The notes below the pieces were generated by a model. The model had not been told where the DNA came from and did no database searches. It was given only the letters and a program-made list of their open reading frames with translations. A DNA stretch of 64,000 nucleotides. Source: Kyrpidia tusciae DSM 2912 (GTDB lineage: Bacteria; Bacillota; Bacilli; Kyrpidiales; Kyrpidiaceae). The stretch is from contig NC_014098.1 in NCBI RefSeq assembly GCF_000092905.1, positions 186,001-250,000 on the forward strand, read 5' to 3'. The position numbers and the translations under genes are program-made. This document shows, piece by piece, positions 1 to 64,000 of the stretch. The number at the start of each line of letters is the position of its first letter. Within the stretch, counting starts at the first letter, position 1.

Positions 1-1
1 G

Positions 2-700
2 TGCGTCGACAACTCGACGCCGGTCTGCGGCAGCCTGCACACCGGCGCCCGTGGTGGCGCCCATCACTGCTCCGAGAGCGATGCCCAGAGTGGACGATTG
101 GTGCAGACCGGCTGCCGTAGCGACCAATGCCCCCATTCCAGCGGATACGAGGTGGGCGCCGGATGGCCGGCTGAGAAACAGCAGTGCGAGAAAGAGAGCG
201 GGTAGGGCGAACCTCAAAGCCTCGGAGACGTGAGCTGGAATCATCCCGCCGATCAACGCACCGGCGGCTGTCCCTGCCACCCAGGATAAGTAGCAGGTGA
301 ACACCAGCGCGAGGTGTGGGCCGGGCTCGTGGGGGCTCTCCCGCACCCGGGACCCGGTGAGGGCAAAGACCTCGTCGGTGAGTCCGAAGGCCGAAAGCCA
401 TCTCGCCTTCGCGGACCAGTGGAGGAACGCCGGCCCCAAAGCGGTCCCGTACAAAACGTGTCGGGCATTCACCAGCAGGATGGCCAGGACCGTGGCAACG
501 ACCGGGCTGCCCGATAATGCCAGACTCAACAGCATGAACTGAGCGCCCCCGGCGTATACCCAGGCCGAGATGAGTAGGGCGATCCAGCCCGGTACCCCTT
601 GGTTGACGGCGAGGGCACCGAAAGTCATGGCGATGGGAAAGTACGCCGTGACCACGGGCAGGGCGTCGCGCAGAGCCCTTTGAATCGGCGAATGGGTCAT
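2..700 (-). CDS. azlC: AzlC/YgaZ-type branched-chain amino acid exporter, large subunit (3' end cut by window)
   Basis: The frame opens with ATG at 700 behind a GAGGAG site and stays open to the window edge (233 codons, close to the usual 230-240). The N-terminus reads ALRDALPVV...PIAMTFGALA and the middle LVNARHVLYG, both typical of AzlC, with several hydrophobic helices. With the small partner AzlD it forms a membrane exporter for branched-chain amino acids or analogues. It lies 13 bp downstream of azlD on the same strand, the reverse of the usual azlC-azlD order, and is divergent from an XRE-cupin regulator. The stop codon is outside the window. The family is clear; the substrate is inferred. 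Confidence 0.9.
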   Translation of the reverse strand, partial: MTHSPIQRALRDALPVVTAYFPIAMTFGALAVNQGVPGWIALLISAWVYAGGAQFMLLSLALSGSPVVATVLAILLVNARHVLYGTALGPAFLHWSAKARWLSAFGLTDEVFALTGSRVRESPHEPGPHLALVFTCYLSWVAGTAAGALIGGMIPAHVSEALRFALPALFLALLFLSRPSGAHLVSAGMGALVATAAGLHQSSTLGIALGAVMGATTGAGVQAAADRRRVVDA

Positions 701-713
701 CTTTCTTCTCCTC

Positions 714-1034
714 TCATAACCAATACATCGCTGCGGTATAGCACAGAACGCCAAGGACAACCGTGGGGAACAGACGCCGGGACCACCAAGCGAACAAGGC
801 GGTGGGGACGGCGGCGATTAAAGCTGGGTTCTCAAGATCTAGCGCCACTCTGCCATCGCCAGAAAGAAAGAGGACGGGCCCGAGAAGCGCTCCCAAGACT
901 CCGGGGGTGACAAAAGACAGCCATCGCCGGACGCCGTCGGGCCAAGGGGCCCGTCCGCCCAACGCCAGGGACAGGGCCCGGAGAAGATAGGTTCCCAGAC
1001 CGATGAGCAGAGTTTCAACCACCAGAGAGGACAA
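714..1034 (-). CDS. azlD: AzlD-type small subunit of amino acid exporter
   Basis: A 106-residue protein with three to four hydrophobic segments and the AzlD features LLIGLGTYLLRA near the start and FVTPGVLGALL in the middle. I take TTG at 1034 as the start because an AAAGGGGG site lies about 10 bases upstream; a longer frame to 1112 exists but would run through the promoter region. It is the usual partner of AzlC, which follows directly. The divergent XRE-cupin gene is the likely regulator. Confidence 0.8.
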   Translation of the reverse strand: MSSLVVETLLIGLGTYLLRALSLALGGRAPWPDGVRRWLSFVTPGVLGALLGPVLFLSGDGRVALDLENPALIAAVPTALFAWWSRRLFPTVVLGVLCYTAAMYWL

Positions 1035-1059
1035 TCCTTTACGCCCCCTTTCCAAATGG

Positions 1060-1080
1060 CTACTGAGTAGTATATCATAT
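1060..1080. promoter_or_regulatory. Candidate operator/promoter region between azlDC and the XRE-cupin gene
   Basis: The 112-bp divergent spacer holds the palindrome CTACT-G-AGTAG (1060-1070), immediately followed by the AT-rich palindrome ATATCATAT. Such a site suits binding by the adjacent helix-turn-helix regulator. The assignment is by position and symmetry only. Confidence 0.4.
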
Positions 1081-1146
1081 CGGTAAGCGTTATAACATAC
1101 AGAACCCTGCAAAATCGGCCGGGAAGTGCATCAGAAGGGGGGATGG

Positions 1147-1734
1147 ATGTTGGAGCCGGTTGATTTCTCTCGGCGGATCGGGCAGATCCTTCGGTCCCTG
1201 CGCAGGGACCGGGGGTGGACCCTGGACAAGATGGCGGCGGTCACCGGAGTCAGTAAACCCATGCTCGGGCAAATTGAGCGGGGAGAGTCGAATCCCACCG
1301 TGGTGACCCTGTGGAAGATCGCCACCGGGCTGGGGGTTCCGTTTTCGACCTTTCTTCGGGATCCAGATGACCCTCGGGTGGCCATCGTCCCGCAGTCCCG
1401 GCAGCCGGGAGTGAAGGACGACGACGGCGGGTACGTAGTCCGCAGTCTCGTCACCGCCGCTGATCCCCAGCCCGCCGAGCTATTTCATGTTTTCTTAGCG
1501 CCGGGCTGCACTCACCGGGCTTCCGCCCATGGAGCCGGAGTCACAGAACTCATCTGGGTACACAAGGGCCGGTTGGATCTGGAAGTCGGAGGGGAGGTCT
1601 ACTCCTTGGATGAAGGAGATGCGGCCCGGTTCGTTGCCCATCTCGACCATCGATATAAAAACCCCGGGACGGAAGACTGCTCTTGTCTCATTCTTTTGCT
1701 CTACCCGCATCTGCCCGGTGTTTCGTGGCCATAA
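1147..1734 (+). CDS. XRE-family regulator with C-terminal cupin domain
   Basis: The 195-residue protein has an N-terminal helix-turn-helix (about 8-65; VSKPMLGQIERGESNPTV is the typical XRE recognition stretch) and a C-terminal cupin sensor (about 105-185). ATG 1147 is chosen because AAGGGGGG precedes it at the right distance; an in-frame GTG at 1126 lacks a site. Proteins of this architecture sense a small ligand and commonly control neighbouring transporters. It is divergent from azlDC, so control of that exporter is the simplest reading. Confidence 0.85.
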   Translation: MLEPVDFSRRIGQILRSLRRDRGWTLDKMAAVTGVSKPMLGQIERGESNPTVVTLWKIATGLGVPFSTFLRDPDDPRVAIVPQSRQPGVKDDDGGYVVRSLVTAADPQPAELFHVFLAPGCTHRASAHGAGVTELIWVHKGRLDLEVGGEVYSLDEGDAARFVAHLDHRYKNPGTEDCSCLILLLYPHLPGVSWP

Positions 1735-1770
1735 AAAATGTCCAGACCCGCAGGAGTGCAGGTTTGGACA
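1733..1770 (-). terminator. Intrinsic terminator of the hsp20 gene
   Basis: A 14-base near-perfect stem (TGTCCAGACCCGCA against TGCAGGTTTGGACA, loop GGAG) is followed on the minus strand by a run of six T. It lies about 60 bp after the hsp20 stop and abuts the XRE-cupin stop. Confidence 0.8.
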
Positions 1771-1828
1771 TACCGCGCCGGTTAAGTTCCCCCGGACGGC
1801 CCAGGAGTGGGTCCAGGGTTTTGAATGA

Positions 1829-2242
1829 TTATTCAATATCGAGCTTTTTCCCGCGCTCCCCTTCTTTATGCGTCTTCGGGAAGGTCAGGCGCAGGACGCC
1901 ATCCCGATAGGTAGCCTTGCCTTCGTCGATGTCCACCTCGACGGGGAAAGCGATAAACCGCTCGGTCTTGCCGTAGGAGCGCTCCCGACGATAATACTTT
2001 TCGTTCTTTTCCTCAGTTTCCTCTTCGACTTTCACGGCGATGGCCACTCCCGATTCCGTGACCTCCACCTCGATCTGGTCCCGTTTCAATCCCGGGAGTT
2101 CCGCCTCCACCTCCAAATGGTCCCCTTTATCCTTCACATCCACCGCAAAGGAACGATCAAAAAATGCCGGAAACGAAGCGGGCAGGGTAAACAGGCTGTT
2201 CAAGTCGCGATCCTTGCGAAACCAATCGGGCAAGTAACGCAT
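1829..2242 (-). CDS. Small heat-shock protein, Hsp20/alpha-crystallin family
   Basis: A 137-residue chaperone that holds unfolding proteins in the cytoplasm. The alpha-crystallin domain runs from about residue 35 to 130 (FAVDVKDKGDHLEVEAELPG, then GVLRLTFPK near the end). ATG 2242 is chosen over an upstream ATG because AAAGGGGA lies just before it and the N-terminus MRYLPDWF is typical. It is monocistronic, with its own promoter and terminator. No CIRCE element is present here. Confidence 0.93.
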   Translation of the reverse strand: MRYLPDWFRKDRDLNSLFTLPASFPAFFDRSFAVDVKDKGDHLEVEAELPGLKRDQIEVEVTESGVAIAVKVEEETEEKNEKYYRRERSYGKTERFIAFPVEVDIDEGKATYRDGVLRLTFPKTHKEGERGKKLDIE

Positions 2243-2282
2243 GGTCAGGTTCCCCTTTCCCAGGTGGAGTGTTTTTCCTTTT

Positions 2283-2311
2283 TTATTATGGCTCAATCTG
2301 AGTCTGTCCAA
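2283..2311 (-). promoter_or_regulatory. Promoter of hsp20
   Basis: On the minus strand TTGGAC (2311-2306), a 17-base spacer and TAATAA (2288-2283) form a plausible vegetative promoter about 40 bp ahead of the start codon. Confidence 0.5.
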
Positions 2312-2502
2312 CAGGAACAAAGGTACTACTCATCCGTGGGATGACCGAACTAGTTCAAAAGTCCTGTCTTCATAAATCTTCCCTGAGAAAATCCTACTAT
2401 CCTGAAAATCAATGAGCACTAAGGGTGTTTTTAAGGCATACCAAACTAAGCCCTGTGATATGCAGGGTGTCGAACGGGCGTTTCAATGTTTTGAGTGTAC
2501 GT
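2312..2502. other. Flank of IS110 element without genes
   Basis: AT-richer than its surroundings; no open frame with a ribosome site. It should contain the 3' (right) end of the IS110-family element, but no inverted repeats mark the boundary, as is usual in this family. Confidence 0.4.
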
Positions 2503-3720
2503 TTAGGCCACCGGTTTTACGGATACTTCCATACCGAGTGATTGCAACTTTCGGATGGCCTGTTTTATAACTGCATCTTTTCTACGTTCCTCGTAATATG
2601 TTGGACCGAGTTCGATATAAGGATGCCGCCGTTGTAACATGTGATACACGATCGTTAGGATGCTATGGGCCACTGCGACTGCTGCACGATTTTTTCCTCG
2701 TCGAGCTGCAATTCGATGATATTGTGTAGACAGGTATGTGTTCTTGGTTCTCGCCGCCGCACGTGCTGCTTCCACAAGCGCTGCTCGGAGCTTTTGGTTC
2801 CCTTTACGCGTTTTCCCCGACTTTCGTTTCCCCGCACTCTCGTTGTTCCCTGGAGCCAATCCTGCCCATGAACACAGATGGGCCGCAGACGGAAATTGAG
2901 CCATGTCCGTCCCGATTTCAGCGAGAATCTGCTCCGCTGTCCGTCGACCGACACCGGGGATTGTGTCTATTAACTCCAGGTCCTCCTCAAAAGGGAGCAT
3001 ACGCCTCTTGACCTCTTCGTCGAGCCGGGCAATTTCTTCATCCAGATAATCGATGTGGCGCAGTTGGGCGGCTAACATCATTCGTTGGTGTTCCCCCATC
3101 AGCCCGTTCAGCGCCTTTTGTAGTTCTGGCTTCTTCGTCTTCATCCGACCCTTGGCCAACTCGGACAATACCTCCGGATTCTTCTCTCCATCGATCATTG
3201 CCTCCAGTATCGCCCGCCCGGACTTGCCAAGCGTGTCACTGGCTACTGAGGACAATTTAATATTGGCGCCTTCAAGTACCTTTTGAATCCGGTTTACTTC
3301 CCTGGCTCGCTCTTCAATTAGGCTCCGGCGGTAACGAATGAGTTCCCTCAACTCCCGTTGTTCACGGTTAGGGATGTAACTGGCTTGCAGCAGCCCATGG
3401 CGGAGTAATCCGGCGATCCACTCTGCATCCTTCACATCGGTCTTACGGCCCGGAACATTCTTCATATGCTTGGCATTCACCACGAGCACGTTGAACTCCG
3501 CTGATTCCAGAAGGTTATAGATCGGCTTCCAGAACGAAGCGGTGCTTTCCATTGCAACATGGGTACATCCGTGCTTCCCGAGCCAATCGACCATCTCCAA
3601 AAGATCGTCGGTCATCGTAGAAAAGGTACGAATCTCTTTGGTTTCGGGCGTCAGCACACAAGCAACAACCATCTTCTTGTGAACATCGAGGCCGCAGCAA
3701 CGGTCGTACACGACATCCAT
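2503..3720 (-). CDS. IS110-family transposase (DEDD recombinase)
   Basis: The 405-residue protein shows the IS110 layout: an N-terminal RuvC-like domain with acidic residues in GLDVHK, AMEST and DVKDA, and a C-terminal Transposase_20 region with IPGVGRRTAEQILAEIG and the serine-bearing segment NNESAGKRKSGKTRKG. ATG 3720 is chosen because AGGAAGG precedes it. The frame is intact, so the element may be active. Enzymes of this family are guided by a bridge RNA made from the element's own non-coding end. The gene is lower in GC than its neighbours, consistent with transfer. Confidence 0.95.
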   Translation of the reverse strand: MDVVYDRCCGLDVHKKMVVACVLTPETKEIRTFSTMTDDLLEMVDWLGKHGCTHVAMESTASFWKPIYNLLESAEFNVLVVNAKHMKNVPGRKTDVKDAEWIAGLLRHGLLQASYIPNREQRELRELIRYRRSLIEERAREVNRIQKVLEGANIKLSSVASDTLGKSGRAILEAMIDGEKNPEVLSELAKGRMKTKKPELQKALNGLMGEHQRMMLAAQLRHIDYLDEEIARLDEEVKRRMLPFEEDLELIDTIPGVGRRTAEQILAEIGTDMAQFPSAAHLCSWAGLAPGNNESAGKRKSGKTRKGNQKLRAALVEAARAAARTKNTYLSTQYHRIAARRGKNRAAVAVAHSILTIVYHMLQRRHPYIELGPTYYEERRKDAVIKQAIRKLQSLGMEVSVKPVA

Positions 3721-3995
3721 GTGAATCCTTCCTGGTGGGCTGGTAAGATTAAAGGGCTGGTGCAACGACCATATCCGATCATTCTATCCTACGTGCTTCC
3801 CAATGCGGGAGCGACATTCTGTGGTGCACCTGGTCGTCGTAGTCAGTCTATTCCGCGGGCTCAAGGCACCAAGCAGTGACGACCTGCCTTCGCCAGCCAC
3901 CAAGGAAACAATTCAACACCAGGCCATTTTCATCCTTCTGCTGGTGCCGCCCCGGCGGCATGGCAGTCTATTCAAGAAAAAGGTTACCCGGGAGG
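3721..3995 (-). ncRNA. Candidate bridge-RNA region at the left end of the IS110 element
   Basis: About 275 bp upstream of the transposase start carries no convincing gene. In IS110-group elements this non-coding left end encodes the bridge RNA whose two loops pair with donor and target DNA. I cannot fold it or define its ends here; the call rests on position and family knowledge. Confidence 0.4.
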
Positions 3996-4003
3996 AGGAA
4001 TGT

Positions 4004-4162
4004 ATGGGGGTGAAGCTCCACGTCTTCAATGAGGCCATCCGGCAATTTGTACTGTTTTTTGCCGACCCGGCGGCTGAGGTCTGTGACTGCAGCTGGGCGA
4101 TTTTTCGGGTGGACGTGCAGGCGGTGGTTCAGGAGAAGGATATGATCCGGAAAGGGCTTTAG
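4004..4162 (+). CDS. Small protein of unknown function (52 aa)
   Basis: ATG 4004 follows a strong GGAGGAGG site at the right spacing and the frame runs 52 codons (MGVKLHVFNEAIRQF...). The product is mixed, with no transmembrane segment, and I recognise no family. It starts just outside the presumed IS110 left end, so it could be the 3' part of a gene cut by the insertion or a genuine small protein. Confidence 0.35.
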   Translation: MGVKLHVFNEAIRQFVLFFADPAAEVCDCSWAIFRVDVQAVVQEKDMIRKGL

Positions 4163-4364
4163 CTGGTGCAGGATACCCCCGGCTTGCGCGAGGGGGGCCG
4201 ATGCGTGTACCCTAGCTACGAGACACACTTGATCGTGCCTCGAAGGATGAGAAGATAGACTCGGACAAGCCTCGGTGGTTGAAGGGGTTGGGCAGAAAAG
4301 AGATCGTCGGGTAAGGCCGGCCGGGGGCCACCGACGGAGAGAGACGGAGATGGCGGAGGGGAAC

Positions 4365-5618
4365 ATGAAGAAAAGCAGAATGTTTTGGCTGTCCCTGGCG
4401 GTGGTTTTCGCCCTCGGTGGCACTTTTGGGTTGGGGTATTGGCAAGGGGTGCGCAGTGCCCAGGGGGATCTCCGGGCGCAAAGCCCCGGAGAAGGATCGC
4501 CCGCCGTGGCGGCGGCCGCAGCGCCCATGCATGTACTGCTCATCGGATACGATGCCCGGCCGGGGCAGAATTATGGGAACACGGATACGTTGATTGTGGC
4601 CAGTTTTGACCCCCAGGTGGGGCGCCTGGCGATGCTTTCGGTACCCCGGGACACCCGGGTGGCGATTCCCGGGCACGGGTATGACAAAATCAACGCGGCC
4701 ATGATGATCGGTGGCGTGAAATTGACGGAGCAGATGGTGAGTTCCCTGGTCGGCGTTCCTCTCGACCATTATGTGCGGGTGAATTTTGAACAGTTTAAAG
4801 GTGTAATCGATGCTCTGGGCGGGGTGACCGTGAATGTCGACAAGAATATGTATTATGTCACCGGAGACGCCCAGGATGGGGTGATCAACCTGCACAAAGG
4901 GGTCCAACATTTAAACGGGGATCAAGCCCTGCAGTTCGTTCGCTATCGTCAGGATCCCCTGGGGGACATCACCCGGACCCAGAGGCAGCAGGAACTCCTC
5001 AAAGCCCTGGCCGATCAAGCTCTGCAGCCGTCCACCATCGTTAAGCTTCCGGTGGTGATCCCCCGGGTGATGCAGGCGGTGGACACCGATTTCTCGCTGT
5101 TGGAGGTGCTCAAGTTGGCACGGATGGCCGGTGGCATGAGCGGGCAGCAGGTGATCGGTGAAACGCTTCCGGGCCAGTTTTTGAACCTGAATGGCGTGAG
5201 TTATTGGCAGGTCGACCCTGGGCAGGCCAAGCAGGTGATGGCTGAACTCGATGAAGGGAAACGGGTGAGCCAGGTCGTGGAAAGCCCCGGAGGAGGAAGC
5301 GGCTCTTCGACAACCGACGGTTCATCGGCCCCAGGCGGTGGAACCGGCGGTTCGCCGGGAACGGACGGCTCTTCGGGAGCTTCGGGTTCCACCTCCGCCA
5401 GTGGGTCGAGTTCCGGGGGAAGCCAGACACCCACTGCGACGGTGTTGGGGCAAAATGTTCACGTCCGCAGTGGGCCGGGCACCAACTATCGAATCATCGG
5501 GTCGGTAGCCGGCGGGGAGACGGTGACCCTGATCCAGCAGAGTGGCGACTGGTGGCTGGTGAGGACGCCGGATGGGATGAAGGGGTACATGTCGGCGGCA
5601 TGGCTGCGGGTCGACTAG
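4365..5618 (+). CDS. LytR-CpsA-Psr family cell-wall protein with SH3b domain
   Basis: LCP enzymes transfer lipid-linked glycopolymers such as teichoic acids to peptidoglycan outside the membrane. The 417-residue product has a signal anchor (about 5-25), an LCP domain (about 48-200) with LLIGYDARPG, SVPRDTRV and QFVRYR, a long Ser/Gly/Thr linker (about 300-350) and a C-terminal SH3b domain with VRSGPGTNY and GDWWLV (about 355-417). ATG 4365 follows GGAGGGG; an in-frame ATG at 4350 is possible. The fused SH3b and flexible linker suggest wall tethering. Confidence 0.9.
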   Translation: MKKSRMFWLSLAVVFALGGTFGLGYWQGVRSAQGDLRAQSPGEGSPAVAAAAAPMHVLLIGYDARPGQNYGNTDTLIVASFDPQVGRLAMLSVPRDTRVAIPGHGYDKINAAMMIGGVKLTEQMVSSLVGVPLDHYVRVNFEQFKGVIDALGGVTVNVDKNMYYVTGDAQDGVINLHKGVQHLNGDQALQFVRYRQDPLGDITRTQRQQELLKALADQALQPSTIVKLPVVIPRVMQAVDTDFSLLEVLKLARMAGGMSGQQVIGETLPGQFLNLNGVSYWQVDPGQAKQVMAELDEGKRVSQVVESPGGGSGSSTTDGSSAPGGGTGGSPGTDGSSGASGSTSASGSSSGGSQTPTATVLGQNVHVRSGPGTNYRIIGSVAGGETVTLIQQSGDWWLVRTPDGMKGYMSAAWLRVD

Positions 5619-5751
5619 CCGGTAATCTGTGATACCCGTCACAGGTCCAAGGCGGAGCGGGTGGTACGCTCGGAGCGAGAAGTGCGTTCCGACCGGGGCT
5701 CGGGGATGGTCGCGGGGCGGACGCCAGATTCGTCGCGGGGGGCGAAGATGG

Positions 5752-6486
5752 ATGAAATGGGTCATTCCTCGGGAACACGGGGCGTGGATGATGTGGATCG
5801 GACCCCTAGTGATCGGGATTGCCGCGACGCCGTGGAACCCGCTCCAGATCCTGCTCGCCGGTGCCAGTTTGTTCGCGTTTATGACGGCGGAGCCATTCCT
5901 CCAGGGGCTACGCCAGCCCGGGCGTCGGGGCTACTGGTGGCGATGGGCTGCGGGGTATGGAGTGGTGGCCGCCGCCTTCGGCGTCCCGCTTTTGGTGGCG
6001 GAACCGCGTCTGGGGTTCGTGGCCCTCGGGGCCGGGGTGTCCCTGGCGGCGAACAGTGCCTTTGCCCTGGTTCGGCAAGATCGGCACTTGTTGAACGACT
6101 TTTTCGCCATGGCCGGGCTGGCGCTGACGGGAATCGCCGCTTACCTGGTGGGGCGGGGGAGTGTGGACGTCCGGGGCTGGATCTTTTGGGCCCTGTGCGT
6201 CGTGTATTTTTTCGGGACGGCGCTGTATGTGAAATCTTTGATTCGGGAGCGGCGCAATCGGAGGCTCAAGTGGGCGGCCAACGCATATAGCACGATGTTG
6301 GTTTTTGCGGCGCTGGCCTTGGGGTGGACGGCGGCGGTGGCCTGTCTCCCGGCGGCCGTTCGCGGTTGGGCGATTGCCCAAGATCGACCGCCCCAGGTGA
6401 AGACGATCGGTATTTTGGAAATCGGAGTATCGGTTTGGTTCGTGATCTGGATGACCGTGTGGCTGCGGAATTTTGGAGGTGTGTGA
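5752..6486 (+). CDS. YwiC-like membrane protein
   Basis: The 244-residue polytopic protein starts with MKWVIPREHGAW, the hallmark of the YwiC-like family, and has about seven to eight hydrophobic helices. Its biochemical role is not known. ATG 5752 is used because the family motif begins there and a G-rich site precedes it. It follows the LCP gene by 133 bp and may be cotranscribed with it. Confidence 0.8.
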   Translation: MKWVIPREHGAWMMWIGPLVIGIAATPWNPLQILLAGASLFAFMTAEPFLQGLRQPGRRGYWWRWAAGYGVVAAAFGVPLLVAEPRLGFVALGAGVSLAANSAFALVRQDRHLLNDFFAMAGLALTGIAAYLVGRGSVDVRGWIFWALCVVYFFGTALYVKSLIRERRNRRLKWAANAYSTMLVFAALALGWTAAVACLPAAVRGWAIAQDRPPQVKTIGILEIGVSVWFVIWMTVWLRNFGGV

Positions 6487-6517
6487 TGCCTTCGCCCCCC
6501 AAAACGTCGTCCGGCGG

Positions 6518-6605
6518 TTGAATTTTTTTCAAAAACAATGTATGGTGAATGTGACGATTGAGGTCAAGGAAGCGAAGCTGGAAAAATACCAACCGTCCGG
6601 TCGGT
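6518..6605 (+). promoter_or_regulatory. Promoter and TetR-like operator of the MBL-fold gene
   Basis: TTGAAT (6518-6523), a 17-base spacer and TATGGT (6541-6546) form a promoter. Downstream, ACCGTCCGGTCGGT (6592-6605) is a 14-bp palindrome with one mismatched pair, of the type bound by TetR-family repressors, placed where it would block elongation. No TetR gene is in this window. Confidence 0.55.
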
Positions 6606-6625
6606 AGGGAAAGGGGTGGCGGGGA

Positions 6626-7627
6626 GTGAATGCGGCCATTCGTCCGATTTCGTTGACCACACCGTTCCCGGTGGGAGCGGTGAATGCGTTTTTGTTGCGG
6701 GATGACCCCGTGACGTTGGTGGATGTGGGGCCGAAGCTCCCCGATGCGTGGGAAGGCCTGGCAGATGGCCTTCGCAGGGCGGGGTGCGAGTGGCGGGACA
6801 TCGAGTACGTGGTCATCACGCATCCCCACGTGGATCATCACGGCTTATTATCCCGGGTGCTCGATGCGTCCGGGGCAACGGCTTTGGTTCACCCAGATGC
6901 CGAGAGGCGCGTGCTCAGCCCGCGCCTGGCTGCGGAAAGTGAGGCGATGTATTTTGAGCCGTTTCTCACCGCCAGTGGGGTGCCCGAGGAGATACGGGGG
7001 CTCATTGCCGAACATCAGCGATTGCTGCAGGAGTACGTGGATGGGGTGGATGAAGTCAAGACGGTAGAGATCGGGGCTCGGCTGGAACTGGGCGGGCGGG
7101 AATGGAGGGTGTTGGATACCCCGGGCCATTCGTCCGGACATTTGTCGTTGTTCGATGAAGAGGAAGGGGACCTGATCGCCGGGGACCACCTGTTGCCGCA
7201 TATTTCGTCCAACGCCTTGTTGGAGGCCCCGCGGCATCCCGGGGGCGAGCGGGCCAGAAGCTTGATCGTATACATGGAAGCGCTGAATATGGTGGCCGCC
7301 TTACCGGTGAAACGGGTCTACCCCGGCCACGGTGAGGTGTTCACCGGAGCGGCGGAATTGGTGGATCGGCGGCTTCGGGGATATGAACGGCGGTGCAGCC
7401 AGTTGCTCGGCTGGTTGGGGGAGCGGCCGCACACGGTGTTTGAGCTGGTCAGACGCATGTTTCCCCGGTTGAGTCGGGGAAACTGGTTTCTGGCCGTGTC
7501 GGAGATCGTGGGCCATTTGGATGTCCTGCAAGCTCGGGGGCAGGTGGGGATCGAGGAACGGCGCGGGCTCTGGTATTATCGGGTGGAACCGGGTCGGGAG
7601 GTGCGATCTGCAGCTCAAAGCGGCTGA
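6626..7627 (+). CDS. MBL-fold metallo-hydrolase with C-terminal winged helix
   Basis: The 333-residue protein has the metal-binding motif HPHVDH (66-71), a second ligand region TPGHSSGH and AGDH, and YPGHGE near 230. The C-terminal 90 residues look like the winged-helix tail of the LACTB2/glyoxalase-II-like group. The start is GTG 6626 behind AAGGGG. It hydrolyses a thioester, lactone or nucleic-acid bond; the substrate cannot be read from sequence. A promoter with a TetR-like operator precedes it. Confidence 0.85.
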   Translation: MNAAIRPISLTTPFPVGAVNAFLLRDDPVTLVDVGPKLPDAWEGLADGLRRAGCEWRDIEYVVITHPHVDHHGLLSRVLDASGATALVHPDAERRVLSPRLAAESEAMYFEPFLTASGVPEEIRGLIAEHQRLLQEYVDGVDEVKTVEIGARLELGGREWRVLDTPGHSSGHLSLFDEEEGDLIAGDHLLPHISSNALLEAPRHPGGERARSLIVYMEALNMVAALPVKRVYPGHGEVFTGAAELVDRRLRGYERRCSQLLGWLGERPHTVFELVRRMFPRLSRGNWFLAVSEIVGHLDVLQARGQVGIEERRGLWYYRVEPGREVRSAAQSG

Positions 7628-7712
7628 AACGAGCCGCAGTGACGTGCGGAAAAGGCGGGAATTCCTGGCGGGGACGGCTCTGGGCGCCGACAAGGCGGCC
7701 GGTGTCGTCCCT

Positions 7713-7741
7713 TTGCGTTTTTGTCCAGAACCGACTACGAT
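7713..7741 (+). promoter_or_regulatory. Promoter ahead of acpS
   Basis: TTGCGT (7713-7718), 17 bases and TACGAT (7736-7741) lie about 95 bp before the acpS start in the 207-bp gap after the MBL gene. A GCGGCT/AGCCGC hairpin at the MBL stop may end the upstream transcript. Confidence 0.5.
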
Positions 7742-7834
7742 GAGGGCGGATCGGGCTTGTTCCGTTCTGAGAGGCCCGACATCAAAGGTGCGGGAGAAAC
7801 ATATGCGAAGTGCGGTGGCGGGGGGTGGCACGGG

Positions 7835-8227
7835 TTGATCGTGGCTGTAGGTGTGGATGTGGTGGAGATGGGCCGCATCCGGGAGAGTCTGAGGAGGCGG
7901 GGGAACCGCCTGGCCGAGCGAATCCTGGGGGCGGCGGAGAAAAAGCAGTATGCGGCACGGCGGGACCCGGTTGCATTCTTGGCGGGGCGCTTTGCCGCGA
8001 AGGAGGCGGTGGCAAAAGCGCTTGGAACGGGGATCGGGAAGGTGGGATTTCAAGAGATCGAGATTGCGGGGGGCCGGGGGGCCCCCGAAGTGCGACTGTC
8101 CGGGAAGGCGGCGGAGGTGGCGGGGGAGCGTGGGATTGTCAAATGGCACCTGTCCCTTTCCCACGGCAGGGAGACGGCGGTGGCGTTTGTTGTAGCAGAA
8201 GGTGTGGGACATCGGGAAGCAGACTGA
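7835..8227 (+). CDS. acpS: Holo-[acyl-carrier-protein] synthase
   Basis: AcpS moves the 4'-phosphopantetheine of CoA to acyl carrier protein in fatty-acid synthesis. The 130-residue product has the two signature segments VGVDVVEMGRI (Mg-binding Asp at 8) and GRFAAKEAVAKALGTG, and the C-terminal LSLSHGRETAVAFV. TTG 7835 is the start: the conserved region begins there and GGGGGG lies 9 bases before it. It heads a cluster with nnr and the YdcC-like lipoprotein, as in Bacillus. Confidence 0.93.
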   Translation: MIVAVGVDVVEMGRIRESLRRRGNRLAERILGAAEKKQYAARRDPVAFLAGRFAAKEAVAKALGTGIGKVGFQEIEIAGGRGAPEVRLSGKAAEVAGERGIVKWHLSLSHGRETAVAFVVAEGVGHREAD

Positions 8228-8271
8228 TGGAAGCGGCGGGGATGGCCGCAGAGGAAGATAGATGGCCGCGG

Positions 8272-8360
8272 TTGCCCCGTATGGAGGAGAGGAGCAAGCC
8301 GATCGACTGGAGCCCGCTTCGGGCGGCGGGTAGTGGTTGTCCCGTATGGAGGAGAGGAGC
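8272..8360 (+). repeat. Pair of 24-bp direct repeats between acpS and nnr
   Basis: TTGCCCCGTATGGAGGAG plus AGGAGC at 8272-8295 recurs with a single change at 8337-8360, 65 bp downstream. The offset is not a multiple of three, so it is not a coding repeat. Each copy carries a GGAGGAG stretch. Confidence 0.7.
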
Positions 8361-8424
8361 CCTGGCATCCTTGTACATAAGTGCGGACCGGGACGAATAT
8401 ACCTGTGATGCGGAGGGAAACGCC

Positions 8425-9936
8425 GTGTATCTGGTCTCGAATGCGGAGATGCGCAGGTTGGACCGCTATACCATCGAGGAGGTGGGGATTCCCGCCATCG
8501 TGCTGATGGAGAATGCCGCTGCGGGTGTGGCGGAGTGGGCTGCGGAATTGACGCCTGAGGGCGGGCGCATTGTGGTTGCGGCGGGCAGAGGAAACAACGG
8601 CGGCGACGGACTGGCGGCCGCCCGGAGATTGGCTTCCCGGGGATTTTCTGTCGACGTGTGGCTGGGCACATCCCCAGACCGCTTGACGGGGGAGGCGGCG
8701 ATCCAATGGCGGGCGCTGCAACACTGGCCGGTCAACGTCCACGTGGATGATGGGAGTTCCGATTGGCGCGAACTGTGGGAGGGGGCCGATCTGATCGTGG
8801 ACGCCCTCCTGGGCACGGGCCTGTCGCGTCCTGTGGATATCCGTTTGGGCAGGGTGATCGACGGGATCAATGCGTCAAACCGCCCGGTGCTTGCCGTGGA
8901 TCTGCCCAGTGGTCTGGACGGGGATACGGGTCGAATCATGGGGACAGCCATCCGGGCCAGGTGGACGCTGTGTCTCGGTTGGGCAAAACGGGGGTTGGTG
9001 ATGGGAGAGGGCCCCCGGTGTGCGGGGGCCTGGAGGGTATGGGATATTGGTCTCGCCCCGGAGGGCCCGGAGCGGCTGGGAGCGAACCGGGTTCGACTGA
9101 TTCAAGAGGAAGAGGTTCGGACGTGGATGCCGAGACGGCCGTATGACGCGAATAAAGGTCACTATGGCCATCTTTTGGTGATGGCCGGGCACGGGCGCAT
9201 GTGGGGGGCCGCCCTGATGAGCGCCGTATCCGCTTATCGGGCGGGAGCGGGCCTGGTCACCGTCGCAGTTCGCGGGGATGCAGTCCCGCCGTGGCTCGGG
9301 ATTCATCCGGAATTGATGACCGCTTTTTGGAATCTCCCCGAAGAGGCGCCGGCCTTAGTGGAAGGCAAGCAAGCTTTGGTGGTCGGGCCGGGTTTGGTGA
9401 GATTTGACGGGGATGTGCCCTGGCTGAAGGCGCTTCTGGGCAAGGTTCGGTGTGCCGTGGTGGACGCCGGGGCGTTGGAAATATGGAAGGAAGCGATCGA
9501 AGGTGGTTGGCGTCCCGCCGCCCGGGTGGTGGTGACCCCACATCCCAAGGAGATGGCGAGGCTCACGGGATTGGACACCGCGGAAGTGCAGGCAGACCGG
9601 ATCGAAGTCGCCCGCCGGGTGGCGCGAAGCTGCGGGTGTACGGTGGTGCTCAAGGGCGCCTATACGGTAGTCGCAGGGGAAGACGAAGAGGTGTGGGTAA
9701 ACCCCACGGGGAATCCCGGCATGGCCACGGGCGGCACCGGGGATGTGCTGGCCGGGGTGATCGGGTCACTTCTCGCTCAAGGATTGCCGCCGGGCCGGGC
9801 AGCGGCAGCCGGGGTATACCTTCACGGGTTGGCCGGCGATCTCGCGGCCCAGGCCGAAGGGCTGGCGTCCATGGTGGCGACCGACGTGATCGCCCAGTTG
9901 GGGCCGGCGATTCGACAGGTTGTCGAAAGAGGGTGA
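8425..9936 (+). CDS. nnr: Bifunctional NAD(P)H-hydrate epimerase / ADP-dependent dehydratase
   Basis: The enzyme repairs hydrated NAD(P)H. The 503-residue product fuses the YjeF_N epimerase (about 1-210; GNNGGDGLAAARRL) to the ribokinase-like dehydratase (about 230-500; VVTPHPKEMARL, NPTGNPGMATGGTGDVLAG with the catalytic Asp). GTG 8425 is chosen: GGAGGG precedes it and the conserved N-terminus begins there, although the frame is open far upstream. It follows acpS, a common pairing in Firmicutes. Confidence 0.93.
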   Translation: MYLVSNAEMRRLDRYTIEEVGIPAIVLMENAAAGVAEWAAELTPEGGRIVVAAGRGNNGGDGLAAARRLASRGFSVDVWLGTSPDRLTGEAAIQWRALQHWPVNVHVDDGSSDWRELWEGADLIVDALLGTGLSRPVDIRLGRVIDGINASNRPVLAVDLPSGLDGDTGRIMGTAIRARWTLCLGWAKRGLVMGEGPRCAGAWRVWDIGLAPEGPERLGANRVRLIQEEEVRTWMPRRPYDANKGHYGHLLVMAGHGRMWGAALMSAVSAYRAGAGLVTVAVRGDAVPPWLGIHPELMTAFWNLPEEAPALVEGKQALVVGPGLVRFDGDVPWLKALLGKVRCAVVDAGALEIWKEAIEGGWRPAARVVVTPHPKEMARLTGLDTAEVQADRIEVARRVARSCGCTVVLKGAYTVVAGEDEEVWVNPTGNPGMATGGTGDVLAGVIGSLLAQGLPPGRAAAAGVYLHGLAGDLAAQAEGLASMVATDVIAQLGPAIRQVVERG

Positions 9937-10010
9937 AGCATCTGGCGGACACACCCCCCTCTTCGACATATTTCCCGGGAAATCGACCATGGGTGTGAAG
10001 GAGGGGGGTG

Positions 10011-11009
10011 GTGGCCATGCGCAGGATTCGAGCAGCCCTTTGGACGGTGGTGTGCGTTTTGCTGTGGATGGTGGTGGCGGGGTGCGGGCGGACGGAGGGC
10101 AGTGTGCTGAACGATCTCAGGAATTTGCGCGACAGTCTCAAACATTACCGAAGTGTGGCCGTGATGAACGTCAAGACCCAGGGTCTGGAGCAAGTCTATC
10201 ATATTGAAACTTGGTATCAAGCGCCGAGTTATTATCGGATTCAGCTAGCCGATTCCCGGGGGCAGGTCCAGCAGGTGGTGATCCGCAATGATCAGGGGAT
10301 TTACATTGTGAGTCCGCCCCTGAAAAAAAGTTTTCGGTTTAACGGCGATTGGGCGGATAACCAGGGTCACCTGTATCTATTCGGGTCGGTGATCGACCGC
10401 ATCCTGCAGTCACCGAGCCGCACGTACACCCGGGAAAAGGGGACGGTGACCTTCGATCTCACGATGAAACCAGATAATCCTCTGATCGGGAAACAGCGGG
10501 TGATTCTGGATGATCGGACGCTCTATCCGAAACAGATTGCGTTTTTCGACCGCCAGGGCCGTGAATTGGTCACGGTGCAATTCCAACAGTTCGATCCTGG
10601 GGCCACCTTCAAATCGTCCGATTTTGATCCCCAGCAGGCATTGGCACTCGGCCCGAAAGATGAACCCACATGGGCTTCCGGACCTTTCGGCGTGATTGAG
10701 CCGACCTGGCTCCCTCAGGGGTGGAGCAGAACGGAAGTCCAGGACAGCGGCGGCACCGTTATCCTTCGCTATCGGGGAGGGGCCGAGGGGCTGACCCTTA
10801 CGGAGGCGCACCCCATCCGAACGGAAACGGCGCTGCCCGGGCGGGCGGAATTGTGGGACCTGTTTGGCGTCCCCGCCGTGGTGACCGAGGGGAATGTGCG
10901 CACCATGTACTGGACCCGGGACGGGGTACAATTCGCGATGACGGGATCCTTACCTCCGGAAGATATGGCAAGAATCGCTATATCCACTTTCGAGGCGTCG
11001 GGCAAATGA
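10011..11009 (+). CDS. YdcC-like LolA-fold lipoprotein
   Basis: The 332-residue product has a lipoprotein signal with lipobox VVAGCG (about 20-25), then a LolA-like beta domain (SVAVMNVKTQ...ETWYQAPSYYRIQ) and a C-terminal DUF4367-like half. It should be anchored on the outer face of the membrane. In B. subtilis ydcC occupies the same place after acpS and relatives act in sporulation and germination. GTG 10011 fits the AAGGAGG site (9998-10004) best; ATG 10017 is also possible. Confidence 0.8.
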   Translation: MAMRRIRAALWTVVCVLLWMVVAGCGRTEGSVLNDLRNLRDSLKHYRSVAVMNVKTQGLEQVYHIETWYQAPSYYRIQLADSRGQVQQVVIRNDQGIYIVSPPLKKSFRFNGDWADNQGHLYLFGSVIDRILQSPSRTYTREKGTVTFDLTMKPDNPLIGKQRVILDDRTLYPKQIAFFDRQGRELVTVQFQQFDPGATFKSSDFDPQQALALGPKDEPTWASGPFGVIEPTWLPQGWSRTEVQDSGGTVILRYRGGAEGLTLTEAHPIRTETALPGRAELWDLFGVPAVVTEGNVRTMYWTRDGVQFAMTGSLPPEDMARIAISTFEASGK

Positions 11010-11019
11010 CCGGACTCCA

Positions 11020-12111
11020 TTAATGGAACCGGCCTGCGGGATCCTGATTGGTCGAAGCGGAGTGTAACGAGTCCGGTCTGTCCCCGATTTCCCCCGGGGG
11101 CCGGGATGCGGCGGTTTCGGTAGAACTGACGGTGTTCGTTCGCTCCTCCGGCCGCTGTTCGGGATGGTTCGGATGAGGGCCCGAAGGGGGTTGAGGGTCC
11201 TCGTAGTAGGGGTTGAGGTGCACGAGAACTTCCCGAACCTCGGGATGGCTGCTCATAATGGCTGCTTTGACCTGCCGGATGATGTCGTGGCCCTCTTGGA
11301 TCGTTTTATCTGCGGACACCGCCGCCCGAACGTCGACCAAGACGTAGGGGCCGTGGTTTCGCGCCCGCAGGCGGTCCACCCGGCGAATTCCCGGCACGGA
11401 GGCCACGAGGGAGCGAAACTCCGCCAGCAGGTCGGGCTCCACGTTGCGCTCCATCAATGAATGAAGGGATTCGAGGCCCATGCGATACGCCATCCGGACG
11501 ATCATCAACCCGACGCCCAGCCCGGCGATGGGGTCGGCGTAGATCAAAATGGGGGCGTTTAAACGGTGTCCGGTGACGGCGGCGGCGATTCCGATGATGG
11601 CGGCCCAGGAACCCCAGATATCCGAACGGTGATCTGCCGCCAAAGCCACCAGGGCCGGACTGAGCAGCCGCCGCCCGAGGGCCGCCGTGTAGCGGTACAG
11701 GATTTCTTTGAGGATCAGCGAGCCCGCCGCTACCCACAGGGCGGCCATTTCCGGGGCTACGGCCGGGGCCAACAGTGCCTGCCCGGAGGAATACAAAATG
11801 TTCAAGGCGGCGAGAAAGAGCACGATGGCGACGAAGGCGGAGGCGACGACCTCCGCCTTCCCGTGACCGTAAGGATGGTCGGCATCGGCCGGGCGATTCG
11901 ACACGGCCAAGGCACCCAAAGCTGCGACGGAAGCGACGGCATCCGCGGCGGAGTGAATGCCGTCGGCAAACAGGGCCTCACTGCCGGCCAGAATACCTAC
12001 GATGGCTTTAACGACCGTTAAAAGGATGTTGGCCAAGGTGCTGACCCAACCGGCGATTCGGCCGACACGGTCCCGGTGTTCTGGCGTCAACGGAGTCTGC
12101 GGCCGGGTCAT
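11020..12111 (-). CDS. Cation diffusion facilitator family metal exporter
   Basis: The 363-residue protein has six membrane helices with the two metal-site motifs HSAAD (about 53-57) and DHRSD, then a cytoplasmic domain with HDIIRQVK and VLVHLNPYYED. Proteins of this family export Zn, Co, Ni, Mn or Fe by proton antiport. A 50-residue hydrophilic tail rich in Pro, Glu and Thr is extra. It is inserted opposite to the acpS-ndoA gene row, at the place where Bacillus has alr. A structured leader with a terminator precedes it, suggesting metal-responsive attenuation. Confidence 0.92.
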   Translation of the reverse strand: MTRPQTPLTPEHRDRVGRIAGWVSTLANILLTVVKAIVGILAGSEALFADGIHSAADAVASVAALGALAVSNRPADADHPYGHGKAEVVASAFVAIVLFLAALNILYSSGQALLAPAVAPEMAALWVAAGSLILKEILYRYTAALGRRLLSPALVALAADHRSDIWGSWAAIIGIAAAVTGHRLNAPILIYADPIAGLGVGLMIVRMAYRMGLESLHSLMERNVEPDLLAEFRSLVASVPGIRRVDRLRARNHGPYVLVDVRAAVSADKTIQEGHDIIRQVKAAIMSSHPEVREVLVHLNPYYEDPQPPSGPHPNHPEQRPEERTNTVSSTETAASRPPGEIGDRPDSLHSASTNQDPAGRFH

Positions 12112-12174
12112 GGTGTTTCACCCACGGCAAAGAGTTGTGGACGGTGGCGAAAGATTTTCCTGAAGGAAACCACA

Positions 12175-12203
12175 AGAAAAAGACCTTCGGCGAACCGAAG
12201 GTC
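12175..12203 (-). terminator. Intrinsic terminator inside the CDF-gene leader
   Basis: On the minus strand GACCTTCGG, loop TTCG, CCGAAGGTC, then TTTTTC make a perfect 9-bp terminator 64 bp before the CDF start codon. A terminator between promoter and gene is the mark of a riboswitch or attenuator. Confidence 0.85.
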
Positions 12204-12330
12204 CTGGCTGTGCCCGGGGGGTGACCATCGAGCAGCGTTCGTGATGGGGTGAAGCGATCCCATTGTTCGGCAACTGATCATCGGCAAGGTCTCCTTCTCG
12301 GTGAGGTGCCACGCGCAAGGCATTCACACT
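12204..12330 (-). promoter_or_regulatory. Candidate metal-sensing riboswitch leader of the CDF exporter
   Basis: About 130 nt upstream of the leader terminator are rich in short complementary segments (for example ATGGG/CCCAT, GAAGG/CCTTC). A NiCo (czcD) riboswitch would fit the gene, and GGGCACAGCCAGG is vaguely similar to its conserved core, but I cannot confirm a match. It does not fit the yybP-ykoY, M-box or T-box consensus by eye. Confidence 0.4.
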
Positions 12331-12572
12331 CGTTCAAATCCGGCGAGATGATCGACGTATCGGTTTTATGGTAAGGGGGATCGGCCTTGGCGTCAACCTG
12401 TAGCGCTGGGGCTGCCGGTGAAAGGGGCGACCTCCATCTTCGACCATCGTTGACTTTCGACGAAATGTGGGGAGGATTTTGCCGGTCTGCGTCGAATTGA
12501 GTAGACAGATCCACAACGCTCGCGCTAGGTCTTTCTTCAGTTTCCACGGGCTGGTATACCCTTTTGTGTATT
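12331..12572. other. Non-coding spacer between CDF leader and ndoAI promoter
   Basis: No open frame with a ribosome site. It should hold the minus-strand promoter of the CDF leader, which I could not place with confidence. Confidence 0.4.
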
Positions 12573-12601
12573 TTGACATACTTGGGGTAGACCGCTATAA
12601 T
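12573..12601 (+). promoter_or_regulatory. Consensus sigma-A promoter of ndoAI-ndoA
   Basis: TTGACA (12573-12578), a 17-base spacer and TATAAT (12596-12601) match the consensus exactly, 41 bp ahead of the antitoxin start. Confidence 0.88.
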
Positions 12602-12642
12602 ACTCCTCGTGACGGATGGCGAGTGTCCCGGAGGTGCTTGGG

Positions 12643-12915
12643 TTGTCCGAAACAAAGCGGATTATGATTAGTGTTCCGAGTCACCTGCTCCAGGAAGTCG
12701 ACGGAATTGCAGAAAGAGAGAATTCCAATCGAAGCGAGGTCATTCGCCAAGCGATGAGATTGTATTTGGAAGAGCGTAAAAAGGAACGCATTCGCGAGTT
12801 GATGCAGCGGGGTTATGTGGAGATGGCGAAGATTAACCTTTATATTGCGTCGGAGGCGTTTTACGCCGAAGAGGAGGCGGGTTCGACCCTAGATCGACTA
12901 GTAAGCGGGGTGTGA
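12643..12915 (+). CDS. ndoAI: EndoAI antitoxin, ribbon-helix-helix
   Basis: The 90-residue product has an N-terminal ribbon-helix-helix (KRIMISVPSHLLQEVDG ... SNRSEVIRQAMRLYL) and a C-terminal tail that would wrap the toxin. TTG 12643 follows GGAGGT (12630-12635) with ideal spacing and gives a length near the Bacillus protein (93). It binds and inhibits EndoA and probably autorepresses the strong promoter just upstream. It is followed by ndoA after 3 bp. Confidence 0.93.
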   Translation: MSETKRIMISVPSHLLQEVDGIAERENSNRSEVIRQAMRLYLEERKKERIRELMQRGYVEMAKINLYIASEAFYAEEEAGSTLDRLVSGV

Positions 12916-12918
12916 CCC

Positions 12919-13269
12919 GTGAACATCAAGCGAGGGGATATTTTTTTTGCGAATCTATCCCCGGTGGTCGGTTCTGAGCAAGGGGGCTTCCGGCCGGTAT
13001 TGGTGATCCAAAACGATATCGGAAACCGGTTTAGCCCGACAGTCATCGTCGCGGCAATCACCGCCCAGATTCAGAAGGCTAAGCTGCCCACCCACGTGGA
13101 GATTGATGCGAAGACCTACGGCCTGGATCGGGATTCGGTCATCCTCCTGGAACAGATTCGCACCATTGATAAGCAGCGGTTGACGGATAAGATCACGCAC
13201 CTGGATGATGAGATGATGAGCAAGGTCAACGAGTCGCTCATGATCAGCCTGGGGTTGATCGATTTTTAG
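12919..13269 (+). CDS. ndoA: EndoA toxin, MazF/PemK-type mRNA interferase
   Basis: The 116-residue endoribonuclease cleaves mRNA at short U-rich sites (in Bacillus UACAU). [23 protein letters not shown] and RPVLVIQND are the family hallmarks; the catalytic Arg and Thr lie in this segment and in [10 protein letters not shown]. The start is GTG 12919, three bases after the antitoxin stop, so the pair is coupled. The order acpS...ndoAI-ndoA is that of Bacillus. Confidence 0.96.
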
Positions 13270-13282
13270 GGGAAAAAACGGG

Positions 13283-13311
13283 CAGGGCGTTTCGACGCCC
13301 TGAATTTTTTT
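13283..13311 (+). terminator. Intrinsic terminator after ndoA
   Basis: CAGGGCGT, loop TTCG, ACGCCCTG followed by AATTTTTTT. It ends only two bases before the GGGAGGGG ribosome site of ahcY, leaving no room for a separate ahcY promoter downstream. Confidence 0.9.
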
Positions 13312-13327
13312 GCCGGGAGGGGCGCAC

Positions 13328-14587
13328 ATGGGGAGCAAAGAGGAGTCACAGATTCGGGATCTGGCCTTGGCACCGGAAGGCCGGCGGAAGATCGACTGGG
13401 CGGCGGCACATATGCCCCTGTTGAATACCTTGAGGGAGCGGTTTGAGAAGGACGTTCCTTTTCGCGGGTTGAAGATTGGGATCTGCCTGCATCTCGAGGC
13501 AAAAACCGCTTACCTGGCCGAAGTGATTCAAGCGGGTGGTGCCGAAGTGACGGTGGCGGCGAGCAACCCCTTGTCCACCCAAGATGACGTGGTGGCCGCC
13601 CTGGTGGACAAGGGGATCTATGCCTTCGCGAGGCACGGTGCGGACGATGCCGAGTACGGTGCCCACCTCCGGGCTTTGCTCGATCGGCATCCCGACGCCC
13701 TCATCGATGACGGGGGAGATTTAGTGGGGACCCTCCACCGGGAGCGGCCCGAACAGTTGCCCGAGATCATCGGGGGGTGTGAAGAAACCACAACGGGAAT
13801 CCTGCGCCTTCGGGCTCTGGAGCGGGAGGGGGCATTGGCGTTCCCCATGATCGCCGTGAACGATGCGTATTGTAAATACTTATTTGATAATCGCTACGGG
13901 ACCGGGCAATCGGTGTGGGATGGGATCATGCGTACCACCAATCTGGTCGTTGCCGGGAAGACGGCGGTAGTGGTAGGATATGGATGGTGCGGCAAAGGAG
14001 TTGCCATGCGGGCCAAAGGGCTCGGGGCCCGTGTGGTGGTGTGTGAAGTCAACCCCATTAAGGCCATTGAAGCGATCATGGACGGGTTTGCGGTGATGCC
14101 CCTGGTGGAGGCCAGTCGAGAGGCGGACTTCGTGATCACGGTCACCGGCAACCGGGGCGTGGTGGGAAAAGAGGCGGTGGCGGAGATGAAAGACGGGGCC
14201 GTCTTGTGTAACGCCGGGCATTTTGACGTGGAGATCGATAAGGAGGCGTTGGGGGAAGCGGGGCCACCCCGGGAAGTGCGGCGAAATGTCCAGGAATATC
14301 GGCAGAGGGATGGCAGGCGTCTGTATCTTCTCGCTGAAGGGCGGCTGGTGAACCTGGCTGCCGGAGACGGACATCCGGTGGAGGTCATGGACATGACCTT
14401 TGCCCTTCAGGCTCTGTCGTTGCGGCGCATCGTGGAGCAGGGCCGCCAGTGGGAGCCGCGGGTCTACCCGGTGCCTGAGGACATCGATCGGGAGGTGGCC
14501 AAGTTGCGCCTGGCCACTTTGGGGGTGCGAATTGATCGCCTCACGGAACAACAGGAGCGGTATTTGCGCAGTTGGAACCTGGAATAA
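13328..14587 (+). CDS. ahcY: Adenosylhomocysteinase
   Basis: AhcY hydrolyses S-adenosylhomocysteine to adenosine and homocysteine, clearing the by-product of methylation. The 419-residue product has the substrate domain (HLEAKTAYLAE, GGDLVGTLH, EETTTG, KYLFDNRYGTGQS) and the NAD-binding GYGWCGKG near 217-224. ATG 13328 is preceded by GGGAGGGG. Many Bacilli use Pfs/LuxS instead; here the one-step route is present. It may be transcribed by readthrough from ndoA or from a promoter within that gene. Confidence 0.95.
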   Translation: MGSKEESQIRDLALAPEGRRKIDWAAAHMPLLNTLRERFEKDVPFRGLKIGICLHLEAKTAYLAEVIQAGGAEVTVAASNPLSTQDDVVAALVDKGIYAFARHGADDAEYGAHLRALLDRHPDALIDDGGDLVGTLHRERPEQLPEIIGGCEETTTGILRLRALEREGALAFPMIAVNDAYCKYLFDNRYGTGQSVWDGIMRTTNLVVAGKTAVVVGYGWCGKGVAMRAKGLGARVVVCEVNPIKAIEAIMDGFAVMPLVEASREADFVITVTGNRGVVGKEAVAEMKDGAVLCNAGHFDVEIDKEALGEAGPPREVRRNVQEYRQRDGRRLYLLAEGRLVNLAAGDGHPVEVMDMTFALQALSLRRIVEQGRQWEPRVYPVPEDIDREVAKLRLATLGVRIDRLTEQQERYLRSWNLE

Positions 14588-14743
14588 GGCGCACGCCGGG
14601 TCTCTGGCCCGGCTGGGCTGCGAAAAGATCGGACTATTCATGAAACAACGCCTGTTCGATAAAGAGGGGGAGGAGATCATTGCTGCCGGGATTCATAGAA
14701 TGGCAGCGAGATGCGGGCTTCGGAGGATCTGGGAGGTGAGCGG

Positions 14744-15481
14744 ATGAAGCCGTGGATCGGTGTGACGGCTTCCCTGCAGACCGGGAACGGGGATCTCCCC
14801 GGCACATGGGTGGCGACGGAGTATACGGACGCCATACTGGCGGCGGGAGGGGTGCCGGTGATCCTCCCTTTGGGGGAGGCGGCAAGCCAAAACCCGGGGC
14901 AGTGGCTCGAGCGGTTGAATGGACTGATGCTGACCGGGGGCGTCGACGTGGATCCGGCGTATTTTGGCGAGGACCCGGCACGGGGGCTGGGGGAAGTTTG
15001 TCCCGAGCGGGACGCTCTGGAGTTGGCGCTCGTGGAAGCGGCGCTCCTTCGGGATCTGCCGGTTTTGGCGATTTGTCGGGGGATGCAGGTGATGAACGTG
15101 GCCGCGGGGGGGACGTTGTACCAGGATCTCGCGACCCAGGGCAAGAACGCCCTCCAGCACCGCCAGCGGGCGCCCCGCTGGCACGGTTCGCACCGGGTGG
15201 AAATTGTGCCCGGGACTCGTTTGGCGGAAATCCTGGGGCGGTCCGAGGCCCGGGTGAACAGCTTTCATCACCAGGCGGTGCGGGATGTGGCCCCGGGGAT
15301 GCGTGCGGCGGCGAAAAGCAGCGACGGGCTCGTGGAAGCGATGGAGAGTCGCCGGCACCGGTTCGCGGTCGCCGTCCAGTGGCACCCCGAACACATGTGG
15401 CGCAAAGATCCGGCCCAGATGCGATTGTTTGAAGCGTTCGTGCAAGCGGCCGCCGGGAGGGAGTCGGAGGGCGGGGAGTGA
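14744..15481 (+). CDS. Class-I glutamine amidotransferase, gamma-glutamyl-GABA hydrolase-like (peptidase C26)
   Basis: The 245-residue protein has the catalytic Cys in LAICRGMQ and His/Glu in QWHPEH, and the family segments WIGVTAS and LMLTGGVDVDPAYFGE. Relatives such as PuuD hydrolyse gamma-glutamyl-GABA in putrescine breakdown. ATG 14744 has GGGAGGTG at good spacing and overlaps, as ATGA, the stop of a possible 35-codon frame (14640-14747). The substrate is inferred; a ureohydrolase operon elsewhere in the window could feed putrescine. Confidence 0.85.
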   Translation: MKPWIGVTASLQTGNGDLPGTWVATEYTDAILAAGGVPVILPLGEAASQNPGQWLERLNGLMLTGGVDVDPAYFGEDPARGLGEVCPERDALELALVEAALLRDLPVLAICRGMQVMNVAAGGTLYQDLATQGKNALQHRQRAPRWHGSHRVEIVPGTRLAEILGRSEARVNSFHHQAVRDVAPGMRAAAKSSDGLVEAMESRRHRFAVAVQWHPEHMWRKDPAQMRLFEAFVQAAAGRESEGGE

Positions 15482-15800
15482 CGCCTGCAAAATCGAGGGG
15501 CCGGCAGATTCGGCCCGGCCCCGAAGAAGTGCGCCATCCAGCCCGTTTCCTCGGGAGATGGCGATGCGTTGATCTTCCGGAATGAACTCGGCCGCGAGGA
15601 AATCTTCAAATATCTTCGTTCCAGGACCCGTGGCGTGCGACCATGCGTCCACCGTTTTAACATACAGAATGAGACACGTTCTCAGTGAGACACATTCTCA
15701 CACAAAAACAGCCTCCTCCTCTCTGCAACCCACCGCCTTGTCGGCACATTCAGGGTGAGGGGCGCGCGACCCTCGATATTTTAGGAAAGGAGAGGTGGCC
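15482..15800. other. Intergenic region upstream of the DUF1659/DUF2922 pair
   Basis: No gene with a ribosome site on the plus strand. The first part has a GGGGCCGG...CGGCCCC stem after the amidotransferase. On the minus strand an open frame from 15652 runs antisense into the amidotransferase gene and is not convincing. The tandem palindromes at 15670-15700 are the main feature. Confidence 0.5.
15670..15700. promoter_or_regulatory. Tandem palindromic operator TGAGACACRTTCTCA x2
   Basis: TGAGACACGTTCTCA (15670-15684) and TGAGACACATTCTCA (15686-15700) are two copies, 16 bp apart, of the inverted repeat TGAGA-N5-TCTCA. The copy number and spacing point to a regulator binding as dimers side by side. 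The regulator is unknown; the nearest downstream gene starts at 15801. Confidence 0.6.
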
Positions 15801-16022
15801 ATGGTACAGCCCAACCCGAATAGCGTCTCTCTGGTTCTGGTTTACCAGGTGGGGACGACCCCGACGGGGGACCCGGTCCTTCGCCGACAGACCTATCGGG
15901 GGATCAAACCGGGGGTGTCGCCGGACAACCTGTACGCCGCCGCAGAACTGATCGCCGGCCTGCAAATCCACCCGGTGTACGAGGTGGACCGCTCGGAAGT
16001 GGACGAACTGTTGAAGCAATGA
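15801..16022 (+). CDS. DUF1659 domain protein
   Basis: A 73-residue protein with the DUF1659 pattern (VSLVLVYQVG...TYRGIKPGVSPDNLYAAAELI). ATG 15801 follows AAAGGAGAGG. Its function is unknown; it regularly precedes a DUF2922 gene in Bacillales, as here. The tandem palindromes 100 bp upstream may control the pair. Confidence 0.85.
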   Translation: MVQPNPNSVSLVLVYQVGTTPTGDPVLRRQTYRGIKPGVSPDNLYAAAELIAGLQIHPVYEVDRSEVDELLKQ

Positions 16023-16057
16023 CCCAGTGACCAAGCCAGGAACAGGAGGTGAATCCC

Positions 16058-16291
16058 TTGACGAAGACCACTTTGGAATTGCGCTTTCAAAACACCTCAG
16101 GGGGCACGGTCCGCCTGGCGGTCCCCGACCCCAAGCAGCCCATCGACGAGGCCGCCGTGCGGGCCGCCATGAACCAGTTGGTCAGCCTCGGCGTGTTCAT
16201 CTCGATGGGTGGGGATTTGGTGCGGCCTGTGGAAGCCAGGCTGGTGACCACGACCCAGGATGTGTGGGACATGACCGGGGCCGGAGTCTGA
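16058..16291 (+). CDS. DUF2922 domain protein
   Basis: A 77-residue protein (LRFQNTSGGTVRLAVPDPK, then AAMNQLVSLGVF). TTG 16058 is chosen because AGGAGGTG (16044-16051) sits 6 bases before it. It is the usual companion of DUF1659 and is of unknown function. A strong hairpin terminator follows. Confidence 0.85.
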   Translation: MTKTTLELRFQNTSGGTVRLAVPDPKQPIDEAAVRAAMNQLVSLGVFISMGGDLVRPVEARLVTTTQDVWDMTGAGV

Positions 16292-16309
16292 CGCCCGTAC
16301 GTGCCCGGG

Positions 16310-16347
16310 GCCAGGGCCGGGAAGTTGCCCGGCCCTGGCTCGCTTTA
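16310..16347 (+). terminator. Terminator after the DUF1659/DUF2922 operon
   Basis: GCCAGGGCCGGG, loop AAGTTG, CCCGGCCCTGGC, followed by a short T-containing tail (CTCGCTTTATT). Confidence 0.75.
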
Positions 16348-16384
16348 TTCCATGCCCTCTCGCCAGTGTCTCATCCGTGGACAG

Positions 16385-16681
16385 TCAATCAAAAAGGTCC
16401 TCGAAAATGTCAAACACACGCCTCTTCTTTTTTCTTTTGTCGTACTCCCCGTAGTGGTGGGAATGCATGTCCGGACGCTTTTCGTCATGCCGGCCATGCT
16501 CCCGCTCGGCTTCATCCAACCAGCGGTTAAACGGATCGCGAATTTCTCGAACTTCGCCCAGGATCTTGTCCAACTCGCCTCGGTCGAGCCACACGCCTTT
16601 GCAGCTCGGGAACACGTCGATCAACACGCCGTACTTTTCGACCTCTCGCATTCGCACGTTGTCACAGACCGGACAGTTCAT
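16385..16681 (-). CDS. TFIIB-type zinc-ribbon protein with one altered cysteine
   Basis: The 98-residue protein belongs to the zf-TFIIB family: MNCPVCD at the start and the signature GVWLDRGELDKIL. The second cysteine pair is normally CPSC; here it reads FPSC (TTC where TGC or TGT is expected), so one zinc ligand is missing. The C-terminal third is rich in His, Asp and Lys and ends acidic. ATG 16681 is used with AAAGGGG upstream; an ATG two codons earlier is possible. Function unknown. Confidence 0.8.
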   Translation of the reverse strand: MNCPVCDNVRMREVEKYGVLIDVFPSCKGVWLDRGELDKILGEVREIRDPFNRWLDEAEREHGRHDEKRPDMHSHHYGEYDKRKKKRRVFDIFEDLFD

Positions 16682-16795
16682 CCCCATTAACCCCTTTCCG
16701 TGGTGTGCGGCGGGCAAAAAAGCCGTCGCCCGCGGATGGTTGCCGGCGCCCGCCAGCGGTCAGACGATCCGGCGAAGAGGGTGGACGCTTTTATT

Positions 16796-17389
16796 CTATC
16801 GTTTTTTATAGACCCGCCGCCAGAGCAGGGCCAGGGCCGCCCCTGCGACGAAAATCCAAAGGATGTGTGACCGAACTGCTCTGAGCACTTCTTCCCACCG
16901 GTGCCCGAGTTGGAACCCGAGCAGAATCCACGTGCCCGCCCAGGCCGCGAACCCCAGAGTGCTCCACCACAGGTAGGAACCGGCCGGGATCCCGCTCATG
17001 CCGGCGATATAACTGCCCAGCGCCCGAAATCCCGGGAGAAAGCGCCCGAATACCAACATGAGCGGCCCGTAGTGATGGACCACCCGGTGAGCCCAGGGCC
17101 ACGCATCGTCTGGAACCACCCGGAAGAACGTGAGCCATTTCTGCGCGGAAGGTCCGAGCTTTCGCCCGGCGGCAAAGGCCATCAAACTGCCGCCCAGACA
17201 CCCCAGGGTGCCGGCCAGGGAAAGGTGCCAGAGTACCATGTGCCCCCGAGAGGCGAGAAAACCGTAGAATGCCAAGACGGCGTCCCCCGGGAAGGGAATA
17301 CCGAGGCCCTCGATGATCATCGCGGCGAAAAGCCCAAAGGGGCCATATTGGATCAATTGTTCCACAGCCCCGTTCCACCAGTCACCCAC
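16796..17389 (-). CDS. DedA-family membrane protein
   Basis: The 197-residue protein has the DedA core: an N-terminal re-entrant segment with EGLGIPFPGD, GRKLG, and FGRFLPGFRALGSYIAGMSGI. DedA proteins act in lipid scrambling and membrane homeostasis. The start is GTG 17389 behind a G-rich site. It is downstream of nothing on its strand, and a GGGGCGC/GCGCCCC hairpin lies in its 5' region around 17475-17497. Confidence 0.92.
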   Translation of the reverse strand: MGDWWNGAVEQLIQYGPFGLFAAMIIEGLGIPFPGDAVLAFYGFLASRGHMVLWHLSLAGTLGCLGGSLMAFAAGRKLGPSAQKWLTFFRVVPDDAWPWAHRVVHHYGPLMLVFGRFLPGFRALGSYIAGMSGIPAGSYLWWSTLGFAAWAGTWILLGFQLGHRWEEVLRAVRSHILWIFVAGAALALLWRRVYKKR

Positions 17390-17613
17390 GTCCCTCGCCC
17401 CCCGCCCTTATCTATACGCGGACGGGTCTCCCCGCTAGGACAGCCGTCCGGGGATTTCTCCCGGCAGGAGCACCCCCGGGGCGCCTTCCTTCAGCGCCCC
17501 GCCCGAAGAGAGAAAACGAGAAATTTCGGGCGGTTGATGAGGGGGACTTACCCGGTCAAAGGGGACGAAGGGTGCATTCAATAACATCGGAGGCCGAAAG
17601 GAGGTGTCGACAC

Positions 17614-17715
17614 ATGTACGACGGCGGCGTATTCGGTCCGGCCACCCGTTGGGCCGTGGTGTTCCTGATCATCTTTGTGTTGTTCTTCCTGCTGGTTCCT
17701 TGGGGGACCTGGTGA
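17614..17715 (+). CDS. YjcZ-like small hydrophobic sporulation protein
   Basis: A 33-codon gene with an excellent AAAGGAGGTG site 7 bases before ATG 17614. The product begins MYDGGVFGPATRW and continues with one hydrophobic helix (about 14-28) ending PWGTW, resembling the YjcZ/SscA group of tiny spore-associated proteins. A 12-bp hairpin follows. The family call rests on size and layout. Confidence 0.65.
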   Translation: MYDGGVFGPATRWAVVFLIIFVLFFLLVPWGTW

Positions 17716-17732
17716 GGAGCATGGGGAAGGCC

Positions 17733-17762
17733 AAGGCCGGCGGGGGGCCCGCCGGCCTTCGC
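17733..17762 (+). terminator. Terminator after the YjcZ-like gene
   Basis: A perfect 12-bp stem AAGGCCGGCGGG/CCCGCCGGCCTT with a GGG loop; only a weak T tail (TTCGCC) follows. Confidence 0.6.
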
Positions 17763-17888
17763 CCGAGGCGGACAAGCCCCTTGAGGGAGACTCCAGCGGC
17801 CGGTCACGGTCTGGCGAGCGTCAGCCCTTGCACCGACGATCTGCGGGGTGGTACGCTGTACATAATGAGTGGAGAACGGAGGGCCACA

Positions 17889-18782
17889 ATGGCGTCCTGG
17901 CGGGCGGATTTGTTATTGTTGATGGTGGTGGCAGTTTGGGGGAGCACATTCGTTGTGGTTCGGGACGCCGTCGCTGAAATGGGAACCATGGGAGTTCTGG
18001 CGTCGCGGTTCACGGTCGCGGCCCTGGCCCTTGGAGTCTTCGGGTTCAAATCTGTCCGCACGGCCCGCATATCGGAGATCCGGGCGGGTGTCGCCGTGGG
18101 TCTGGCGTACTTTCTGGGGTTCGCGCTTCAAACGGCCGGCCTCGCATCGACCACGGCTTCCAAGGCGGGATTTATTACAGGGCTATCCGTGGTGGGGGTT
18201 CCCTTCATCGCTTATCTGGTGTGGAAGGTCAAACCCAGCGTCGACGCCGTGGCTGGCGTGATTTTCGCCACTGCGGGCCTGGCTTTTTTAAGTCTGGCCG
18301 ATGTTCGGGGCGTGGGAATCGGCGACTTATTGGTCCTGGGGTGTGCCGTGGCCTTCTCAGTCCAGTACCTGCTCGTTTCCCACTTTAGTGTGCCATGTCG
18401 CATTGTCCCATGGACGTTCTACCAGCTGGTCACAGTGGCGCTATTGAGCCTGATGGGGAGTGCACTGTCCGGTACCTCCCCGCTGCCCGCCAGCACCCGG
18501 GCGTGGTCGGCGGCACTATTTCTCGGCCTTGTGGCCACCGCTTTGGTGACGGTGTTGCAAAACATCGGCCAGCGCTACACAACGGCCACCCGGGCGGCGC
18601 TGATATTTTCCCTCGAGCCGGTCTTTGCGGCGATATTTGGCCATTTTATTCAAGGCGATCAATTGACCGGCCGCATGGCGATTGGCGCCGCGCTGATCCT
18701 GCTCGGAATGATCACCGCCGAACTGCAGTGGGTCACCCATTGGCGCCTTCGGCGGGAAGAACAGCGGATGATCACAAGGTAA
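17889..18782 (+). CDS. EamA/DMT-family transporter
   Basis: The 297-residue protein has ten hydrophobic helices in two EamA repeats: an N-terminal VVAVWGSTFVVVRDAV and a C-terminal ALIFSLEPVFAAIFG, the classic DMT signatures. Such proteins export amino acids or other metabolites. ATG 17889 follows GGAGGG; an in-frame ATG at 17865 is less likely. Substrate not predictable. Confidence 0.9.
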   Translation: MASWRADLLLLMVVAVWGSTFVVVRDAVAEMGTMGVLASRFTVAALALGVFGFKSVRTARISEIRAGVAVGLAYFLGFALQTAGLASTTASKAGFITGLSVVGVPFIAYLVWKVKPSVDAVAGVIFATAGLAFLSLADVRGVGIGDLLVLGCAVAFSVQYLLVSHFSVPCRIVPWTFYQLVTVALLSLMGSALSGTSPLPASTRAWSAALFLGLVATALVTVLQNIGQRYTTATRAALIFSLEPVFAAIFGHFIQGDQLTGRMAIGAALILLGMITAELQWVTHWRLRREEQRMITR

Positions 18783-18913
18783 CACGGACGGATTGCCCCG
18801 CGGTTTGGGCGGCTTCGGCGACACGGGCCGCCTTTTGCGGAGGGATGCCGGCCCCGGGCCACGGGGTTGGACACCGATCGGTGGCGAGAAACGGGAAAGG
18901 GCGGAGTTTATCG

Positions 18914-19945
18914 ATGGCCAAGTTTCGGGAAAGCGATTTGATCCGACAATGGCAGACCCGGGTCCCGACCCCACGCCCCGAGACAGTGATGGGAATCGGT
19001 GATGATGCGGCGGTGTTGGAGCCCCAGTCCGGCGGACGGCTGTTGGTGTCCACGGACATGATGGTGGAAAATGTTCATTTTTCCCTGGAATGGATGACCA
19101 TTCGGGAAGTGGGGTTTAAGGCGGTATCGGCGGCGGTGAGCGACATTGCTGCCATGGGCGGTGAGCCTCGGCACATTCTCGCCAGTGTCGGGATTCCGGC
19201 CGGTGTCCAGCTTGAGGACGCGGATGCCTTATATGAGGGAATTGGGGAGGCCTGTCGATTGTACGGCCTGGACATGGTCGGCGGGGATACGGTGGCGTCG
19301 CCGGCGGGATGGGTGATCGATATGGTGGTCCTGGGTTTGGCGACAGATCGAGTCCTCACCCGGGGCGGAGGCCGTCCCGGGGACGTGCTCGCGGTCACCG
19401 GTTATCTGGGCGGGGCCGCGGCGGGGCTCGACTGGCTTCGGGGCGGGGGACAAGCGGTGGTGACGACCCCGGACGAGCGCTGGGTGTTGTTGGACATGCA
19501 CAGGAGGCCTCTCGCCCAGGTGGAGGCGGGCCGGATCCTGGCGCAATCGGGGGCCACGGCCTGTGATGATGTCACCGACGGCTTGGCGGCGGAGCTTCGG
19601 GCGCTCAGCCAGGCCAGCGGATATGGATGTTTTATCGAAAGCCAGCGCATTCCCACTCACCCGGCGGTGCGCAACTACGCCCTGAGGAGAGGGAAGAGTC
19701 CCGTGGACTGGGCGTTGTTCGGAGGGGACGACTATCAATTGGTTTGCTGCATTCCCCCCACTCGGTTTGCCGCCGCCCAGGCGGGGTGCATGGCAGCGGG
19801 AGTCATGCTCACGGTGATCGGCCGAGTGACGGAGGATCCCGCGCTGTTGTGGCGCTCTCCCTCGGGCGTGGTCGAAGAACTGCCCGACGGCGGGTTTGAC
19901 CATTTTGCGGGAGAGGGGGAGGAGTATGGGCGCGGGGGTTGGTGA
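18914..19945 (+). CDS. thiL: Thiamine-monophosphate kinase
   Basis: ThiL phosphorylates thiamine monophosphate to the cofactor thiamine pyrophosphate. The 343-residue protein shows GIGDDAAVLE, the Mg-binding STDMMVENVHF, SDIAAMGG, VGGDTV and the C-terminal LFGGDDYQLV. ATG 18914 has GGCGGAG upstream. Its 3' end overlaps tsaE by 20 bp, and thiL heads the t6A gene row as in Bacillus (ydiA-E). Confidence 0.95.
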   Translation: MAKFRESDLIRQWQTRVPTPRPETVMGIGDDAAVLEPQSGGRLLVSTDMMVENVHFSLEWMTIREVGFKAVSAAVSDIAAMGGEPRHILASVGIPAGVQLEDADALYEGIGEACRLYGLDMVGGDTVASPAGWVIDMVVLGLATDRVLTRGGGRPGDVLAVTGYLGGAAAGLDWLRGGGQAVVTTPDERWVLLDMHRRPLAQVEAGRILAQSGATACDDVTDGLAAELRALSQASGYGCFIESQRIPTHPAVRNYALRRGKSPVDWALFGGDDYQLVCCIPPTRFAAAQAGCMAAGVMLTVIGRVTEDPALLWRSPSGVVEELPDGGFDHFAGEGEEYGRGGW

Positions 19946-20480
19946 GCCGCCGCTGACAGAGCGGGGGACGGCGGATCTGGAAGCTTGGCGCACGACGACT
20001 CGGTCTCCGGGAGAAACCCGGGCCTTGGGGCGATTGTTGGGCAAGATGGCGAAGCCTCAGACCTCGGTATGCCTCTTTGGAGATCTGGGAGCGGGCAAAA
20101 CCACTTTTGTCAAGGGATTGGCCGAGGGCCTGGGGATTTCCGGGCCGGTAACCAGTCCGACCTTCACGATTGTGTCCGAGTACCAGGGACGGTTGCCGTT
20201 GTACCACGTAGATGTCTACCGGCTGGGGGAGGCGGCGGCAGAAGAACCCCTGGGGTTGGAAGAATATTTTGAAGGAAATGGGGTGGCGGCGGTGGAATGG
20301 GCGGAATGGGTGGAACCCCTTCTGCCCGACGACCGTCTGACCATTCGGATCGAGCGCGCCGGGGAGGCGAACGCCCGGGTGGTTGAGATGGCGGCCTCGG
20401 GTCCCCGGCATCGCGCCTTGCTCCGGGAGGTGATTCGGCGATGGTCCGACTGGCAATCGACACCGCGACAGCAGCCTTGA
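19926..20480 (+). CDS. tsaE: tRNA t6A biosynthesis ATPase TsaE
   Basis: TsaE is the ATPase that activates the TsaB-TsaD complex making N6-threonylcarbamoyl-adenosine in tRNA. The 184-residue protein carries Walker [20 protein letters not shown] and HVDVYRL, and the C-terminal VEWAEW motif. Its N-terminal 35 residues are an extension. ATG 19926 follows GGGGGAGGAG. It overlaps thiL and tsaB (by 40 bp), so the row is tightly coupled. Confidence 0.95.
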
Positions 20481-21151
20481 GCATGGCGGTGGAGGAGTCG
20501 GGAAGCATCCTGGCGGAAGCGGTGCTACAGCTGGGAAGGGATCACTCGGTGTACATTCTACCCTGGCTGGAGAGGGTGTTGGCCGGGGCCGGGAAAGGAC
20601 CGGCCGATCTGAACCGGGTCGTTGTCGGAGTGGGGCCCGGTTCTTACACAGGGGTCCGGGTGGGGGTGACTGTGGCGAAAACCCTGGGGTGGGCACTGGG
20701 GATTCCGGTGGTGCCGGTGTCCACTTTGTCGGGCTTGGCCGGGCGCGGGCGATTCTTTGACGGTGTGGTCGTGCCGATGGTGGACGCTCGGCGGGAGCGG
20801 GTATACGCGGCCTGGTTTACCGGGGGAAGGAAAGGCGGTGTGGTGAGGGAGTCTCCGGATCGAGTGTGGCCGGTGGCGGAGTTGGCTGAGCGGCTGGCTG
20901 AAGACGGGCGGGCGGTGCTCGCCTTGGGGGATGGCGGGATGAGGTATGCGCCGATATGGAGAGAGCGGCTGGGAGGCCGGTTGCGGCTGGCGCCGCCGGA
21001 CCAGTTCGGGGTCCGGGCTGCCGATTTGTTGGCCGCCGAGGAAGCGTCCGGTGACCAAGGCCCTCTTCTTGGCAATGCGGTTCACGGGCTTGTGCCCCAA
21101 TATCTTCAATTAGCAGAGGCGGAAGCGCGATGGCGGGATCGTCAGCACTGA
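20441..21151 (+). CDS. tsaB: tRNA t6A biosynthesis protein TsaB
   Basis: A 236-residue ASKHA-fold partner of TsaD; it scaffolds the complex. [14 protein letters not shown] at the start and GVGPGSYTGVRVGVTVAKTL at about 65-84 are diagnostic, as is VPMVDARRERVY. It starts within tsaE and overlaps rimI by 22 bp. Confidence 0.95.
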   Translation: MVRLAIDTATAALSMAVEESGSILAEAVLQLGRDHSVYILPWLERVLAGAGKGPADLNRVVVGVGPGSYTGVRVGVTVAKTLGWALGIPVVPVSTLSGLAGRGRFFDGVVVPMVDARRERVYAAWFTGGRKGGVVRESPDRVWPVAELAERLAEDGRAVLALGDGGMRYAPIWRERLGGRLRLAPPDQFGVRAADLLAAEEASGDQGPLLGNAVHGLVPQYLQLAEAEARWRDRQH

Positions 21152-21783
21152 TCATTCGTCCGATGCGCACCACCGATCTCGACCGCATTCAGGAAATTGA
21201 ACGGGCCTCGTTTACAGTGCCTTGGTCCCGGAACGCCTTCTACGGCGAATTGGCGGACAACCATTTTGCCCGATACATTGTGGCCCAGCGCGGGGATTTG
21301 GTGGTGGGTTATGCGGGGATGTGGCTCATTCTCGATGAAGCGCACATTACGAACATCGCGGTTCACCCTGCGGCGAGGAGGCAGCACGTGGGGGAAACGC
21401 TGTTGCGCTATGCCATGGCCTATGCCCGAAGCCAGGGCGCCATGCGGATGACTCTGGAGGTGCGTGTATCCAACGCCCCTGCCCAGCATCTGTATCGCAA
21501 ACTGGGATTTACCGCCAAGGGTGTGCGCCGGGGCTATTATACAGATAATCACGAAGACGCCATCATTATGTGGGCAGAATTGGCGCAGTTCGACGGCCGG
21601 ATCGACCCGGAAGCAGAGGCGGGAGCGGCGGCCCCGGGAGACTCCGTCCCCGGTTTCGGACGCGAGGTCCGTGGCCCAGGGCCAGGGGTGAAATCGTCTC
21701 CAGGGAAGAATGATGGGGAGCGGGAGAAGAGTGCCGAGGATCGACGGGAGGGTAGGCGTCCCGGGGATGCCGGCGAAGTTTGA
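21130..21783 (+). CDS. rimI: RimI-like N-terminal acetyltransferase with charged tail
   Basis: A GNAT protein of 217 residues. The acetyltransferase core (about 8-155) has HITNIAVHPAARRQHVGETLL (acetyl-CoA loop) and NAPAQHLYRKLGF; it acetylates protein N-termini, classically ribosomal S18. The last 60 residues are a low-complexity Gly/Arg/Glu tail absent from typical RimI (about 150 aa). It lies between tsaB and tsaD as in Bacillus. Confidence 0.9.
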   Translation: MAGSSALIIRPMRTTDLDRIQEIERASFTVPWSRNAFYGELADNHFARYIVAQRGDLVVGYAGMWLILDEAHITNIAVHPAARRQHVGETLLRYAMAYARSQGAMRMTLEVRVSNAPAQHLYRKLGFTAKGVRRGYYTDNHEDAIIMWAELAQFDGRIDPEAEAGAAAPGDSVPGFGREVRGPGPGVKSSPGKNDGEREKSAEDRREGRRPGDAGEV

Positions 21784-21835
21784 ACGGGGCACGAGGGCTT
21801 TCGGGAACGCGAGTACGAAAGGGGTGAAACGAGGC

Positions 21836-23002
21836 ATGGAGCGGACGATGGACGGGGCTGCGGTGGCGGGAAAAGATTCCGCTTTGCTCGGGAAGACCGG
21901 GGCTGAGGTCAGGGAGGGGGATCGAGAGAAAGGTCTCATTCTGGCTGTGGAGACCAGCTGCGACGAAACGGCGGCGTCGGTGGTGGAGGGGGGCACCCGC
22001 ATCCGCTCCAATATCGTGAGCTCCCAAATCGCGATTCACCGGCGGTTCGGAGGGGTCGTCCCGGAGGTGGCCTCCCGGGGGCATGTGGAACAGATTACGG
22101 CCGTTATGGCGGCAGCACTAGAGGACGCCGGGGTGCACCCCCGGGATTTGGCCGCCGTGGCGGTCACCTACGGTCCCGGGTTGGTGGGGGCCCTGCTGGT
22201 TGGGCTCATGGCGGCCAAGACTTTTGCGTGGGTTCACGGTCTACCCTTAATTGGCGTTCACCACATCGTCGGTCACCTGTTTGCCCATCGTCTCGCCGGC
22301 GGCCCGGAACCGCCATGGCTCGCCTTGGTCGTTTCCGGGGGACATACCGAGTTGATTCATATACCGAATGACCACACCTTCGAGGTGCTGGGGCGGACCC
22401 GGGACGACGCCGCCGGGGAAGCTTTCGATAAGACGGCCAGGGCCTTGGGGTTGCCGTACCCGGGAGGGCCCCAGATCGACGCTTTGGCAAGCTCCGGGGA
22501 CCCGGAGCGATACGCCTTTCCGCGTAGCTGGCTGGAGGAGGATTCGTTAGATTTCAGTTTTAGCGGTCTGAAGACAGCCGTTTTGAATCTGTTAAATGAC
22601 GCCCACCGGCGCGGTGATGAGGTGCGCCCGGAGGATGTGGCGGCGTCCTTCCAGGCAGCGGTGGTGGAGGTGTTGGTGGAGAAAACTGTCCGGGCGGTTC
22701 GGAGATACCCAGGAGTGCCGGTGGTGGTGGCTGGAGGGGTGGCGGCCAACTCCACCTTGCGCCGCGAAATGGACCGCCGGGCGGAAGAAGAAGGATTTCT
22801 CTGGTCGGCGCCTCCCTTGGCTCTGTGTACAGACAATGCGGCGATGATCGCGGCGGCGGCTTGGCCTCGACTGAGTCGCGGGTGGTTTCACGGTATGGAT
22901 CTGAATGCCCGGGCGAACTTGGGGCTCGAGGCCTGGGCGGCGGGAGATGGAGTGGCGGCGTTCCCGCCGCATGATCCGCCGGATGGGAGGCGTCGCCACT
23001 GA
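21836..23002 (+). CDS. tsaD: tRNA N6-threonylcarbamoyladenosine synthase catalytic subunit TsaD
   Basis: TsaD transfers threonylcarbamoyl from its adenylate to A37 of ANN-decoding tRNAs. The 388-residue product has AVETSCDETAASVV, the iron-binding HHIVGHLFAH, VVSGGHTELI and VVAGGVAANS. A 35-residue N-terminal extension precedes the conserved core. ATG 21836 follows AAAGGGG; the frame is open further upstream into rimI. It completes the tsaE-tsaB-rimI-tsaD cluster. Confidence 0.95.
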   Translation: MERTMDGAAVAGKDSALLGKTGAEVREGDREKGLILAVETSCDETAASVVEGGTRIRSNIVSSQIAIHRRFGGVVPEVASRGHVEQITAVMAAALEDAGVHPRDLAAVAVTYGPGLVGALLVGLMAAKTFAWVHGLPLIGVHHIVGHLFAHRLAGGPEPPWLALVVSGGHTELIHIPNDHTFEVLGRTRDDAAGEAFDKTARALGLPYPGGPQIDALASSGDPERYAFPRSWLEEDSLDFSFSGLKTAVLNLLNDAHRRGDEVRPEDVAASFQAAVVEVLVEKTVRAVRRYPGVPVVVAGGVAANSTLRREMDRRAEEEGFLWSAPPLALCTDNAAMIAAAAWPRLSRGWFHGMDLNARANLGLEAWAAGDGVAAFPPHDPPDGRRRH

Positions 23003-23042
23003 GTCACTGGGGGTTGGGGTCCGGACACGGGGGGGGATCCGT

Positions 23043-23645
23043 ATGGACAAAGGAGCGTGGAGGCGCCGGCTGCTTCAATGGCGGGATGACCTGGGGGCCA
23101 GGGATCGCGAGAAACGGGAAGCCGCTTTGGCCGCCTGGGCGACTCGTTGGCTGGGGGGGATGCCCCCGGGGATCCTCATGGCCTACGCAGCCATTCGTTC
23201 TGAAGTGAACCTGAAATCGGTGGTGGAGTGGGCATGGAACCACGGATGGACCGTGGCCTTTCCTCGGGTGGAAGAATCCCATCGCATAAGCGCTGTGGCG
23301 GCGGACAGCTGGGAAGCGCTTTCCCCCGGGGCCTTCGGGATTCCAGAACCGACAGGGCCGGCCCTGAGTCCCGGAGATCTCGACGTGATCGTCGTGCCTG
23401 GGGCAGCTTTCGATCGGCTCGGGCGACGGCTCGGGTATGGGCAAGGATTTTATGACCGATTCCTGCCCCAGGTGCCCCAGGCTAAAGTCGTGGGCGCAGC
23501 TTTTGCCGAACAATGGGTGGATGCGTTGCCGGCAGATCCTCACGATGTACCCGTGCAGTATGTGCTGACCGAATACGGGGTGTGGTCGGTCCAAGACCGG
23601 GGATTTGTGGATCTTGGCGGCGGTACAACAGGAGAGCGGGGATAG
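23043..23645 (+). CDS. 5-formyltetrahydrofolate cyclo-ligase
   Basis: This enzyme converts 5-formyl-THF to 5,10-methenyl-THF using ATP, salvaging folate. The 200-residue protein has the C-terminal signature RLGYGQGFYDRFL and the N-terminal MAYAAIRSEVN. ATG 23043 is used with a G-rich site upstream. It follows tsaD by 40 bp, where Bacillus has other genes (moaC, rex). Confidence 0.93.
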   Translation: MDKGAWRRRLLQWRDDLGARDREKREAALAAWATRWLGGMPPGILMAYAAIRSEVNLKSVVEWAWNHGWTVAFPRVEESHRISAVAADSWEALSPGAFGIPEPTGPALSPGDLDVIVVPGAAFDRLGRRLGYGQGFYDRFLPQVPQAKVVGAAFAEQWVDALPADPHDVPVQYVLTEYGVWSVQDRGFVDLGGGTTGERG

Positions 23646-23742
23646 GGGTAAGACCGGCGCCCCGGCCCCGCGAGGCGCGAGTGCTTGAAATAGCTGGATA
23701 TGTTTCAAGCAACGGTAGGCTGGGAGGAAAGGGGCGACCCGG

Positions 23743-24495
23743 GTGGAGGCACCTCAAGACCAACCGAAAACTTTCGTCGAACACCTGGCGGAGTTGCGAA
23801 AACTCCTCATTCAAACCCTAATCGTGTTTGTGATCGCCCTGGGGGTCGCGTTTTCTTACGTGGACCGCGTGCTGGTGTGGCTGGAAATCCCCGCCGTGCG
23901 GGCCGGGCTCGGCCGCCCCATGGTCCTGGGAGCCGGGGAGGTGGTGCGGGTCTATTTTATGTTGGCGGGTGTCACCGCACTGGGGGTCACGCTTCCGTTC
24001 CTGTTATTGCAGATCTGGAGGTTTGTCGCCCCGGGTCTGACCCCCCGGGAGCGGCGGGCTGCCCTGGCTTACATTCCCATGGCTTTGTTCATCTTCCTCG
24101 CCGGGGTATCTTTTGGATATTTTTTGGTCTTTCCCACGGTGTTTCGATTTCTCATCCGTTTGGGGGCGGAGCAATTTAACGTCCAGATCACCGCGGGAAA
24201 CTATTTCGGCTTCATGATCAACCTCATCGTGCCCCTGGGGCTGGTTTTTGAATTGCCGCTAGTGACCATGTTTCTAACGCGGTTAGGCATTGTGACTCCG
24301 GCTACCTTGGGCAAAATGAGAAAATACGCATACCTCGTGTTAGTGATCATCGGGGCGATGATCACCCCCCCAGACTTCGTCTCCCACCTCAGTGTCACGA
24401 TTCCTATGATTCTTCTATACGAACTCAGTGTGACCGTCTCAAAATGGGTTTGGGCGAGGCGACAAAAAAATCCCGACGACCCGGTTGAAAACTGA
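23743..24495 (+). CDS. tatC: Sec-independent protein translocase TatC
   Basis: TatC is the membrane receptor for folded exported proteins with twin-arginine signals. The 250-residue protein has the N-terminal FVEHLAELRKLL motif and six helices, including FVAPGLTPRERR and the conserved FELPLV. The start is GTG 23743 with AAAGGGG before it. No tatA is adjacent, unlike Bacillus tatAy-tatCy. It lies immediately before groES, whose promoter overlaps its stop. Confidence 0.95.
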   Translation: MEAPQDQPKTFVEHLAELRKLLIQTLIVFVIALGVAFSYVDRVLVWLEIPAVRAGLGRPMVLGAGEVVRVYFMLAGVTALGVTLPFLLLQIWRFVAPGLTPRERRAALAYIPMALFIFLAGVSFGYFLVFPTVFRFLIRLGAEQFNVQITAGNYFGFMINLIVPLGLVFELPLVTMFLTRLGIVTPATLGKMRKYAYLVLVIIGAMITPPDFVSHLSVTIPMILLYELSVTVSKWVWARRQKNPDDPVEN

Positions 24496-24513
24496 AATGG
24501 GATCCATTAATAT
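24485..24513 (+). promoter_or_regulatory. Promoter of groES-groEL
   Basis: TTGAAA (24485-24490), a 17-base spacer and TAATAT (24508-24513). The -35 overlaps the end of tatC. The CIRCE element follows at 24525. Confidence 0.65.
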
Positions 24514-24524
24514 AGAGGGTGGCG

Positions 24525-24551
24525 TTAGCACTCGGGTAAAGCGAGTGCTAA
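24525..24551 (+). promoter_or_regulatory. CIRCE operator (HrcA-binding site)
   Basis: TTAGCACTC, nine bases, GAGTGCTAA: an exact match to the CIRCE consensus, in the groESL leader. HrcA represses the operon here; hrcA itself is not in the window. Confidence 0.98.
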
Positions 24552-24590
24552 CAACATCGCAACGGAAACTTTACGTGAGGAGGGTCTTGC

Positions 24591-24875
24591 ATGATCAAGC
24601 CGCTGGCAGATCGCGTCGTGATCCGTCCGGTTGAAAAGGAAGAAAAGACCGCGAGCGGGATCGTCCTACCCGATACCGCCAAGGAGAAGCCCCAAGAGGG
24701 GGAAGTGGTGGCGGTGGGCCCCGGTCGCATGGAAGAAGGGCGCCGGGTTGAGATGGAAGTGAAGGTGGGCGACCGGGTGATCTATTCGAAGTACGCCGGA
24801 ACTGAAGTCAAGTACGACGGTGTCGAGTACCTGATCCTCCGGGAAAGCGATATCTTAGCCGTGCTGGAAAAGTAA
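24591..24875 (+). CDS. groES: Co-chaperonin GroES
   Basis: The 94-residue lid of the chaperonin. [13 protein letters not shown] at the start, the mobile loop [12 protein letters not shown] and the end SDILAVLEK are diagnostic. GAGGAGGG precedes ATG 24591. First gene of the CIRCE-controlled operon, followed by groEL after 48 bp. Confidence 0.98.
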
Positions 24876-24917
24876 GTGGGCCATAGCCCGCAAGATACTT
24901 AATTAACGGGGAGGTAA

Positions 24918-26543
<1,626 letters not shown>

Positions 26544-26572
26544 TCCGGCGCCGGGCGCCGGAAGCGCGAAAA

Positions 26573-26613
26573 GGCGGGAATCCCTTGCAACCGGGGTTTC
26601 CGCCTCTTCTCAT
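26573..26613 (+). terminator. Terminator of the groESL operon
   Basis: GGCGGGAATCCC pairs (with G-T pairs) with GGGGTTTCCGCC, followed by the T-rich tail TCTTCTCATTT. Confidence 0.75.
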
Positions 26614-26799
26614 TTGGCAGCACTCATCAGGTTATGGGATGGCGGCTTATTGCGAAAGGCGAGTTGGTCCGTGACCGGGATGGTGGCAGCTGGTGTTCAG
26701 TTGTCACCTCGCACCCCTCCCGTCATCGTGGAAAACTGAGCCAAGACGGGTAGCTGTGCAGAAGAGGGGTCACGTTTACCGGGGAGGAGGCCGCATCAG

Positions 26800-27195
26800 T
26801 TGAACTTGGGATTAGACACACGAAATACGATCTTGGAAGTCCTGGGCATTGACATTGTGGAGGTGGGCGCGGAACGGGTGATTGCCACGATGCCCGTCAC
26901 AGCGGCCACCAAGCAGCCCGCCGGCATTTTGCACGGGGGTGCCTCCGTGGTGTTGGCGGAGACCGTGGCCACTCTCGGAACATGGAACCTGATTGACCAG
27001 GAAAGTCAGCAGGCGGTAGGCATAGAGATCAACGCCAATCACATACGCAGTAAATCGGACGGTGTGGTGACCGCCACAGGTGTCCCGTTGCACCGCGGCC
27101 GATCGACCATGGTCTGGGATATTAAGATTACCGACGAAGATGGGAAATTGATCTGTGTGTCACGGTGCACGACGGCCATCCTGAACAAAAAATAG
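26800..27195 (+). CDS. Hotdog-fold thioesterase, PaaI/MenI-like
   Basis: The 131-residue protein has the hotdog signature LHGGASVVLAETVAT with the catalytic Glu, and INANHIRSKSDG. Members hydrolyse acyl-CoA thioesters, for example DHNA-CoA in menaquinone synthesis or phenylacetyl-CoA. The start is TTG 26800 behind GGGGAGGAGG. It stands alone between two terminators, so the exact substrate cannot be inferred. Confidence 0.88.
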   Translation: MNLGLDTRNTILEVLGIDIVEVGAERVIATMPVTAATKQPAGILHGGASVVLAETVATLGTWNLIDQESQQAVGIEINANHIRSKSDGVVTATGVPLHRGRSTMVWDIKITDEDGKLICVSRCTTAILNKK

Positions 27196-27327
27196 TGTCT
27201 GAAAATAAGGCGCCGAAGGCAGGGCGGGAGGCCAACCGGGGCGGTGGACTGATTAAATTCTCAAGAGGCCCGGCGCCGTCGGATATCGTGAGTTGGCTCA
27301 GTTTTCGGGTAAGGGTCCTCGGTGAAT

Positions 27328-27372
27328 AAGCCGGGTTTTGGTGTCCCATGACACCGGACCCGGCTTTTTTTA
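27328..27372 (+). terminator. Terminator after the thioesterase gene
   Basis: A composite hairpin (AAGCCGGGT/ACCCGGCTT outside, GGTGTC/GACACC inside) followed by TTTTTTT. Confidence 0.9.
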
Positions 27373-27926
27373 TCCCTGCCTTTGTGGACGCTCTCGCACT
27401 CTGTTTCTTCATTCGACCCGGTGGCGCCCGGCGGTGGGCTGCTGACGGTTCAGTTTTGGAGTTGGCCTACCGGCTTTGGAGCTGACGCCATCCCCAAAGC
27501 CGGGGGAAGAGTCGTATAGAGGAAATCCCGGCTTTGGTGCTGAATCAAAAGAGGAGAAAGCGAGGAAAAGAGGTCTCCCATTGAAAGCTGCCCGAAAGAA
27601 CCCCCTTCGGATTGACCACCGGCCATGGACGCCTGGGCATGATGAGTTATCGATCGTATCGTCAGGTGTTCCGTGCCATGCATACACAAAAACACTTCTT
27701 TCCCCTGTGAGGCTTGATTCCAGTCCTGTACATGTGAGAAGGCAAAGGATTGTGAATAAATGTAAATCGGGGGGGGGGGGGGTTAATCACCCAAAAAAAC
27801 CATTTAATAGAAATCCGCAGGCTTTCGTCTTGACGGCCAGGTCTCCTCCTTTGACCACGAAGCGTCATTACCTGGGAATCAATCCGGAAACCATCTTGGT
27901 TAAGGTCAAAGAAGGAGGATTGAATA
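27373..27926. other. Long leader region of the chemoreceptor gene
   Basis: About 550 bp without a credible gene; a 155-codon frame (27476-27943) has no ribosome site and unlikely composition. It contains a 10-bp inverted repeat CCGGCTTTGG/CCAAAGCCGG (27470-27503), a third copy of CCGGCTTTGG near 27529, and the G14 tract. No sigma-D promoter was found. Confidence 0.5.
27769..27782. repeat. Homopolymer tract of 14 G
   Basis: Fourteen consecutive G on the plus strand, flanked by GTAAATC and TTAATC, 145 bp upstream of the chemoreceptor start. Such tracts slip during replication. Confidence 0.85.
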
Positions 27927-29633
27927 ATGTTCGGATTATTTAGGCATATCAATGTGTCGACAAAATTGCTCCTATCGTCCCTCGCCAGCCTTGTGGCCCT
28001 GCTCGCCGTGGGCATCATGGGAGGTATTAGCCTGGCGAATATGGACGCACAATTGCAAAGGATGTACAGCGGTAATGTGCTTGGTATCGAAAAAGCCGGC
28101 GACGCGGAACGAGCGGTCCGGCGTATAGCGGTGGCTTCCGCCGATTATGTGCTGGCGGATCCCGCCGACCGAAGCTCAGTGCGTCAGGACATCCAGAACT
28201 ATGATGCCGACTTTGCAAAAGCGATCGAAGAATACCTGCCCATCATTGTCCGGCCGCAGGAGCGCGACATCATCAATCGCCTCCGGCAAGCCTACGGCGG
28301 GTACATGCAGGCTGTCAACCAGCTTGTTGCCGCCCAGAATTCCGACCTGGCGATGCAGGTGCTTCACCAGCAGGTCACTCCCAAGCGTACGGAAGTCAAC
28401 AATGTGATTGCGGAACTGGTGCAGTCGAACGCCCAAATGGCAGAAGACATCAAAAAAGAAGCTGACGCCATGTATCGCAGAGTTCAGTTCACCTTCGTCA
28501 TTGTGATCGTGGCGGGGGTTGGTCTCAGCCTGGGGCTAAATCTGCTCGTTTCCCGTACGATCACCAAGCCCTTGGCCTTGGTTACCGCGGCTGCCGGAAG
28601 AGTGGCCGAGGGCGACTTGCGCGGAGAAACCGTAACCGTCAACACCCGGGACGAAATTGGGCGGCTTACGGACTCCTTTAATCAGATGGCCGGGAACCTG
28701 AAGTCCCTGCTTCGGCAAATCGCCGACGCCGCGGAAAGCGTCGCGTCCGCCTCGGAGGAGATGAGCGCCGGCACCGAGCAAAGCAGCCAAGCTGTTGCGG
28801 AAGTCAGCCAAGCGTCGCAGGAACTGGCTGCCGGAGCCGGTCTGCAAAGCCGGAAGGTGCAGGACACCATGGCCTCGACTGAGGAATTCTCCGCGGCCAT
28901 CCAGCAGATCGCCTCCACCGCCCAGCAGGTGGCGGCCGCAGCCCAAGTGACCAGCCGGCGAGCTGAAGACGGAGACCAGGCCATGCGACGGGCCGGGGCG
29001 GAAATGGACAAAATCACTACTTCGAGCAGAGAGATATCCGGGATGATTAACGAGTTGGGGAATCGGTCCCAGGCCATCGGCCAGATCGTGGACTTGATCA
29101 GCGGCATCGCCAACCAAACGAATCTCTTGGCCTTGAACGCTGCCATTGAGGCTGCGCGAGTAGGGGAGCATGGCCGAGGTTTTGCCGTGGTGGCCGATGA
29201 GGTGCGCAAGCTCGCGGAGCAGTCCGGGCAGGCGGCCCAGGACATCGCGGACCTCATCCGTCAAGTCCAGGAAGACACCTCGAAGGCGGTGGAGGCCATG
29301 GAAAGCAACGCCCAAGTGGTGGAAAGCGGTTGGCGGGTGATCACAGAAGGAGCAGGGGCTTTCCAACAAATCAAGGAGGACGTGAACAGCGTCTCCCGTC
29401 AGATCCAGGAAGTTTCCCGCTCCACCGAAGAACTGGCCAAAGGGAGCGAAGAAATCGTCAACGCGATTACGGCCATCGGTGAAATCGCACAGCATGTGTC
29501 CGAAGCCAGCCAAAGTGTGGCTGCCGGCGCCGAGGAGCAGTCGGCTTCCATTGAAGAGCTGGCATCCTCTGCTGAATTCCTGGCCAACCTTGGACAGCAA
29601 CTGCAACAGGCAGTTTTAAAGTTCAAGCTGTAA
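27927..29633 (+). CDS. Methyl-accepting chemotaxis protein
   Basis: The 568-residue receptor has TM1 (about 12-33), an extracellular four-helix-bundle sensor (about 34-187), TM2 (about 188-208), HAMP (about 209-262) and a signalling domain whose hairpin tip has [16 protein letters not shown] and [15 protein letters not shown] (about 388-435). It relays a ligand signal to CheA/CheW. GAAGGAGG precedes ATG 27927. It is monocistronic with no che genes nearby; the ligand is unknown. Confidence 0.95.
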
Positions 29634-29739
29634 AGAGGTCACGGGAACAAGTGAATGATTCTCAGGCATATCGCAGACCAGACAATCGGCCGTGTATCTG
29701 GGGCTTGAACAATCTGTGAACATTCACCGGAGCCGGTGG

Positions 29740-29768
29740 TTGACAGGCCGCGCATTCGGCAGTAGACT
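29740..29768 (+). promoter_or_regulatory. Promoter of the cobalt/B12 operon
   Basis: TTGACA (29740-29745), 17 bases, TAGACT (29763-29768), about 100 bp ahead of the riboswitch. Confidence 0.75.
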
Positions 29769-29867
29769 ATCTTCACCGGAACCCCGCCACGGGGAGAGAG
29801 ATCTCTTGGACAACGCAGGGCCCTAAGGGTCGGAGAGTTCGTCATTTCCTTATAATTACATAAGCTG

Positions 29868-30045
29868 GCAACGGGTGCCCGCGGCCATCGGTCCTGATGG
29901 ACGTTTGGCTCGGGAAAACGGGAAGTCGGGTGGAAATCCCGCGCGGTCCCGCCACTGTAACGAGGAACTGCCTTACAAGACGCCACTGGGGAACCGGGAA
30001 GGCGTAAGGCGGTGATGAATCGAAGCCAGGATACCGGCCCGTTGC
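29868..30045 (+). promoter_or_regulatory. Cobalamin riboswitch (B12 element)
   Basis: P1 pairs GCAACGGG (29868) with CCCGTTGC (30038-30045). The core has GGTGGAAATCCCGCGCGGTC with CCGCCACTGT and the B12 box GAAGCCAGGATACCGGCC (30022-30039). It binds adenosylcobalamin or a relative and shuts off the downstream cobalt uptake genes. Confidence 0.96.
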
Positions 30046-30206
30046 TATGAGAACTCAACCCTACGAGGCATAGGGGGTGGTTCAACGCGAGGCGATCGCG
30101 CCGCTCTTTGCGCGGTCTTCCCGGATTAATGCCGGAACCCGCGGCGACTGTCCGGGGAGCACAAGGGCAAGCTTTTGAGCGGCGGTGAACGGTCCGGATG
30201 TTTGCT

Positions 30207-30240
30207 AACCCCTTAACACGTTCGTGGTTAAGGGGTTTTG
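30207..30240 (+). terminator. Riboswitch-controlled terminator before cbiM
   Basis: AACCCCTTAA / TTAAGGGGTT stem with extra inner pairs, followed by TTTTGC, 50 bp before the cbiM start. It lies about 160 nt after the aptamer and is the likely expression platform. Confidence 0.88.
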
Positions 30241-30289
30241 CTATGTCTCGATGCAAAACAGAGTGTCGAAGATTTGAGGGGGTGTGAAG

Positions 30290-31033
30290 ATGGTCGGGTG
30301 GGGTGTTCTCATTCTGTTGATGGTCCTTTGGCTTCCGCGCCAAGCTTATGCCATGCACATTATGGAGGGCTATCTTCCCTTGGGATGGTGTCTTTTTTGG
30401 GCGGCACTGTGCCTGCCGGCACTCATCCTCGGGACTCGTTCCTTACAAAAACAAGTCGGGGACAATCTGAGGATGAAGCTTGTATTGGCGCTTTCGGCAG
30501 CTTTTGCCTTCGTGCTTTCGGCTCTCAAACTCCCGTCGGTCACAGGGAGCAGCTCACATCCGACCGGAGTGGGTCTGGGGGCTGTTTTGTTCGGTCCCAT
30601 GGCCATGAGTGTCGTCGGTTGCATCATCCTCTTGTTTCAAGCCTTGCTGTTGGCCCATGGTGGCATCACGACTCTTGGCGCCAACACGTTCTCCATGGCC
30701 GTTGTCGGCCCCACTGTGTCGTATGTTGTCTTTCGCATATTCCAGAAATCCGGATTCGGGAGGGGAGTGGCCGTATTTCTGGCAGCGGCCCTGGGCGACC
30801 TCTCTACATATCTGACGACCTCACTGCAGTTGGCTTTGGCGTTTCCCGCTCCAATCGGAGGCGTGGCGTCATCGTTTTGGAAATTCGCCTCGATTTTTGC
30901 CGTCACCCAGGTTCCGCTCGCCGTCAGCGAAGGACTGCTCACGGTCATCATGGTGAACTGGGTGATGAAATACAGTCCTGAGGTGCTGAGCCGAGCGATG
31001 AACCTGCCTGAGGAGGGACACCATGAGGCATAA
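30290..31033 (+). CDS. cbiM: Cobalt ECF transporter S-component CbiM
   Basis: The 247-residue protein has a signal peptide ending AYA, after which the mature protein starts MHIMEGYLP; the Met-His amino end binds Co(II). [30 protein letters not shown] is the conserved core (second helix to loop). ATG 30290 fits GAGGGGGTG upstream. First of cbiMNQO-bluB, under the B12 riboswitch; cbiN overlaps its end by 11 bp. Confidence 0.95.
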
Positions 31034-31331
31034 AAATCATCGGCGATGGGGGAAAAATGCGTTTCTCGGTTTACTGGCGGCGGCTCTAGCGGCATTGCCG
31101 CTGTTGATTCCCAGAACAGCGGAGTTTCAAGGAGCGGACGATCGAGGGAAGGAGATGGTGCACCAACTCGATCCCAACTACCGTCCTTGGTTTTCTCCCT
31201 TGTGGGAACCCCCCGGCAGTGAGATCGAGAGTTTGCTGTTTTCTCTCCAGGCAGCCTTGGGCGCCGGGGTTATCGGCTATTCCATCGGGTATCTTCATGC
31301 CCGCAGAAGGGATCGCCATGAGTCCGATTGA
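31023..31331 (+). CDS. cbiN: Cobalt transport protein CbiN
   Basis: A 102-residue protein with two membrane helices and an extracellular loop ([13 protein letters not shown]...[24 protein letters not shown]). CbiN loads metal into CbiM. It overlaps cbiM and cbiQ, so the genes are translationally coupled. Confidence 0.92.
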
Positions 31332-32094
31332 TCAATGGGCACATGCCAACCGGTGGCGCCGGCTCCATCCGATGCAGAAAGCCCTGTTTGCCGCCGGCCT
31401 GGGAGCGGGTGCGTTTGTCTTTCCGACGCCAGTCGCGGCGATCATACCTGTGATCGCCGGACTTTTTCTGCGGTATGGAGCCGGGATCCCCGCAGCTGTA
31501 TTCCTTCGATTCTTAGCGCTGCCGTTGTCGTTTTTGTCGCTCGGTGCGATTCCGCTGTTGGTTCAAGTGCAGCCTTCAGGCCCTTCCCCTCTTTGGACGA
31601 TGGATGGGGGGGCCGGCTGGTGGATTGGAGTGACCGGAGAAAGCGTCCGGATGGCGGTGGCCGTGTGGGTCAGGGCGCTCGCAGTAACCTCTTCGATGTA
31701 CGTCCTGGCGCTCACCACGCCGGTACCGGATCTCGTGGGCTTGTTGCGCCGCATGAAAGTGCCCGAGATTCTCTTGGAAGTGATGCACCTCATGTATCGC
31801 TATTTGTTTGTTCTCATGGAAATGGCTCAGCAAACGCATGTGGCTCAGTCCGCTCGACTGGGATATCGGTCATGGAGCCGGAGCTTGTCTTCCCTTGGTC
31901 GTCTGGGGGCGGCGTTGGCCGTCAAGAGCCGCCTGGAGGTGGAGGATCTGCACCGAACGCTGATCTCGCGGGGGTACCGCGGGCAACTGACCGTCCTGTC
32001 GCCTCCGTTTACGGTGTGTCTCAAAACCGCCGCCTGGATGGGTGCGGCGGGGGTGGGTCTGGCGGTTGCCGCCTGGGTTGTGGGGGGGCGTTGA
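31318..32094 (+). CDS. cbiQ: Cobalt ECF transporter T-component CbiQ
   Basis: A 258-residue membrane coupling protein with [18 protein letters not shown] at the start and the cytoplasmic signature region ARLGYRSW plus LISRGYRGQ, which contacts the ATPase. ATG 31318 has AGAAGGGA before it and lies within the end of cbiN. Confidence 0.93.
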   Translation: MSPIDQWAHANRWRRLHPMQKALFAAGLGAGAFVFPTPVAAIIPVIAGLFLRYGAGIPAAVFLRFLALPLSFLSLGAIPLLVQVQPSGPSPLWTMDGGAGWWIGVTGESVRMAVAVWVRALAVTSSMYVLALTTPVPDLVGLLRRMKVPEILLEVMHLMYRYLFVLMEMAQQTHVAQSARLGYRSWSRSLSSLGRLGAALAVKSRLEVEDLHRTLISRGYRGQLTVLSPPFTVCLKTAAWMGAAGVGLAVAAWVVGGR

Positions 32095-32095
32095 C

Positions 32096-32956
32096 ATGGA
32101 GGAGCCGACCTTCCTGCTAGAAGGTGTCGAGTACAACTATGAAGATGGGACTCCGGGTTTGCAAGGCGTGTCGCTGGGCATTGAACGCGGGAAAAAAGTC
32201 GCTTTCCTCGGCCCCAATGGTGCGGGAAAATCGACGTTATTCCTGCATTTGAACGGGATTTTGCGCCCGTTTCGCGGTCGAATCTTTTTTCAGGGGAAGG
32301 AGGTTCGGTACGCCCGCAAAGAGCTTGCTCGGCTGCGAACCAAGGTCGGGATCGTCTTTCAGAACCCGGATCGACAAGTGGTGATCGGTCATGTATGGGA
32401 GGATGTATCTTTTGGACCGATGAACCTGGGGTTGTCCCCGCCTGAAGTTGAGGGGCGGGTGGAGGAAGCGTTGAAGGTCACGGGACTTTGGGATCTGCGG
32501 GACAAGGCGGTGCATCTCCTCAGTTACGGCCAGAAAAAACGGGTTGCGTTAGCCGGGATTTTGGCCATGAGACCGGAAGTGATGATTCTCGATGAGCCCA
32601 CCGCTTCCCTGGACCCCGGGCAGGTCCACTCTTTGCTCGAATTGTTGGAGTGTTTACACCGCCAAGGGATCCAAATCGTTTTGTCGACGCACGATGTCGA
32701 TTTTGCCTATGCGTGGGCGGATTGGGTCGTGATCATGCATGCCGGGCGCGTACTCGCCGAGGGCTTGCCGAAGGAAGTGTTCAGTGACACGGATATTCTG
32801 AAACGCGCATCTCTGACAAAACCTGTGCTGTGGAGGGTCTGGGAGCAGTTGAACCGAGCGGGAGTGTATGTTGGCGGGCCCCCCAGAACGGTGGAAGAAT
32901 TGTCTATCCATGTCGCCCGAGCGGCGACCGATGGGCGTGCGTCCTGCGGATCATGA
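32096..32956 (+). CDS. cbiO: Cobalt ECF transporter ATPase CbiO
   Basis: The 286-residue ATPase drives CbiMNQ. Walker A is GPNGAGKST, the signature LSYGQKKRVALAG, Walker B VMILDEPTASLDP, and the switch His sits in STHDVD. ATG 32096 follows a GGGGGGGCG stretch. Only one ATPase gene is present, so it should act as a homodimer. Confidence 0.95.
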   Translation: MEEPTFLLEGVEYNYEDGTPGLQGVSLGIERGKKVAFLGPNGAGKSTLFLHLNGILRPFRGRIFFQGKEVRYARKELARLRTKVGIVFQNPDRQVVIGHVWEDVSFGPMNLGLSPPEVEGRVEEALKVTGLWDLRDKAVHLLSYGQKKRVALAGILAMRPEVMILDEPTASLDPGQVHSLLELLECLHRQGIQIVLSTHDVDFAYAWADWVVIMHAGRVLAEGLPKEVFSDTDILKRASLTKPVLWRVWEQLNRAGVYVGGPPRTVEELSIHVARAATDGRASCGS

Positions 32957-32982
32957 GGGAATCAAGGAAAGGTGCGAATCAC

Positions 32983-33627
32983 ATGTTCACCGATTCGGAA
33001 AGACAAGCGATTTACAAAGTCATCCGCACTCGCCGTGATGTTCGATCGTTTCTACCCGACCCCATTCCACAGGAAAAGATCGATCGCATATTGGAGGCAG
33101 CCCATCATGCGCCCTCGGTGGGCTTTATGCAGCCGTGGAATTTTATCTTAATCACAGACCAAGAAGTGAAAGAGCGTTTGTCTTGGGCTGCTGACAAGGA
33201 ACGCCGCGCCCTTGCGATTCACTATGAAGACGACCGGAAGGATCTTTTTCTCAGTCTCAAGGTGGAGGCATTGCGGGAAGCCCCACTGACCATTTGTGTA
33301 ACCTGCGATCCGACCCGGGGGGGCGATCACGTTCTCGGGCGGAACTCGATACCGGAAACGGATATTTTGTCCACCGCCTGTGCCATTCAAAACATGTGGC
33401 TGGCGGCTTGTGCCGAAGGGCTGGCGATGGGATGGGTCAGTTTTTATAAGAAAACGGATATTCGCAGTATCCTTGCGATTCCACCCCACATTGATCCAGT
33501 GGCTCTCTTGTCGGTTGGCTATACCGATCATTATCCGCCCATGCCTGTCCTACAGATGGTGGGATGGGAGAAGCGACGGCCGCTGAATTCGCTGATCTTC
33601 GAGAACAGGTGGGGCCTGATTCCGTGA
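32983..33627 (+). CDS. bluB: 5,6-dimethylbenzimidazole synthase BluB
   Basis: BluB breaks down reduced FMN with O2 to make the lower ligand of cobalamin. The 214-residue nitroreductase-fold protein has the BluB-type start RRDVRSFLPDPIP, HAPSVGFMQPWNF and the end WEKRRPLNSLIFENRWG. ATG 32983 follows AAGGAAAGG; an ATG at 32953 overlapping the cbiO stop is also possible. Being in the riboswitch operon, it ties cobalt import to lower-ligand supply and implies aerobic life. Confidence 0.93.
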   Translation: MFTDSERQAIYKVIRTRRDVRSFLPDPIPQEKIDRILEAAHHAPSVGFMQPWNFILITDQEVKERLSWAADKERRALAIHYEDDRKDLFLSLKVEALREAPLTICVTCDPTRGGDHVLGRNSIPETDILSTACAIQNMWLAACAEGLAMGWVSFYKKTDIRSILAIPPHIDPVALLSVGYTDHYPPMPVLQMVGWEKRRPLNSLIFENRWGLIP

Positions 33628-33869
33628 TGTCGACGGCGTTTGTCGCAGCATGGCACGGGTCACGCCGCCGGGAGGGGCCCGGGGAACGGCCGGGTTGGGA
33701 CAGGAGCGGCCCGGGGAGGTTCCCCGGCTCCCGCACCGTCGGGTTCCGTTCAGACCGGCAGTACCCGGTTTGGCTCTGTGATACAAGGAAGGAGGGCTGT
33801 TTGCAACAAGTCGACAGCCCTCGTTTCGTTTGTTTCCCCGAAAGTCGCGAGTGGCAACATGATCGGTAA
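33627..33869 (+). pseudogene. Possible remnant frame after bluB
   Basis: ATG 33627 overlaps the bluB stop (TGATG). The first residues read MSTAFVAAWHGSRRREG, where HGSR recalls the metal site of CbiX-type cobaltochelatases, but the remaining 60 residues are low-complexity and run through the operon terminator. If real it is a decayed start of such a gene; chance similarity is equally possible. Confidence 0.25.
33792..33836 (+). terminator. Terminator of the cbi-bluB operon
   Basis: GAGGGCTGT and ACAGCCCTC pair around a 13-nt loop, followed by GTTTCGTTTGTTT. Confidence 0.8.
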
Positions 33870-33901
33870 ACTTGCTTGGTTTTTCCCAGACACGAACGCG
33901 C

Positions 33902-35041
33902 TTATCCGTTCTGCCCGGCAGGTGGGTGGACCGATACAATTCCGTCCTGATAATCGATCGCCATACCGAAGGCCTCGCCGACAAAACGCAACGGAACCAG
34001 CGTTCGACCCCCGGATACCTCCGGCGGTACGTCCAGGGTGACGTTCTGTCCGTTCACCGAAGCTGACGGATCGCCGATTTCCAAGGTGACGGACTGATTC
34101 CCGCGCCGGATTGTGACTGTCCCTTGATTCCAGTCCACCTTTGCCCCGAGGGCTTCGGCGATCTGCCGGATTGGGACAAGGGTCCGTCCGTCCCGGACGA
34201 GGGGCGGGACATCGAAAACCGGTTTTTTGCCGTCGACGAATACTTGGATATCCTTTTTGCCTACAACGTCGTACAGTTTTCTCAATTTCGGAAGAACGGT
34301 TTGATCGGCCGGCTGAGATTGTAACGCTTGTTCCAGGGCTTGAATGGCCCCAACCGCGTCGTTCAGTTTTTCCCTGATGTCCGCCAGGGCGGTCAGGATC
34401 TGCGGGTCAGCCTGATCTGAAGCCGCCGCTTCACTGAGAGCGGCCTCCGCCTGGCGGTCCGCTTCTTCGTCGGTTTTGGTTCCCGGCTGGTTTGACCATT
34501 CCTTCAGCCTGTCCACAGCGCTGCGCAGCGCGTCCACGGATTTTCCGGGTTTTCCTTCGTTCTTCTGAATATTGCTTTCGAGTGCCTGGATTGCTCGTTG
34601 GATCCCGGGGGGCAGAGATGTTGGGTTGGTATCCGACCCCGGAGTTGCACTGGAATCGGAGCTTGAACCCGGGTCAGAATGGTTGGAATCCCCCGTTTGA
34701 TCCTCGCCCTGAGCCTGCCCGGATTGTTCAGTTTCTCCCGAGATTTGCTCCGTATTCTGCCCATCGCCGGATGTCGAGACGGTTTGGCCTTGCGTTTCAC
34801 CATTATCCTCGGAACTCTGCCCGTCGGACGCCTTTGTCCGGTCCTGAGCGGCTCCGGTTTGAGCATCACCGGCGGACGAGTTGGCTGCCGTCCCGCTCGG
34901 CTGCCCGGCCTTGGCGGAAAACGCCCTGCTTATGTGGGCGGATCGGCCTCCTCCCTTGCCGGCGGCGGAGGCAATCGGGGTTGCGAACAGCACAGCGGCG
35001 GATGCAACGGCGCATATGCAAATCCATTGTCTTTGGTTCAT
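33902..35041 (-). CDS. Secreted protein with copper-amine-oxidase N-terminal-like domain
   Basis: The 379-residue protein has a signal peptide (cleavage after ASA, about 26), a long Ser/Gly/Gln/Asp linker (about 45-140), a helical middle (about 145-250) and a C-terminal copper-amine-oxidase N domain with two repeats (VRDGRTLVPIRQIAEALGA and SGGRTLVPLRFVGEAFGM). This domain is a common surface module in Firmicutes and does not imply oxidase activity. GGGAGGG precedes ATG 35041. Surface stalk or wall-associated role inferred. Confidence 0.87.
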   Translation of the reverse strand: MNQRQWICICAVASAAVLFATPIASAAGKGGGRSAHISRAFSAKAGQPSGTAANSSAGDAQTGAAQDRTKASDGQSSEDNGETQGQTVSTSGDGQNTEQISGETEQSGQAQGEDQTGDSNHSDPGSSSDSSATPGSDTNPTSLPPGIQRAIQALESNIQKNEGKPGKSVDALRSAVDRLKEWSNQPGTKTDEEADRQAEAALSEAAASDQADPQILTALADIREKLNDAVGAIQALEQALQSQPADQTVLPKLRKLYDVVGKKDIQVFVDGKKPVFDVPPLVRDGRTLVPIRQIAEALGAKVDWNQGTVTIRRGNQSVTLEIGDPSASVNGQNVTLDVPPEVSGGRTLVPLRFVGEAFGMAIDYQDGIVSVHPPAGQNG

Positions 35042-35390
35042 GTTTGTCCCTCCCTTGTCATGCTTTGTGCTGCTAAACTCGTCTCTCCATAACTTTCGTC
35101 GGTCCCGTTTTCATTTCCTGTCCCGTTTTGTGACGGGTGGGTCGACGTCTGATCGGGTGAGCATTACGCGACGAGGTATATGGCCGTCAAAGCCGATCGC
35201 GTGATGAAAGCCACATGCTCAGGCCTGGGCGACGAGATTGCCATCTTCAAGCGCCTGCGGTGGCCGAGAGCCCAGCGCCATGACCACCATCGCTCACCGA
35301 AACAGGCTGCCGGGGCGCTTGGGTCGGGGGTGGGACGAAAAAGGGGAATCGGAAAAAAGATGCGTGGTTCTTGGTTGTTTGACGTGCCCG
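35042..35390. other. Intergenic region with aminotransferase remnant
   Basis: No intact gene. A 77-codon frame (35180-35413) contains the remnant described separately and otherwise has no recognisable content. The left part should hold the minus-strand promoter of the secreted protein. Confidence 0.4.
35161..35252 (+). pseudogene. Decayed fragment of a branched-chain aminotransferase gene
   Basis: Translation gives AVKADRVMKATCSGLGDEIAIF, which matches the intact aminotransferase at 43.5-44.5 kb (AFKAAQVIKVTLSGLRDEIAIF) over 22 positions; the DNA just upstream (GCGACGAGGTATAT) also resembles that gene with a short deletion. No start, no remaining gene. It sits in the 370-bp gap before the ArsR gene. 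Confidence 0.65.
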
Positions 35391-35431
35391 TTGACGAGCT
35401 GGGAAACCTGTGATATCTTTTAATTAGATAT
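35391..35431 (+). promoter_or_regulatory. Promoter and operator of the ArsR-SdpI pair
   Basis: TTGACG (35391-35396), 17 bases, TATCTT (35414-35419). The inverted repeat ATATCT-N7-AGATAT (35413-35431) overlaps the -10, the expected place for autorepression by the ArsR-type product. Confidence 0.7.
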
Positions 35432-35459
35432 TTATAAAATCATCGAAGCGGTGAGGATG

Positions 35460-35747
35460 ATGAACGATGCGTTCAAGGCGTTGTCCGACCCCACCCGCCG
35501 ACAGATTTTGCGCCTCCTGCGCGGCGGTGATTTGACGGCCGGGGAGATCGCCGACCATTTTTCTTTGACGAAGCCCAGCATCTCCCATCATTTGAACGTG
35601 TTGAAGCAGGCCGGGCTGGTGACGGACGAGCGGCGGGGGCAACAGATCATCTACTCGTTGCATACCACGGTGCTTCACGATGTGATGGGCTGGCTGTTGG
35701 ATGTGATCGGAACCGGGGAAGGAAAGGGGAAGAATTCGGATGCGTGA
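35460..35747 (+). CDS. ArsR-family autorepressor, SdpR-like
   Basis: A 95-residue winged-helix protein (FKALSDPTRRQILRLLRGG, recognition helix SLTKPSISHHLNVLK). It has no metal-binding cysteines, as in SdpR, which represses sdpRI until the membrane immunity protein captures it. ATG 35460 (or 35457) follows GTGAGG. The next gene is SdpI-like and overlaps by 8 bp. Confidence 0.88.
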   Translation: MNDAFKALSDPTRRQILRLLRGGDLTAGEIADHFSLTKPSISHHLNVLKQAGLVTDERRGQQIIYSLHTTVLHDVMGWLLDVIGTGEGKGKNSDA

Positions 35748-36399
35748 CACAAAGGCCGGATGGGGTTGGATGGACCTCGGGATCCTTGTGGTGGCGTTGG
35801 CGCCCTTCGTTGTGGCGGCCCTGTTCTGGAACCAATTGCCCGACCGGCTGGCGGTTCACTTCGGCGCGAACGGCCAACCCGACGGATTTCAGGATAAGGG
35901 ATGGTTCCTCGTCATGGTGGCCGTCATGAACGTCGGGCTGGCGTTGCTTCTGAAAGTGGTTCAGTGGATCGACCCGAAGCGGGAGAATTACCGGAAATTC
36001 GCCCGGTTCTACAACCTGTTTCGGGTAGTGATGGCCGCGTTCATGTCGGTGATTTTCATGGTCACGATTTTCTATAATCTTGGGTACGCCTTTAATGTGC
36101 AACTGATTGTCTTGTCCGGAATTGGGGTCTTATTTATCGTCATCGGCAATTATATGGGCCAGATCCGTTTCAACTATTTTTTCGGCATCCGCACGCCCTG
36201 GACCCTGGCCAATGAAGAGGTGTGGCGCAGGACCCACCGCATGGCCGGTCCGCTGTGGGTGGCGGCCGGGGTCGCGGCGTTCATTTGCGGCTTCCTCTCC
36301 GGCGAGGCGGCGATGTGGATCTTTTTCCCGATTGTGATCATTGTGGGCGTTGCTCCGTTGGTTTACTCTTTCGTTTTGTACAGGAAAATCGTCCGATGA
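35740..36399 (+). CDS. SdpI-family membrane protein
   Basis: The 219-residue protein has six helices, the DUF1648 segment (LPDRLAVHFGANGQPDGF) and the SdpI end (FFGIRTPWTLANEEVWRRTHR). In Bacillus SdpI gives immunity to the SdpC killing factor and signals to SdpR. No sdpABC is in the window, so the pair may defend against foreign peptides or have another envelope role. Confidence 0.88.
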   Translation: MRDTKAGWGWMDLGILVVALAPFVVAALFWNQLPDRLAVHFGANGQPDGFQDKGWFLVMVAVMNVGLALLLKVVQWIDPKRENYRKFARFYNLFRVVMAAFMSVIFMVTIFYNLGYAFNVQLIVLSGIGVLFIVIGNYMGQIRFNYFFGIRTPWTLANEEVWRRTHRMAGPLWVAAGVAAFICGFLSGEAAMWIFFPIVIIVGVAPLVYSFVLYRKIVR

Positions 36400-36514
36400 G
36401 CGGTTTCCAACCGGGCTCCAGCCTTTGAGGGGCCGGTCCGTTCGTTAGCCGGCAGAATGCTAGGGGGAACGCGTTTCCGGGGGCGGCTGGGAAGTTGCCT
36501 TCGCTTTTTTGTGC

Positions 36515-36579
36515 TTGACATGTATGGCGTGTTGTCATACAATCCATCGTGTAGAGTGTATGGTCTGCAATCGTACACT
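36515..36579 (+). promoter_or_regulatory. Promoter and operator of the GntR-ABC operon
   Basis: TTGACA (36515-36520), 17 bases, TACAAT (36538-36543). Downstream, AGTGTA-N13-TACACT (36555-36579) is an inverted repeat just before the ribosome site, of the kind bound by YtrA-type GntR repressors. Confidence 0.8.
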
Positions 36580-36600
36580 TCACGCAAAGGGGGCGGTCGG

Positions 36601-36993
36601 TTGGAGGCGGATATCACCCGAGAGATTCAAAGATTCCCCATTGATCCATCCAGGCCGCTGTATGAACAGTTTGTGGAACGGATCCGGGCCGCCATCGCCC
36701 GGGGCCACCTGGAACCTGGTGCCCGCCTCCCCTCGGTCAGGGAGTTGGCCGCGGCCATTCGGGTCAATCCGACGACGATCCAGCGGACGTATCAGGAATT
36801 GGAACGCGAACGACTGATCGTCTCCTACCGAGGCCAGGGCACCTTCGTGACCCGGGATGCCGGGGCCATCGAGGCCAGCCGGCGGGCCCTGGCCCGGGAA
36901 GCCGTGGCCCGGCTCCGGGAGACGGCGAAATCCCTGGGTTTGACCGTGCAACAACTGATCGACCTTGCCCGTATCGAGGAGGAAGATGGATGA
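36601..36993 (+). CDS. GntR-family regulator, YtrA subfamily
   Basis: A 130-residue protein: a winged helix (PLYEQFVERIRAAIARG, LPSVRELAAAIRVNPTTIQRTYQELE) and a short C-terminal helical dimer region, the YtrA layout with no ligand domain. TTG 36601 follows AAAGGGGG. It heads an operon of ABC exporters and most likely represses it through the operator just upstream. Its stop overlaps the next ATG. Confidence 0.9.
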   Translation: MEADITREIQRFPIDPSRPLYEQFVERIRAAIARGHLEPGARLPSVRELAAAIRVNPTTIQRTYQELERERLIVSYRGQGTFVTRDAGAIEASRRALAREAVARLRETAKSLGLTVQQLIDLARIEEEDG

Positions 36994-37742
36994 TGGACGG
37001 GAAGACGGCACCGCCGGCGCAACTTCAAACAGGAACCGCCCCGGCGAACCGGCCCGCGGTGGCCTGTCGCGGGGTTTTCATGAAAATCCGCAACAAGGAG
37101 ATCCTCCACGACATCTCCTTCCGCGTGGATCAAGGGCAGATCGTCGGGCTCCTCGGGCCGAACGGAGCGGGAAAATCCACGCTCCTGCGCCTGGTGGCCG
37201 GGCTGACGCCGCCCACCGCCGGAACGGTGGAGCTGTTCGGGGAGCCGGCCGGGGTGTCGACGCTGCGTTACCTCTCCTATTTGCCCGACCGGGGAAAATT
37301 GCCCGGATGGGTCACGGTGGAGGAGTGGCTCCGCTTTGCCCGGGACATCTATCCGGACTGGGACCCGGGCCATGCCGAGGAACTGGCCGCATTTCTCAAA
37401 GTCAGGCGAACGGCCCGCATGTCCACCCTCTCCCGGGGCGAAAAGGCCCGGGTCCAGCTTTTGACCTGCCTGGCCCGGCGTTCGCCCCTGGTGGTCCTGG
37501 ACGAACCCTTCGCCGGAGTGGACCTGATCTCCCGGGAGCAGATCGCCTCCTCGGTGATCGCCGATTTTGCCGGCGGTTCCCGGACCTTCATCATCGCCAC
37601 CCACGACATTCGGGAGATGGAGAACCTTTTCGACAGCATCATCTTAATCGGGGAAGGCCGGATTCTCGGGGTGGAGGATGTGGAATCCCTGCGGGCCCGG
37701 GGGCGGTCGGTGGAATCCAGGTACCGGGAGGTCTTCGCATGA
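36990..37742 (+). CDS. ABC transporter ATPase (YtrB-like)
   Basis: The 250-residue ATPase has Walker A GPNGAGKST, the signature region LSRGEKARVQLL, Walker B LVVLDEPFAGVD and the switch ATHDI. The ATG overlaps the regulator stop and GAGGAGGAAG precedes it. It pairs with the following membrane protein. YtrA-type operons respond to cell-wall antibiotics in Bacillus; that role is inferred here. Confidence 0.9.
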   Translation: MMDGKTAPPAQLQTGTAPANRPAVACRGVFMKIRNKEILHDISFRVDQGQIVGLLGPNGAGKSTLLRLVAGLTPPTAGTVELFGEPAGVSTLRYLSYLPDRGKLPGWVTVEEWLRFARDIYPDWDPGHAEELAAFLKVRRTARMSTLSRGEKARVQLLTCLARRSPLVVLDEPFAGVDLISREQIASSVIADFAGGSRTFIIATHDIREMENLFDSIILIGEGRILGVEDVESLRARGRSVESRYREVFA

Positions 37743-39361
37743 AGGACGTGTTGGCCCTGGCCGAACTGCAGTTCAGCCGGTCCCGAAGTTGGATGCCCTT
37801 TGCTCCGGGAAGCCGGTCGCGGGAGGTCATGCTGTACCAGGCCGTGTTTTTGCTGATCAGCCTGTGGTTCTTTCGCGATTGGTCGGATCTGGGCCGACTG
37901 TACGCACAATGGACGATCTTTCATCTTTTCGCGGTGATAATCTTCAGCGGGCGTTTGTGGTCCAACCCGGCCGAGGATGAATGGTGGCTCACGATCCCGC
38001 GGCCGCGCATGCACCTGGTGATGGGCGAGGCCCTGGGATACCTGCGGATGGGCTTACATCTGGCCATTTACATGGAAGCGACGGTGGTCCTGCATTACGC
38101 GACGGCGCTTTTCCTACACTGGGTCCCCGGCATATCCGTGTCCCAATTCGCCGGGGTGGCGGTGACCTTTACCCTGCTGGACCCAGACAGCGTTACAGTT
38201 GGGAAGCGGGTTCGTCAATTCGGGGTGGCGGTGACCTTTACCCTGCTGGACCTGGCGGCTCTGGTTCCCGCCGTGGGGATCGGCATGTTTCGCGTGGTGT
38301 TTTCCCGGGGATGGGCCCGGGTGGGCGAGCTTATTTACTTCATCCTTCTGTTCGGGCTGTTTACCGGATGGCATGTTTTCAATCGACTGTGGCAGGGTGC
38401 GGTGCCCCTTTCCACGATCTGGATGATCACCCTGGGGATCGCGGTGATCGGTTGGCCGCTGTCGTGGTTCCTGGTTCGCCTCGCCGCCGGAGTGGGCCTT
38501 CGTCGATTGGGGGATATGCGTTTGGCCGAGTCCGGCTGGGGATTGTGGTCACGGACGCCGGAAGAATTGACCGGGACCGGGGGGATCCGGGCGAGCCGTT
38601 TCCCGTTTTGGAGCCTGTTTGAGTTGGAAAGGGGTCAATATCGATTCTGGGGTCCCGGGGCCCCGCCGTTGTACCGGTGGTTGTTTGGGGCGGCGATGGC
38701 CGGCGTGGCGGTGGCGGGATATGTCATGATGTGGAAGCCCGAGTCCATGTTTCAGGAATGTGCGTTTATCGGTGTCATGGTGTACTTCTTTTCCATGTCT
38801 CGGGCGACGGGATTTCTCACCAAGCCCTTCAGCCAAGGGTGGGGATCCTGGTGGCTGGCCATTCCCCGCCCCCGGTGGGTGCTGCTGGCCGGGCGATGGT
38901 TGGCGCCGTGGACGGCGATGGTCGAGATCATGTTCCTGGTTCTGATCAGTGTGGGGGTTGGGTTCACGATTCACGGGGCGGTCGGCGGTTCGGCGGCTTC
39001 CGTGGCCGCCGCATGGGAGATCGTCGGGGAAATTTGGCTGTACTTCCCGCTGCTGTTCACAGTGAGTTTTCTTCTGCTCCAAATCACTCCCGCGCTGTTT
39101 CGAAGCCGGCCGTGGGACTTACTATTGGCGCCGATCTATGCTTTCGGCTGGGTAGCTCCCGGATGGCTCACCTGGATCAGCGGTCGGTGGATGGACCCGA
39201 GACAGGGGCTGGGGTTCGGGCATGGCATCGGGCTGTTGGCCGGAATCGGCATTCCCCTGGGGTTTCTGTGTTTCTGGATCGGCAGCCGGTCCCTCAATCG
39301 GCTGATCGACGTGGAAGATGTTTGGCACAGGGTCGAGCGGTTGCGGAGGAAATCTGGATGA
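37739..39361 (+). CDS. ABC transporter membrane protein with internal 69-bp duplication
   Basis: A 540-residue polytopic protein with about a dozen hydrophobic helices and no recognised catalytic motif; its ATG overlaps the ATPase stop (ATGA). A 31-bp segment encoding GVAVTFTLLD occurs twice, at 38153-38183 and 38222-38252; the insertion between adds a charged stretch (DPDSVTVGKRVRQF) in a region expected to be membrane. The frame is kept. It is the permease for the preceding ATPase. Confidence 0.8.
   Translation: MKDVLALAELQFSRSRSWMPFAPGSRSREVMLYQAVFLLISLWFFRDWSDLGRLYAQWTIFHLFAVIIFSGRLWSNPAEDEWWLTIPRPRMHLVMGEALGYLRMGLHLAIYMEATVVLHYATALFLHWVPGISVSQFAGVAVTFTLLDPDSVTVGKRVRQFGVAVTFTLLDLAALVPAVGIGMFRVVFSRGWARVGELIYFILLFGLFTGWHVFNRLWQGAVPLSTIWMITLGIAVIGWPLSWFLVRLAAGVGLRRLGDMRLAESGWGLWSRTPEELTGTGGIRASRFPFWSLFELERGQYRFWGPGAPPLYRWLFGAAMAGVAVAGYVMMWKPESMFQECAFIGVMVYFFSMSRATGFLTKPFSQGWGSWWLAIPRPRWVLLAGRWLAPWTAMVEIMFLVLISVGVGFTIHGAVGGSAASVAAAWEIVGEIWLYFPLLFTVSFLLLQITPALFRSRPWDLLLAPIYAFGWVAPGWLTWISGRWMDPRQGLGFGHGIGLLAGIGIPLGFLCFWIGSRSLNRLIDVEDVWHRVERLRRKSG
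38153..38252 (+). repeat. 31-bp direct repeat inside the permease gene
   Basis: GGGGTGGCGGTGACCTTTAC and the next 11 bases occur identically at 38153-38183 and 38222-38252. The period of 69 bp is 23 codons, so reading is preserved. Confidence 0.9.
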
Positions 39362-39570
39362 TTCCGGGGAACATGGCCGAGCAATGGGTTGAAGGGCAAT
39401 TCAAGCAAGCCTTGGGTACGGAGCCGGCCTGTGGGTACCGGCCCGTGAGCGGCCGACTGCGTTCACCCTCATGTGCAGTTGTGTGCTCGGTTCGGCAGCT
39501 GTTTGCCCGGGTGATTCCCGGAATCTCCAGTGCGAGGATCGAAGGAGGCAATCTGAGGAGGGATTTTACG

Positions 39571-40335
39571 ATGTCCGAAATCCTGTCGGTGGCCGATTTC
39601 TCCGTCGCCCGAGGCGGGGCGACCATTGTCCGCAAGGCCCGTTTTGACATCCGGGCCGGTGAGATCCTCGGACTGATCGGCCCGAACGGTGCCGGGAAAA
39701 GTACACTGATCGGCGGGTTGTTGGGCTATTATCCGATCCGCAGCGGAACGGTCACCTTCCGGGAATGGACGTTCGGCGCCGGCAGAGACATGCCGTTCGA
39801 GGTCAAACAAAGGCTGGCGTATATTCCGGAACAACCGATGACCTATGCCGATCTCACCTTGGCGGAACACCTGGAATGGAAAATGCGGTTGTGGGAGCTG
39901 TCGTCCGCGCAGGATGAGGTGGTGCGCGACCGCCTGGCAACCTTGATTCAGCGGTTTCAACTGGAACCCCATTTGGCGAAGTTTCCGCACCAATGTTCAA
40001 AGGGAACGCTTCAGAAACTGATGGTCGTCTCGGCGTTCATGTTTCCCTTTGACGTTCTCCTCGTGGACGAGCCGTTTATCGGGCTGGATGTGATCGCCAT
40101 TCGGCAACTTCGCGAGCTGTTTGAGTCCGCGCGGCAGGGCGGTGCAGCCATCCTCATTTCGACCCATGTGCTGGATTCGGCCGAACGGATGTGCCAGCGG
40201 TTCGGTTTTATGGTGGACGGGGAAGTTTTCGCCGTGGGCTCCCTGGCGGAACTGCGGGCCGTCCATGGGGATGATGGGGCGACGTTGGAGGATTTGTTCA
40301 TCGCCCTTGTCCAGAAAAGGGAGGTCGCCGGGTGA
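39571..40335 (+). CDS. ABC transporter ATPase (EcsA-like)
   Basis: A 254-residue ATPase: Walker A GPNGAGKST, signature CSKGTLQKLMVV, Walker B VLLVDEPFIGLD and switch STHVLD. The signature is CSKGT rather than LSGGQ, as in EcsA. ATG 39571 follows GAGGAGGG; the frame is open far upstream through the 209-bp gap after the first permease. It is followed by its membrane partner with a 4-bp overlap. Confidence 0.9.
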   Translation: MSEILSVADFSVARGGATIVRKARFDIRAGEILGLIGPNGAGKSTLIGGLLGYYPIRSGTVTFREWTFGAGRDMPFEVKQRLAYIPEQPMTYADLTLAEHLEWKMRLWELSSAQDEVVRDRLATLIQRFQLEPHLAKFPHQCSKGTLQKLMVVSAFMFPFDVLLVDEPFIGLDVIAIRQLRELFESARQGGAAILISTHVLDSAERMCQRFGFMVDGEVFAVGSLAELRAVHGDDGATLEDLFIALVQKREVAG

Positions 40336-41537
40336 AGCGGATTGCTTTGCTGGCGGTGTGGACGGGTCGCCGCATGCGTTCCCGGTGGAAAGTGCGGCTC
40401 CAGGTGTTGCAGCTCGTCTCCGACTGGGTGACGGTGTTGTACCTGCTCATCCCCGGAACGATCTTCGCCGTCCGGTTGCTGGGGCGATATTACCGAGGCG
40501 ATCTGACGTCGGGGTTGACGGCGGATACGGGGTTGTTGTTTGGTATTCCTTTGCGCGTTCTGGTGGCCGTGGTGACGTTCGCGGCCGTCTTGGCGGTTCA
40601 CATGATATTGTACGGGAACGTGCCGATCTCTCTGGAGAGCGGAGACCTCGTGTTTGTGCTGCTCTCGCCTTTACGCCGGTCATGGCTGCTGGCGAGCCTG
40701 TGGATGGAAGGTTTGATCTCCAGCCTTATGTCGATCGCGGCGATCGGGATCCTGGCCGTTCCCTTTGTCCGGATTTGCCGGGTTCCCATGGGCAATTGGT
40801 TTGGACTGCTGATCTTGTCGGCGGGGTATGAAGCGGTCATCCGAATCGCCGGTCAACTGTTGAATGTCCGCGATCGCATGACCTGGCAACAATGGATCGC
40901 GTACCACATCGGCCGATACCTGTCGTACCTCCCCGTGGGAATCTCTGTGGGATGGCAGATCCTCGGCCGCCCGGCCGCCGGGTGGCTGGTGTTTCTCGGC
41001 GCGGGCGGTGCGGTGTCGGCACTGGCGGTGAGGTACATCTCCCGGGCGGAGTGGGACGGTCTGTTTCAAGTGCGGCAAAGCTTCCTGGTCTCAGCAGTGC
41101 TGCCGGCCGATCCCGACGCCGTCTCGAACATTCAATTTCGCATGCGCCGGATTTCGGCGTGGCTTGTCCGGTTGGCCGAGAATCTGCTTCACCGACAAAT
41201 GCACCCGGTGATCTGGATTCTTTTGCTCCGGGCGCTGCGGCGGAAAGGCATGTTTCGCGATCTCCTGTTCTTTACCGTCGTCGCGACAAGCACTCTGACG
41301 ATCGTCTCGGAAGCCTGGATCAAATGGATCTACTTCGGCTTCTGCGTTTTCTTGTTTTACCAGTGGTGGGGTATCCGCATTCATCCCCTGTATGAGGTCC
41401 CCATCACACAGCAACAAATCGTCGATCCGTGGCCGTTGCGCGTGGCGGCGGCGCGCTGGCGCGTCCGGGCCTCGGGGGGTGCCGGCGCCGTGTGGCTGCT
41501 CCTCTGGGCGTTGTTGCGCAGGCGGCTCATCCCTTGA
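40332..41537 (+). CDS. ABC transporter membrane protein, EcsB-like
   Basis: A 401-residue protein with an amphipathic Arg-rich start (TGRRMRSRWKVRLQ), about eight hydrophobic helices and EcsB-like features (SLESGDLVFVLLSPL, VPITQQQIVDP). GTG 40332 overlaps the ATPase stop. EcsAB affects secretion and intramembrane proteolysis in Bacillus. It is the last gene of the GntR-led cluster. Confidence 0.82.
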   Translation: MKRIALLAVWTGRRMRSRWKVRLQVLQLVSDWVTVLYLLIPGTIFAVRLLGRYYRGDLTSGLTADTGLLFGIPLRVLVAVVTFAAVLAVHMILYGNVPISLESGDLVFVLLSPLRRSWLLASLWMEGLISSLMSIAAIGILAVPFVRICRVPMGNWFGLLILSAGYEAVIRIAGQLLNVRDRMTWQQWIAYHIGRYLSYLPVGISVGWQILGRPAAGWLVFLGAGGAVSALAVRYISRAEWDGLFQVRQSFLVSAVLPADPDAVSNIQFRMRRISAWLVRLAENLLHRQMHPVIWILLLRALRRKGMFRDLLFFTVVATSTLTIVSEAWIKWIYFGFCVFLFYQWWGIRIHPLYEVPITQQQIVDPWPLRVAAARWRVRASGGAGAVWLLLWALLRRRLIP

Positions 41538-41892
41538 CAAAAGGCGGGTAGTTCCGGGCTGCGAATCGCCCGCCGAGGTCGTTTCCGGCCCCACAGCCTG
41601 TTCCCGTAGCTTTCGCAGTACCACAAAATGAATCTCCAACAGATCGGTCAACAGTACCCCCGTCACATCCTCGCGCAGATGAAAGGTGGTGTGATACCGG
41701 TCCGTCGGGATGTTCCAACGGACATTTTATCAAGCAGTCCATCCTTGTCCAGAATGGGATGGGGTACCCGCAGCAAGAAAGCTCTGCTGATCCGGTTATA
41801 CACCTTCTGATCGGCGAGCGCTTTGGGACCGGTGCACCGGGAAACAGACTCGGCACCACATGGCTGAACGATTTGAATTTGGAGGTGTGATG
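41538..41892. other. Gene-poor region with nuclease remnant
   Basis: No intact gene. The minus strand holds the Rpn-family fragment. The rest shows no ribosome site until GGAGGTG at 41881. Confidence 0.5.
41590..41710 (-). pseudogene. Remnant of a PD-(D/E)XK (Rpn-family) recombination-promoting nuclease
   Basis: Minus-strand translation gives DRYHTTFHLREDVTGVLL then TDLLEIHFVVLRKLREQ, the conserved C-terminal motif of Rpn/transposase-associated nucleases (YHTxFHLRE, LTDxLEIHF). The upstream catalytic part is missing and the frame shifts. It is a decayed mobile-type gene. Confidence 0.65.
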
Positions 41893-42078
41893 ATGGGACT
41901 GATCACGGAGATTCTCTTGCTTTTGTCCTACTTGGTTGCGGATGTTGGGGTTGGCTGGCTGGTGGCGTGGGTATTTGGCCGTATGTTTTCTGTCTCTCTC
42001 ACGCGGCGTCAGATGTGGTGGATCGCATCGAGCTGGACGGTGCTCGGGGTCATCGGAATCCTCATCTTCCGATGGTGA
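41893..42078 (+). CDS. Small two-helix membrane protein
   Basis: A 61-residue protein with two hydrophobic helices joined by a basic loop (SLTRRQMWW). ATG 41893 lies 5 bases after GGAGGTG. No family recognised. Its strong ribosome site and clean topology support a real gene. Confidence 0.6.
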   Translation: MGLITEILLLLSYLVADVGVGWLVAWVFGRMFSVSLTRRQMWWIASSWTVLGVIGILIFRW

Positions 42079-42145
42079 ACGTCGCACCATGTCCGGAGAG
42101 AGAACGGAAGGACCTCGGCGAGAGGGAACCATTTCAACGCCGGGC

Positions 42146-42940
42146 CTACACAGCGGCCGTTTCCCTCACCGGGACATCCATCTTTTCCCCCACTTCCGAA
42201 CCGGTGATGATAACCGCTTCGATTCCGGGGCCATAGCCCGTTCCGGCTCCCACCAGAAACAACCCTTGGATGGATGACTTCATGTGGGGAAAATCATCGG
42301 GGGACTTCCGCTTAATGCTGTAAATCGAGCCTTCGTACGTATTCAGGTAACGGGCGATTGTTTTCGGGGTGGCCACCTCGCTGAAGAGAATGCTGTTTGC
42401 CGCCTCTTCGTCGATCTCCCGGATGATGTCCCGGCACAGCCGGTCGATGTCGTCCTTCAGCGCCCGGTACGTTTCTTTCGTCATCTTCTTGAGCCGGCTC
42501 GCCTCGGCCCGAGTGACCAAATTGATCGTGACCGTACTCTGGCCCTCGGGCGCCAGAGACGGATCCAAGGCCGCCGCCGAATGAATGCCGGCACCGGAAA
42601 AGGCCAGGCCCCATTGCGGCAGTGTTTTCGGGGCGGCAAAATTCCAGTGCAGCAGGTGGGGGTTGGAGTACGGGCGACTTAGCGCCGCATTCCATACAAA
42701 AAGGGACATCGAGGGTTGCAGAGCCTGAACTTGAGCCCGCTCCTCCTCATTGACATTTTCCAACCCAATGAGCGTTTCGTACGTGACGCGCGGATCGACG
42801 TTCGACACCACCACCGGGCTAAAATCGGTCCCCGTTTTGCTGACCACACCCCGAACACGGCCGCCCTCCGTCAGGATGGCTGAATGCCCGCGGATGTTAG
42901 GATGGCAGTGTCCGGTATTTTGCTCGGCACTGTTGATCGC
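42146..42940 (-). pseudogene. 5'-truncated CrtI-like FAD-dependent oxidoreductase
   Basis: The readable part (SPVVVSNVDPRVTYETLIG ... GLFLVGAGTGYGPGIEAVI) is the C-terminal half of a phytoene-desaturase-like amine oxidase. The N-terminal FAD-binding GxGxxG domain is absent: upstream of ILTEGGRVRGVV the frame soon meets a stop and shows nothing alike. About 260 of an expected 500 residues remain. A minor start at 42847 could still yield a protein, but without the nucleotide fold it should be inactive. Confidence 0.75.
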
Positions 42941-43097
42941 TCAAGATGGACAGAAGGAGAGGGCGGACGCCGGCAGCCCTGATGATTGCTCTGCGATAGG
43001 GAAAGGTCGGACAAACGGAAAAAACCTCGGAGGGGCCCCAACCCAAGGAGGCGAAGAGCGCGAAAAAGCGGGACTGTCTGCCCCCGGGGCGGCGGAG

Positions 43098-43283
43098 ATG
43101 GAATTCTACGTCGTCCACAGGTATGATAAAAGTAGGTATGAACCCACTTGGATGCGGTTGCAGTGCTGCTCTGAGGTGAAGCAGGCGCAAGTGGACGAGG
43201 TGTTGGTTGATCTGGCGGTGCCACTCAAAGATCCCGGCATTCAGGTCGAGGTGGACTTCGTCGGGGGAGAATGCGTTTTATGA
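43098..43283 (+). CDS. Hypothetical protein (61 aa)
   Basis: ATG 43098 follows GGCGGCGGAG. The product MEFYVVHRYDKSRYEPTWM... is soluble, with alternating strands and helices, and matches no family I know. It lies between the broken oxidoreductase and the aminotransferase; a GATCC-TCG-GGATC mini-hairpin follows the stop. Confidence 0.45.
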   Translation: MEFYVVHRYDKSRYEPTWMRLQCCSEVKQAQVDEVLVDLAVPLKDPGIQVEVDFVGGECVL

Positions 43284-43501
43284 TCCTCGGGATCCCAACG
43301 GCATGTGCCATGTGTTCAAACATTTTATCGTCCGACAGCTCTCCGGCGCCGTGGCTCTGTGCGCCTCGACCAACCCCTCCATCAACTGGTCCCGCCGACT
43401 TCGTCCTTATACGTTTGCTCATCCAACGGTTCAATGACCACGCGACGGGCTGGGAGGCCCAGGAATACTCGGAATGATGACCCGCGAAAGGAGACGATGA
43501 A

Positions 43502-44458
43502 ATGTCCCAGTCTTCGGCCCAAGGTCCCTCGCCGAAACAGGAGATCAGCGGAGGGTATTGTTTCTTCAAAGGTGAAATCATTCCTTTGGCTGATGCGAAT
43601 GTCAACATCACCACCCATGCACTCAACTACGGGACCGGCTGTTTCGAGGGGATCAGGGCGTATTGGAATCCGGACCAAGGACAGCTGTACATGCTGAAGG
43701 GTCTGGAGCATTACCGGCGATTGCATCGTTCCTGCCGGATCCTCAAGATCGACTGTCCCTATAGTGCCGAGGAACTGCTGGATATCACGGTGCGCGTTCT
43801 GCAGAAGAACGGCTACCGCGAGGACGTATATATCCGCCCTTTGGCGTTTAAAGCGGCCCAGGTGATCAAAGTGACGTTATCCGGCCTTCGGGACGAAATC
43901 GCCATTTTCACCGTCCCCATGGGGGATTACGTGAAAACCGAAGGGTTATCTGTCGTTGTCTCCAATTGGCTTCGGGTGGCAGACAACATTATTCCGTCCC
44001 GGGCCAAGGTTACCGGGGCCTACATCAATCCGGCCTTGGCCAGTGATGCCGCCGCGGCAGACGGGTACGACGAAGCGATCATGCTCTCTGCGGATGGTCA
44101 GGTGTCTGAAGCGAGCTCGGCCAATCTATTTGTGGTCCGGGATGGGACCCTGGTGACGACGCCGGTCACCGCCGATATTCTCGAAGGGGTAACCCGTCGA
44201 GCAGTGATTACTCTGGCCCGGGATCTCGGCATTCCGTATGAGATTCGCAATATCGACCGGACGGAGCTCTATGTCGCGGATGAGATGTTCCTGGCCGGAA
44301 CCGGGGCTCAGATCGCGGCAATCACGTCGGTGGACCGCCGGCCCGTGGGCGACGGCGAAGTCGGCCCCATAACCCGGCGGCTGCAGGAAATCTATTTTCG
44401 TGCCGTACGGGGGTACGAAGACGCGTATCGGGATTGGCTGACGCCGGTCTACGGCTGA
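43502..44458 (+). CDS. ilvE: Branched-chain amino acid aminotransferase
   Basis: This PLP enzyme makes or degrades Val, Leu and Ile by transamination with glutamate. The 318-residue class-IV fold protein has HALNYGTGCFEGIRAY, the PLP lysine in RAKVTGAYIN (K169), and GQVSEASSANLF. AAAGGAG precedes ATG 43502. A decayed fragment of a related gene lies at 35.2 kb, so there were once two copies. Confidence 0.92.
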   Translation: MSQSSAQGPSPKQEISGGYCFFKGEIIPLADANVNITTHALNYGTGCFEGIRAYWNPDQGQLYMLKGLEHYRRLHRSCRILKIDCPYSAEELLDITVRVLQKNGYREDVYIRPLAFKAAQVIKVTLSGLRDEIAIFTVPMGDYVKTEGLSVVVSNWLRVADNIIPSRAKVTGAYINPALASDAAAADGYDEAIMLSADGQVSEASSANLFVVRDGTLVTTPVTADILEGVTRRAVITLARDLGIPYEIRNIDRTELYVADEMFLAGTGAQIAAITSVDRRPVGDGEVGPITRRLQEIYFRAVRGYEDAYRDWLTPVYG

Positions 44459-44466
44459 CGTGGCAG

Positions 44467-44527
44467 AAAATGCCCCTCCTCCGGAGACAGCGGGCGTTGG
44501 ATTCGCGCCCGCACCGGAGAGGGGCAT
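44467..44527 (-). terminator. Terminator of the secreted phosphoesterase gene
   Basis: ATGCCCCT and CTCCGG pair with CCGGAG and AGGGGCAT, with an inner CGGGCG/CGCCCG stem; on the minus strand TTTTCT follows. It lies between two convergent genes and may serve both. Confidence 0.8.
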
Positions 44528-44584
44528 CGCTGTGGGGAGCCGGGGATGACCCAGAACGATGTCTGTGGAGGGCTCCAGACTCCG

Positions 44585-46294
44585 TTATCTGCCGGAGAGG
44601 GTCGGCGTTGTGAGGGCCGCGGCCGAGGCGGCCTTGCCAGAGTTCTGGCCGGCTGCCGAAGCGGACGTGCCCTGGGCTCCGTTTGAGGACTCCCCTTGCT
44701 GTTGCGCGTTTGTTCCGTTGTTGGCCCCAACCTGCCCCGGTTGCCCGGGCTGCTGGGGTTGTTCGGGACCGCCGGGCTGGGCAGGGGGCGTCTGCACCGG
44801 TTCCCCGGTCTCCGGGTCGAGGAACAGCTTGTCCGCCCGGGGTCCGTGGCTGAAGTCGAACATTCCGGTCAACGATCCGGCCACCGCATCGAAGGAGCCG
44901 TCTCCGATGCGCCCCAATTTCCAGTTGTCTTCGATAAACCGCAGGATCGAGGATTGATCCGTCAGGGTGTGGTCGACATAATTCTGCTTCGCATAGGGCG
45001 AGATCACCAAGAGAGGCAACCGGGGGCCATACCCGGCCCGATCCAGGTACGGCGCCAGCTTCGGCGTACCCGCATCCCCTTTTCCGAAGAGGACATCGTA
45101 CATGGGATCGTTCGACCCGTTGACCAAGGGGCCCATCACATGGTCATACCAGCCGTCCGAGTCGTCATAGGAAATGATAACCGCAGTACTGTTCCATTCC
45201 GGCAGCTGCTGCAGCCGATTGATGGTGTTGACGATAAAATGCTGTTCATCCAACGGATCGGAGTAGCCGGCGTGGCCATCCTGGTAATTGGCCGCTTTCA
45301 AGAAGCTGACCGCCGGAAGATTGCCGGCCTCGGCGGCTGCCCAGAAATCTGTCAGGTCGTACTGGTGATTGGCCCGGTCGGTGTGGCCGATCATCCGTAC
45401 CGAGGTCGGCGGCAGGTGGTCGGGGTTTGCGGTGGACCGGTAATATTGGAACGGCTCGTGATGGGGATTATAGTCGGTGACTTTGTTCCCGGCGATGTTG
45501 GCATGCTGAGCTTGAGTGTCCCGAAATCCCCCTTGGAACCATCCCCAGGTAATACCTTTGGCGTTCAGCAGATCGCCGATATTCTTGCCCACCATCTCCA
45601 TCCGGGCTTTCGGGCTGGACGCCCTGTCATAGTACGGATCGATATCGCTGAACAGCGTGCCGTGGGCGATTTTTCCCGGAATGTCTCCGACCCGTTTGCC
45701 GTCCACATACCCGATGGCCCCGTGGGTTTGCCCGGCGATAAGGTTCAGGGCGCCGGGGGTAGAAGGTCCGTAAACCGTCCCGAACGAGTTGTCGCTCATG
45801 GCGTAGTTCTGGGCGTAGTTCCACAGGGCCGTGACGGTGTTGCCGTCGTAGTAATCCATGACGATCGATTTATCCGCGCCGGCACCGGTGGATTCCACGA
45901 ACTTGTCCATGGCCCCGCCGTCAACGGCCGCCTGTTCCGCCGTGTATCCGTGGTCCATATCTGCCGTCACGGCCTGGGACCGGTCGAGGCGCTTGGGGTT
46001 GGCAGCGTTCGGGTTGTGGTTGAGCAGATACGGCGTGAGCCCGTTAACCTTCGGCGTGCCGGGTTTCGGAGTAAAGGCCGGTTCACCCGGAGGGTTCGCG
46101 GCATTGGGATAGGTGCCAAAATAATGATCAAAGGAGACATTTTCCTGGAAAATGACGACGACGTGCTTGATGGGGGTGGTGGTGTTCGAAAAACGGTCCA
46201 TCGAGTCCGCGGCTGCGCCGACGGCCATCGGCGTCACGGCCAACATCGCCGCCGCTCCGGTGGCCAACATGGCGACCATCCTGCGCTTGGGCAT
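44585..46294 (-). CDS. Secreted phosphoesterase (phospholipase C / acid phosphatase family)
   Basis: The 569-residue protein has a signal peptide (about 1-28, ending VGAAA) and a phosphoesterase domain (about 40-470) with the family motif QENVSFDHYFGTYP, YGPSTPGALNLIAGQ and SYDDSDGWYDHV. The last 85 residues are a Pro/Gln/Gly/Ala tail. It should release phosphate from phospholipids or phosphomonoesters outside the cell. AAGGGAGG favours ATG 46294; ATG 46300 is too close to it. A stem terminator follows. Confidence 0.9.
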   Translation of the reverse strand: MPKRRMVAMLATGAAAMLAVTPMAVGAAADSMDRFSNTTTPIKHVVVIFQENVSFDHYFGTYPNAANPPGEPAFTPKPGTPKVNGLTPYLLNHNPNAANPKRLDRSQAVTADMDHGYTAEQAAVDGGAMDKFVESTGAGADKSIVMDYYDGNTVTALWNYAQNYAMSDNSFGTVYGPSTPGALNLIAGQTHGAIGYVDGKRVGDIPGKIAHGTLFSDIDPYYDRASSPKARMEMVGKNIGDLLNAKGITWGWFQGGFRDTQAQHANIAGNKVTDYNPHHEPFQYYRSTANPDHLPPTSVRMIGHTDRANHQYDLTDFWAAAEAGNLPAVSFLKAANYQDGHAGYSDPLDEQHFIVNTINRLQQLPEWNSTAVIISYDDSDGWYDHVMGPLVNGSNDPMYDVLFGKGDAGTPKLAPYLDRAGYGPRLPLLVISPYAKQNYVDHTLTDQSSILRFIEDNWKLGRIGDGSFDAVAGSLTGMFDFSHGPRADKLFLDPETGEPVQTPPAQPGGPEQPQQPGQPGQVGANNGTNAQQQGESSNGAQGTSASAAGQNSGKAASAAALTTPTLSGR

Positions 46295-46467
46295 TCCCAT
46301 GACCTCCCTTAAACTATTTCGTTTTCCGTATCTATGATAAAAAGTCGCAGCTTAAAAAGAGACGTCATTTTGTCATCCTATTCCAAAGATAACCTAACAA
46401 TATCGTTAAGGGAACCGGGAGCCCGAAACCGGCTAAAATGAAAAACCGAGTGAACAGGAGGGCTGAA

Positions 46468-46719
46468 ATGGCCGCTGTGGAGGATTGTGCGAACCTCGAT
46501 ATCCGGGTCGGGACTGGGGTGAAGGCGGAACCCTTTCCCGAAGCCCGGGTGCCGGCGATCCGCATGGAGATTGATTTTGGCTCGCTGGGCCAAGTGAGGT
46601 GGGATACGTTCACGGGGCTAGTATATTTTCCGTGGATAGAATATAATGGTTATGGATATAGCGACCGACCGGCTCAGGAGCGTCCTGGGCACCGGTTGAA
46701 TTATGGCGAGGAGGGATGA
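46468..46719 (+). pseudogene. csaA: Truncated csaA (tRNA-binding-domain chaperone)
   Basis: ATG 46468 has AGGAGGG upstream and the first 40 residues match CsaA (NLDIRVGTGVKAEPFPEAR, then VPAIRMEIDFG). After IDFG the expected SSAQIT-like segment and the rest of the 110-residue fold are replaced by an unrelated AT-rich tail ending at 46719. The product cannot form the OB-fold dimer. Confidence 0.75.
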
Positions 46720-46721
46720 AC

Positions 46722-47165
46722 GTGGGCGAGGTGTTGGGTGTTGCGATGGAAGGGAAAAACTATTCCGTCGTCCATGCGGGTGAGTTCAGTGCGTTGGATC
46801 AGTTCGAGACGAAAAGCCCTGGCAAGGTATTTTTGAAGAGGCCCCTCGGTCTCACGGGGATGGAAGTCTCTTTAAACAAGATCGGTCCCGGTCAGTCTGC
46901 TCCGTTTGCCCATCAACATAAAAACAATGAAGAACTCTACATATGCATCAAAGGCTCGGGCCAGTTTCAGGTGGACGGGGACGTCATCGACCTTCGGGAG
47001 GGCACCGTGGTGCGCGTGGCTCCGGGCGGAACGCGAGCATGGCGGAACAACTCGGAAGAAGATCTGTATATGATCGTTATCCAGGCGCCACAGGGCAGCT
47101 TGCAGACGTGGTCGGGTTCTGACGGGATTATCGTCGAAGGCGGAGTCTCTTGGCCGGGGGCCTGA
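46722..47165 (+). CDS. Cupin-domain protein
   Basis: A 147-residue single-domain cupin with the metal-binding motifs HQHKNNEELYICIKGSG and GTVVRVAPGGTRAWRN. GTG 46722 is 7 bases after GGAGG; ATG 46716 overlaps the csaA-remnant stop but is too close to the site. Function cannot be narrowed: it may bind a small molecule or be an isomerase or dioxygenase. Confidence 0.82.
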   Translation: MGEVLGVAMEGKNYSVVHAGEFSALDQFETKSPGKVFLKRPLGLTGMEVSLNKIGPGQSAPFAHQHKNNEELYICIKGSGQFQVDGDVIDLREGTVVRVAPGGTRAWRNNSEEDLYMIVIQAPQGSLQTWSGSDGIIVEGGVSWPGA

Positions 47166-47220
47166 AGGCCCGGATCATCTCCTGAGGGCTGATTATTTAA
47201 CGGATCGGGGAGGTCGGGGA

Positions 47221-48195
47221 ATGGAGTATCGGCGGCTCGGCGCCAGCGGTCTGGAAGTTTCTGTGGTGGGCCTGGGAACCAATGCTTTTGGCTCCCGGGC
47301 GGACCGGGAGACGTCGATCCGGGTTATCCACGCGGCCCTGGATCGAGGAGTCAACTTTATTGACACGGCCAATATCTACAGCGGGTCTCGTTCCGAGGAG
47401 ATCATCGGCGAAGCCCTCCAGGGGCGGCGGGACCAAGTCATTCTCGCAACGAAGGCGGGGCTTCCCTGCGGCAGCGGACCCAACGACCGAGGAGCTTCTC
47501 GTTATCATATCCGCAGGGAACTGGAGCGCAGTTTGCGGCGGTTGAAAACGGATTATGTCGACCTCTATCAGATTCACACCTTTGATCCCTATACCCCTCT
47601 GGAGGAAACCCTTGGCACCCTGGATGATCTCGTACGGGCGGGAAAGATCCGCTATATCGGTGCTTCGAACTATGCGGCCTGGGAATTGATGAAAGCCCTG
47701 GGGGTGAGCGACCGGCTGGGCTTGACCCGGTACGTCTCCATCCAGCCGTGTTACTCCTTGGCGGATCGAACGGTGGAGATCGAATTGGTTCCGCTGTGTC
47801 TGGACCAGGGGATCGGCATTATTCCGTATTTTCCATTGGCGGGAGGTATTCTGACGGGGAAATACACCTCCAAGGACGATGCCCCCAAAGGGTCCCGGGC
47901 GGATAAGGATCCGAATTTTGCCAAACGCCTTGACCCGGCCCGGCTCGAATTGGGCCGCCAGGTTTCCCGATTGGCCGAGGAGCGGGGTTTGGCTGCCGGA
48001 GCTCTGTCCCTAGCTTGGTTGTTGAGCCGCCCCGCTGTGTCGACGGTGATCGTCGGCGCCACCCGGGTTGAACAGGTCGAAGAGAATCTGCGGGCGGCGG
48101 ATGTGATTTTAGATGAGGATTTGGCCGCCGAGCTGGACCGGATCAGTGAACCGTTCCGGAGAAGCGAACCTTTCGCGAGTTATCGGCTTGGTTAG
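47221..48195 (+). CDS. Aldo-keto reductase
   Basis: A 324-residue NADPH-dependent TIM-barrel enzyme. The catalytic residues are visible: Asp in NFIDTANIY with Tyr, Lys in LATKAG and His in LYQIHTFD; the cofactor end SRPAVSTVIVGAT is typical of the AKR11/voltage-channel-beta-like group. GGGGAGGTC precedes ATG 47221. Reduces aldehydes or ketones; substrate unknown. Confidence 0.93.
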   Translation: MEYRRLGASGLEVSVVGLGTNAFGSRADRETSIRVIHAALDRGVNFIDTANIYSGSRSEEIIGEALQGRRDQVILATKAGLPCGSGPNDRGASRYHIRRELERSLRRLKTDYVDLYQIHTFDPYTPLEETLGTLDDLVRAGKIRYIGASNYAAWELMKALGVSDRLGLTRYVSIQPCYSLADRTVEIELVPLCLDQGIGIIPYFPLAGGILTGKYTSKDDAPKGSRADKDPNFAKRLDPARLELGRQVSRLAEERGLAAGALSLAWLLSRPAVSTVIVGATRVEQVEENLRAADVILDEDLAAELDRISEPFRRSEPFASYRLG

Positions 48196-48579
48196 GTATA
48201 GAAGTTTTAGGCCGTATGTTGTTCTCTGGGCTTGCATAAGGGAGGAATAGGGCGCTCATTTCACGTGATAGGGCGTCAACGTGTGGGGAGCCCAGGGACG
48301 TGTGAAAATATGGATTGCGGAAACTAGAAATTTGGTTAGAATCATTGTAAGGACGGTCTGCACTGTGCCGATCGCGAGGGTCGGTTTGGTGCCGCGGAGC
48401 GTCCGTTATGTTATAATTTAGGTTTCCGTATGGTGAAACTGCCGCCGGTGGCACACCGGGGACGTGTCAGATGGCTCTAACGGATGCTGCTCGGAACGAG
48501 AGGCTTCCGTAGAGTCGAGTCGTCGTTATCTCTGTTCCAGAGACATGGTGTCAACTTGAAAAGGATGGTGGGGTCCCAC
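48196..48579. other. Non-coding region with possible structured RNAs
   Basis: No gene on either strand. CTGGGCT (about 48222) can pair with AGCCCAG (about 48287) around a segment with two ATAGGGCG copies and a CACGT/ACGTG stem; GGACG...CGTCC (about 48353-48406) encloses CCGATC/GGTCGG. TATAAT occurs at 48412-48417 without a good -35. Confidence 0.4.
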
Positions 48580-48741
48580 ATGGTATGCCCCGTCTGTGGA
48601 AAGCGCACCGTCGGCAAGATCGGCGGGCACCACTACTATTGTCGCGAATGTTGCCACGTCATCCAGAAACAGGGCGATCAGATCAAAGTGTACGAAATCA
48701 GCGAGGACGGGAAACTCACGTTTTTGCGGACGGCTGGTTAA
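48580..48741 (+). CDS. Small zinc-ribbon protein
   Basis: A 53-residue protein with two Cys pairs: CPVCGKRTVGKIGGHHYYCRECC, then VIQKQGDQIKVYEI. The Cys-x2-Cys...Cys-x2-Cys spacing fits one zinc site. GGTGGGG precedes ATG 48580; earlier in-frame starts exist. Function unknown; it precedes the M23 peptidase gene by 180 bp. Confidence 0.6.
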   Translation: MVCPVCGKRTVGKIGGHHYYCRECCHVIQKQGDQIKVYEISEDGKLTFLRTAG

Positions 48742-48920
48742 GGTTTGGCGTCTGGATGAGACGGCGGATACCGGGAGGGTCGCTACCCAGCGGCGCTCCT
48801 TTTTTGTGACATTTTTGTTGCCCTCTCTTTCGTTCGCCGAAATTCGACGGGGGCGGCAGGGATTTTGCCGGACAATGTCGAATTAAAAAGGCGGTCTTAT
48901 GTACGAGGGGAGGGAGAAGC

Positions 48921-50072
48921 GTGCAGCGACGAGGAGTCTCGGCGGTCTTGGCCGGGGTCCTGTTGACAGGAATGGCTTTGCCTGTGGCTCAGGCGAATGT
49001 GGCCGATTCCCAGCGCCAGTTACAGGAGATTCAGGCCAAGCACAAGAACACCGCTGCTCAGATTCAGCAATTGCGGAGCCGGGCGGTTACTATCGAGGAG
49101 CAGATCCAGCAATTGCAGAATCAGGTCCAACAGACCCAGCAGCAGATTTCCGATCTCCAAGGGCAGCTGCAGAGCTTGAACGCACAGATTGCGGATACCC
49201 AGCAGAAGCTCACCGCTGCGGAGGAACAACTCCAGATCCGGCAGGATTTGCTCAACCAACGGCTTCGGGCCATGTATGAAGATGGTACCGTCAGCTATCT
49301 GGAGGTGCTCCTCTCGTCGACGAGCTTCAGCGATTTTGTCGATCGATTGTACGCATTGAAGACGATTGCCGAACAGGATAAGAAACTTCTTGAGGATACG
49401 AAGAAGAAGCGGGATCAGGTTCAGGCACTCAAAGCTCAGTTGGAAGCCGAGCGCCAGCAGCAACAAGCGGCTTTGGCCCGGATGTCCGATACGAAACGCC
49501 AATTGGAAGCTCAAAAGCAGATGCAACAGGAGCAGCTGAGTCAGGTTCAACAGGCGAAACAACAGCAGGAGCAGGAGTACGCCCAGGAACAGGCGGCGAT
49601 GGATTCCTTGAGTGCTGCGATCCAGGCCCAGTTGGCGGCGATGCAACAGAACAATGTGGTGGTGGAGGGGACGAGCCACCCGTGGTTGTGGCCGGTGCCC
49701 AGTTCTCATACGATCACTTCGGATTACGGGGATACCAGCGGGCGGAGTGTCCCCCATAATGGGGTGGATATCGGGGCGCCGCTGGGTTCGCCCATTGTCG
49801 CCGTGGACGACGGCGTGGTGGTATACGCCGGACCGGCCAGCGGATTCGGACACTGGATTGTGATTCGCCACGCCAACGGGCTCATGAGCGTTTACGGGCA
49901 CATGTATGCAGGCGGCGTGTTGGTGGCGCCGGGCCAGCAGGTCAAGCGGGGCCAGGTCATTGGATTGGTGGGATCGGATGGAGAGTCCACGGGGCCCCAC
50001 CTGCATTTCAGTGTTATAACCGGGTTTAGTGGCGGAAGGATGGTCACGGTGAATCCGCACGGGTATATTTAA
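48921..50072 (+). CDS. EnvC-like murein hydrolase activator / M23 peptidase
   Basis: The 383-residue exported protein has a signal peptide (to about 26), a long Gln-rich coiled coil (about 28-245) and a C-terminal LytM/M23 domain with HNGVDIG (about 279) and HLHF (about 360), so both zinc-binding His positions are present. It cleaves peptidoglycan cross-links or activates amidases at division or sporulation. GTG 48921 follows GGGAGGGAG. Confidence 0.92.
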   Translation: MQRRGVSAVLAGVLLTGMALPVAQANVADSQRQLQEIQAKHKNTAAQIQQLRSRAVTIEEQIQQLQNQVQQTQQQISDLQGQLQSLNAQIADTQQKLTAAEEQLQIRQDLLNQRLRAMYEDGTVSYLEVLLSSTSFSDFVDRLYALKTIAEQDKKLLEDTKKKRDQVQALKAQLEAERQQQQAALARMSDTKRQLEAQKQMQQEQLSQVQQAKQQQEQEYAQEQAAMDSLSAAIQAQLAAMQQNNVVVEGTSHPWLWPVPSSHTITSDYGDTSGRSVPHNGVDIGAPLGSPIVAVDDGVVVYAGPASGFGHWIVIRHANGLMSVYGHMYAGGVLVAPGQQVKRGQVIGLVGSDGESTGPHLHFSVITGFSGGRMVTVNPHGYI

Positions 50073-50110
50073 AGAAGGGAATACCCGGGAAGCGACCGGG
50101 TGGCGTCCAG

Positions 50111-50136
50111 GCCGGGGATACCCCGGCTTATTTTAT
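50111..50136 (+). terminator. Terminator between the M23 gene and moxR
   Basis: GCCGGGG, loop ATA, CCCCGGC, then TTATTTTAT. It ends about 15 bp before the moxR start codon, just ahead of the ribosome site. Confidence 0.85.
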
Positions 50137-50151
50137 ACTGGGGGGATTTTC

Positions 50152-51144
50152 ATGATCCAGGAGCGGCCGGTGCCGCTGGTGGAGGGCGGGGGGACACCGG
50201 AGCCCTTGGCCCGGGTTCTCCGACAGGTCGGAGAGGTGATCCTCGGCAAGGAATCGGTGGTGCGCTTGGCGCTGGTCGCCCTATTGGCAGAGGGTCACAT
50301 CTTGTTGGAGGATGTCCCCGGGGTAGGGAAGACGCTTCTAGCCCGGGCATTGGCCAGAACCATTGGCTGCGGATTTCGCCGAATTCAGTTTACCCCGGAT
50401 CTTTTGCCGGCGGACGTGACCGGAGCCGCGATTTTTAATCAGAAAACCCGGGAGTTCGAATTTTACCCCGGGCCGATTTTTTCCGAAATCGTACTGGCGG
50501 ACGAGATCAACCGGGCTTCTCCCCGGACGCAATCGGCCCTTTTGGAGGCCATGGAAGAGCAGTCGGTTACGGTGGACGGCGTCACCTATAGCCTTCCCAA
50601 GCCCTTCCTCGTGATGGCGACCCAGAATCCCATCGAGTACGAGGGGACGTATCCGCTGCCGGAAGCTCAGTTGGACCGGTTTCTGATGCGGCTGCACCTC
50701 GGGTATCCCGAACGCAGCCAGGAGATGAACATCCTGGCGCAGTTCCGGAGGCAGGAAGCGGAACGCCAACTGTCGGCCGTGCTCAGTGTCGAAGAGCTGC
50801 GCCAATGGCAGGCGACCGCATCGAGGGTTTATGTGGATGATATCATGGAGGGGTATATCGTCGATGTGGTGCGGGCCACGCGACGTCATCCCGACGTCGA
50901 GCTCGGGGCGAGCCCCCGGGCGAGTCTGGGGCTCATGCGGGCGGCCCAGGCTCACGCGGTGACGGAGGGCCGGGACTATGTGGTTCCCGATGACGTTCAG
51001 GCGGTGGCGAAGGCGGTGCTGGCCCACCGGATCACTTTGCGTCCCGAAGCCAGGTATCGGGACAAAGAGTCGGGCGGCGTGGTCGCGGAGGTTTTGGGTC
51101 AGGTGGAGGTCCCCCGGAGCCGGGGAAGGGTCGGACAACTTTGA
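50152..51144 (+). CDS. MoxR-family AAA+ ATPase
   Basis: The 330-residue ATPase has Walker A EDVPGVGKT, Walker B VLADEINRASPRTQSALLEAMEE and sensor ATQNPIEYEGTYPLPEAQLDRF. MoxR proteins act as chaperones that insert cofactors or mature partner complexes. ATG 50152 has GGGGGG upstream. It overlaps the DUF58 gene by 4 bp, and the DUF58 gene overlaps the transglutaminase gene. Confidence 0.93.
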   Translation: MIQERPVPLVEGGGTPEPLARVLRQVGEVILGKESVVRLALVALLAEGHILLEDVPGVGKTLLARALARTIGCGFRRIQFTPDLLPADVTGAAIFNQKTREFEFYPGPIFSEIVLADEINRASPRTQSALLEAMEEQSVTVDGVTYSLPKPFLVMATQNPIEYEGTYPLPEAQLDRFLMRLHLGYPERSQEMNILAQFRRQEAERQLSAVLSVEELRQWQATASRVYVDDIMEGYIVDVVRATRRHPDVELGASPRASLGLMRAAQAHAVTEGRDYVVPDDVQAVAKAVLAHRITLRPEARYRDKESGGVVAEVLGQVEVPRSRGRVGQL

Positions 51145-52274
51145 GGGCGGCTTTGGCCTACCTCCGGGTCGTCGGCTGGACCATGGCCGTTCTCGCCATG
51201 GGGTATGCCTTCGCAAAGATCCAGGGAGGATTTTCCGGCTGGTATTTATTTGCCGTGGTGGCCGTTTTGTTTGCCTATGAGTGGATGGCGGTGTGGACGA
51301 GCACCCGGGGATGGGAAGTAACGGTGGCTGCGGACAAAGAATCCCTATGGGCCGGGGAGGAACTCGTGGTGGAACTCCGCTGGCGCCGATGGCGGTGGGC
51401 CTCTTGGCTGACCTGGGCCCGGGTCAAGGTGGGGGCGGCAGAATGGGCCACCGTTCTTCCACCCGGCGAATGGGCGGGGAGACGCCAAGCGCCCGTGGGT
51501 CCCCTGGCGAGGGGTGAGTACCGCCTCGCCCCGGTGGAGGTAGAAATCAGTGATTTTTTTGGCTTGTACCATGTGCGGATGAAGGTCGGCAACGGACCGA
51601 CGGTGGTTGTCTATCCCCAGCCCCTGGAGGAGCGAGCCGGGCTGCAAATTCTCAGGGCCCCGGCTCACAAAGGGTTTCGGGAGGAACGGCCGGGGATGAC
51701 GGCAAGACCCTACCGCCCCGGGGATCGACTGAACTGGATTCACTGGCGGGCCACGGCGGCCCAGGGCCTGCTCCAGTCCCGGGAGGCGGAAGCGGGAGAT
51801 CCCGGGCGGTGGGTGGTGTGCCTCGACCTGCGACGGCAGGCATATGCGGGGGATCCCGGCGCTTTCGAACAGGCGGTGCGGGCGGCGACGGCGGTGGTGC
51901 TGGAACGGGACAGGTCAGGAGAAGGGGGATTTTGGACCACTGACGGTTGGTGGGTTCGGGGACCCCGGGGGAAGGGCCCGCTGTGGCCGGCCGTTCGTCG
52001 GGCTTTGGCCGCAGCCCGGTGGGGGGAGCCCGCCGGGGAAAAGGGCGGGGCGATGGTCGACCGGGTTGCCCGGGAAGTGGGGCTGCGCGTCGGGGAAGAA
52101 GCGATTGTCATCACGGGAAACGCGGGCGCCGAAGAGTGGGAAGAGGTGATCCGGCGCTGGCGCGGCCGGGGCGGAGAAGCCGTGCTCTATGTGGCCCGGG
52201 GAACCGAAGGGCGGGAACCGATGTCAGACCGTCCTGTCGGTTCTCGGGGTGAGAGGAAAGGGGCACCTGGATGA
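51141..52274 (+). CDS. DUF58 domain protein
   Basis: The 377-residue protein has two N-terminal membrane helices (about 5-45), a beta-rich region and the DUF58 motif ARPYRPGDRLNWIHWRATA. DUF58 proteins are the usual partners of MoxR ATPases; a von Willebrand-like fold is inferred. TTG 51141 overlaps the moxR stop. Confidence 0.9.
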   Translation: MRAALAYLRVVGWTMAVLAMGYAFAKIQGGFSGWYLFAVVAVLFAYEWMAVWTSTRGWEVTVAADKESLWAGEELVVELRWRRWRWASWLTWARVKVGAAEWATVLPPGEWAGRRQAPVGPLARGEYRLAPVEVEISDFFGLYHVRMKVGNGPTVVVYPQPLEERAGLQILRAPAHKGFREERPGMTARPYRPGDRLNWIHWRATAAQGLLQSREAEAGDPGRWVVCLDLRRQAYAGDPGAFEQAVRAATAVVLERDRSGEGGFWTTDGWWVRGPRGKGPLWPAVRRALAAARWGEPAGEKGGAMVDRVAREVGLRVGEEAIVITGNAGAEEWEEVIRRWRGRGGEAVLYVARGTEGREPMSDRPVGSRGERKGAPG

Positions 52275-54940
52275 TCAGAAAGGGCGCGATGGGAGACAGC
52301 CAAGCGGGAACCGTGCGCAGGGAGCCGGGAACCAGGCGCGGGGAGGGGACGGCGGCCCGCCTTCGGAAGGGAGCGGCGCGCAGACCGTGGGCGGTTCACA
52401 TTCTCGCTTTTTTGTGGATGGCTTGGGTGGCGGCCGCTGTCGCCAAGGCGGGGGGTGACCCCTGGCCTTGGCTTTGGGGCTTTTACGTGGTGGGAGTCTA
52501 CATCTTGGTCGTGACGACCAGGCTCAGGTGGCGCCTTCCCCTGCTGGTTCTTTTGGCTGGATTTTTGTGGTGGGCCGGATCGTGGGGAGGGCCTGGCCCC
52601 GGGGTGCTGTCGGGAGGAGTCGGTCCCCCGGGGGTGGCACTGGATGGAGCCGCGGTGGGCCGGCCGGGATGGTCGGTGGCAGGGAGCGTTGGGGCCCCTG
52701 GGGATGGGGGGCAGGCCTCCACTGTGGTACCCGGTGCCTCCGCGTCGGGGTCCGGATCGGAGCAGCCGGTTTCTTGGTGGGGCACCACCGCAGCTCAACT
52801 GGTCCGGGTGGTGGGGGCGGCGCTGGACGGCCGATGGACTGACCTCCTGGTAAATGCTCAGGGGCCCCTGGGAAGAGGGGCGGCCGTCCTGTTGTGCGGC
52901 CTGACCACCTGGGTTTTCGCCCGCTCGGTGGAGAGAGGCCTGATATGGACCTGGCTTTTGGCCGGGGAGATGGTGCTGGCACTGACCGACTCGTTTTTTG
53001 TCAACCAGGCGGTGGCCCTGGTCGGCACCGTGATTCTCGGCATCCTCCTGGCGGCCACTGCCCGGGGACTCTGGTGGGGACAATGGAAGTCTTGCCCGAA
53101 ACGGGCTCTGGCTGCTGGGCTAGCTCTTTCCGTCACGGCGGGGGGAGTCGGGCTTTTGGTCCCCAAAGAGCCCCCGGCATGGCCGGATCCTCTGCAGTTG
53201 CTAACTGGCCGATCATCCGCTCCTTTAAAAAAGATCGGGTACGGCGAGAACGACCTTGAACTGGGCGGCTCCTTTGTCCAGGATTCCACCGTGGCCTTCA
53301 CCGTTATCGCGCCCGAGGCGACGTATTATCGGGGGGAAACCCGGGACGTGTACACTGGACATGGCTGGGCCGCATCCCCTTCGTCGGCGGACAACCGGGT
53401 CTTTCAGGCTCTATTGCAAGGGGGCCGGCTCCCTTGGCCGGCGGATGGAACCCTGTACGGGGTTTCCACCCGTACCCTTCGCCAGTCGATCACTGTGCAA
53501 AGTGGCCCCCTTCCGGTGGTGGTGGCGGCCTATCCGCTCACCCGGGTGGTGTCTGTGGCCTTGAATCACGAGGGGGCGTTTCGAACGGATCCCGCCGGTG
53601 CCTGGATGTCGTTCGGGAATTTGATGCCCGGAGACCGGTATACGGTGGAATCATCAGTTCCCGTCAGTGTGCCGGAGGGAGCGAAACAAGCCTTGCCCGT
53701 CGATCCCGCCGGCCTGCCGCCCACCGTTCGCGCGGATTTGCAACTTCCTCCTGACGTCCCCGCCCGGGTGGTGCAGTTGGCCCGGACAATCACCGCCGAT
53801 CAGCCCAGCGTTTACGGGAAAGCCCAGGCCCTCATCCAGTACCTGAAAGGCCACTATCAGTATGAAACCCAGCAGATTCCTGTGCCCCGGCCCGGGCAGG
53901 ATTTTGTGGACCAGTTTCTCTTCGAGTCCAAAATTGGCTATTGCGACCATTTTTCGACGGCGATGGCGGTCATGGCCCGGAGCGTCGGGCTCCCCACTCG
54001 CTGGGTCAAGGGATTCGCCCCGGGGCGCCCGGTCCAGACCCTGGAATCCGGAAACAAACTTTACGCGGTAAGCAATGCGGATGCCCATTCCTGGGTGGAG
54101 ATATGGATTCCCGGATATGGGTGGATGCCCTTTGACCCGACACCTTCAGTCGTATCAGGGGCGTCAGTGAATTCCGGGGCGCTGGAGCCAGGGGGCTCCA
54201 ATGGTCAGGACTCGGTGCAAGGATCAGGAGCGACGGGGGGCAGCGCCTCTCCCCAAAATCCCTCTCGGGGGACGCCACCGCCGCCTTCCGTCTCCGAGGG
54301 TATCAATGGGCCCGGATCTGGCTACCCCGGCGGAGAGGGAACGGGCGGCGGACTGCTTTCCCGCGTCGGTCTCGGCGGGGTGCCGGGCCGGATCCTTTTG
54401 GGGACGGGAGTCGGGGCGTTGGTGATCGTGGCTGCCGGCGCCGCAGTCACTTTCGTTCTGAGGCGGCGGGGTTGGACTTTCCGGCGAGTGCCTCCGGAGA
54501 CTCGGCAGCTGTTTGCCACACCCCCACCGCAGGATGCCGGGGATGCGGTGGGTCGGCTGCAGGATTGGTACGTCCGGCGGGGCCACCCCCTCACCCGGGA
54601 TACGACGGTGAGGGATATTGTGCAGACGTTGGCTTGGGAAGTGCCACAGGCGGCAGGTTCCGTCGGGCGGCTGTTGGCCGCCCTGGAGTCGGCGCTGTAC
54701 GGACAGGTTCCGGAAGGACCGGCGGAGGAGTCGAAGGGCAGGACGAAACCCGTGACGGAGAGGGTGGTTCCCAACAGGGCTCCGGGGGCTGTGGAGCCCG
54801 GGCCCGACGGAGGCGCGCCCGACGGGCAACGTCTCGGGGCCGTCAGCGTGGCTTGGCAGGAAATCGCCAGGATTGTGGGGGAATCCCAACTCCGCGGGCG
54901 GTGGCGCAGGTTCCGGCGCACCCCGAGCCCGCCGATGTAA
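52271..54940 (+). CDS. Membrane-anchored transglutaminase-like protein (TgpA type)
   Basis: An 889-residue protein with about six N-terminal helices (40-300), an external transglutaminase core with Cys in IGYCDHFSTAMAVMAR (about 558), His in AHSWVEIW (about 606) and Asp in PFDPTPS (about 621), a Gly/Ser linker, a further helix (about 700-730) and a C-terminal DUF4129-like domain. The catalytic triad is intact. With MoxR and DUF58 it forms a conserved trio of unsettled function, probably envelope modification. Confidence 0.92.
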   Translation: MIRKGAMGDSQAGTVRREPGTRRGEGTAARLRKGAARRPWAVHILAFLWMAWVAAAVAKAGGDPWPWLWGFYVVGVYILVVTTRLRWRLPLLVLLAGFLWWAGSWGGPGPGVLSGGVGPPGVALDGAAVGRPGWSVAGSVGAPGDGGQASTVVPGASASGSGSEQPVSWWGTTAAQLVRVVGAALDGRWTDLLVNAQGPLGRGAAVLLCGLTTWVFARSVERGLIWTWLLAGEMVLALTDSFFVNQAVALVGTVILGILLAATARGLWWGQWKSCPKRALAAGLALSVTAGGVGLLVPKEPPAWPDPLQLLTGRSSAPLKKIGYGENDLELGGSFVQDSTVAFTVIAPEATYYRGETRDVYTGHGWAASPSSADNRVFQALLQGGRLPWPADGTLYGVSTRTLRQSITVQSGPLPVVVAAYPLTRVVSVALNHEGAFRTDPAGAWMSFGNLMPGDRYTVESSVPVSVPEGAKQALPVDPAGLPPTVRADLQLPPDVPARVVQLARTITADQPSVYGKAQALIQYLKGHYQYETQQIPVPRPGQDFVDQFLFESKIGYCDHFSTAMAVMARSVGLPTRWVKGFAPGRPVQTLESGNKLYAVSNADAHSWVEIWIPGYGWMPFDPTPSVVSGASVNSGALEPGGSNGQDSVQGSGATGGSASPQNPSRGTPPPPSVSEGINGPGSGYPGGEGTGGGLLSRVGLGGVPGRILLGTGVGALVIVAAGAAVTFVLRRRGWTFRRVPPETRQLFATPPPQDAGDAVGRLQDWYVRRGHPLTRDTTVRDIVQTLAWEVPQAAGSVGRLLAALESALYGQVPEGPAEESKGRTKPVTERVVPNRAPGAVEPGPDGGAPDGQRLGAVSVAWQEIARIVGESQLRGRWRRFRRTPSPPM

Positions 54941-54955
54941 CCGGTCTTCCTCCAA

Positions 54956-54984
54956 TTGACGGAATGGTGGCGGTCCTGTACCAT
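54956..54984 (+). promoter_or_regulatory. Promoter of the guaA-pbuG operon
   Basis: TTGACG (54956-54961), 17 bases, TACCAT (54979-54984), 75 bp ahead of the purine aptamer. Confidence 0.65.
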
Positions 54985-55058
54985 GATGTGGGGACATGAC
55001 TGGCCTTCAAGGGCATGATCGGTAAGAGAATATCCCTGTGGCCGCACGTGCAGCCACG

Positions 55059-55128
55059 GACCCGTATAATGCCGGGAATAGGCCCGGCAGTCTCTACCGG
55101 GCGACCGGAAATCGCCCGACTACGGGGG
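55059..55128 (+). promoter_or_regulatory. Guanine-sensing purine riboswitch
   Basis: P1 pairs CCCGTA (55061-55066) with TACGGG (55121-55126). The core shows TATAAT, AATAGG, AGTCTCTACC and GACTAC, all conserved; P2 is GCCGGG/CCCGGC and P3 CGGGCGA/TCGCCCG. The base before TAC is C (GACTAC), the guanine-type specificity position. Guanine or hypoxanthine should repress guaA-pbuG. Confidence 0.95.
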
Positions 55129-55136
55129 AGTGCGGA

Positions 55137-55228
55137 TTGGAAAAACCATCCGTCTGCCTCGTATACCCATGGGAAAGGACGGTTATGATACCGTTGCTTG
55201 GGGCTGAGGTGGCGGATGGTTTTGTTGT
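55137..55228 (+). terminator. Possible long-range terminator of the guanine riboswitch
   Basis: AAAACCATCCG (about 55138-55148) is complementary to CGGATGGTTTT (about 55213-55223), which is followed by GTTGTGG. The 11-bp stem with a roughly 64-nt loop would end transcription before the guaA ribosome site. Pairing found by eye only. Confidence 0.45.
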
Positions 55229-55241
55229 GGGGAGGGAGATT

Positions 55242-56834
55242 ATGGAACCGCACGAATGGATCGCCGTGCTGGACTTCGGCGGCCAGTACAATCAGCTCAT
55301 CGCCCGTCGGATTCGTGAGTTGCAGGTATACTCCGAACTGTTGCCCCCGGATGTGAACCTCGACGAATTGCGTCGGCGTGGTCCCCGGGGCATCATCTTT
55401 TCCGGCGGCCCCAACAGCGTGTACGCCCCGGGGGCACCCGCGGTGGATCCGCAGATCTACGAGTGGGGCATCCCGGTGTTGGGGATTTGCTACGGCATGC
55501 AGCTCATGGCGGCGCATTTTTCCGCCCCGGTGGACCGGGCAGCGGCCGGGGAGTACGGAAAGGCCCTCCTCGAGCGGGTGCCGAGCCCAGCCTCCGTCTC
55601 CGCCGGCGTTTCGGGTCATGCGGCGAATACCCCGGGCTCTCAGCCGGACTTGCTGGACGGGCTGCCCGAGCGGCAGACCGTTTGGATGAGCCACGGGGAT
55701 GTCGTCACCGCTCCGCCCGAGGGATTTGTGGTGGAAGGGCGGACGGACCGGTGTCCGGTGGCGGCCATGCACCACCGGGAAAAACCCCTTTACGCCGTGC
55801 AATTTCACCCCGAGGTCCAGCACACCGAGTTCGGCCAGGACATGCTGAGGCGTTTTGTCTACGACATCTGCGGCTGCACCGGCGGCTGGACCATGTCCTC
55901 CTACGCCCGGGAGGCGGTGGAGGAGATCCGGCGGCAGGTTGGGAACGGCCAAGTGTTGTGCGCCCTGTCAGGCGGGGTGGACAGCGCCGTGGCCGCCGTT
56001 CTCGTGCACCGGGCGGTGGGGGATCGACTGACCTGCGTCTTTGTGGATCACGGCCTTCTGCGCAAGGGTGAAGCGGATCGCGTCATGGAAGCCTTCGGCA
56101 GAGGATTCGGCATGAAAATCGTCCGAGTGGATGCGGGGGGGCGGTTCCTCGCCCGCCTGGTGGGCGTCCGGGATCCGGAGCAAAAGCGCAAAATCATCGG
56201 GGAAGAGTTTATCCGGGTATTCGAGGAAGAGGCGGACCGGCTCGGGAAATTTGACTTCCTGGCTCAGGGAACGCTGTACACAGATATTATCGAAAGCGGC
56301 ACCAAAACGGCGGCGACAATTAAATCACACCACAACGTCGGCGGCCTGCCGGAGAGGATGTCCTTCCGGTTGATCGAGCCCCTCAACACCTTGTTCAAGG
56401 ATGAAGTGCGGGCGCTGGGCACAGAGCTCGGAATCCCCGAGGACATCGTTTGGCGCCAGCCCTTTCCCGGCCCGGGATTGGCCATCCGGATCCTGGGCGA
56501 GGTGACGCAGGAGCGGCTGTCCATCCTCCGGGAGGCGGACGCCGTGGTTCGGGAGGAGATCCGCAAAGCGGGTCTCCACCGGGAGATTTGGCAGTATTTT
56601 GCCGTGCTCCCCGATGTGCGCAGTGTCGGGGTCATGGGGGACGAGCGGACGTACGCCCACACCATCGCCATCCGGGCGGTGACCTCCCGGGACGGGATGA
56701 CGGCTGATTTTGCCCGGATTCCCTATGAGGTCCTGGAGAGGCTCTCCGGCCGCATCGTCGCCGAAGTGCCCCAGGTCAATCGCGTGGTTTACGACATCAC
56801 CTCCAAGCCGCCCGCCACCATCGAATGGGAATAG
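55242..56834 (+). CDS. guaA: GMP synthase (glutamine-hydrolysing)
   Basis: GuaA turns XMP into GMP. The 530-residue enzyme has an amidotransferase domain (GICYGMQ with the catalytic Cys, FHPEV), the ATP-pyrophosphatase loop [13 protein letters not shown] and the C-terminal dimerisation domain ending [18 protein letters not shown]. Between the two GATase motifs about 20 residues ([20 protein letters not shown]) are inserted relative to usual GuaA. ATG 55242 follows GGGGAGGGAG. Regulated by the guanine riboswitch. Confidence 0.96.
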
Positions 56835-56850
56835 AAAGGGGAGATTACCG

Positions 56851-58233
56851 ATGGACAGATTTTTCCACCTCCGGGAACGGGGGACAAGCGTCGGGACGGA
56901 GATTTTAGCCGGGCTCACCACCTTCATGACCATGGCCTACATTCTTTTCCTCAATCCCAATATCCTCTCGGTGACGGGCATGGACAAAAGTGCCGTCTTT
57001 TTCGCCACCGCCGTCGGGGCCGGACTCGTCACCATCCTTATGGGGCTGGTGGCCAACATCCCCGTGGCTCTCGCGCCCGGGATGGGGCTCAACGCCTATT
57101 TTGCCGTGATCGCCGCCTCCAAGGGAGGCATGATGTCTTGGCAAGTCGCCCTTGGGGCGGTTTTTATATCCGGTATCATTTTTATCATCCTGACGGTGAC
57201 GAAAATCCGGCAGCTTTTGGTGGTGGCGGTTCCCGATGCGCTGAAAATGGCCATCACCGTGGGCATTGGTTTATTCATCACACTCATCGGGTTAAAAACC
57301 GGGCAGATCACCGGTGTGCAGTACGTGGGGGGCCCGTCGCAAAATGCCATCGCCGGCGGGGGCACCCCGGTGTTGCAGTTTTTTGAGTGGAATATCCTCC
57401 TGACGAACTTCACCCAGAACCGCGGGGCTTTGTTGACGATTATCGGCCTGATCATCATCGCGGTGCTCATGGCCCTGAGGGTGCGGGGGGCGCTGCTGAT
57501 CGGGATCCTGCTCACCACGGTGATCGGAATTCCGATGGGACAAACGGACCTCTCCAAACTGACCCAGACCCCGATGCTCCCCAGTGCTGAACATCTGGCC
57601 GTGGGTCAGCTGGATATCATGGGCGCGATCCACATGGGTTTGATTGAAGTGGTGGCGGTGTTCACCTTCGTGGAGCTCTTCGACACCTTTGGGACCCTCA
57701 TCGGGACGACCAACAAGGCCGGGCTGTTGAAAGGGCCGGAAGGGGAGAAGACCCTGGGCCGGGCCATGCTCGTGGATGCCACCGGGGTGAGCCTGGGGGC
57801 GCTGCTGGGGACCAGCACCATCACGGCCTTCGTCGAGAGCGCCTCGGGGGTGGCCGAGGGCGGGCGTACCGGGCTCACGGCCATCACCACCGGGGTGCTC
57901 TTTTTGCTCGCCACATTCTTGCTGGCGCCAATTGCAGCCGTGATTCCCGACTCGGCCACGGCGCCGGCGCTGATCATCGTCGGGGTGCTGATGATCCAGG
58001 CGGTGCGGAATATTGATTTTGTCGATCCCGTCAAGGGCATTCCGGCCTTTCTCACCATCGCCCTGATGCCCTTCACCTACAGCATCGCCAACGGTATCTC
58101 CGCGGGCATCGTGTTTTACGTCCTGCTCGCGGCCCTGCGCAATGTGTTCACAAAGGAGAAGGAGCCGATCCACTGGCTGATGTGGATTCTCGCGGTGCTG
58201 GTGGTGCTGCGGTATATTTTCTTGGGCGTTTGA
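56851..58233 (+). CDS. pbuG: Guanine/hypoxanthine permease, NCS2 AzgA/PbuG family
   Basis: The 460-residue transporter has 13-14 helices and the AzgA-type features EILAGLTTFMTMAYILFLNP, ALAPGMGLNAYF and EGGRTGLTAITTG. AAAGGGGAG precedes ATG 56851. It lies 16 bp after guaA, sharing the guanine riboswitch, so uptake and synthesis are controlled together. Confidence 0.94.
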   Translation: MDRFFHLRERGTSVGTEILAGLTTFMTMAYILFLNPNILSVTGMDKSAVFFATAVGAGLVTILMGLVANIPVALAPGMGLNAYFAVIAASKGGMMSWQVALGAVFISGIIFIILTVTKIRQLLVVAVPDALKMAITVGIGLFITLIGLKTGQITGVQYVGGPSQNAIAGGGTPVLQFFEWNILLTNFTQNRGALLTIIGLIIIAVLMALRVRGALLIGILLTTVIGIPMGQTDLSKLTQTPMLPSAEHLAVGQLDIMGAIHMGLIEVVAVFTFVELFDTFGTLIGTTNKAGLLKGPEGEKTLGRAMLVDATGVSLGALLGTSTITAFVESASGVAEGGRTGLTAITTGVLFLLATFLLAPIAAVIPDSATAPALIIVGVLMIQAVRNIDFVDPVKGIPAFLTIALMPFTYSIANGISAGIVFYVLLAALRNVFTKEKEPIHWLMWILAVLVVLRYIFLGV

Positions 58234-58251
58234 CCGGGAGCGGGATTTCAG

Positions 58252-58290
58252 CCGGGGTTTGCGCGACCCAGCGCGACCCCGGTTATTTTA
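58252..58290 (+). terminator. Terminator of the guaA-pbuG operon
   Basis: CCGGGGT and ACCCCGG enclose an inner GCGC/GCGC stem, followed by TTATTTTA. Confidence 0.88.
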
Positions 58291-58415
58291 CGATCAATAT
58301 TGTTCGGGACATTCCGCGCACCCAAGTGGACGAGATGAAGGCGGAGTTGGAACAGCACCTGCGCGAAGCCGTCCGGGACGGAAAAACGGTAACGGACGTG
58401 GTGGGCGCTCTGTAG
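58291..58415 (+). pseudogene. Fragment resembling the start of a HAAS-type helical domain
   Basis: Reading on from the terminator gives VRDIPRTQVDEMKAELEQHL then REAVRDGKTVTDVVGAL and a stop. The helix pattern (two short helices with ELEQHL...DGKTV) recalls N-terminal HAAS-like domains of membrane regulators. No start or ribosome site is present upstream of the terminator. Possibly the remnant of a lost gene. Confidence 0.3.
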
Positions 58416-58423
58416 AGAATCGC

Positions 58424-58442
58424 TGACCGGTCAAGGTATAAT
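58424..58442 (+). promoter_or_regulatory. -10 box and palindrome ahead of the sigma-54 activator gene
   Basis: TGACCGGTCA (58424-58433) is a perfect 10-bp palindrome directly before TATAAT (58437-58442). There is no good -35, so the promoter may be weak or regulated at the palindrome. Confidence 0.45.
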
Positions 58443-58519
58443 GGATGCATAGATACGTCAGGGAACCGGACAGGGCGGTTGGGCGGCGGGAGCCGTTCTG
58501 CGAATGGAGGGGTGCCAGA

Positions 58520-60061
58520 ATGGCAGGAGACGATCGGAAAGGCCGGGGTACGAGTGCCTCCGAGCACGGCCAGGGTCTTTCAGGTCAGAGTTTCCCGGCG
58601 GACCCAGACGTGCAGCCGGCGCTCTCCGGACAGACCGAGCAGCCGCAGGAACCTGAGTGGGACCCCGGGCCGGAAGAGGAACTGGAGATGATCTTGAACT
58701 CCGTGTACGACGACATCGTTATCACCGATGGCCGTGGGGTCGTCCTGCGGGCTAGTCGGTCCTGTCAGCGCGTGTACGGTCGAAGCCCGGAAGAGCTGGT
58801 GGGGCAATCTGTTGCGGAACTCGAACGGCAAGGCATTTTTCGCCCATCTATCACTCTGCGGGTTCTGGTCACCGGGACTCGGCAGACGGTGATCCAAACC
58901 ACGGCCGATGGCAGTAAGAAGTTGGTCACCGCCACCCCGGTGTTTGATTCCGAAGGGCGGATTGTCCGGGTGGTTTCGTACTCCCACGACATCACCGAAC
59001 TGATCGAATTAAAAGAGCATCTTGCCGAACTTCAGCAGCAGATGGGCCGGGTCACCCGAGAGCTGGAACACCGGCGAAGCTTGGATACCGAAGTCGATGG
59101 ACTCGTGGTGGAGAGCGGGGCCATGAAGGATCTGGTGCGCCAGATGGCCCAATTGGCCAAGCATGATGTCACCGTCTTGCTTCGAGGGGAATCCGGGGTG
59201 GGCAAGGGCGTGTTCGCTCGCTATCTGCACCAGCACAGTCCCCGGGCCGAGGGCCCGTTTATCGAGATCAACAGTGGGGCCCTTCCGGAATCCTTGGCGG
59301 AATCCGAATTGTTCGGCTACGAACGAGGGACCTTTACCGGAGCACTCAAATCCGGCAAAATCGGGCTCATTGAACTGGCCCACGGGGGAACGTTGTTCCT
59401 CGATGAGGTGGGTGATCTGCCCCTTCCCCTTCAGGTCAAGCTCTTGAAAGTGATCCAGGAAAAAACCTTCTATCGCGTCGGAGGTCGGGCGCCGGTCCAC
59501 TCGAATTTTCGCCTGATTGCCGCGACCAATCGCGATCTCGAGGCGTTAGTGCGGGCAGGGGCTTTTCGGGAAGATCTGTTTTATCGTCTAAATACGGTTC
59601 CCGTGACGATTCCGCCCTTGCGGGAGCGGCGGGAGGATATCCCGGGGCTGGCCGGATACTTCCTCGAACGGTACAATGCAAAATACCACGCCCGGAAGAG
59701 GATCGATCCCGGGGCGCTTCGGCAGTTGGTCAACTATTCGTGGCCCGGCAATGTGCGGGAGTTGGAAAACCTGATCGAGCGCCTGGTTCTCCTCGTAGAG
59801 GGTGAGGTCATCCAGCCGACCGATCTACTTTTCGGCGATGCTGCGGGAAACGGGCACAGGATGGACGACAACCTGTCGGATCCTCCGTCCCCGGGTTTGG
59901 GGGCCCTGCCCTTGCCTGACCTGGTGGCGGCCTATGAACGGCATCTGCTTGACGAGGCCCGGCGCCGATGTCGGAGCACCACGGAGATGGCTTCCCTTCT
60001 CGGCGTCAGTCAACCGACGGTGGTCCGGAAGCTGCGGCGGTATTTTGGTTCCACGGGCTAG
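58520..60061 (+). CDS. Sigma-54-dependent transcriptional activator with PAS domain (RocR/BkdR-like)
   Basis: The 513-residue protein has an N-terminal PAS sensor (about 55-170), a short coiled coil, an AAA+ domain (about 205-430) and a C-terminal helix-turn-helix (STTEMASLLGVSQPTVVRKL). Walker A is GESGVGKG and Walker B GTLFLDEVG. The sigma-54 contact loop reads GTFTGA, a variant of GAFTGA. GGAGGGGTG precedes ATG 58520. It should activate the downstream nitrogen operon through the palindromes at 60.1 kb. The inducer is unknown; PAS suggests a small ligand. Confidence 0.93.
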   Translation: MAGDDRKGRGTSASEHGQGLSGQSFPADPDVQPALSGQTEQPQEPEWDPGPEEELEMILNSVYDDIVITDGRGVVLRASRSCQRVYGRSPEELVGQSVAELERQGIFRPSITLRVLVTGTRQTVIQTTADGSKKLVTATPVFDSEGRIVRVVSYSHDITELIELKEHLAELQQQMGRVTRELEHRRSLDTEVDGLVVESGAMKDLVRQMAQLAKHDVTVLLRGESGVGKGVFARYLHQHSPRAEGPFIEINSGALPESLAESELFGYERGTFTGALKSGKIGLIELAHGGTLFLDEVGDLPLPLQVKLLKVIQEKTFYRVGGRAPVHSNFRLIAATNRDLEALVRAGAFREDLFYRLNTVPVTIPPLRERREDIPGLAGYFLERYNAKYHARKRIDPGALRQLVNYSWPGNVRELENLIERLVLLVEGEVIQPTDLLFGDAAGNGHRMDDNLSDPPSPGLGALPLPDLVAAYERHLLDEARRRCRSTTEMASLLGVSQPTVVRKLRRYFGSTG

Positions 60062-60106
60062 GCCGGGAACTGGCCAGGCGGACTGGCTGCTGAGAAGGGG
60101 TGCTGT

Positions 60107-60146
60107 TATACGAACTTGTATAGGGACTTATACAGATCTGTATAAG
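60107..60146. promoter_or_regulatory. Upstream activating palindromes for the sigma-54 activator
   Basis: CTTATACAGATCTGTATAAG (60127-60146) is a perfect 20-bp palindrome. TATACGAACTTGTATA (60107-60122) is a diverged copy of its core. Their centres are 22 bp apart, two helical turns, placing two dimers on one DNA face about 150 bp before the -24/-12 promoter. Confidence 0.85.
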
Positions 60147-60277
60147 TTTGACGACCAAACTGTTCGTTTGCTGGATGGAGCCAGCACCAGACAGCCTTAA
60201 AAAATCACTTGGATTTTCTGTACTTCTTTCCCCACTGACCCTTCAAACCTCTCCTCGATACGTTATGTATTCTAACA

Positions 60278-60293
60278 TGGCACGAATCCTGCA
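60278..60293 (+). promoter_or_regulatory. Sigma-54 (-24/-12) promoter of the ureohydrolase operon
   Basis: TGGCACGAATCCTGCA carries the GG and GC elements with exactly 10 bases between and matches TGGCACG-N4-TTGCW except one base. It lies 28 bp before the start codon, so the leader is about 17 nt. Confidence 0.88.
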
Positions 60294-60320
60294 TGATCCC
60301 TTCGCCCAGGAGGGATCGAA

Positions 60321-61286
60321 ATGTCGTATCAACCGAAGGATTCTTTTGAGTCGCCTCGATTTTGTGGAGTTCGCACCTTTATGCGCCTGCCCTATGTGGA
60401 ACATCTTGACACCGCAGAACCGATCGATTTTGCCGTGGTCGGGGTGCCTTTTGACACCGGCCAGTCTTACCGGACCGGCGCCCGGTTTGGTCCGGCGCAC
60501 ATCCGAGATTTTTCCGTGTTGCTCCGACCCTATCATCCCCAGCAGGACATCTGCGTGTTCGATTATGTCTCGGGGATCGATTACGGGGACCTGCCGGTGG
60601 TACCGGGCTACATCGAGGAAACGTACCGCCGGATGGTCGAAGGCTTGACGCCATTGCTCGATCACGGCATTGTGCCCATCATCCTTGGCGGGGACCACAG
60701 TATTACCTTAGGGGAGCTTCGGGCTGTGGCGAAGCGCTATGGCCCCGTGGGGCTCATTCATTTCGACTCTCACTCGGACACCTGGGACAGTTATTTTGGC
60801 CAAAAATACAATCATGGGACGCCTTTCCGCCGGGCTGCGGAGGAGGGGCTGTTGGCTCCGGAGCGGGTGATTCAGGTGGGGATGCGCGGGCCGTTGTACG
60901 GGCCAAAGGATCTCGACGATGCCCGGCAGTTGGGGTTTGCCGTGTACACCACCGACGACTTGCTCGCCATGGGAATTCCCGAGATGATCCGGTTGATCCG
61001 GGAACGCGTCGGGAGCGGGCCCACGTTTCTCTCCTTTGATATCGATTTTCTCGATCCCGTGTACGCACCCGGGACGGGGACTCCCGAGGTAGCCGGTGTC
61101 ACGGTTGCCCAGGCTCAACAGTTGGTACGGGGACTCGCGGGTCTGAACATCGTCGCGTATGACCTGGTGGAGGTCCTGCCCGCGTACGACAGTGGCCAGA
61201 TCACCGCCGCGGCCGCGGCGAACGTGGTGTACGAATTTATCGCCCTTCTCGCTCTAGGAAAGAGAGGAGGTCATCGGGATGGCTGA
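60321..61286 (+). CDS. Ureohydrolase (agmatinase / guanidino-acid hydrolase family)
   Basis: The 321-residue Mn-dependent enzyme splits urea from a guanidino compound. All metal ligands are seen: GGDHS, HFDSHSDTWD and SFDIDFLDP, followed by GTGTPEVAG. It matches agmatinase, guanidinobutyrase and guanidinopropionase alike; the substrate-binding loop is not decisive. ATG 60321 follows CAGGAGGGA. First gene of a sigma-54 operon with a permease, a C-N hydrolase and a cyclase-family enzyme. Confidence 0.92.
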   Translation: MSYQPKDSFESPRFCGVRTFMRLPYVEHLDTAEPIDFAVVGVPFDTGQSYRTGARFGPAHIRDFSVLLRPYHPQQDICVFDYVSGIDYGDLPVVPGYIEETYRRMVEGLTPLLDHGIVPIILGGDHSITLGELRAVAKRYGPVGLIHFDSHSDTWDSYFGQKYNHGTPFRRAAEEGLLAPERVIQVGMRGPLYGPKDLDDARQLGFAVYTTDDLLAMGIPEMIRLIRERVGSGPTFLSFDIDFLDPVYAPGTGTPEVAGVTVAQAQQLVRGLAGLNIVAYDLVEVLPAYDSGQITAAAAANVVYEFIALLALGKRGGHRDG

Positions 61287-62652
61287 TTTTACGTCTTCCT
61301 TTGGTCAGGACAGTGTGCACCCGGTTCCCCGGGACAAGCGCTCCATGGGGTTCTTTTCCATCTTCTCTCTCTGGGTGGCGGCCAATTTCGTAGTCACCAC
61401 CGTGTTCACGGGCATGCTGTTGGTGCCGGATTTGCCGTACCTGCAGGCGATCGCCATCATTCTGCTCGGTTCGTTGGTCGGAGGGATTGCCCTGGCGTTG
61501 ACGGGCAATATCGGGATGCGCACTGGACTGCCGACGATGATCCTCACCCGGGGGGCCTTTGGACACCGGGGTGCGGCCCTCCCGTCGGCGGTCAATACGA
61601 TTGTTCTTATCGGATGGAGTTGGATCCAGGCTTATATGGCGGGGTTGAGCCTCGATCACGCGGTGGAGTACCTGACGGGTTATAGCAATGTGGCCTTGTT
61701 TACGATCCTGACGGAGGTCATTGTCGTGGTTATCACCATCTACGGCCACCGCGGGATCGAGCGGACAGAGAACCTCATTGCCACGGCGATGCTCGTGTTG
61801 TCCGTGGTGGTGTTCGGCTATATGTTCATGAAATTTAACATCGGGAATCTGATTTCTATGGCGGCGAGCGAGCATCCTCAGCTCACAGTGATGGTCGCCT
61901 TTGACATCGTCGTCGCCACCGCCTTTTCGTGGCTGTCCTCGGCGTCCGATTATAATCGCAATTGTCGGTCGGAAGGGACCGCCTTCGCCGGGACGTATCT
62001 CGGCTACAACGTGGCGACTTTGGTGGCCATGGGCTTGGGTGCCACGGTGTCCGGATTCTCGATTCTGGGGAACATGACCCAGACCTATGATCCGACTGAA
62101 CTAATTGGACAAGCGAATCCTGCCCTTGGCTTTGTGGCGGCGGTGGTCATTTTCCTGTCTGTGGTGTCTACGAACGTCATGGCCTTGTACAGTGCCACTA
62201 TGTCGTATTTGGCCATCTTTCCCGGCCATCGATTTTGGATTCCCACCGCGGTGATGGGCCTAGTCGCCATCGCCGGGGCGATGCTGCAGGATTGGCTCCT
62301 CGAGCATTTCCAAAATTTTCTCCTCATGGTGGGTACCCTTTTCATTCCGGTGGGGGCGATCCTGTTGACAGATTACTATATCTTGCGCCGCAAGAACTAT
62401 GACGCCCTAGAGATTGTGACGGGCCACAAGAAACTTTACTGGTATCGGAGCGGGGTGAACGTGCGGGCCTATCTCGCCTACATCATCGGGGCGGCGTTCG
62501 CGTATTATTTTTCCTACGTCCACACCCTGCCCACCGGGACGACGGTACTGACGTTTCTGCTCACCTCGGGGGTTTACTGGGTGCTTATGAAGGTAGGGGC
62601 GTCGGCCGAGGGGGAGTCCCGGGCGGAGTATGGCCTGGGTGAGGAGGCCTGA
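61279..62652 (+). CDS. NCS1-family permease (purine/pyrimidine/hydantoin type)
   Basis: The 457-residue transporter has 12 helices with the NCS1 features MGFFSIFSLWVAANF, RTGLPTMILTRGAFG and ASDYNRN. Members import cytosine, allantoin, hydantoins or related nitrogen compounds with H+ or Na+. GAGGAGGTC precedes ATG 61279, which overlaps the ureohydrolase end by 8 bp. It presumably imports the operon's substrate. Confidence 0.93.
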   Translation: MADFTSSFGQDSVHPVPRDKRSMGFFSIFSLWVAANFVVTTVFTGMLLVPDLPYLQAIAIILLGSLVGGIALALTGNIGMRTGLPTMILTRGAFGHRGAALPSAVNTIVLIGWSWIQAYMAGLSLDHAVEYLTGYSNVALFTILTEVIVVVITIYGHRGIERTENLIATAMLVLSVVVFGYMFMKFNIGNLISMAASEHPQLTVMVAFDIVVATAFSWLSSASDYNRNCRSEGTAFAGTYLGYNVATLVAMGLGATVSGFSILGNMTQTYDPTELIGQANPALGFVAAVVIFLSVVSTNVMALYSATMSYLAIFPGHRFWIPTAVMGLVAIAGAMLQDWLLEHFQNFLLMVGTLFIPVGAILLTDYYILRRKNYDALEIVTGHKKLYWYRSGVNVRAYLAYIIGAAFAYYFSYVHTLPTGTTVLTFLLTSGVYWVLMKVGASAEGESRAEYGLGEEA

Positions 62653-62654
62653 GG

Positions 62655-63518
62655 ATGAAGGTTCGCATCGCCGTGGTGCAGGATCGCTACGACGTCGGAG
62701 CGGTGGAGGAGAACCTGGCAAAGATGGAGCGGGCCGTGGCTGAAGACTTAGTTGCCGAGTTCCGGGTGAAGAGAGAGGAGCGGGCCAATGGGGAGGAGCC
62801 GGTGGTTTCCTCCCCGGATTCGCTGCGGGTTTATGTGTTTCCGGAGTTGTGCGTCCCGGGCTATGAAGCCACGCCGCAAGAGATGGGGGAGCTCGCTGAG
62901 CCGAGGAACGGTCCCTCGTTCCGTCGCGTGGCCTCCATGGCTCGCCGGGCGTCCGCCTATGTGGTCTACGGATATGCGGAGCGAAGTGAGGACGGGCGGA
63001 TGTACAATGCTTTGCAGTGCGTGGGCCCGGAGGGATCTTCCTTGGGGAACTATCGCAAAATTCACCTGGCCGGAGCGGAGGGCGACGTGTTCACGCCCGG
63101 CGACGAGTCGGTGGTGTTCGATACGCCCATGGGCCGGGTGGGCCTGATGATCTGTTGGGATCTGGCCTTTCCGGAACTGGCCCGCACCCTCGCCCTGGCC
63201 GGGGCAGAGATGATTTGGGCGGGAAGTGCCTGGGAGAAACCCTATGGCGGGCCTTTTCAGCGCTTCGCCGCCGCCCGGGCCCTGGACAATACGCTTTTTC
63301 TCGCCGTCAGTAACCAGATGGGCCAACCTCGGACCCTTGACTTCTGTGGAGGCAGCGCCGTATACGATCCCACGGGGGTATTGGTGACGGGGCTTGGTGA
63401 AAAGCCCGGCTTGGCGGCGGCGTGGATTGATCTCGCCGATGTGGATCGGCACCGAAGCCATTTTTATACGATGCTGCGGGAGAGACGGCCGGAATGTTAT
63501 CATGAGACGGTGAGGTGA
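62655..63518 (+). CDS. Carbon-nitrogen hydrolase (nitrilase superfamily)
   Basis: The 287-residue enzyme has the Glu-Lys-Cys triad: FPELCVPGYE, NYRKIHL and ICWDLAFPE. Relatives include N-carbamoylputrescine amidase, beta-ureidopropionase and aliphatic amidases, all releasing ammonia or CO2 plus ammonia from carbamoyl or amide groups. GAGGAGG precedes ATG 62655. Given its neighbours it probably hydrolyses an amide or carbamoyl intermediate. Confidence 0.92.
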   Translation: MKVRIAVVQDRYDVGAVEENLAKMERAVAEDLVAEFRVKREERANGEEPVVSSPDSLRVYVFPELCVPGYEATPQEMGELAEPRNGPSFRRVASMARRASAYVVYGYAERSEDGRMYNALQCVGPEGSSLGNYRKIHLAGAEGDVFTPGDESVVFDTPMGRVGLMICWDLAFPELARTLALAGAEMIWAGSAWEKPYGGPFQRFAAARALDNTLFLAVSNQMGQPRTLDFCGGSAVYDPTGVLVTGLGEKPGLAAAWIDLADVDRHRSHFYTMLRERRPECYHETVR

Positions 63519-63523
63519 TGCCG

Positions 63524-64000
63524 ATGTTTCGACCTCGGAAGATCGTGGATCTCTCCATGCCCATCCGAAGGGGCATGCCGGTGTATCCCGGGGATCCGCA
63601 GCCGGATCTGCAACCCGCGGCTACCCTTGACAAGGATGGCTTTAATGTCTCCCATCTTCACTTGGGAACCCACACCGGGACCCATGTGGATGCGCCGTAT
63701 CATTTTTCCGAGGGCGGCGCCCGGATAGACTCCCTGCCCCTGGAGTGGTTCGTCGGCACGGGGCTGATCATTCCCGTCCCGGGAAAAGGACCGAGGGAAT
63801 GCATCTGCCTCGAGGAGGTGGCTCCGTGGGTGGAGCGGGCCGAACCCGGGCAACTGGTCCTCTTTGCGACGGGATGGTGGCGCAAGGCCGGGGAGGCCGA
63901 CTACGTTCGCCATCCCTATGTCGAGGTGCGGGTGATTGAGGCACTCCTTGAGCGGGGTGTTCGGGTCTTCGGTATCGATGCGATGAGCATCGATCCCACC
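63524..64000 (+). CDS. Cyclase-family / kynurenine-formamidase-like hydrolase (3' end cut by window)
   Basis: The 159 codons present include the start IVDLSMPIRRGMPVYPGDP and the metal site HLGTHTGTHVDAPYHF, typical of the cyclase family (PF04199), which hydrolyses amides, lactones or formamides. ATG 63524 is 5 bases after AGGTGA; ATG 63518 overlapping the previous stop is also possible. Roughly the last 50 residues lie outside the window. Fourth gene of the sigma-54 operon. Confidence 0.88.
   Translation, partial: MFRPRKIVDLSMPIRRGMPVYPGDPQPDLQPAATLDKDGFNVSHLHLGTHTGTHVDAPYHFSEGGARIDSLPLEWFVGTGLIIPVPGKGPRECICLEEVAPWVERAEPGQLVLFATGWWRKAGEADYVRHPYVEVRVIEALLERGVRVFGIDAMSIDPT

Follow-up and report, generated by a model that had tools for sequence, protein, structure and literature searches.

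Positions 60106-60293 of the analysed Kyrpidia tusciae DSM 2912 DNA (64,000 nucleotides, hereafter the window) very probably form a sigma-54 control region, in which the activator encoded next to it would act on two palindromes and switch on an operon that probably serves the uptake and breakdown of a nitrogen-rich guanidino compound. The activator and its proposed upstream activator sequence (UAS) are of the GabR-like sigma-54 type, and the same switch, as judged from sequence comparison, recurs in dozens of related bacteria. Among the points that weigh against this assignment, the first site is weak (7.6 bits), and a paralogue with the same recognition helix could bind there too. The features are listed in Table 1.

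Table 1. Coordinates in the window of the control region and its flanking genes.
Feature	Position	Strand	Basis or remark
Sigma-54 activator (bEBP): PAS, Sigma54_activat (AAA+), HTH_50 (TyrR-type HTH)	58520..60061	+	Pfam, ORF, orthologue alignment
UAS 1 (candidate), diverged palindrome	60106..60123	.	Blind motif 7.6 bits, second-best match in window; unchanged in sister species
UAS 2 (candidate), perfect 22-bp palindrome	60126..60147	.	Blind motif 11.1 bits, best match in window; 21/22 in sister species
-24/-12 promoter TGGCACGAATCCTGCA	60278..60293	+	Pattern match; sister species; equivalent boxes in orthologous loci
Ureohydrolase, arginase/agmatinase family	60321..61286	+	Closest to guanidinobutyrase and guanidinopropionase
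NCS1-type permease	61279..62652	+	Closest solved relative hydantoin transporter Mhp1; 8-bp overlap with ureohydrolase gene
Carbon-nitrogen hydrolase (nitrilase superfamily)	62655..63518	+	Domain search, homology
Cyclase-family hydrolase	63515..64000, 187 bp more past window end (L036 6516-7187)	+	Kynurenine formamidase / isatin hydrolase relatives

Palindromes and promoter

No perfect palindrome in the window is longer than UAS 2 (ACTTATACAGATCTGTATAAGT, centre 60136.5). An earlier sequence-only reading of this DNA had recognised it as perfect and counted 20 bp; one more pair extends it to 22 bp. When the window was shuffled 100 times under a first-order Markov model, 6 of the shuffles contained a perfect palindrome of at least 22 bp. 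The second-longest perfect palindrome, CGGTCCCTGCGCAGGGACCG (20 bp), lies at 1192-1211. UAS 1 (TTATACGAACTTGTATAG, centre 60114.5) is a diverged copy with the sequence TTATAC-GAACTT-GTATAG, and the centre-to-centre distance of 22 bp agrees with that given previously. Together, UAS 1 and UAS 2 are the sole mutually similar inverted-repeat pair 17-32 bp apart in the window, while first-order Markov shuffles contained a mean of 0.08 such pairs, with at least one pair in 7 of 100. In the sister species (G001, 3,352,175 bp), UAS 1 is identical and UAS 2 keeps all but one base.

The genome consists of a single contig of 3,384,766 bp (3.38 Mb). The pattern TTATAC-N6-GTATAA at 0-1 mismatch has two matches in it, which lie side by side and correspond to UAS 1 and UAS 2. 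At up to two mismatches, 31 matches were counted genome-wide against 49 for the reversed control. Since the total number of sites is not enriched, it is their pairing and place that are special.

The palindromes lie 45-86 bp past the stop codon of the activator gene and are able to pair, as would suit its transcription terminator or some other RNA hairpin. However, the stem is A+T-rich and there is no T run, and a whole clade of orthologues has the same motif 5' of the activator gene. This explanation was rejected as having next to no probability, because no terminator is called there and the folding is no better than that of shuffles (z = -0.79).

The -24/-12 box, described in the sequence-only reading as TGGCACG-N4-CTGCA, is present downstream of the palindromes. 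TGGCACGAATCCTGCA has one mismatch to TGGCAC-N5-TTGCW, with a C replacing the usual first T of TTGC. Allowing up to one mismatch, this pattern occurs once in the window versus 1.5 expected, which is not above chance, so the box alone proves nothing. The evidence for it is carried by position and conservation. The sister species has TGGTACGAATCCTGCA, with one change, and boxes occur at the equivalent place in orthologous loci. The spacing between UAS and promoter is about 140 bp (143 bp), which falls in the usual range of 100-250 bp given in a study of Clostridiales regulons (PMC6615313). Transcription is predicted to start at 60304, 17 nt 5' of the ATG at 60321, as in the earlier prediction. 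The gene for the cognate sigma factor, rpoN, whose absence had been named as a refutation, is found in a single genomic copy (one Sigma54_DBD gene, E = 2.4e-66).

Activator and operon

The open frame of the activator opens at 58445, and its stop codon ends at 60061. The likelier start is 58520, as it is preceded by a good ribosome-binding site and by a sigma-A-like promoter (58413-58442). Its domains are those of the PAS-AAA+ activator that had been recognised just before the control region. The protein contains Walker A (GESGVGKG) and Walker B (LFLDEVGDL) motifs and a sigma-54 contact loop that reads GTFTGA instead of the canonical GAFTGA, with the F-T-G-A core intact. The corresponding A2 to T change was classified as putatively functional in a survey of activators (PMC3162934). 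The recognition helix SQPTVVRKL is conserved in the alignment with orthologues, and on the activator tree the protein groups with the activators of Alicyclobacillus pomorum and A. fructus.

The TyrR-type HTH, the altered loop, and an orthologue (L069) that is plainly without the loop would fit an activator that no longer uses sigma-54 and instead works a sigma-A promoter from these boxes, like E. coli TyrR. This is highly improbable, as F-T-G-A and both Walker motifs are intact, the -24/-12 box is conserved in Kyrpidia and in the orthologues, and the stretch from 60062 to 60320 yielded no call of a sigma-A-like promoter.

A second activator is encoded in the same genome (G000:C1:351874-353673; L158 7875-9674), and its recognition helix, VSQPTVVRKLR, is identical to that of the window activator. 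It adjoins gabT/gabD-like genes, the palindrome TGATTCATGCACGAATCA, and, on the minus strand, a -24/-12 box (TGGCATATATTTTGCA; L158 12819-12922), and is probably the GabR equivalent of Kyrpidia. Given this neighbourhood, the shared helix, and the related palindrome, the window activator is probably a paralogue that responds to another inducer.

The activator gene is separated by 259 bp of intergenic DNA from four tightly packed genes, in line with the four-gene operon proposed from the sequence alone. The best solved homologues of the ureohydrolase are the Pseudomonas enzymes guanidinobutyrase GbuA and guanidinopropionase GpuA (3nio, 3nip). They score 291 and 283 bits, whereas the best agmatinase reaches 195 and the 7esr/9fek group 173-176. 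The earlier label "nitrogen operon" is therefore reasonable. The nitrilase-family enzyme is closest to an archaeal nitrilase that is also annotated as beta-ureidopropionase. By homology, the operon probably handles a guanidino acid or a related ring compound. The similarities of the enzymes and the permease, and the aldehyde dehydrogenases and aminotransferases that also adjoin the ureohydrolase gene in relatives, suggest that a guanidino or ureido compound is taken up, perhaps ring-opened, and relieved of urea, and that the resulting amine passes on to transamination and oxidation. In Bacillota, COG0010 (arginase/agmatinase) has already been counted by one survey as a main target of sigma-54 (PMC12316311). 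No activator named for such a guanidino operon was found in a literature search, and the activator group with its site code and operon is not described in the literature found.

The motif in related genomes

Orthologous loci were fetched by means of the ureohydrolase, giving 92 including that of the window. The activator gene lies beside the ureohydrolase gene in about 40 of them. Genes for the NCS1 permease and the nitrilase-family and cyclase-family enzymes, and often for an aldehyde dehydrogenase, are recurrent in many Bacillales. From the activator-flanking regions of 29 loci, both Kyrpidia loci being excluded, an 18-bp palindromic motif was learned by hard assignment against a second-order background. 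The result, TwATTCA-N4-TGAATwA (N4 = wwww), has the same centre as the Kyrpidia sites. When this motif was run blind over the window, the two top matches were those at 60128 and 60106, and the third reached 6.3 bits.

The Kyrpidia test is fully blind. The leave-one-out analysis is not entirely so, as most of the tested loci had been included when the motif was initially learned; it gave a significant site (p<0.05 versus first-order Markov shuffles of the region) in 28 of 34 activator loci, and 21 of the 34 carry at least two sites that score 11 bits or higher. Among ureohydrolase loci without an adjacent activator, a site of at least 12 bits was found in 3 of 50; these three also have a -24/-12 box and may be controlled in trans. 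As a control, permuted half-sites yielded a mean of 1.6 sites versus 27. A few permutations scored high, with TWATTCA above the seed, but these reproduce the motif itself in shifted or nearly identical form.

Regarding the search of related genomes suggested by the sequence-only reading, orthologous loci do carry palindromes of this family together with a -24/-12 box, whereas the exact CTTATAC-N6-GTATAAG was found solely in the genome of the window. The sister species differs from it at one outer base. The A. pomorum sites TTATGCAATTTTGTATAC, CTATACGATGTTGTATAA, and TTATTCAAAAACGTATAA are intermediate between ATACA, the form in Kyrpidia, and ATTCA, the common one.

Because the sites follow the activator through different gene orders and are usually missing without it, the proposal that this very activator would bind here is much better than a guess. 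It is improbable that the palindromes serve another regulator, such as the GabR-like paralogue (at about 351.9-353.7 kb) or an unrelated repressor, with the adjacent activator acting elsewhere or only sharing the site. The identical helix of the paralogue and the same-family site near it would allow for this, but across species the motif accompanies orthologues of the adjacent activator, and a separate site and -24/-12 box belong to the paralogue. In its own genome, further targets show no excess over the control pattern, so the window protein looks like a single-target activator. The search for further targets also returned an isolated 1-mismatch site at 2083383, without a -24/-12 box by the pattern used.

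Most loci have the sites, the -24/-12 box, and the operon in this order regardless of the gene order, and the activator gene stays with site and box. It comes first in L087, L088, and L096, last in L080 and L085, and lies inside the activated operon in L075. In eight loci (L072, L073, L074, L089, L091, L111, L114, and L148), the activator gene is closely flanked by the sites on its 5' side and by the -24/-12 box on its 3' side, which leaves about 1.4-1.5 kb between sites and box. Together with L102, whose upstream side is cut off, these form one clade on the activator tree (support 100/99). Regulators known to act over such distances, across a gene or from beyond it, are SoxR of B. thuringiensis (at least 1.7 kb) and RocR at rocG (1.5 kb) (PMC4941409), and the clade is thus a variant with precedent. 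It could reflect enhancer relocation or, in an alternative reading of these sequences, autorepression.

In the activator of L069 (G058, 12293-13630), both the GAFTGA loop (ELFGMADSSDDDP) and the glutamate of Walker B (LDK) have been lost. Paired sites in this locus (3206-3223 and 3225-3242) are flanked by a possible sigma-A promoter (TTGAAA-16-TATATT) on one side and by the ATG of an aminotransferase operon on the other. No -24/-12 box was called before this operon, and rpoN is present in G058. To judge from these changes, the protein looks like an activator converted to a sigma-54-independent repressor. Paired sites of the same motif are also found near further operons in L084 (1896-2000), L096 (1330-1368), and L100 (2728-2765). 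The operon in L084 is an NCS1/nitrilase operon with a -24/-12 box, and divergent aminotransferase/aldehyde dehydrogenase genes lie nearby in L096 and L100. These extra sites suggest that the regulon comprises several operons in these species.

Proposed mechanism and known systems

In the proposed mechanism, the neighbouring PAS/AAA+/TyrR-type-HTH activator would bind both palindromes as dimers and oligomerise, the sites ATACA-N4-TGTAT representing the putative Kyrpidia form of the family motif ATTCA-N4-TGAAT. The spacing of 22 bp, equal to two helical turns, would put the two dimers on the same face of the DNA. The conserved recognition helix and the conserved site would account for the choice of target, and transcription from near 60304 would cover the four genes for predicted guanidino-compound uptake and hydrolysis.

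A wider scenario is offered tentatively and is doubtful as a whole. It comprises an undescribed activator group with the site code ATwCA-N4-TGwAT that would control an undescribed cyclic guanidino/ureido pathway (NCS1 permease, cyclase, nitrilase-family enzyme, guanidino-acid hydrolase, and often aldehyde dehydrogenase). A single relocation would have taken the enhancer to the other side of the activator gene, and in one member the loss of sigma-54 contact would have produced a sigma-A repressor. The control region offers a concrete, testable sigma-54 regulon for Bacillales, consisting of one activator, a DNA code, and a conserved operon. The pathway substrate should become apparent from what induces the activator, and the family is a natural series for studying the evolution of enhancer position, binding code, and sigma-54 contact.

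GabR of Bacillus thuringiensis binds inverted repeats between its gene and the -24/-12 promoter of gabT, which responds through GabR to GABA or succinic semialdehyde (PMC4279683). The window resembles this system in having a PAS/AAA+/HTH gene right before the target, inverted repeats in between, a -24/-12 promoter, and amino-acid-type catabolism; the target genes differ and probably the inducer too. The window activator is not the GabR orthologue, as its target is the ureohydrolase/NCS1/nitrilase/cyclase operon and the gabT/gabD-like genes adjoin a different activator. The B. thuringiensis gabT promoter string has no match in 400 genomes of the class.

SoxR of B. thuringiensis activates, from an inverted-repeat site 5' of its own gene, a sigma-54 promoter that lies past the gene at a distance of at least 1.7 kb, which is the layout of the 5'-site clade. 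In contrast, the window sites lie 3' of the activator gene and close to the promoter, and the SoxR site AAAATATTTTTTACAAATAAAAATATTTT differs (PMC4941409). The sigma-54 regulons of Clostridiales likewise include single-operon activators (65% of activators have one target operon) and multiple UAS 100-250 bp upstream of -24/-12 promoters. They belong to another order; the accessible text tabulates an agmatine regulon (AguQ) and names no guanidino-acid regulon or ATTCA-N4-TGAAT code (PMC6615313).

Pseudomonas GbuA and GpuA are related to the system through the first enzyme of the operon. The Kyrpidia operon differs in its partners, an NCS1 permease and nitrilase-family and cyclase-family enzymes. 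The TYR boxes of E. coli TyrR follow an 18-bp palindromic consensus. TyrR shares with the window protein the HTH_50 type of DNA-binding domain and palindromic boxes. It has no loop for contact with sigma-54 and depends on sigma-70 (PMC3162934), whereas the window protein retains F-T-G-A, which sets it apart from TyrR-type sigma-70 regulators.
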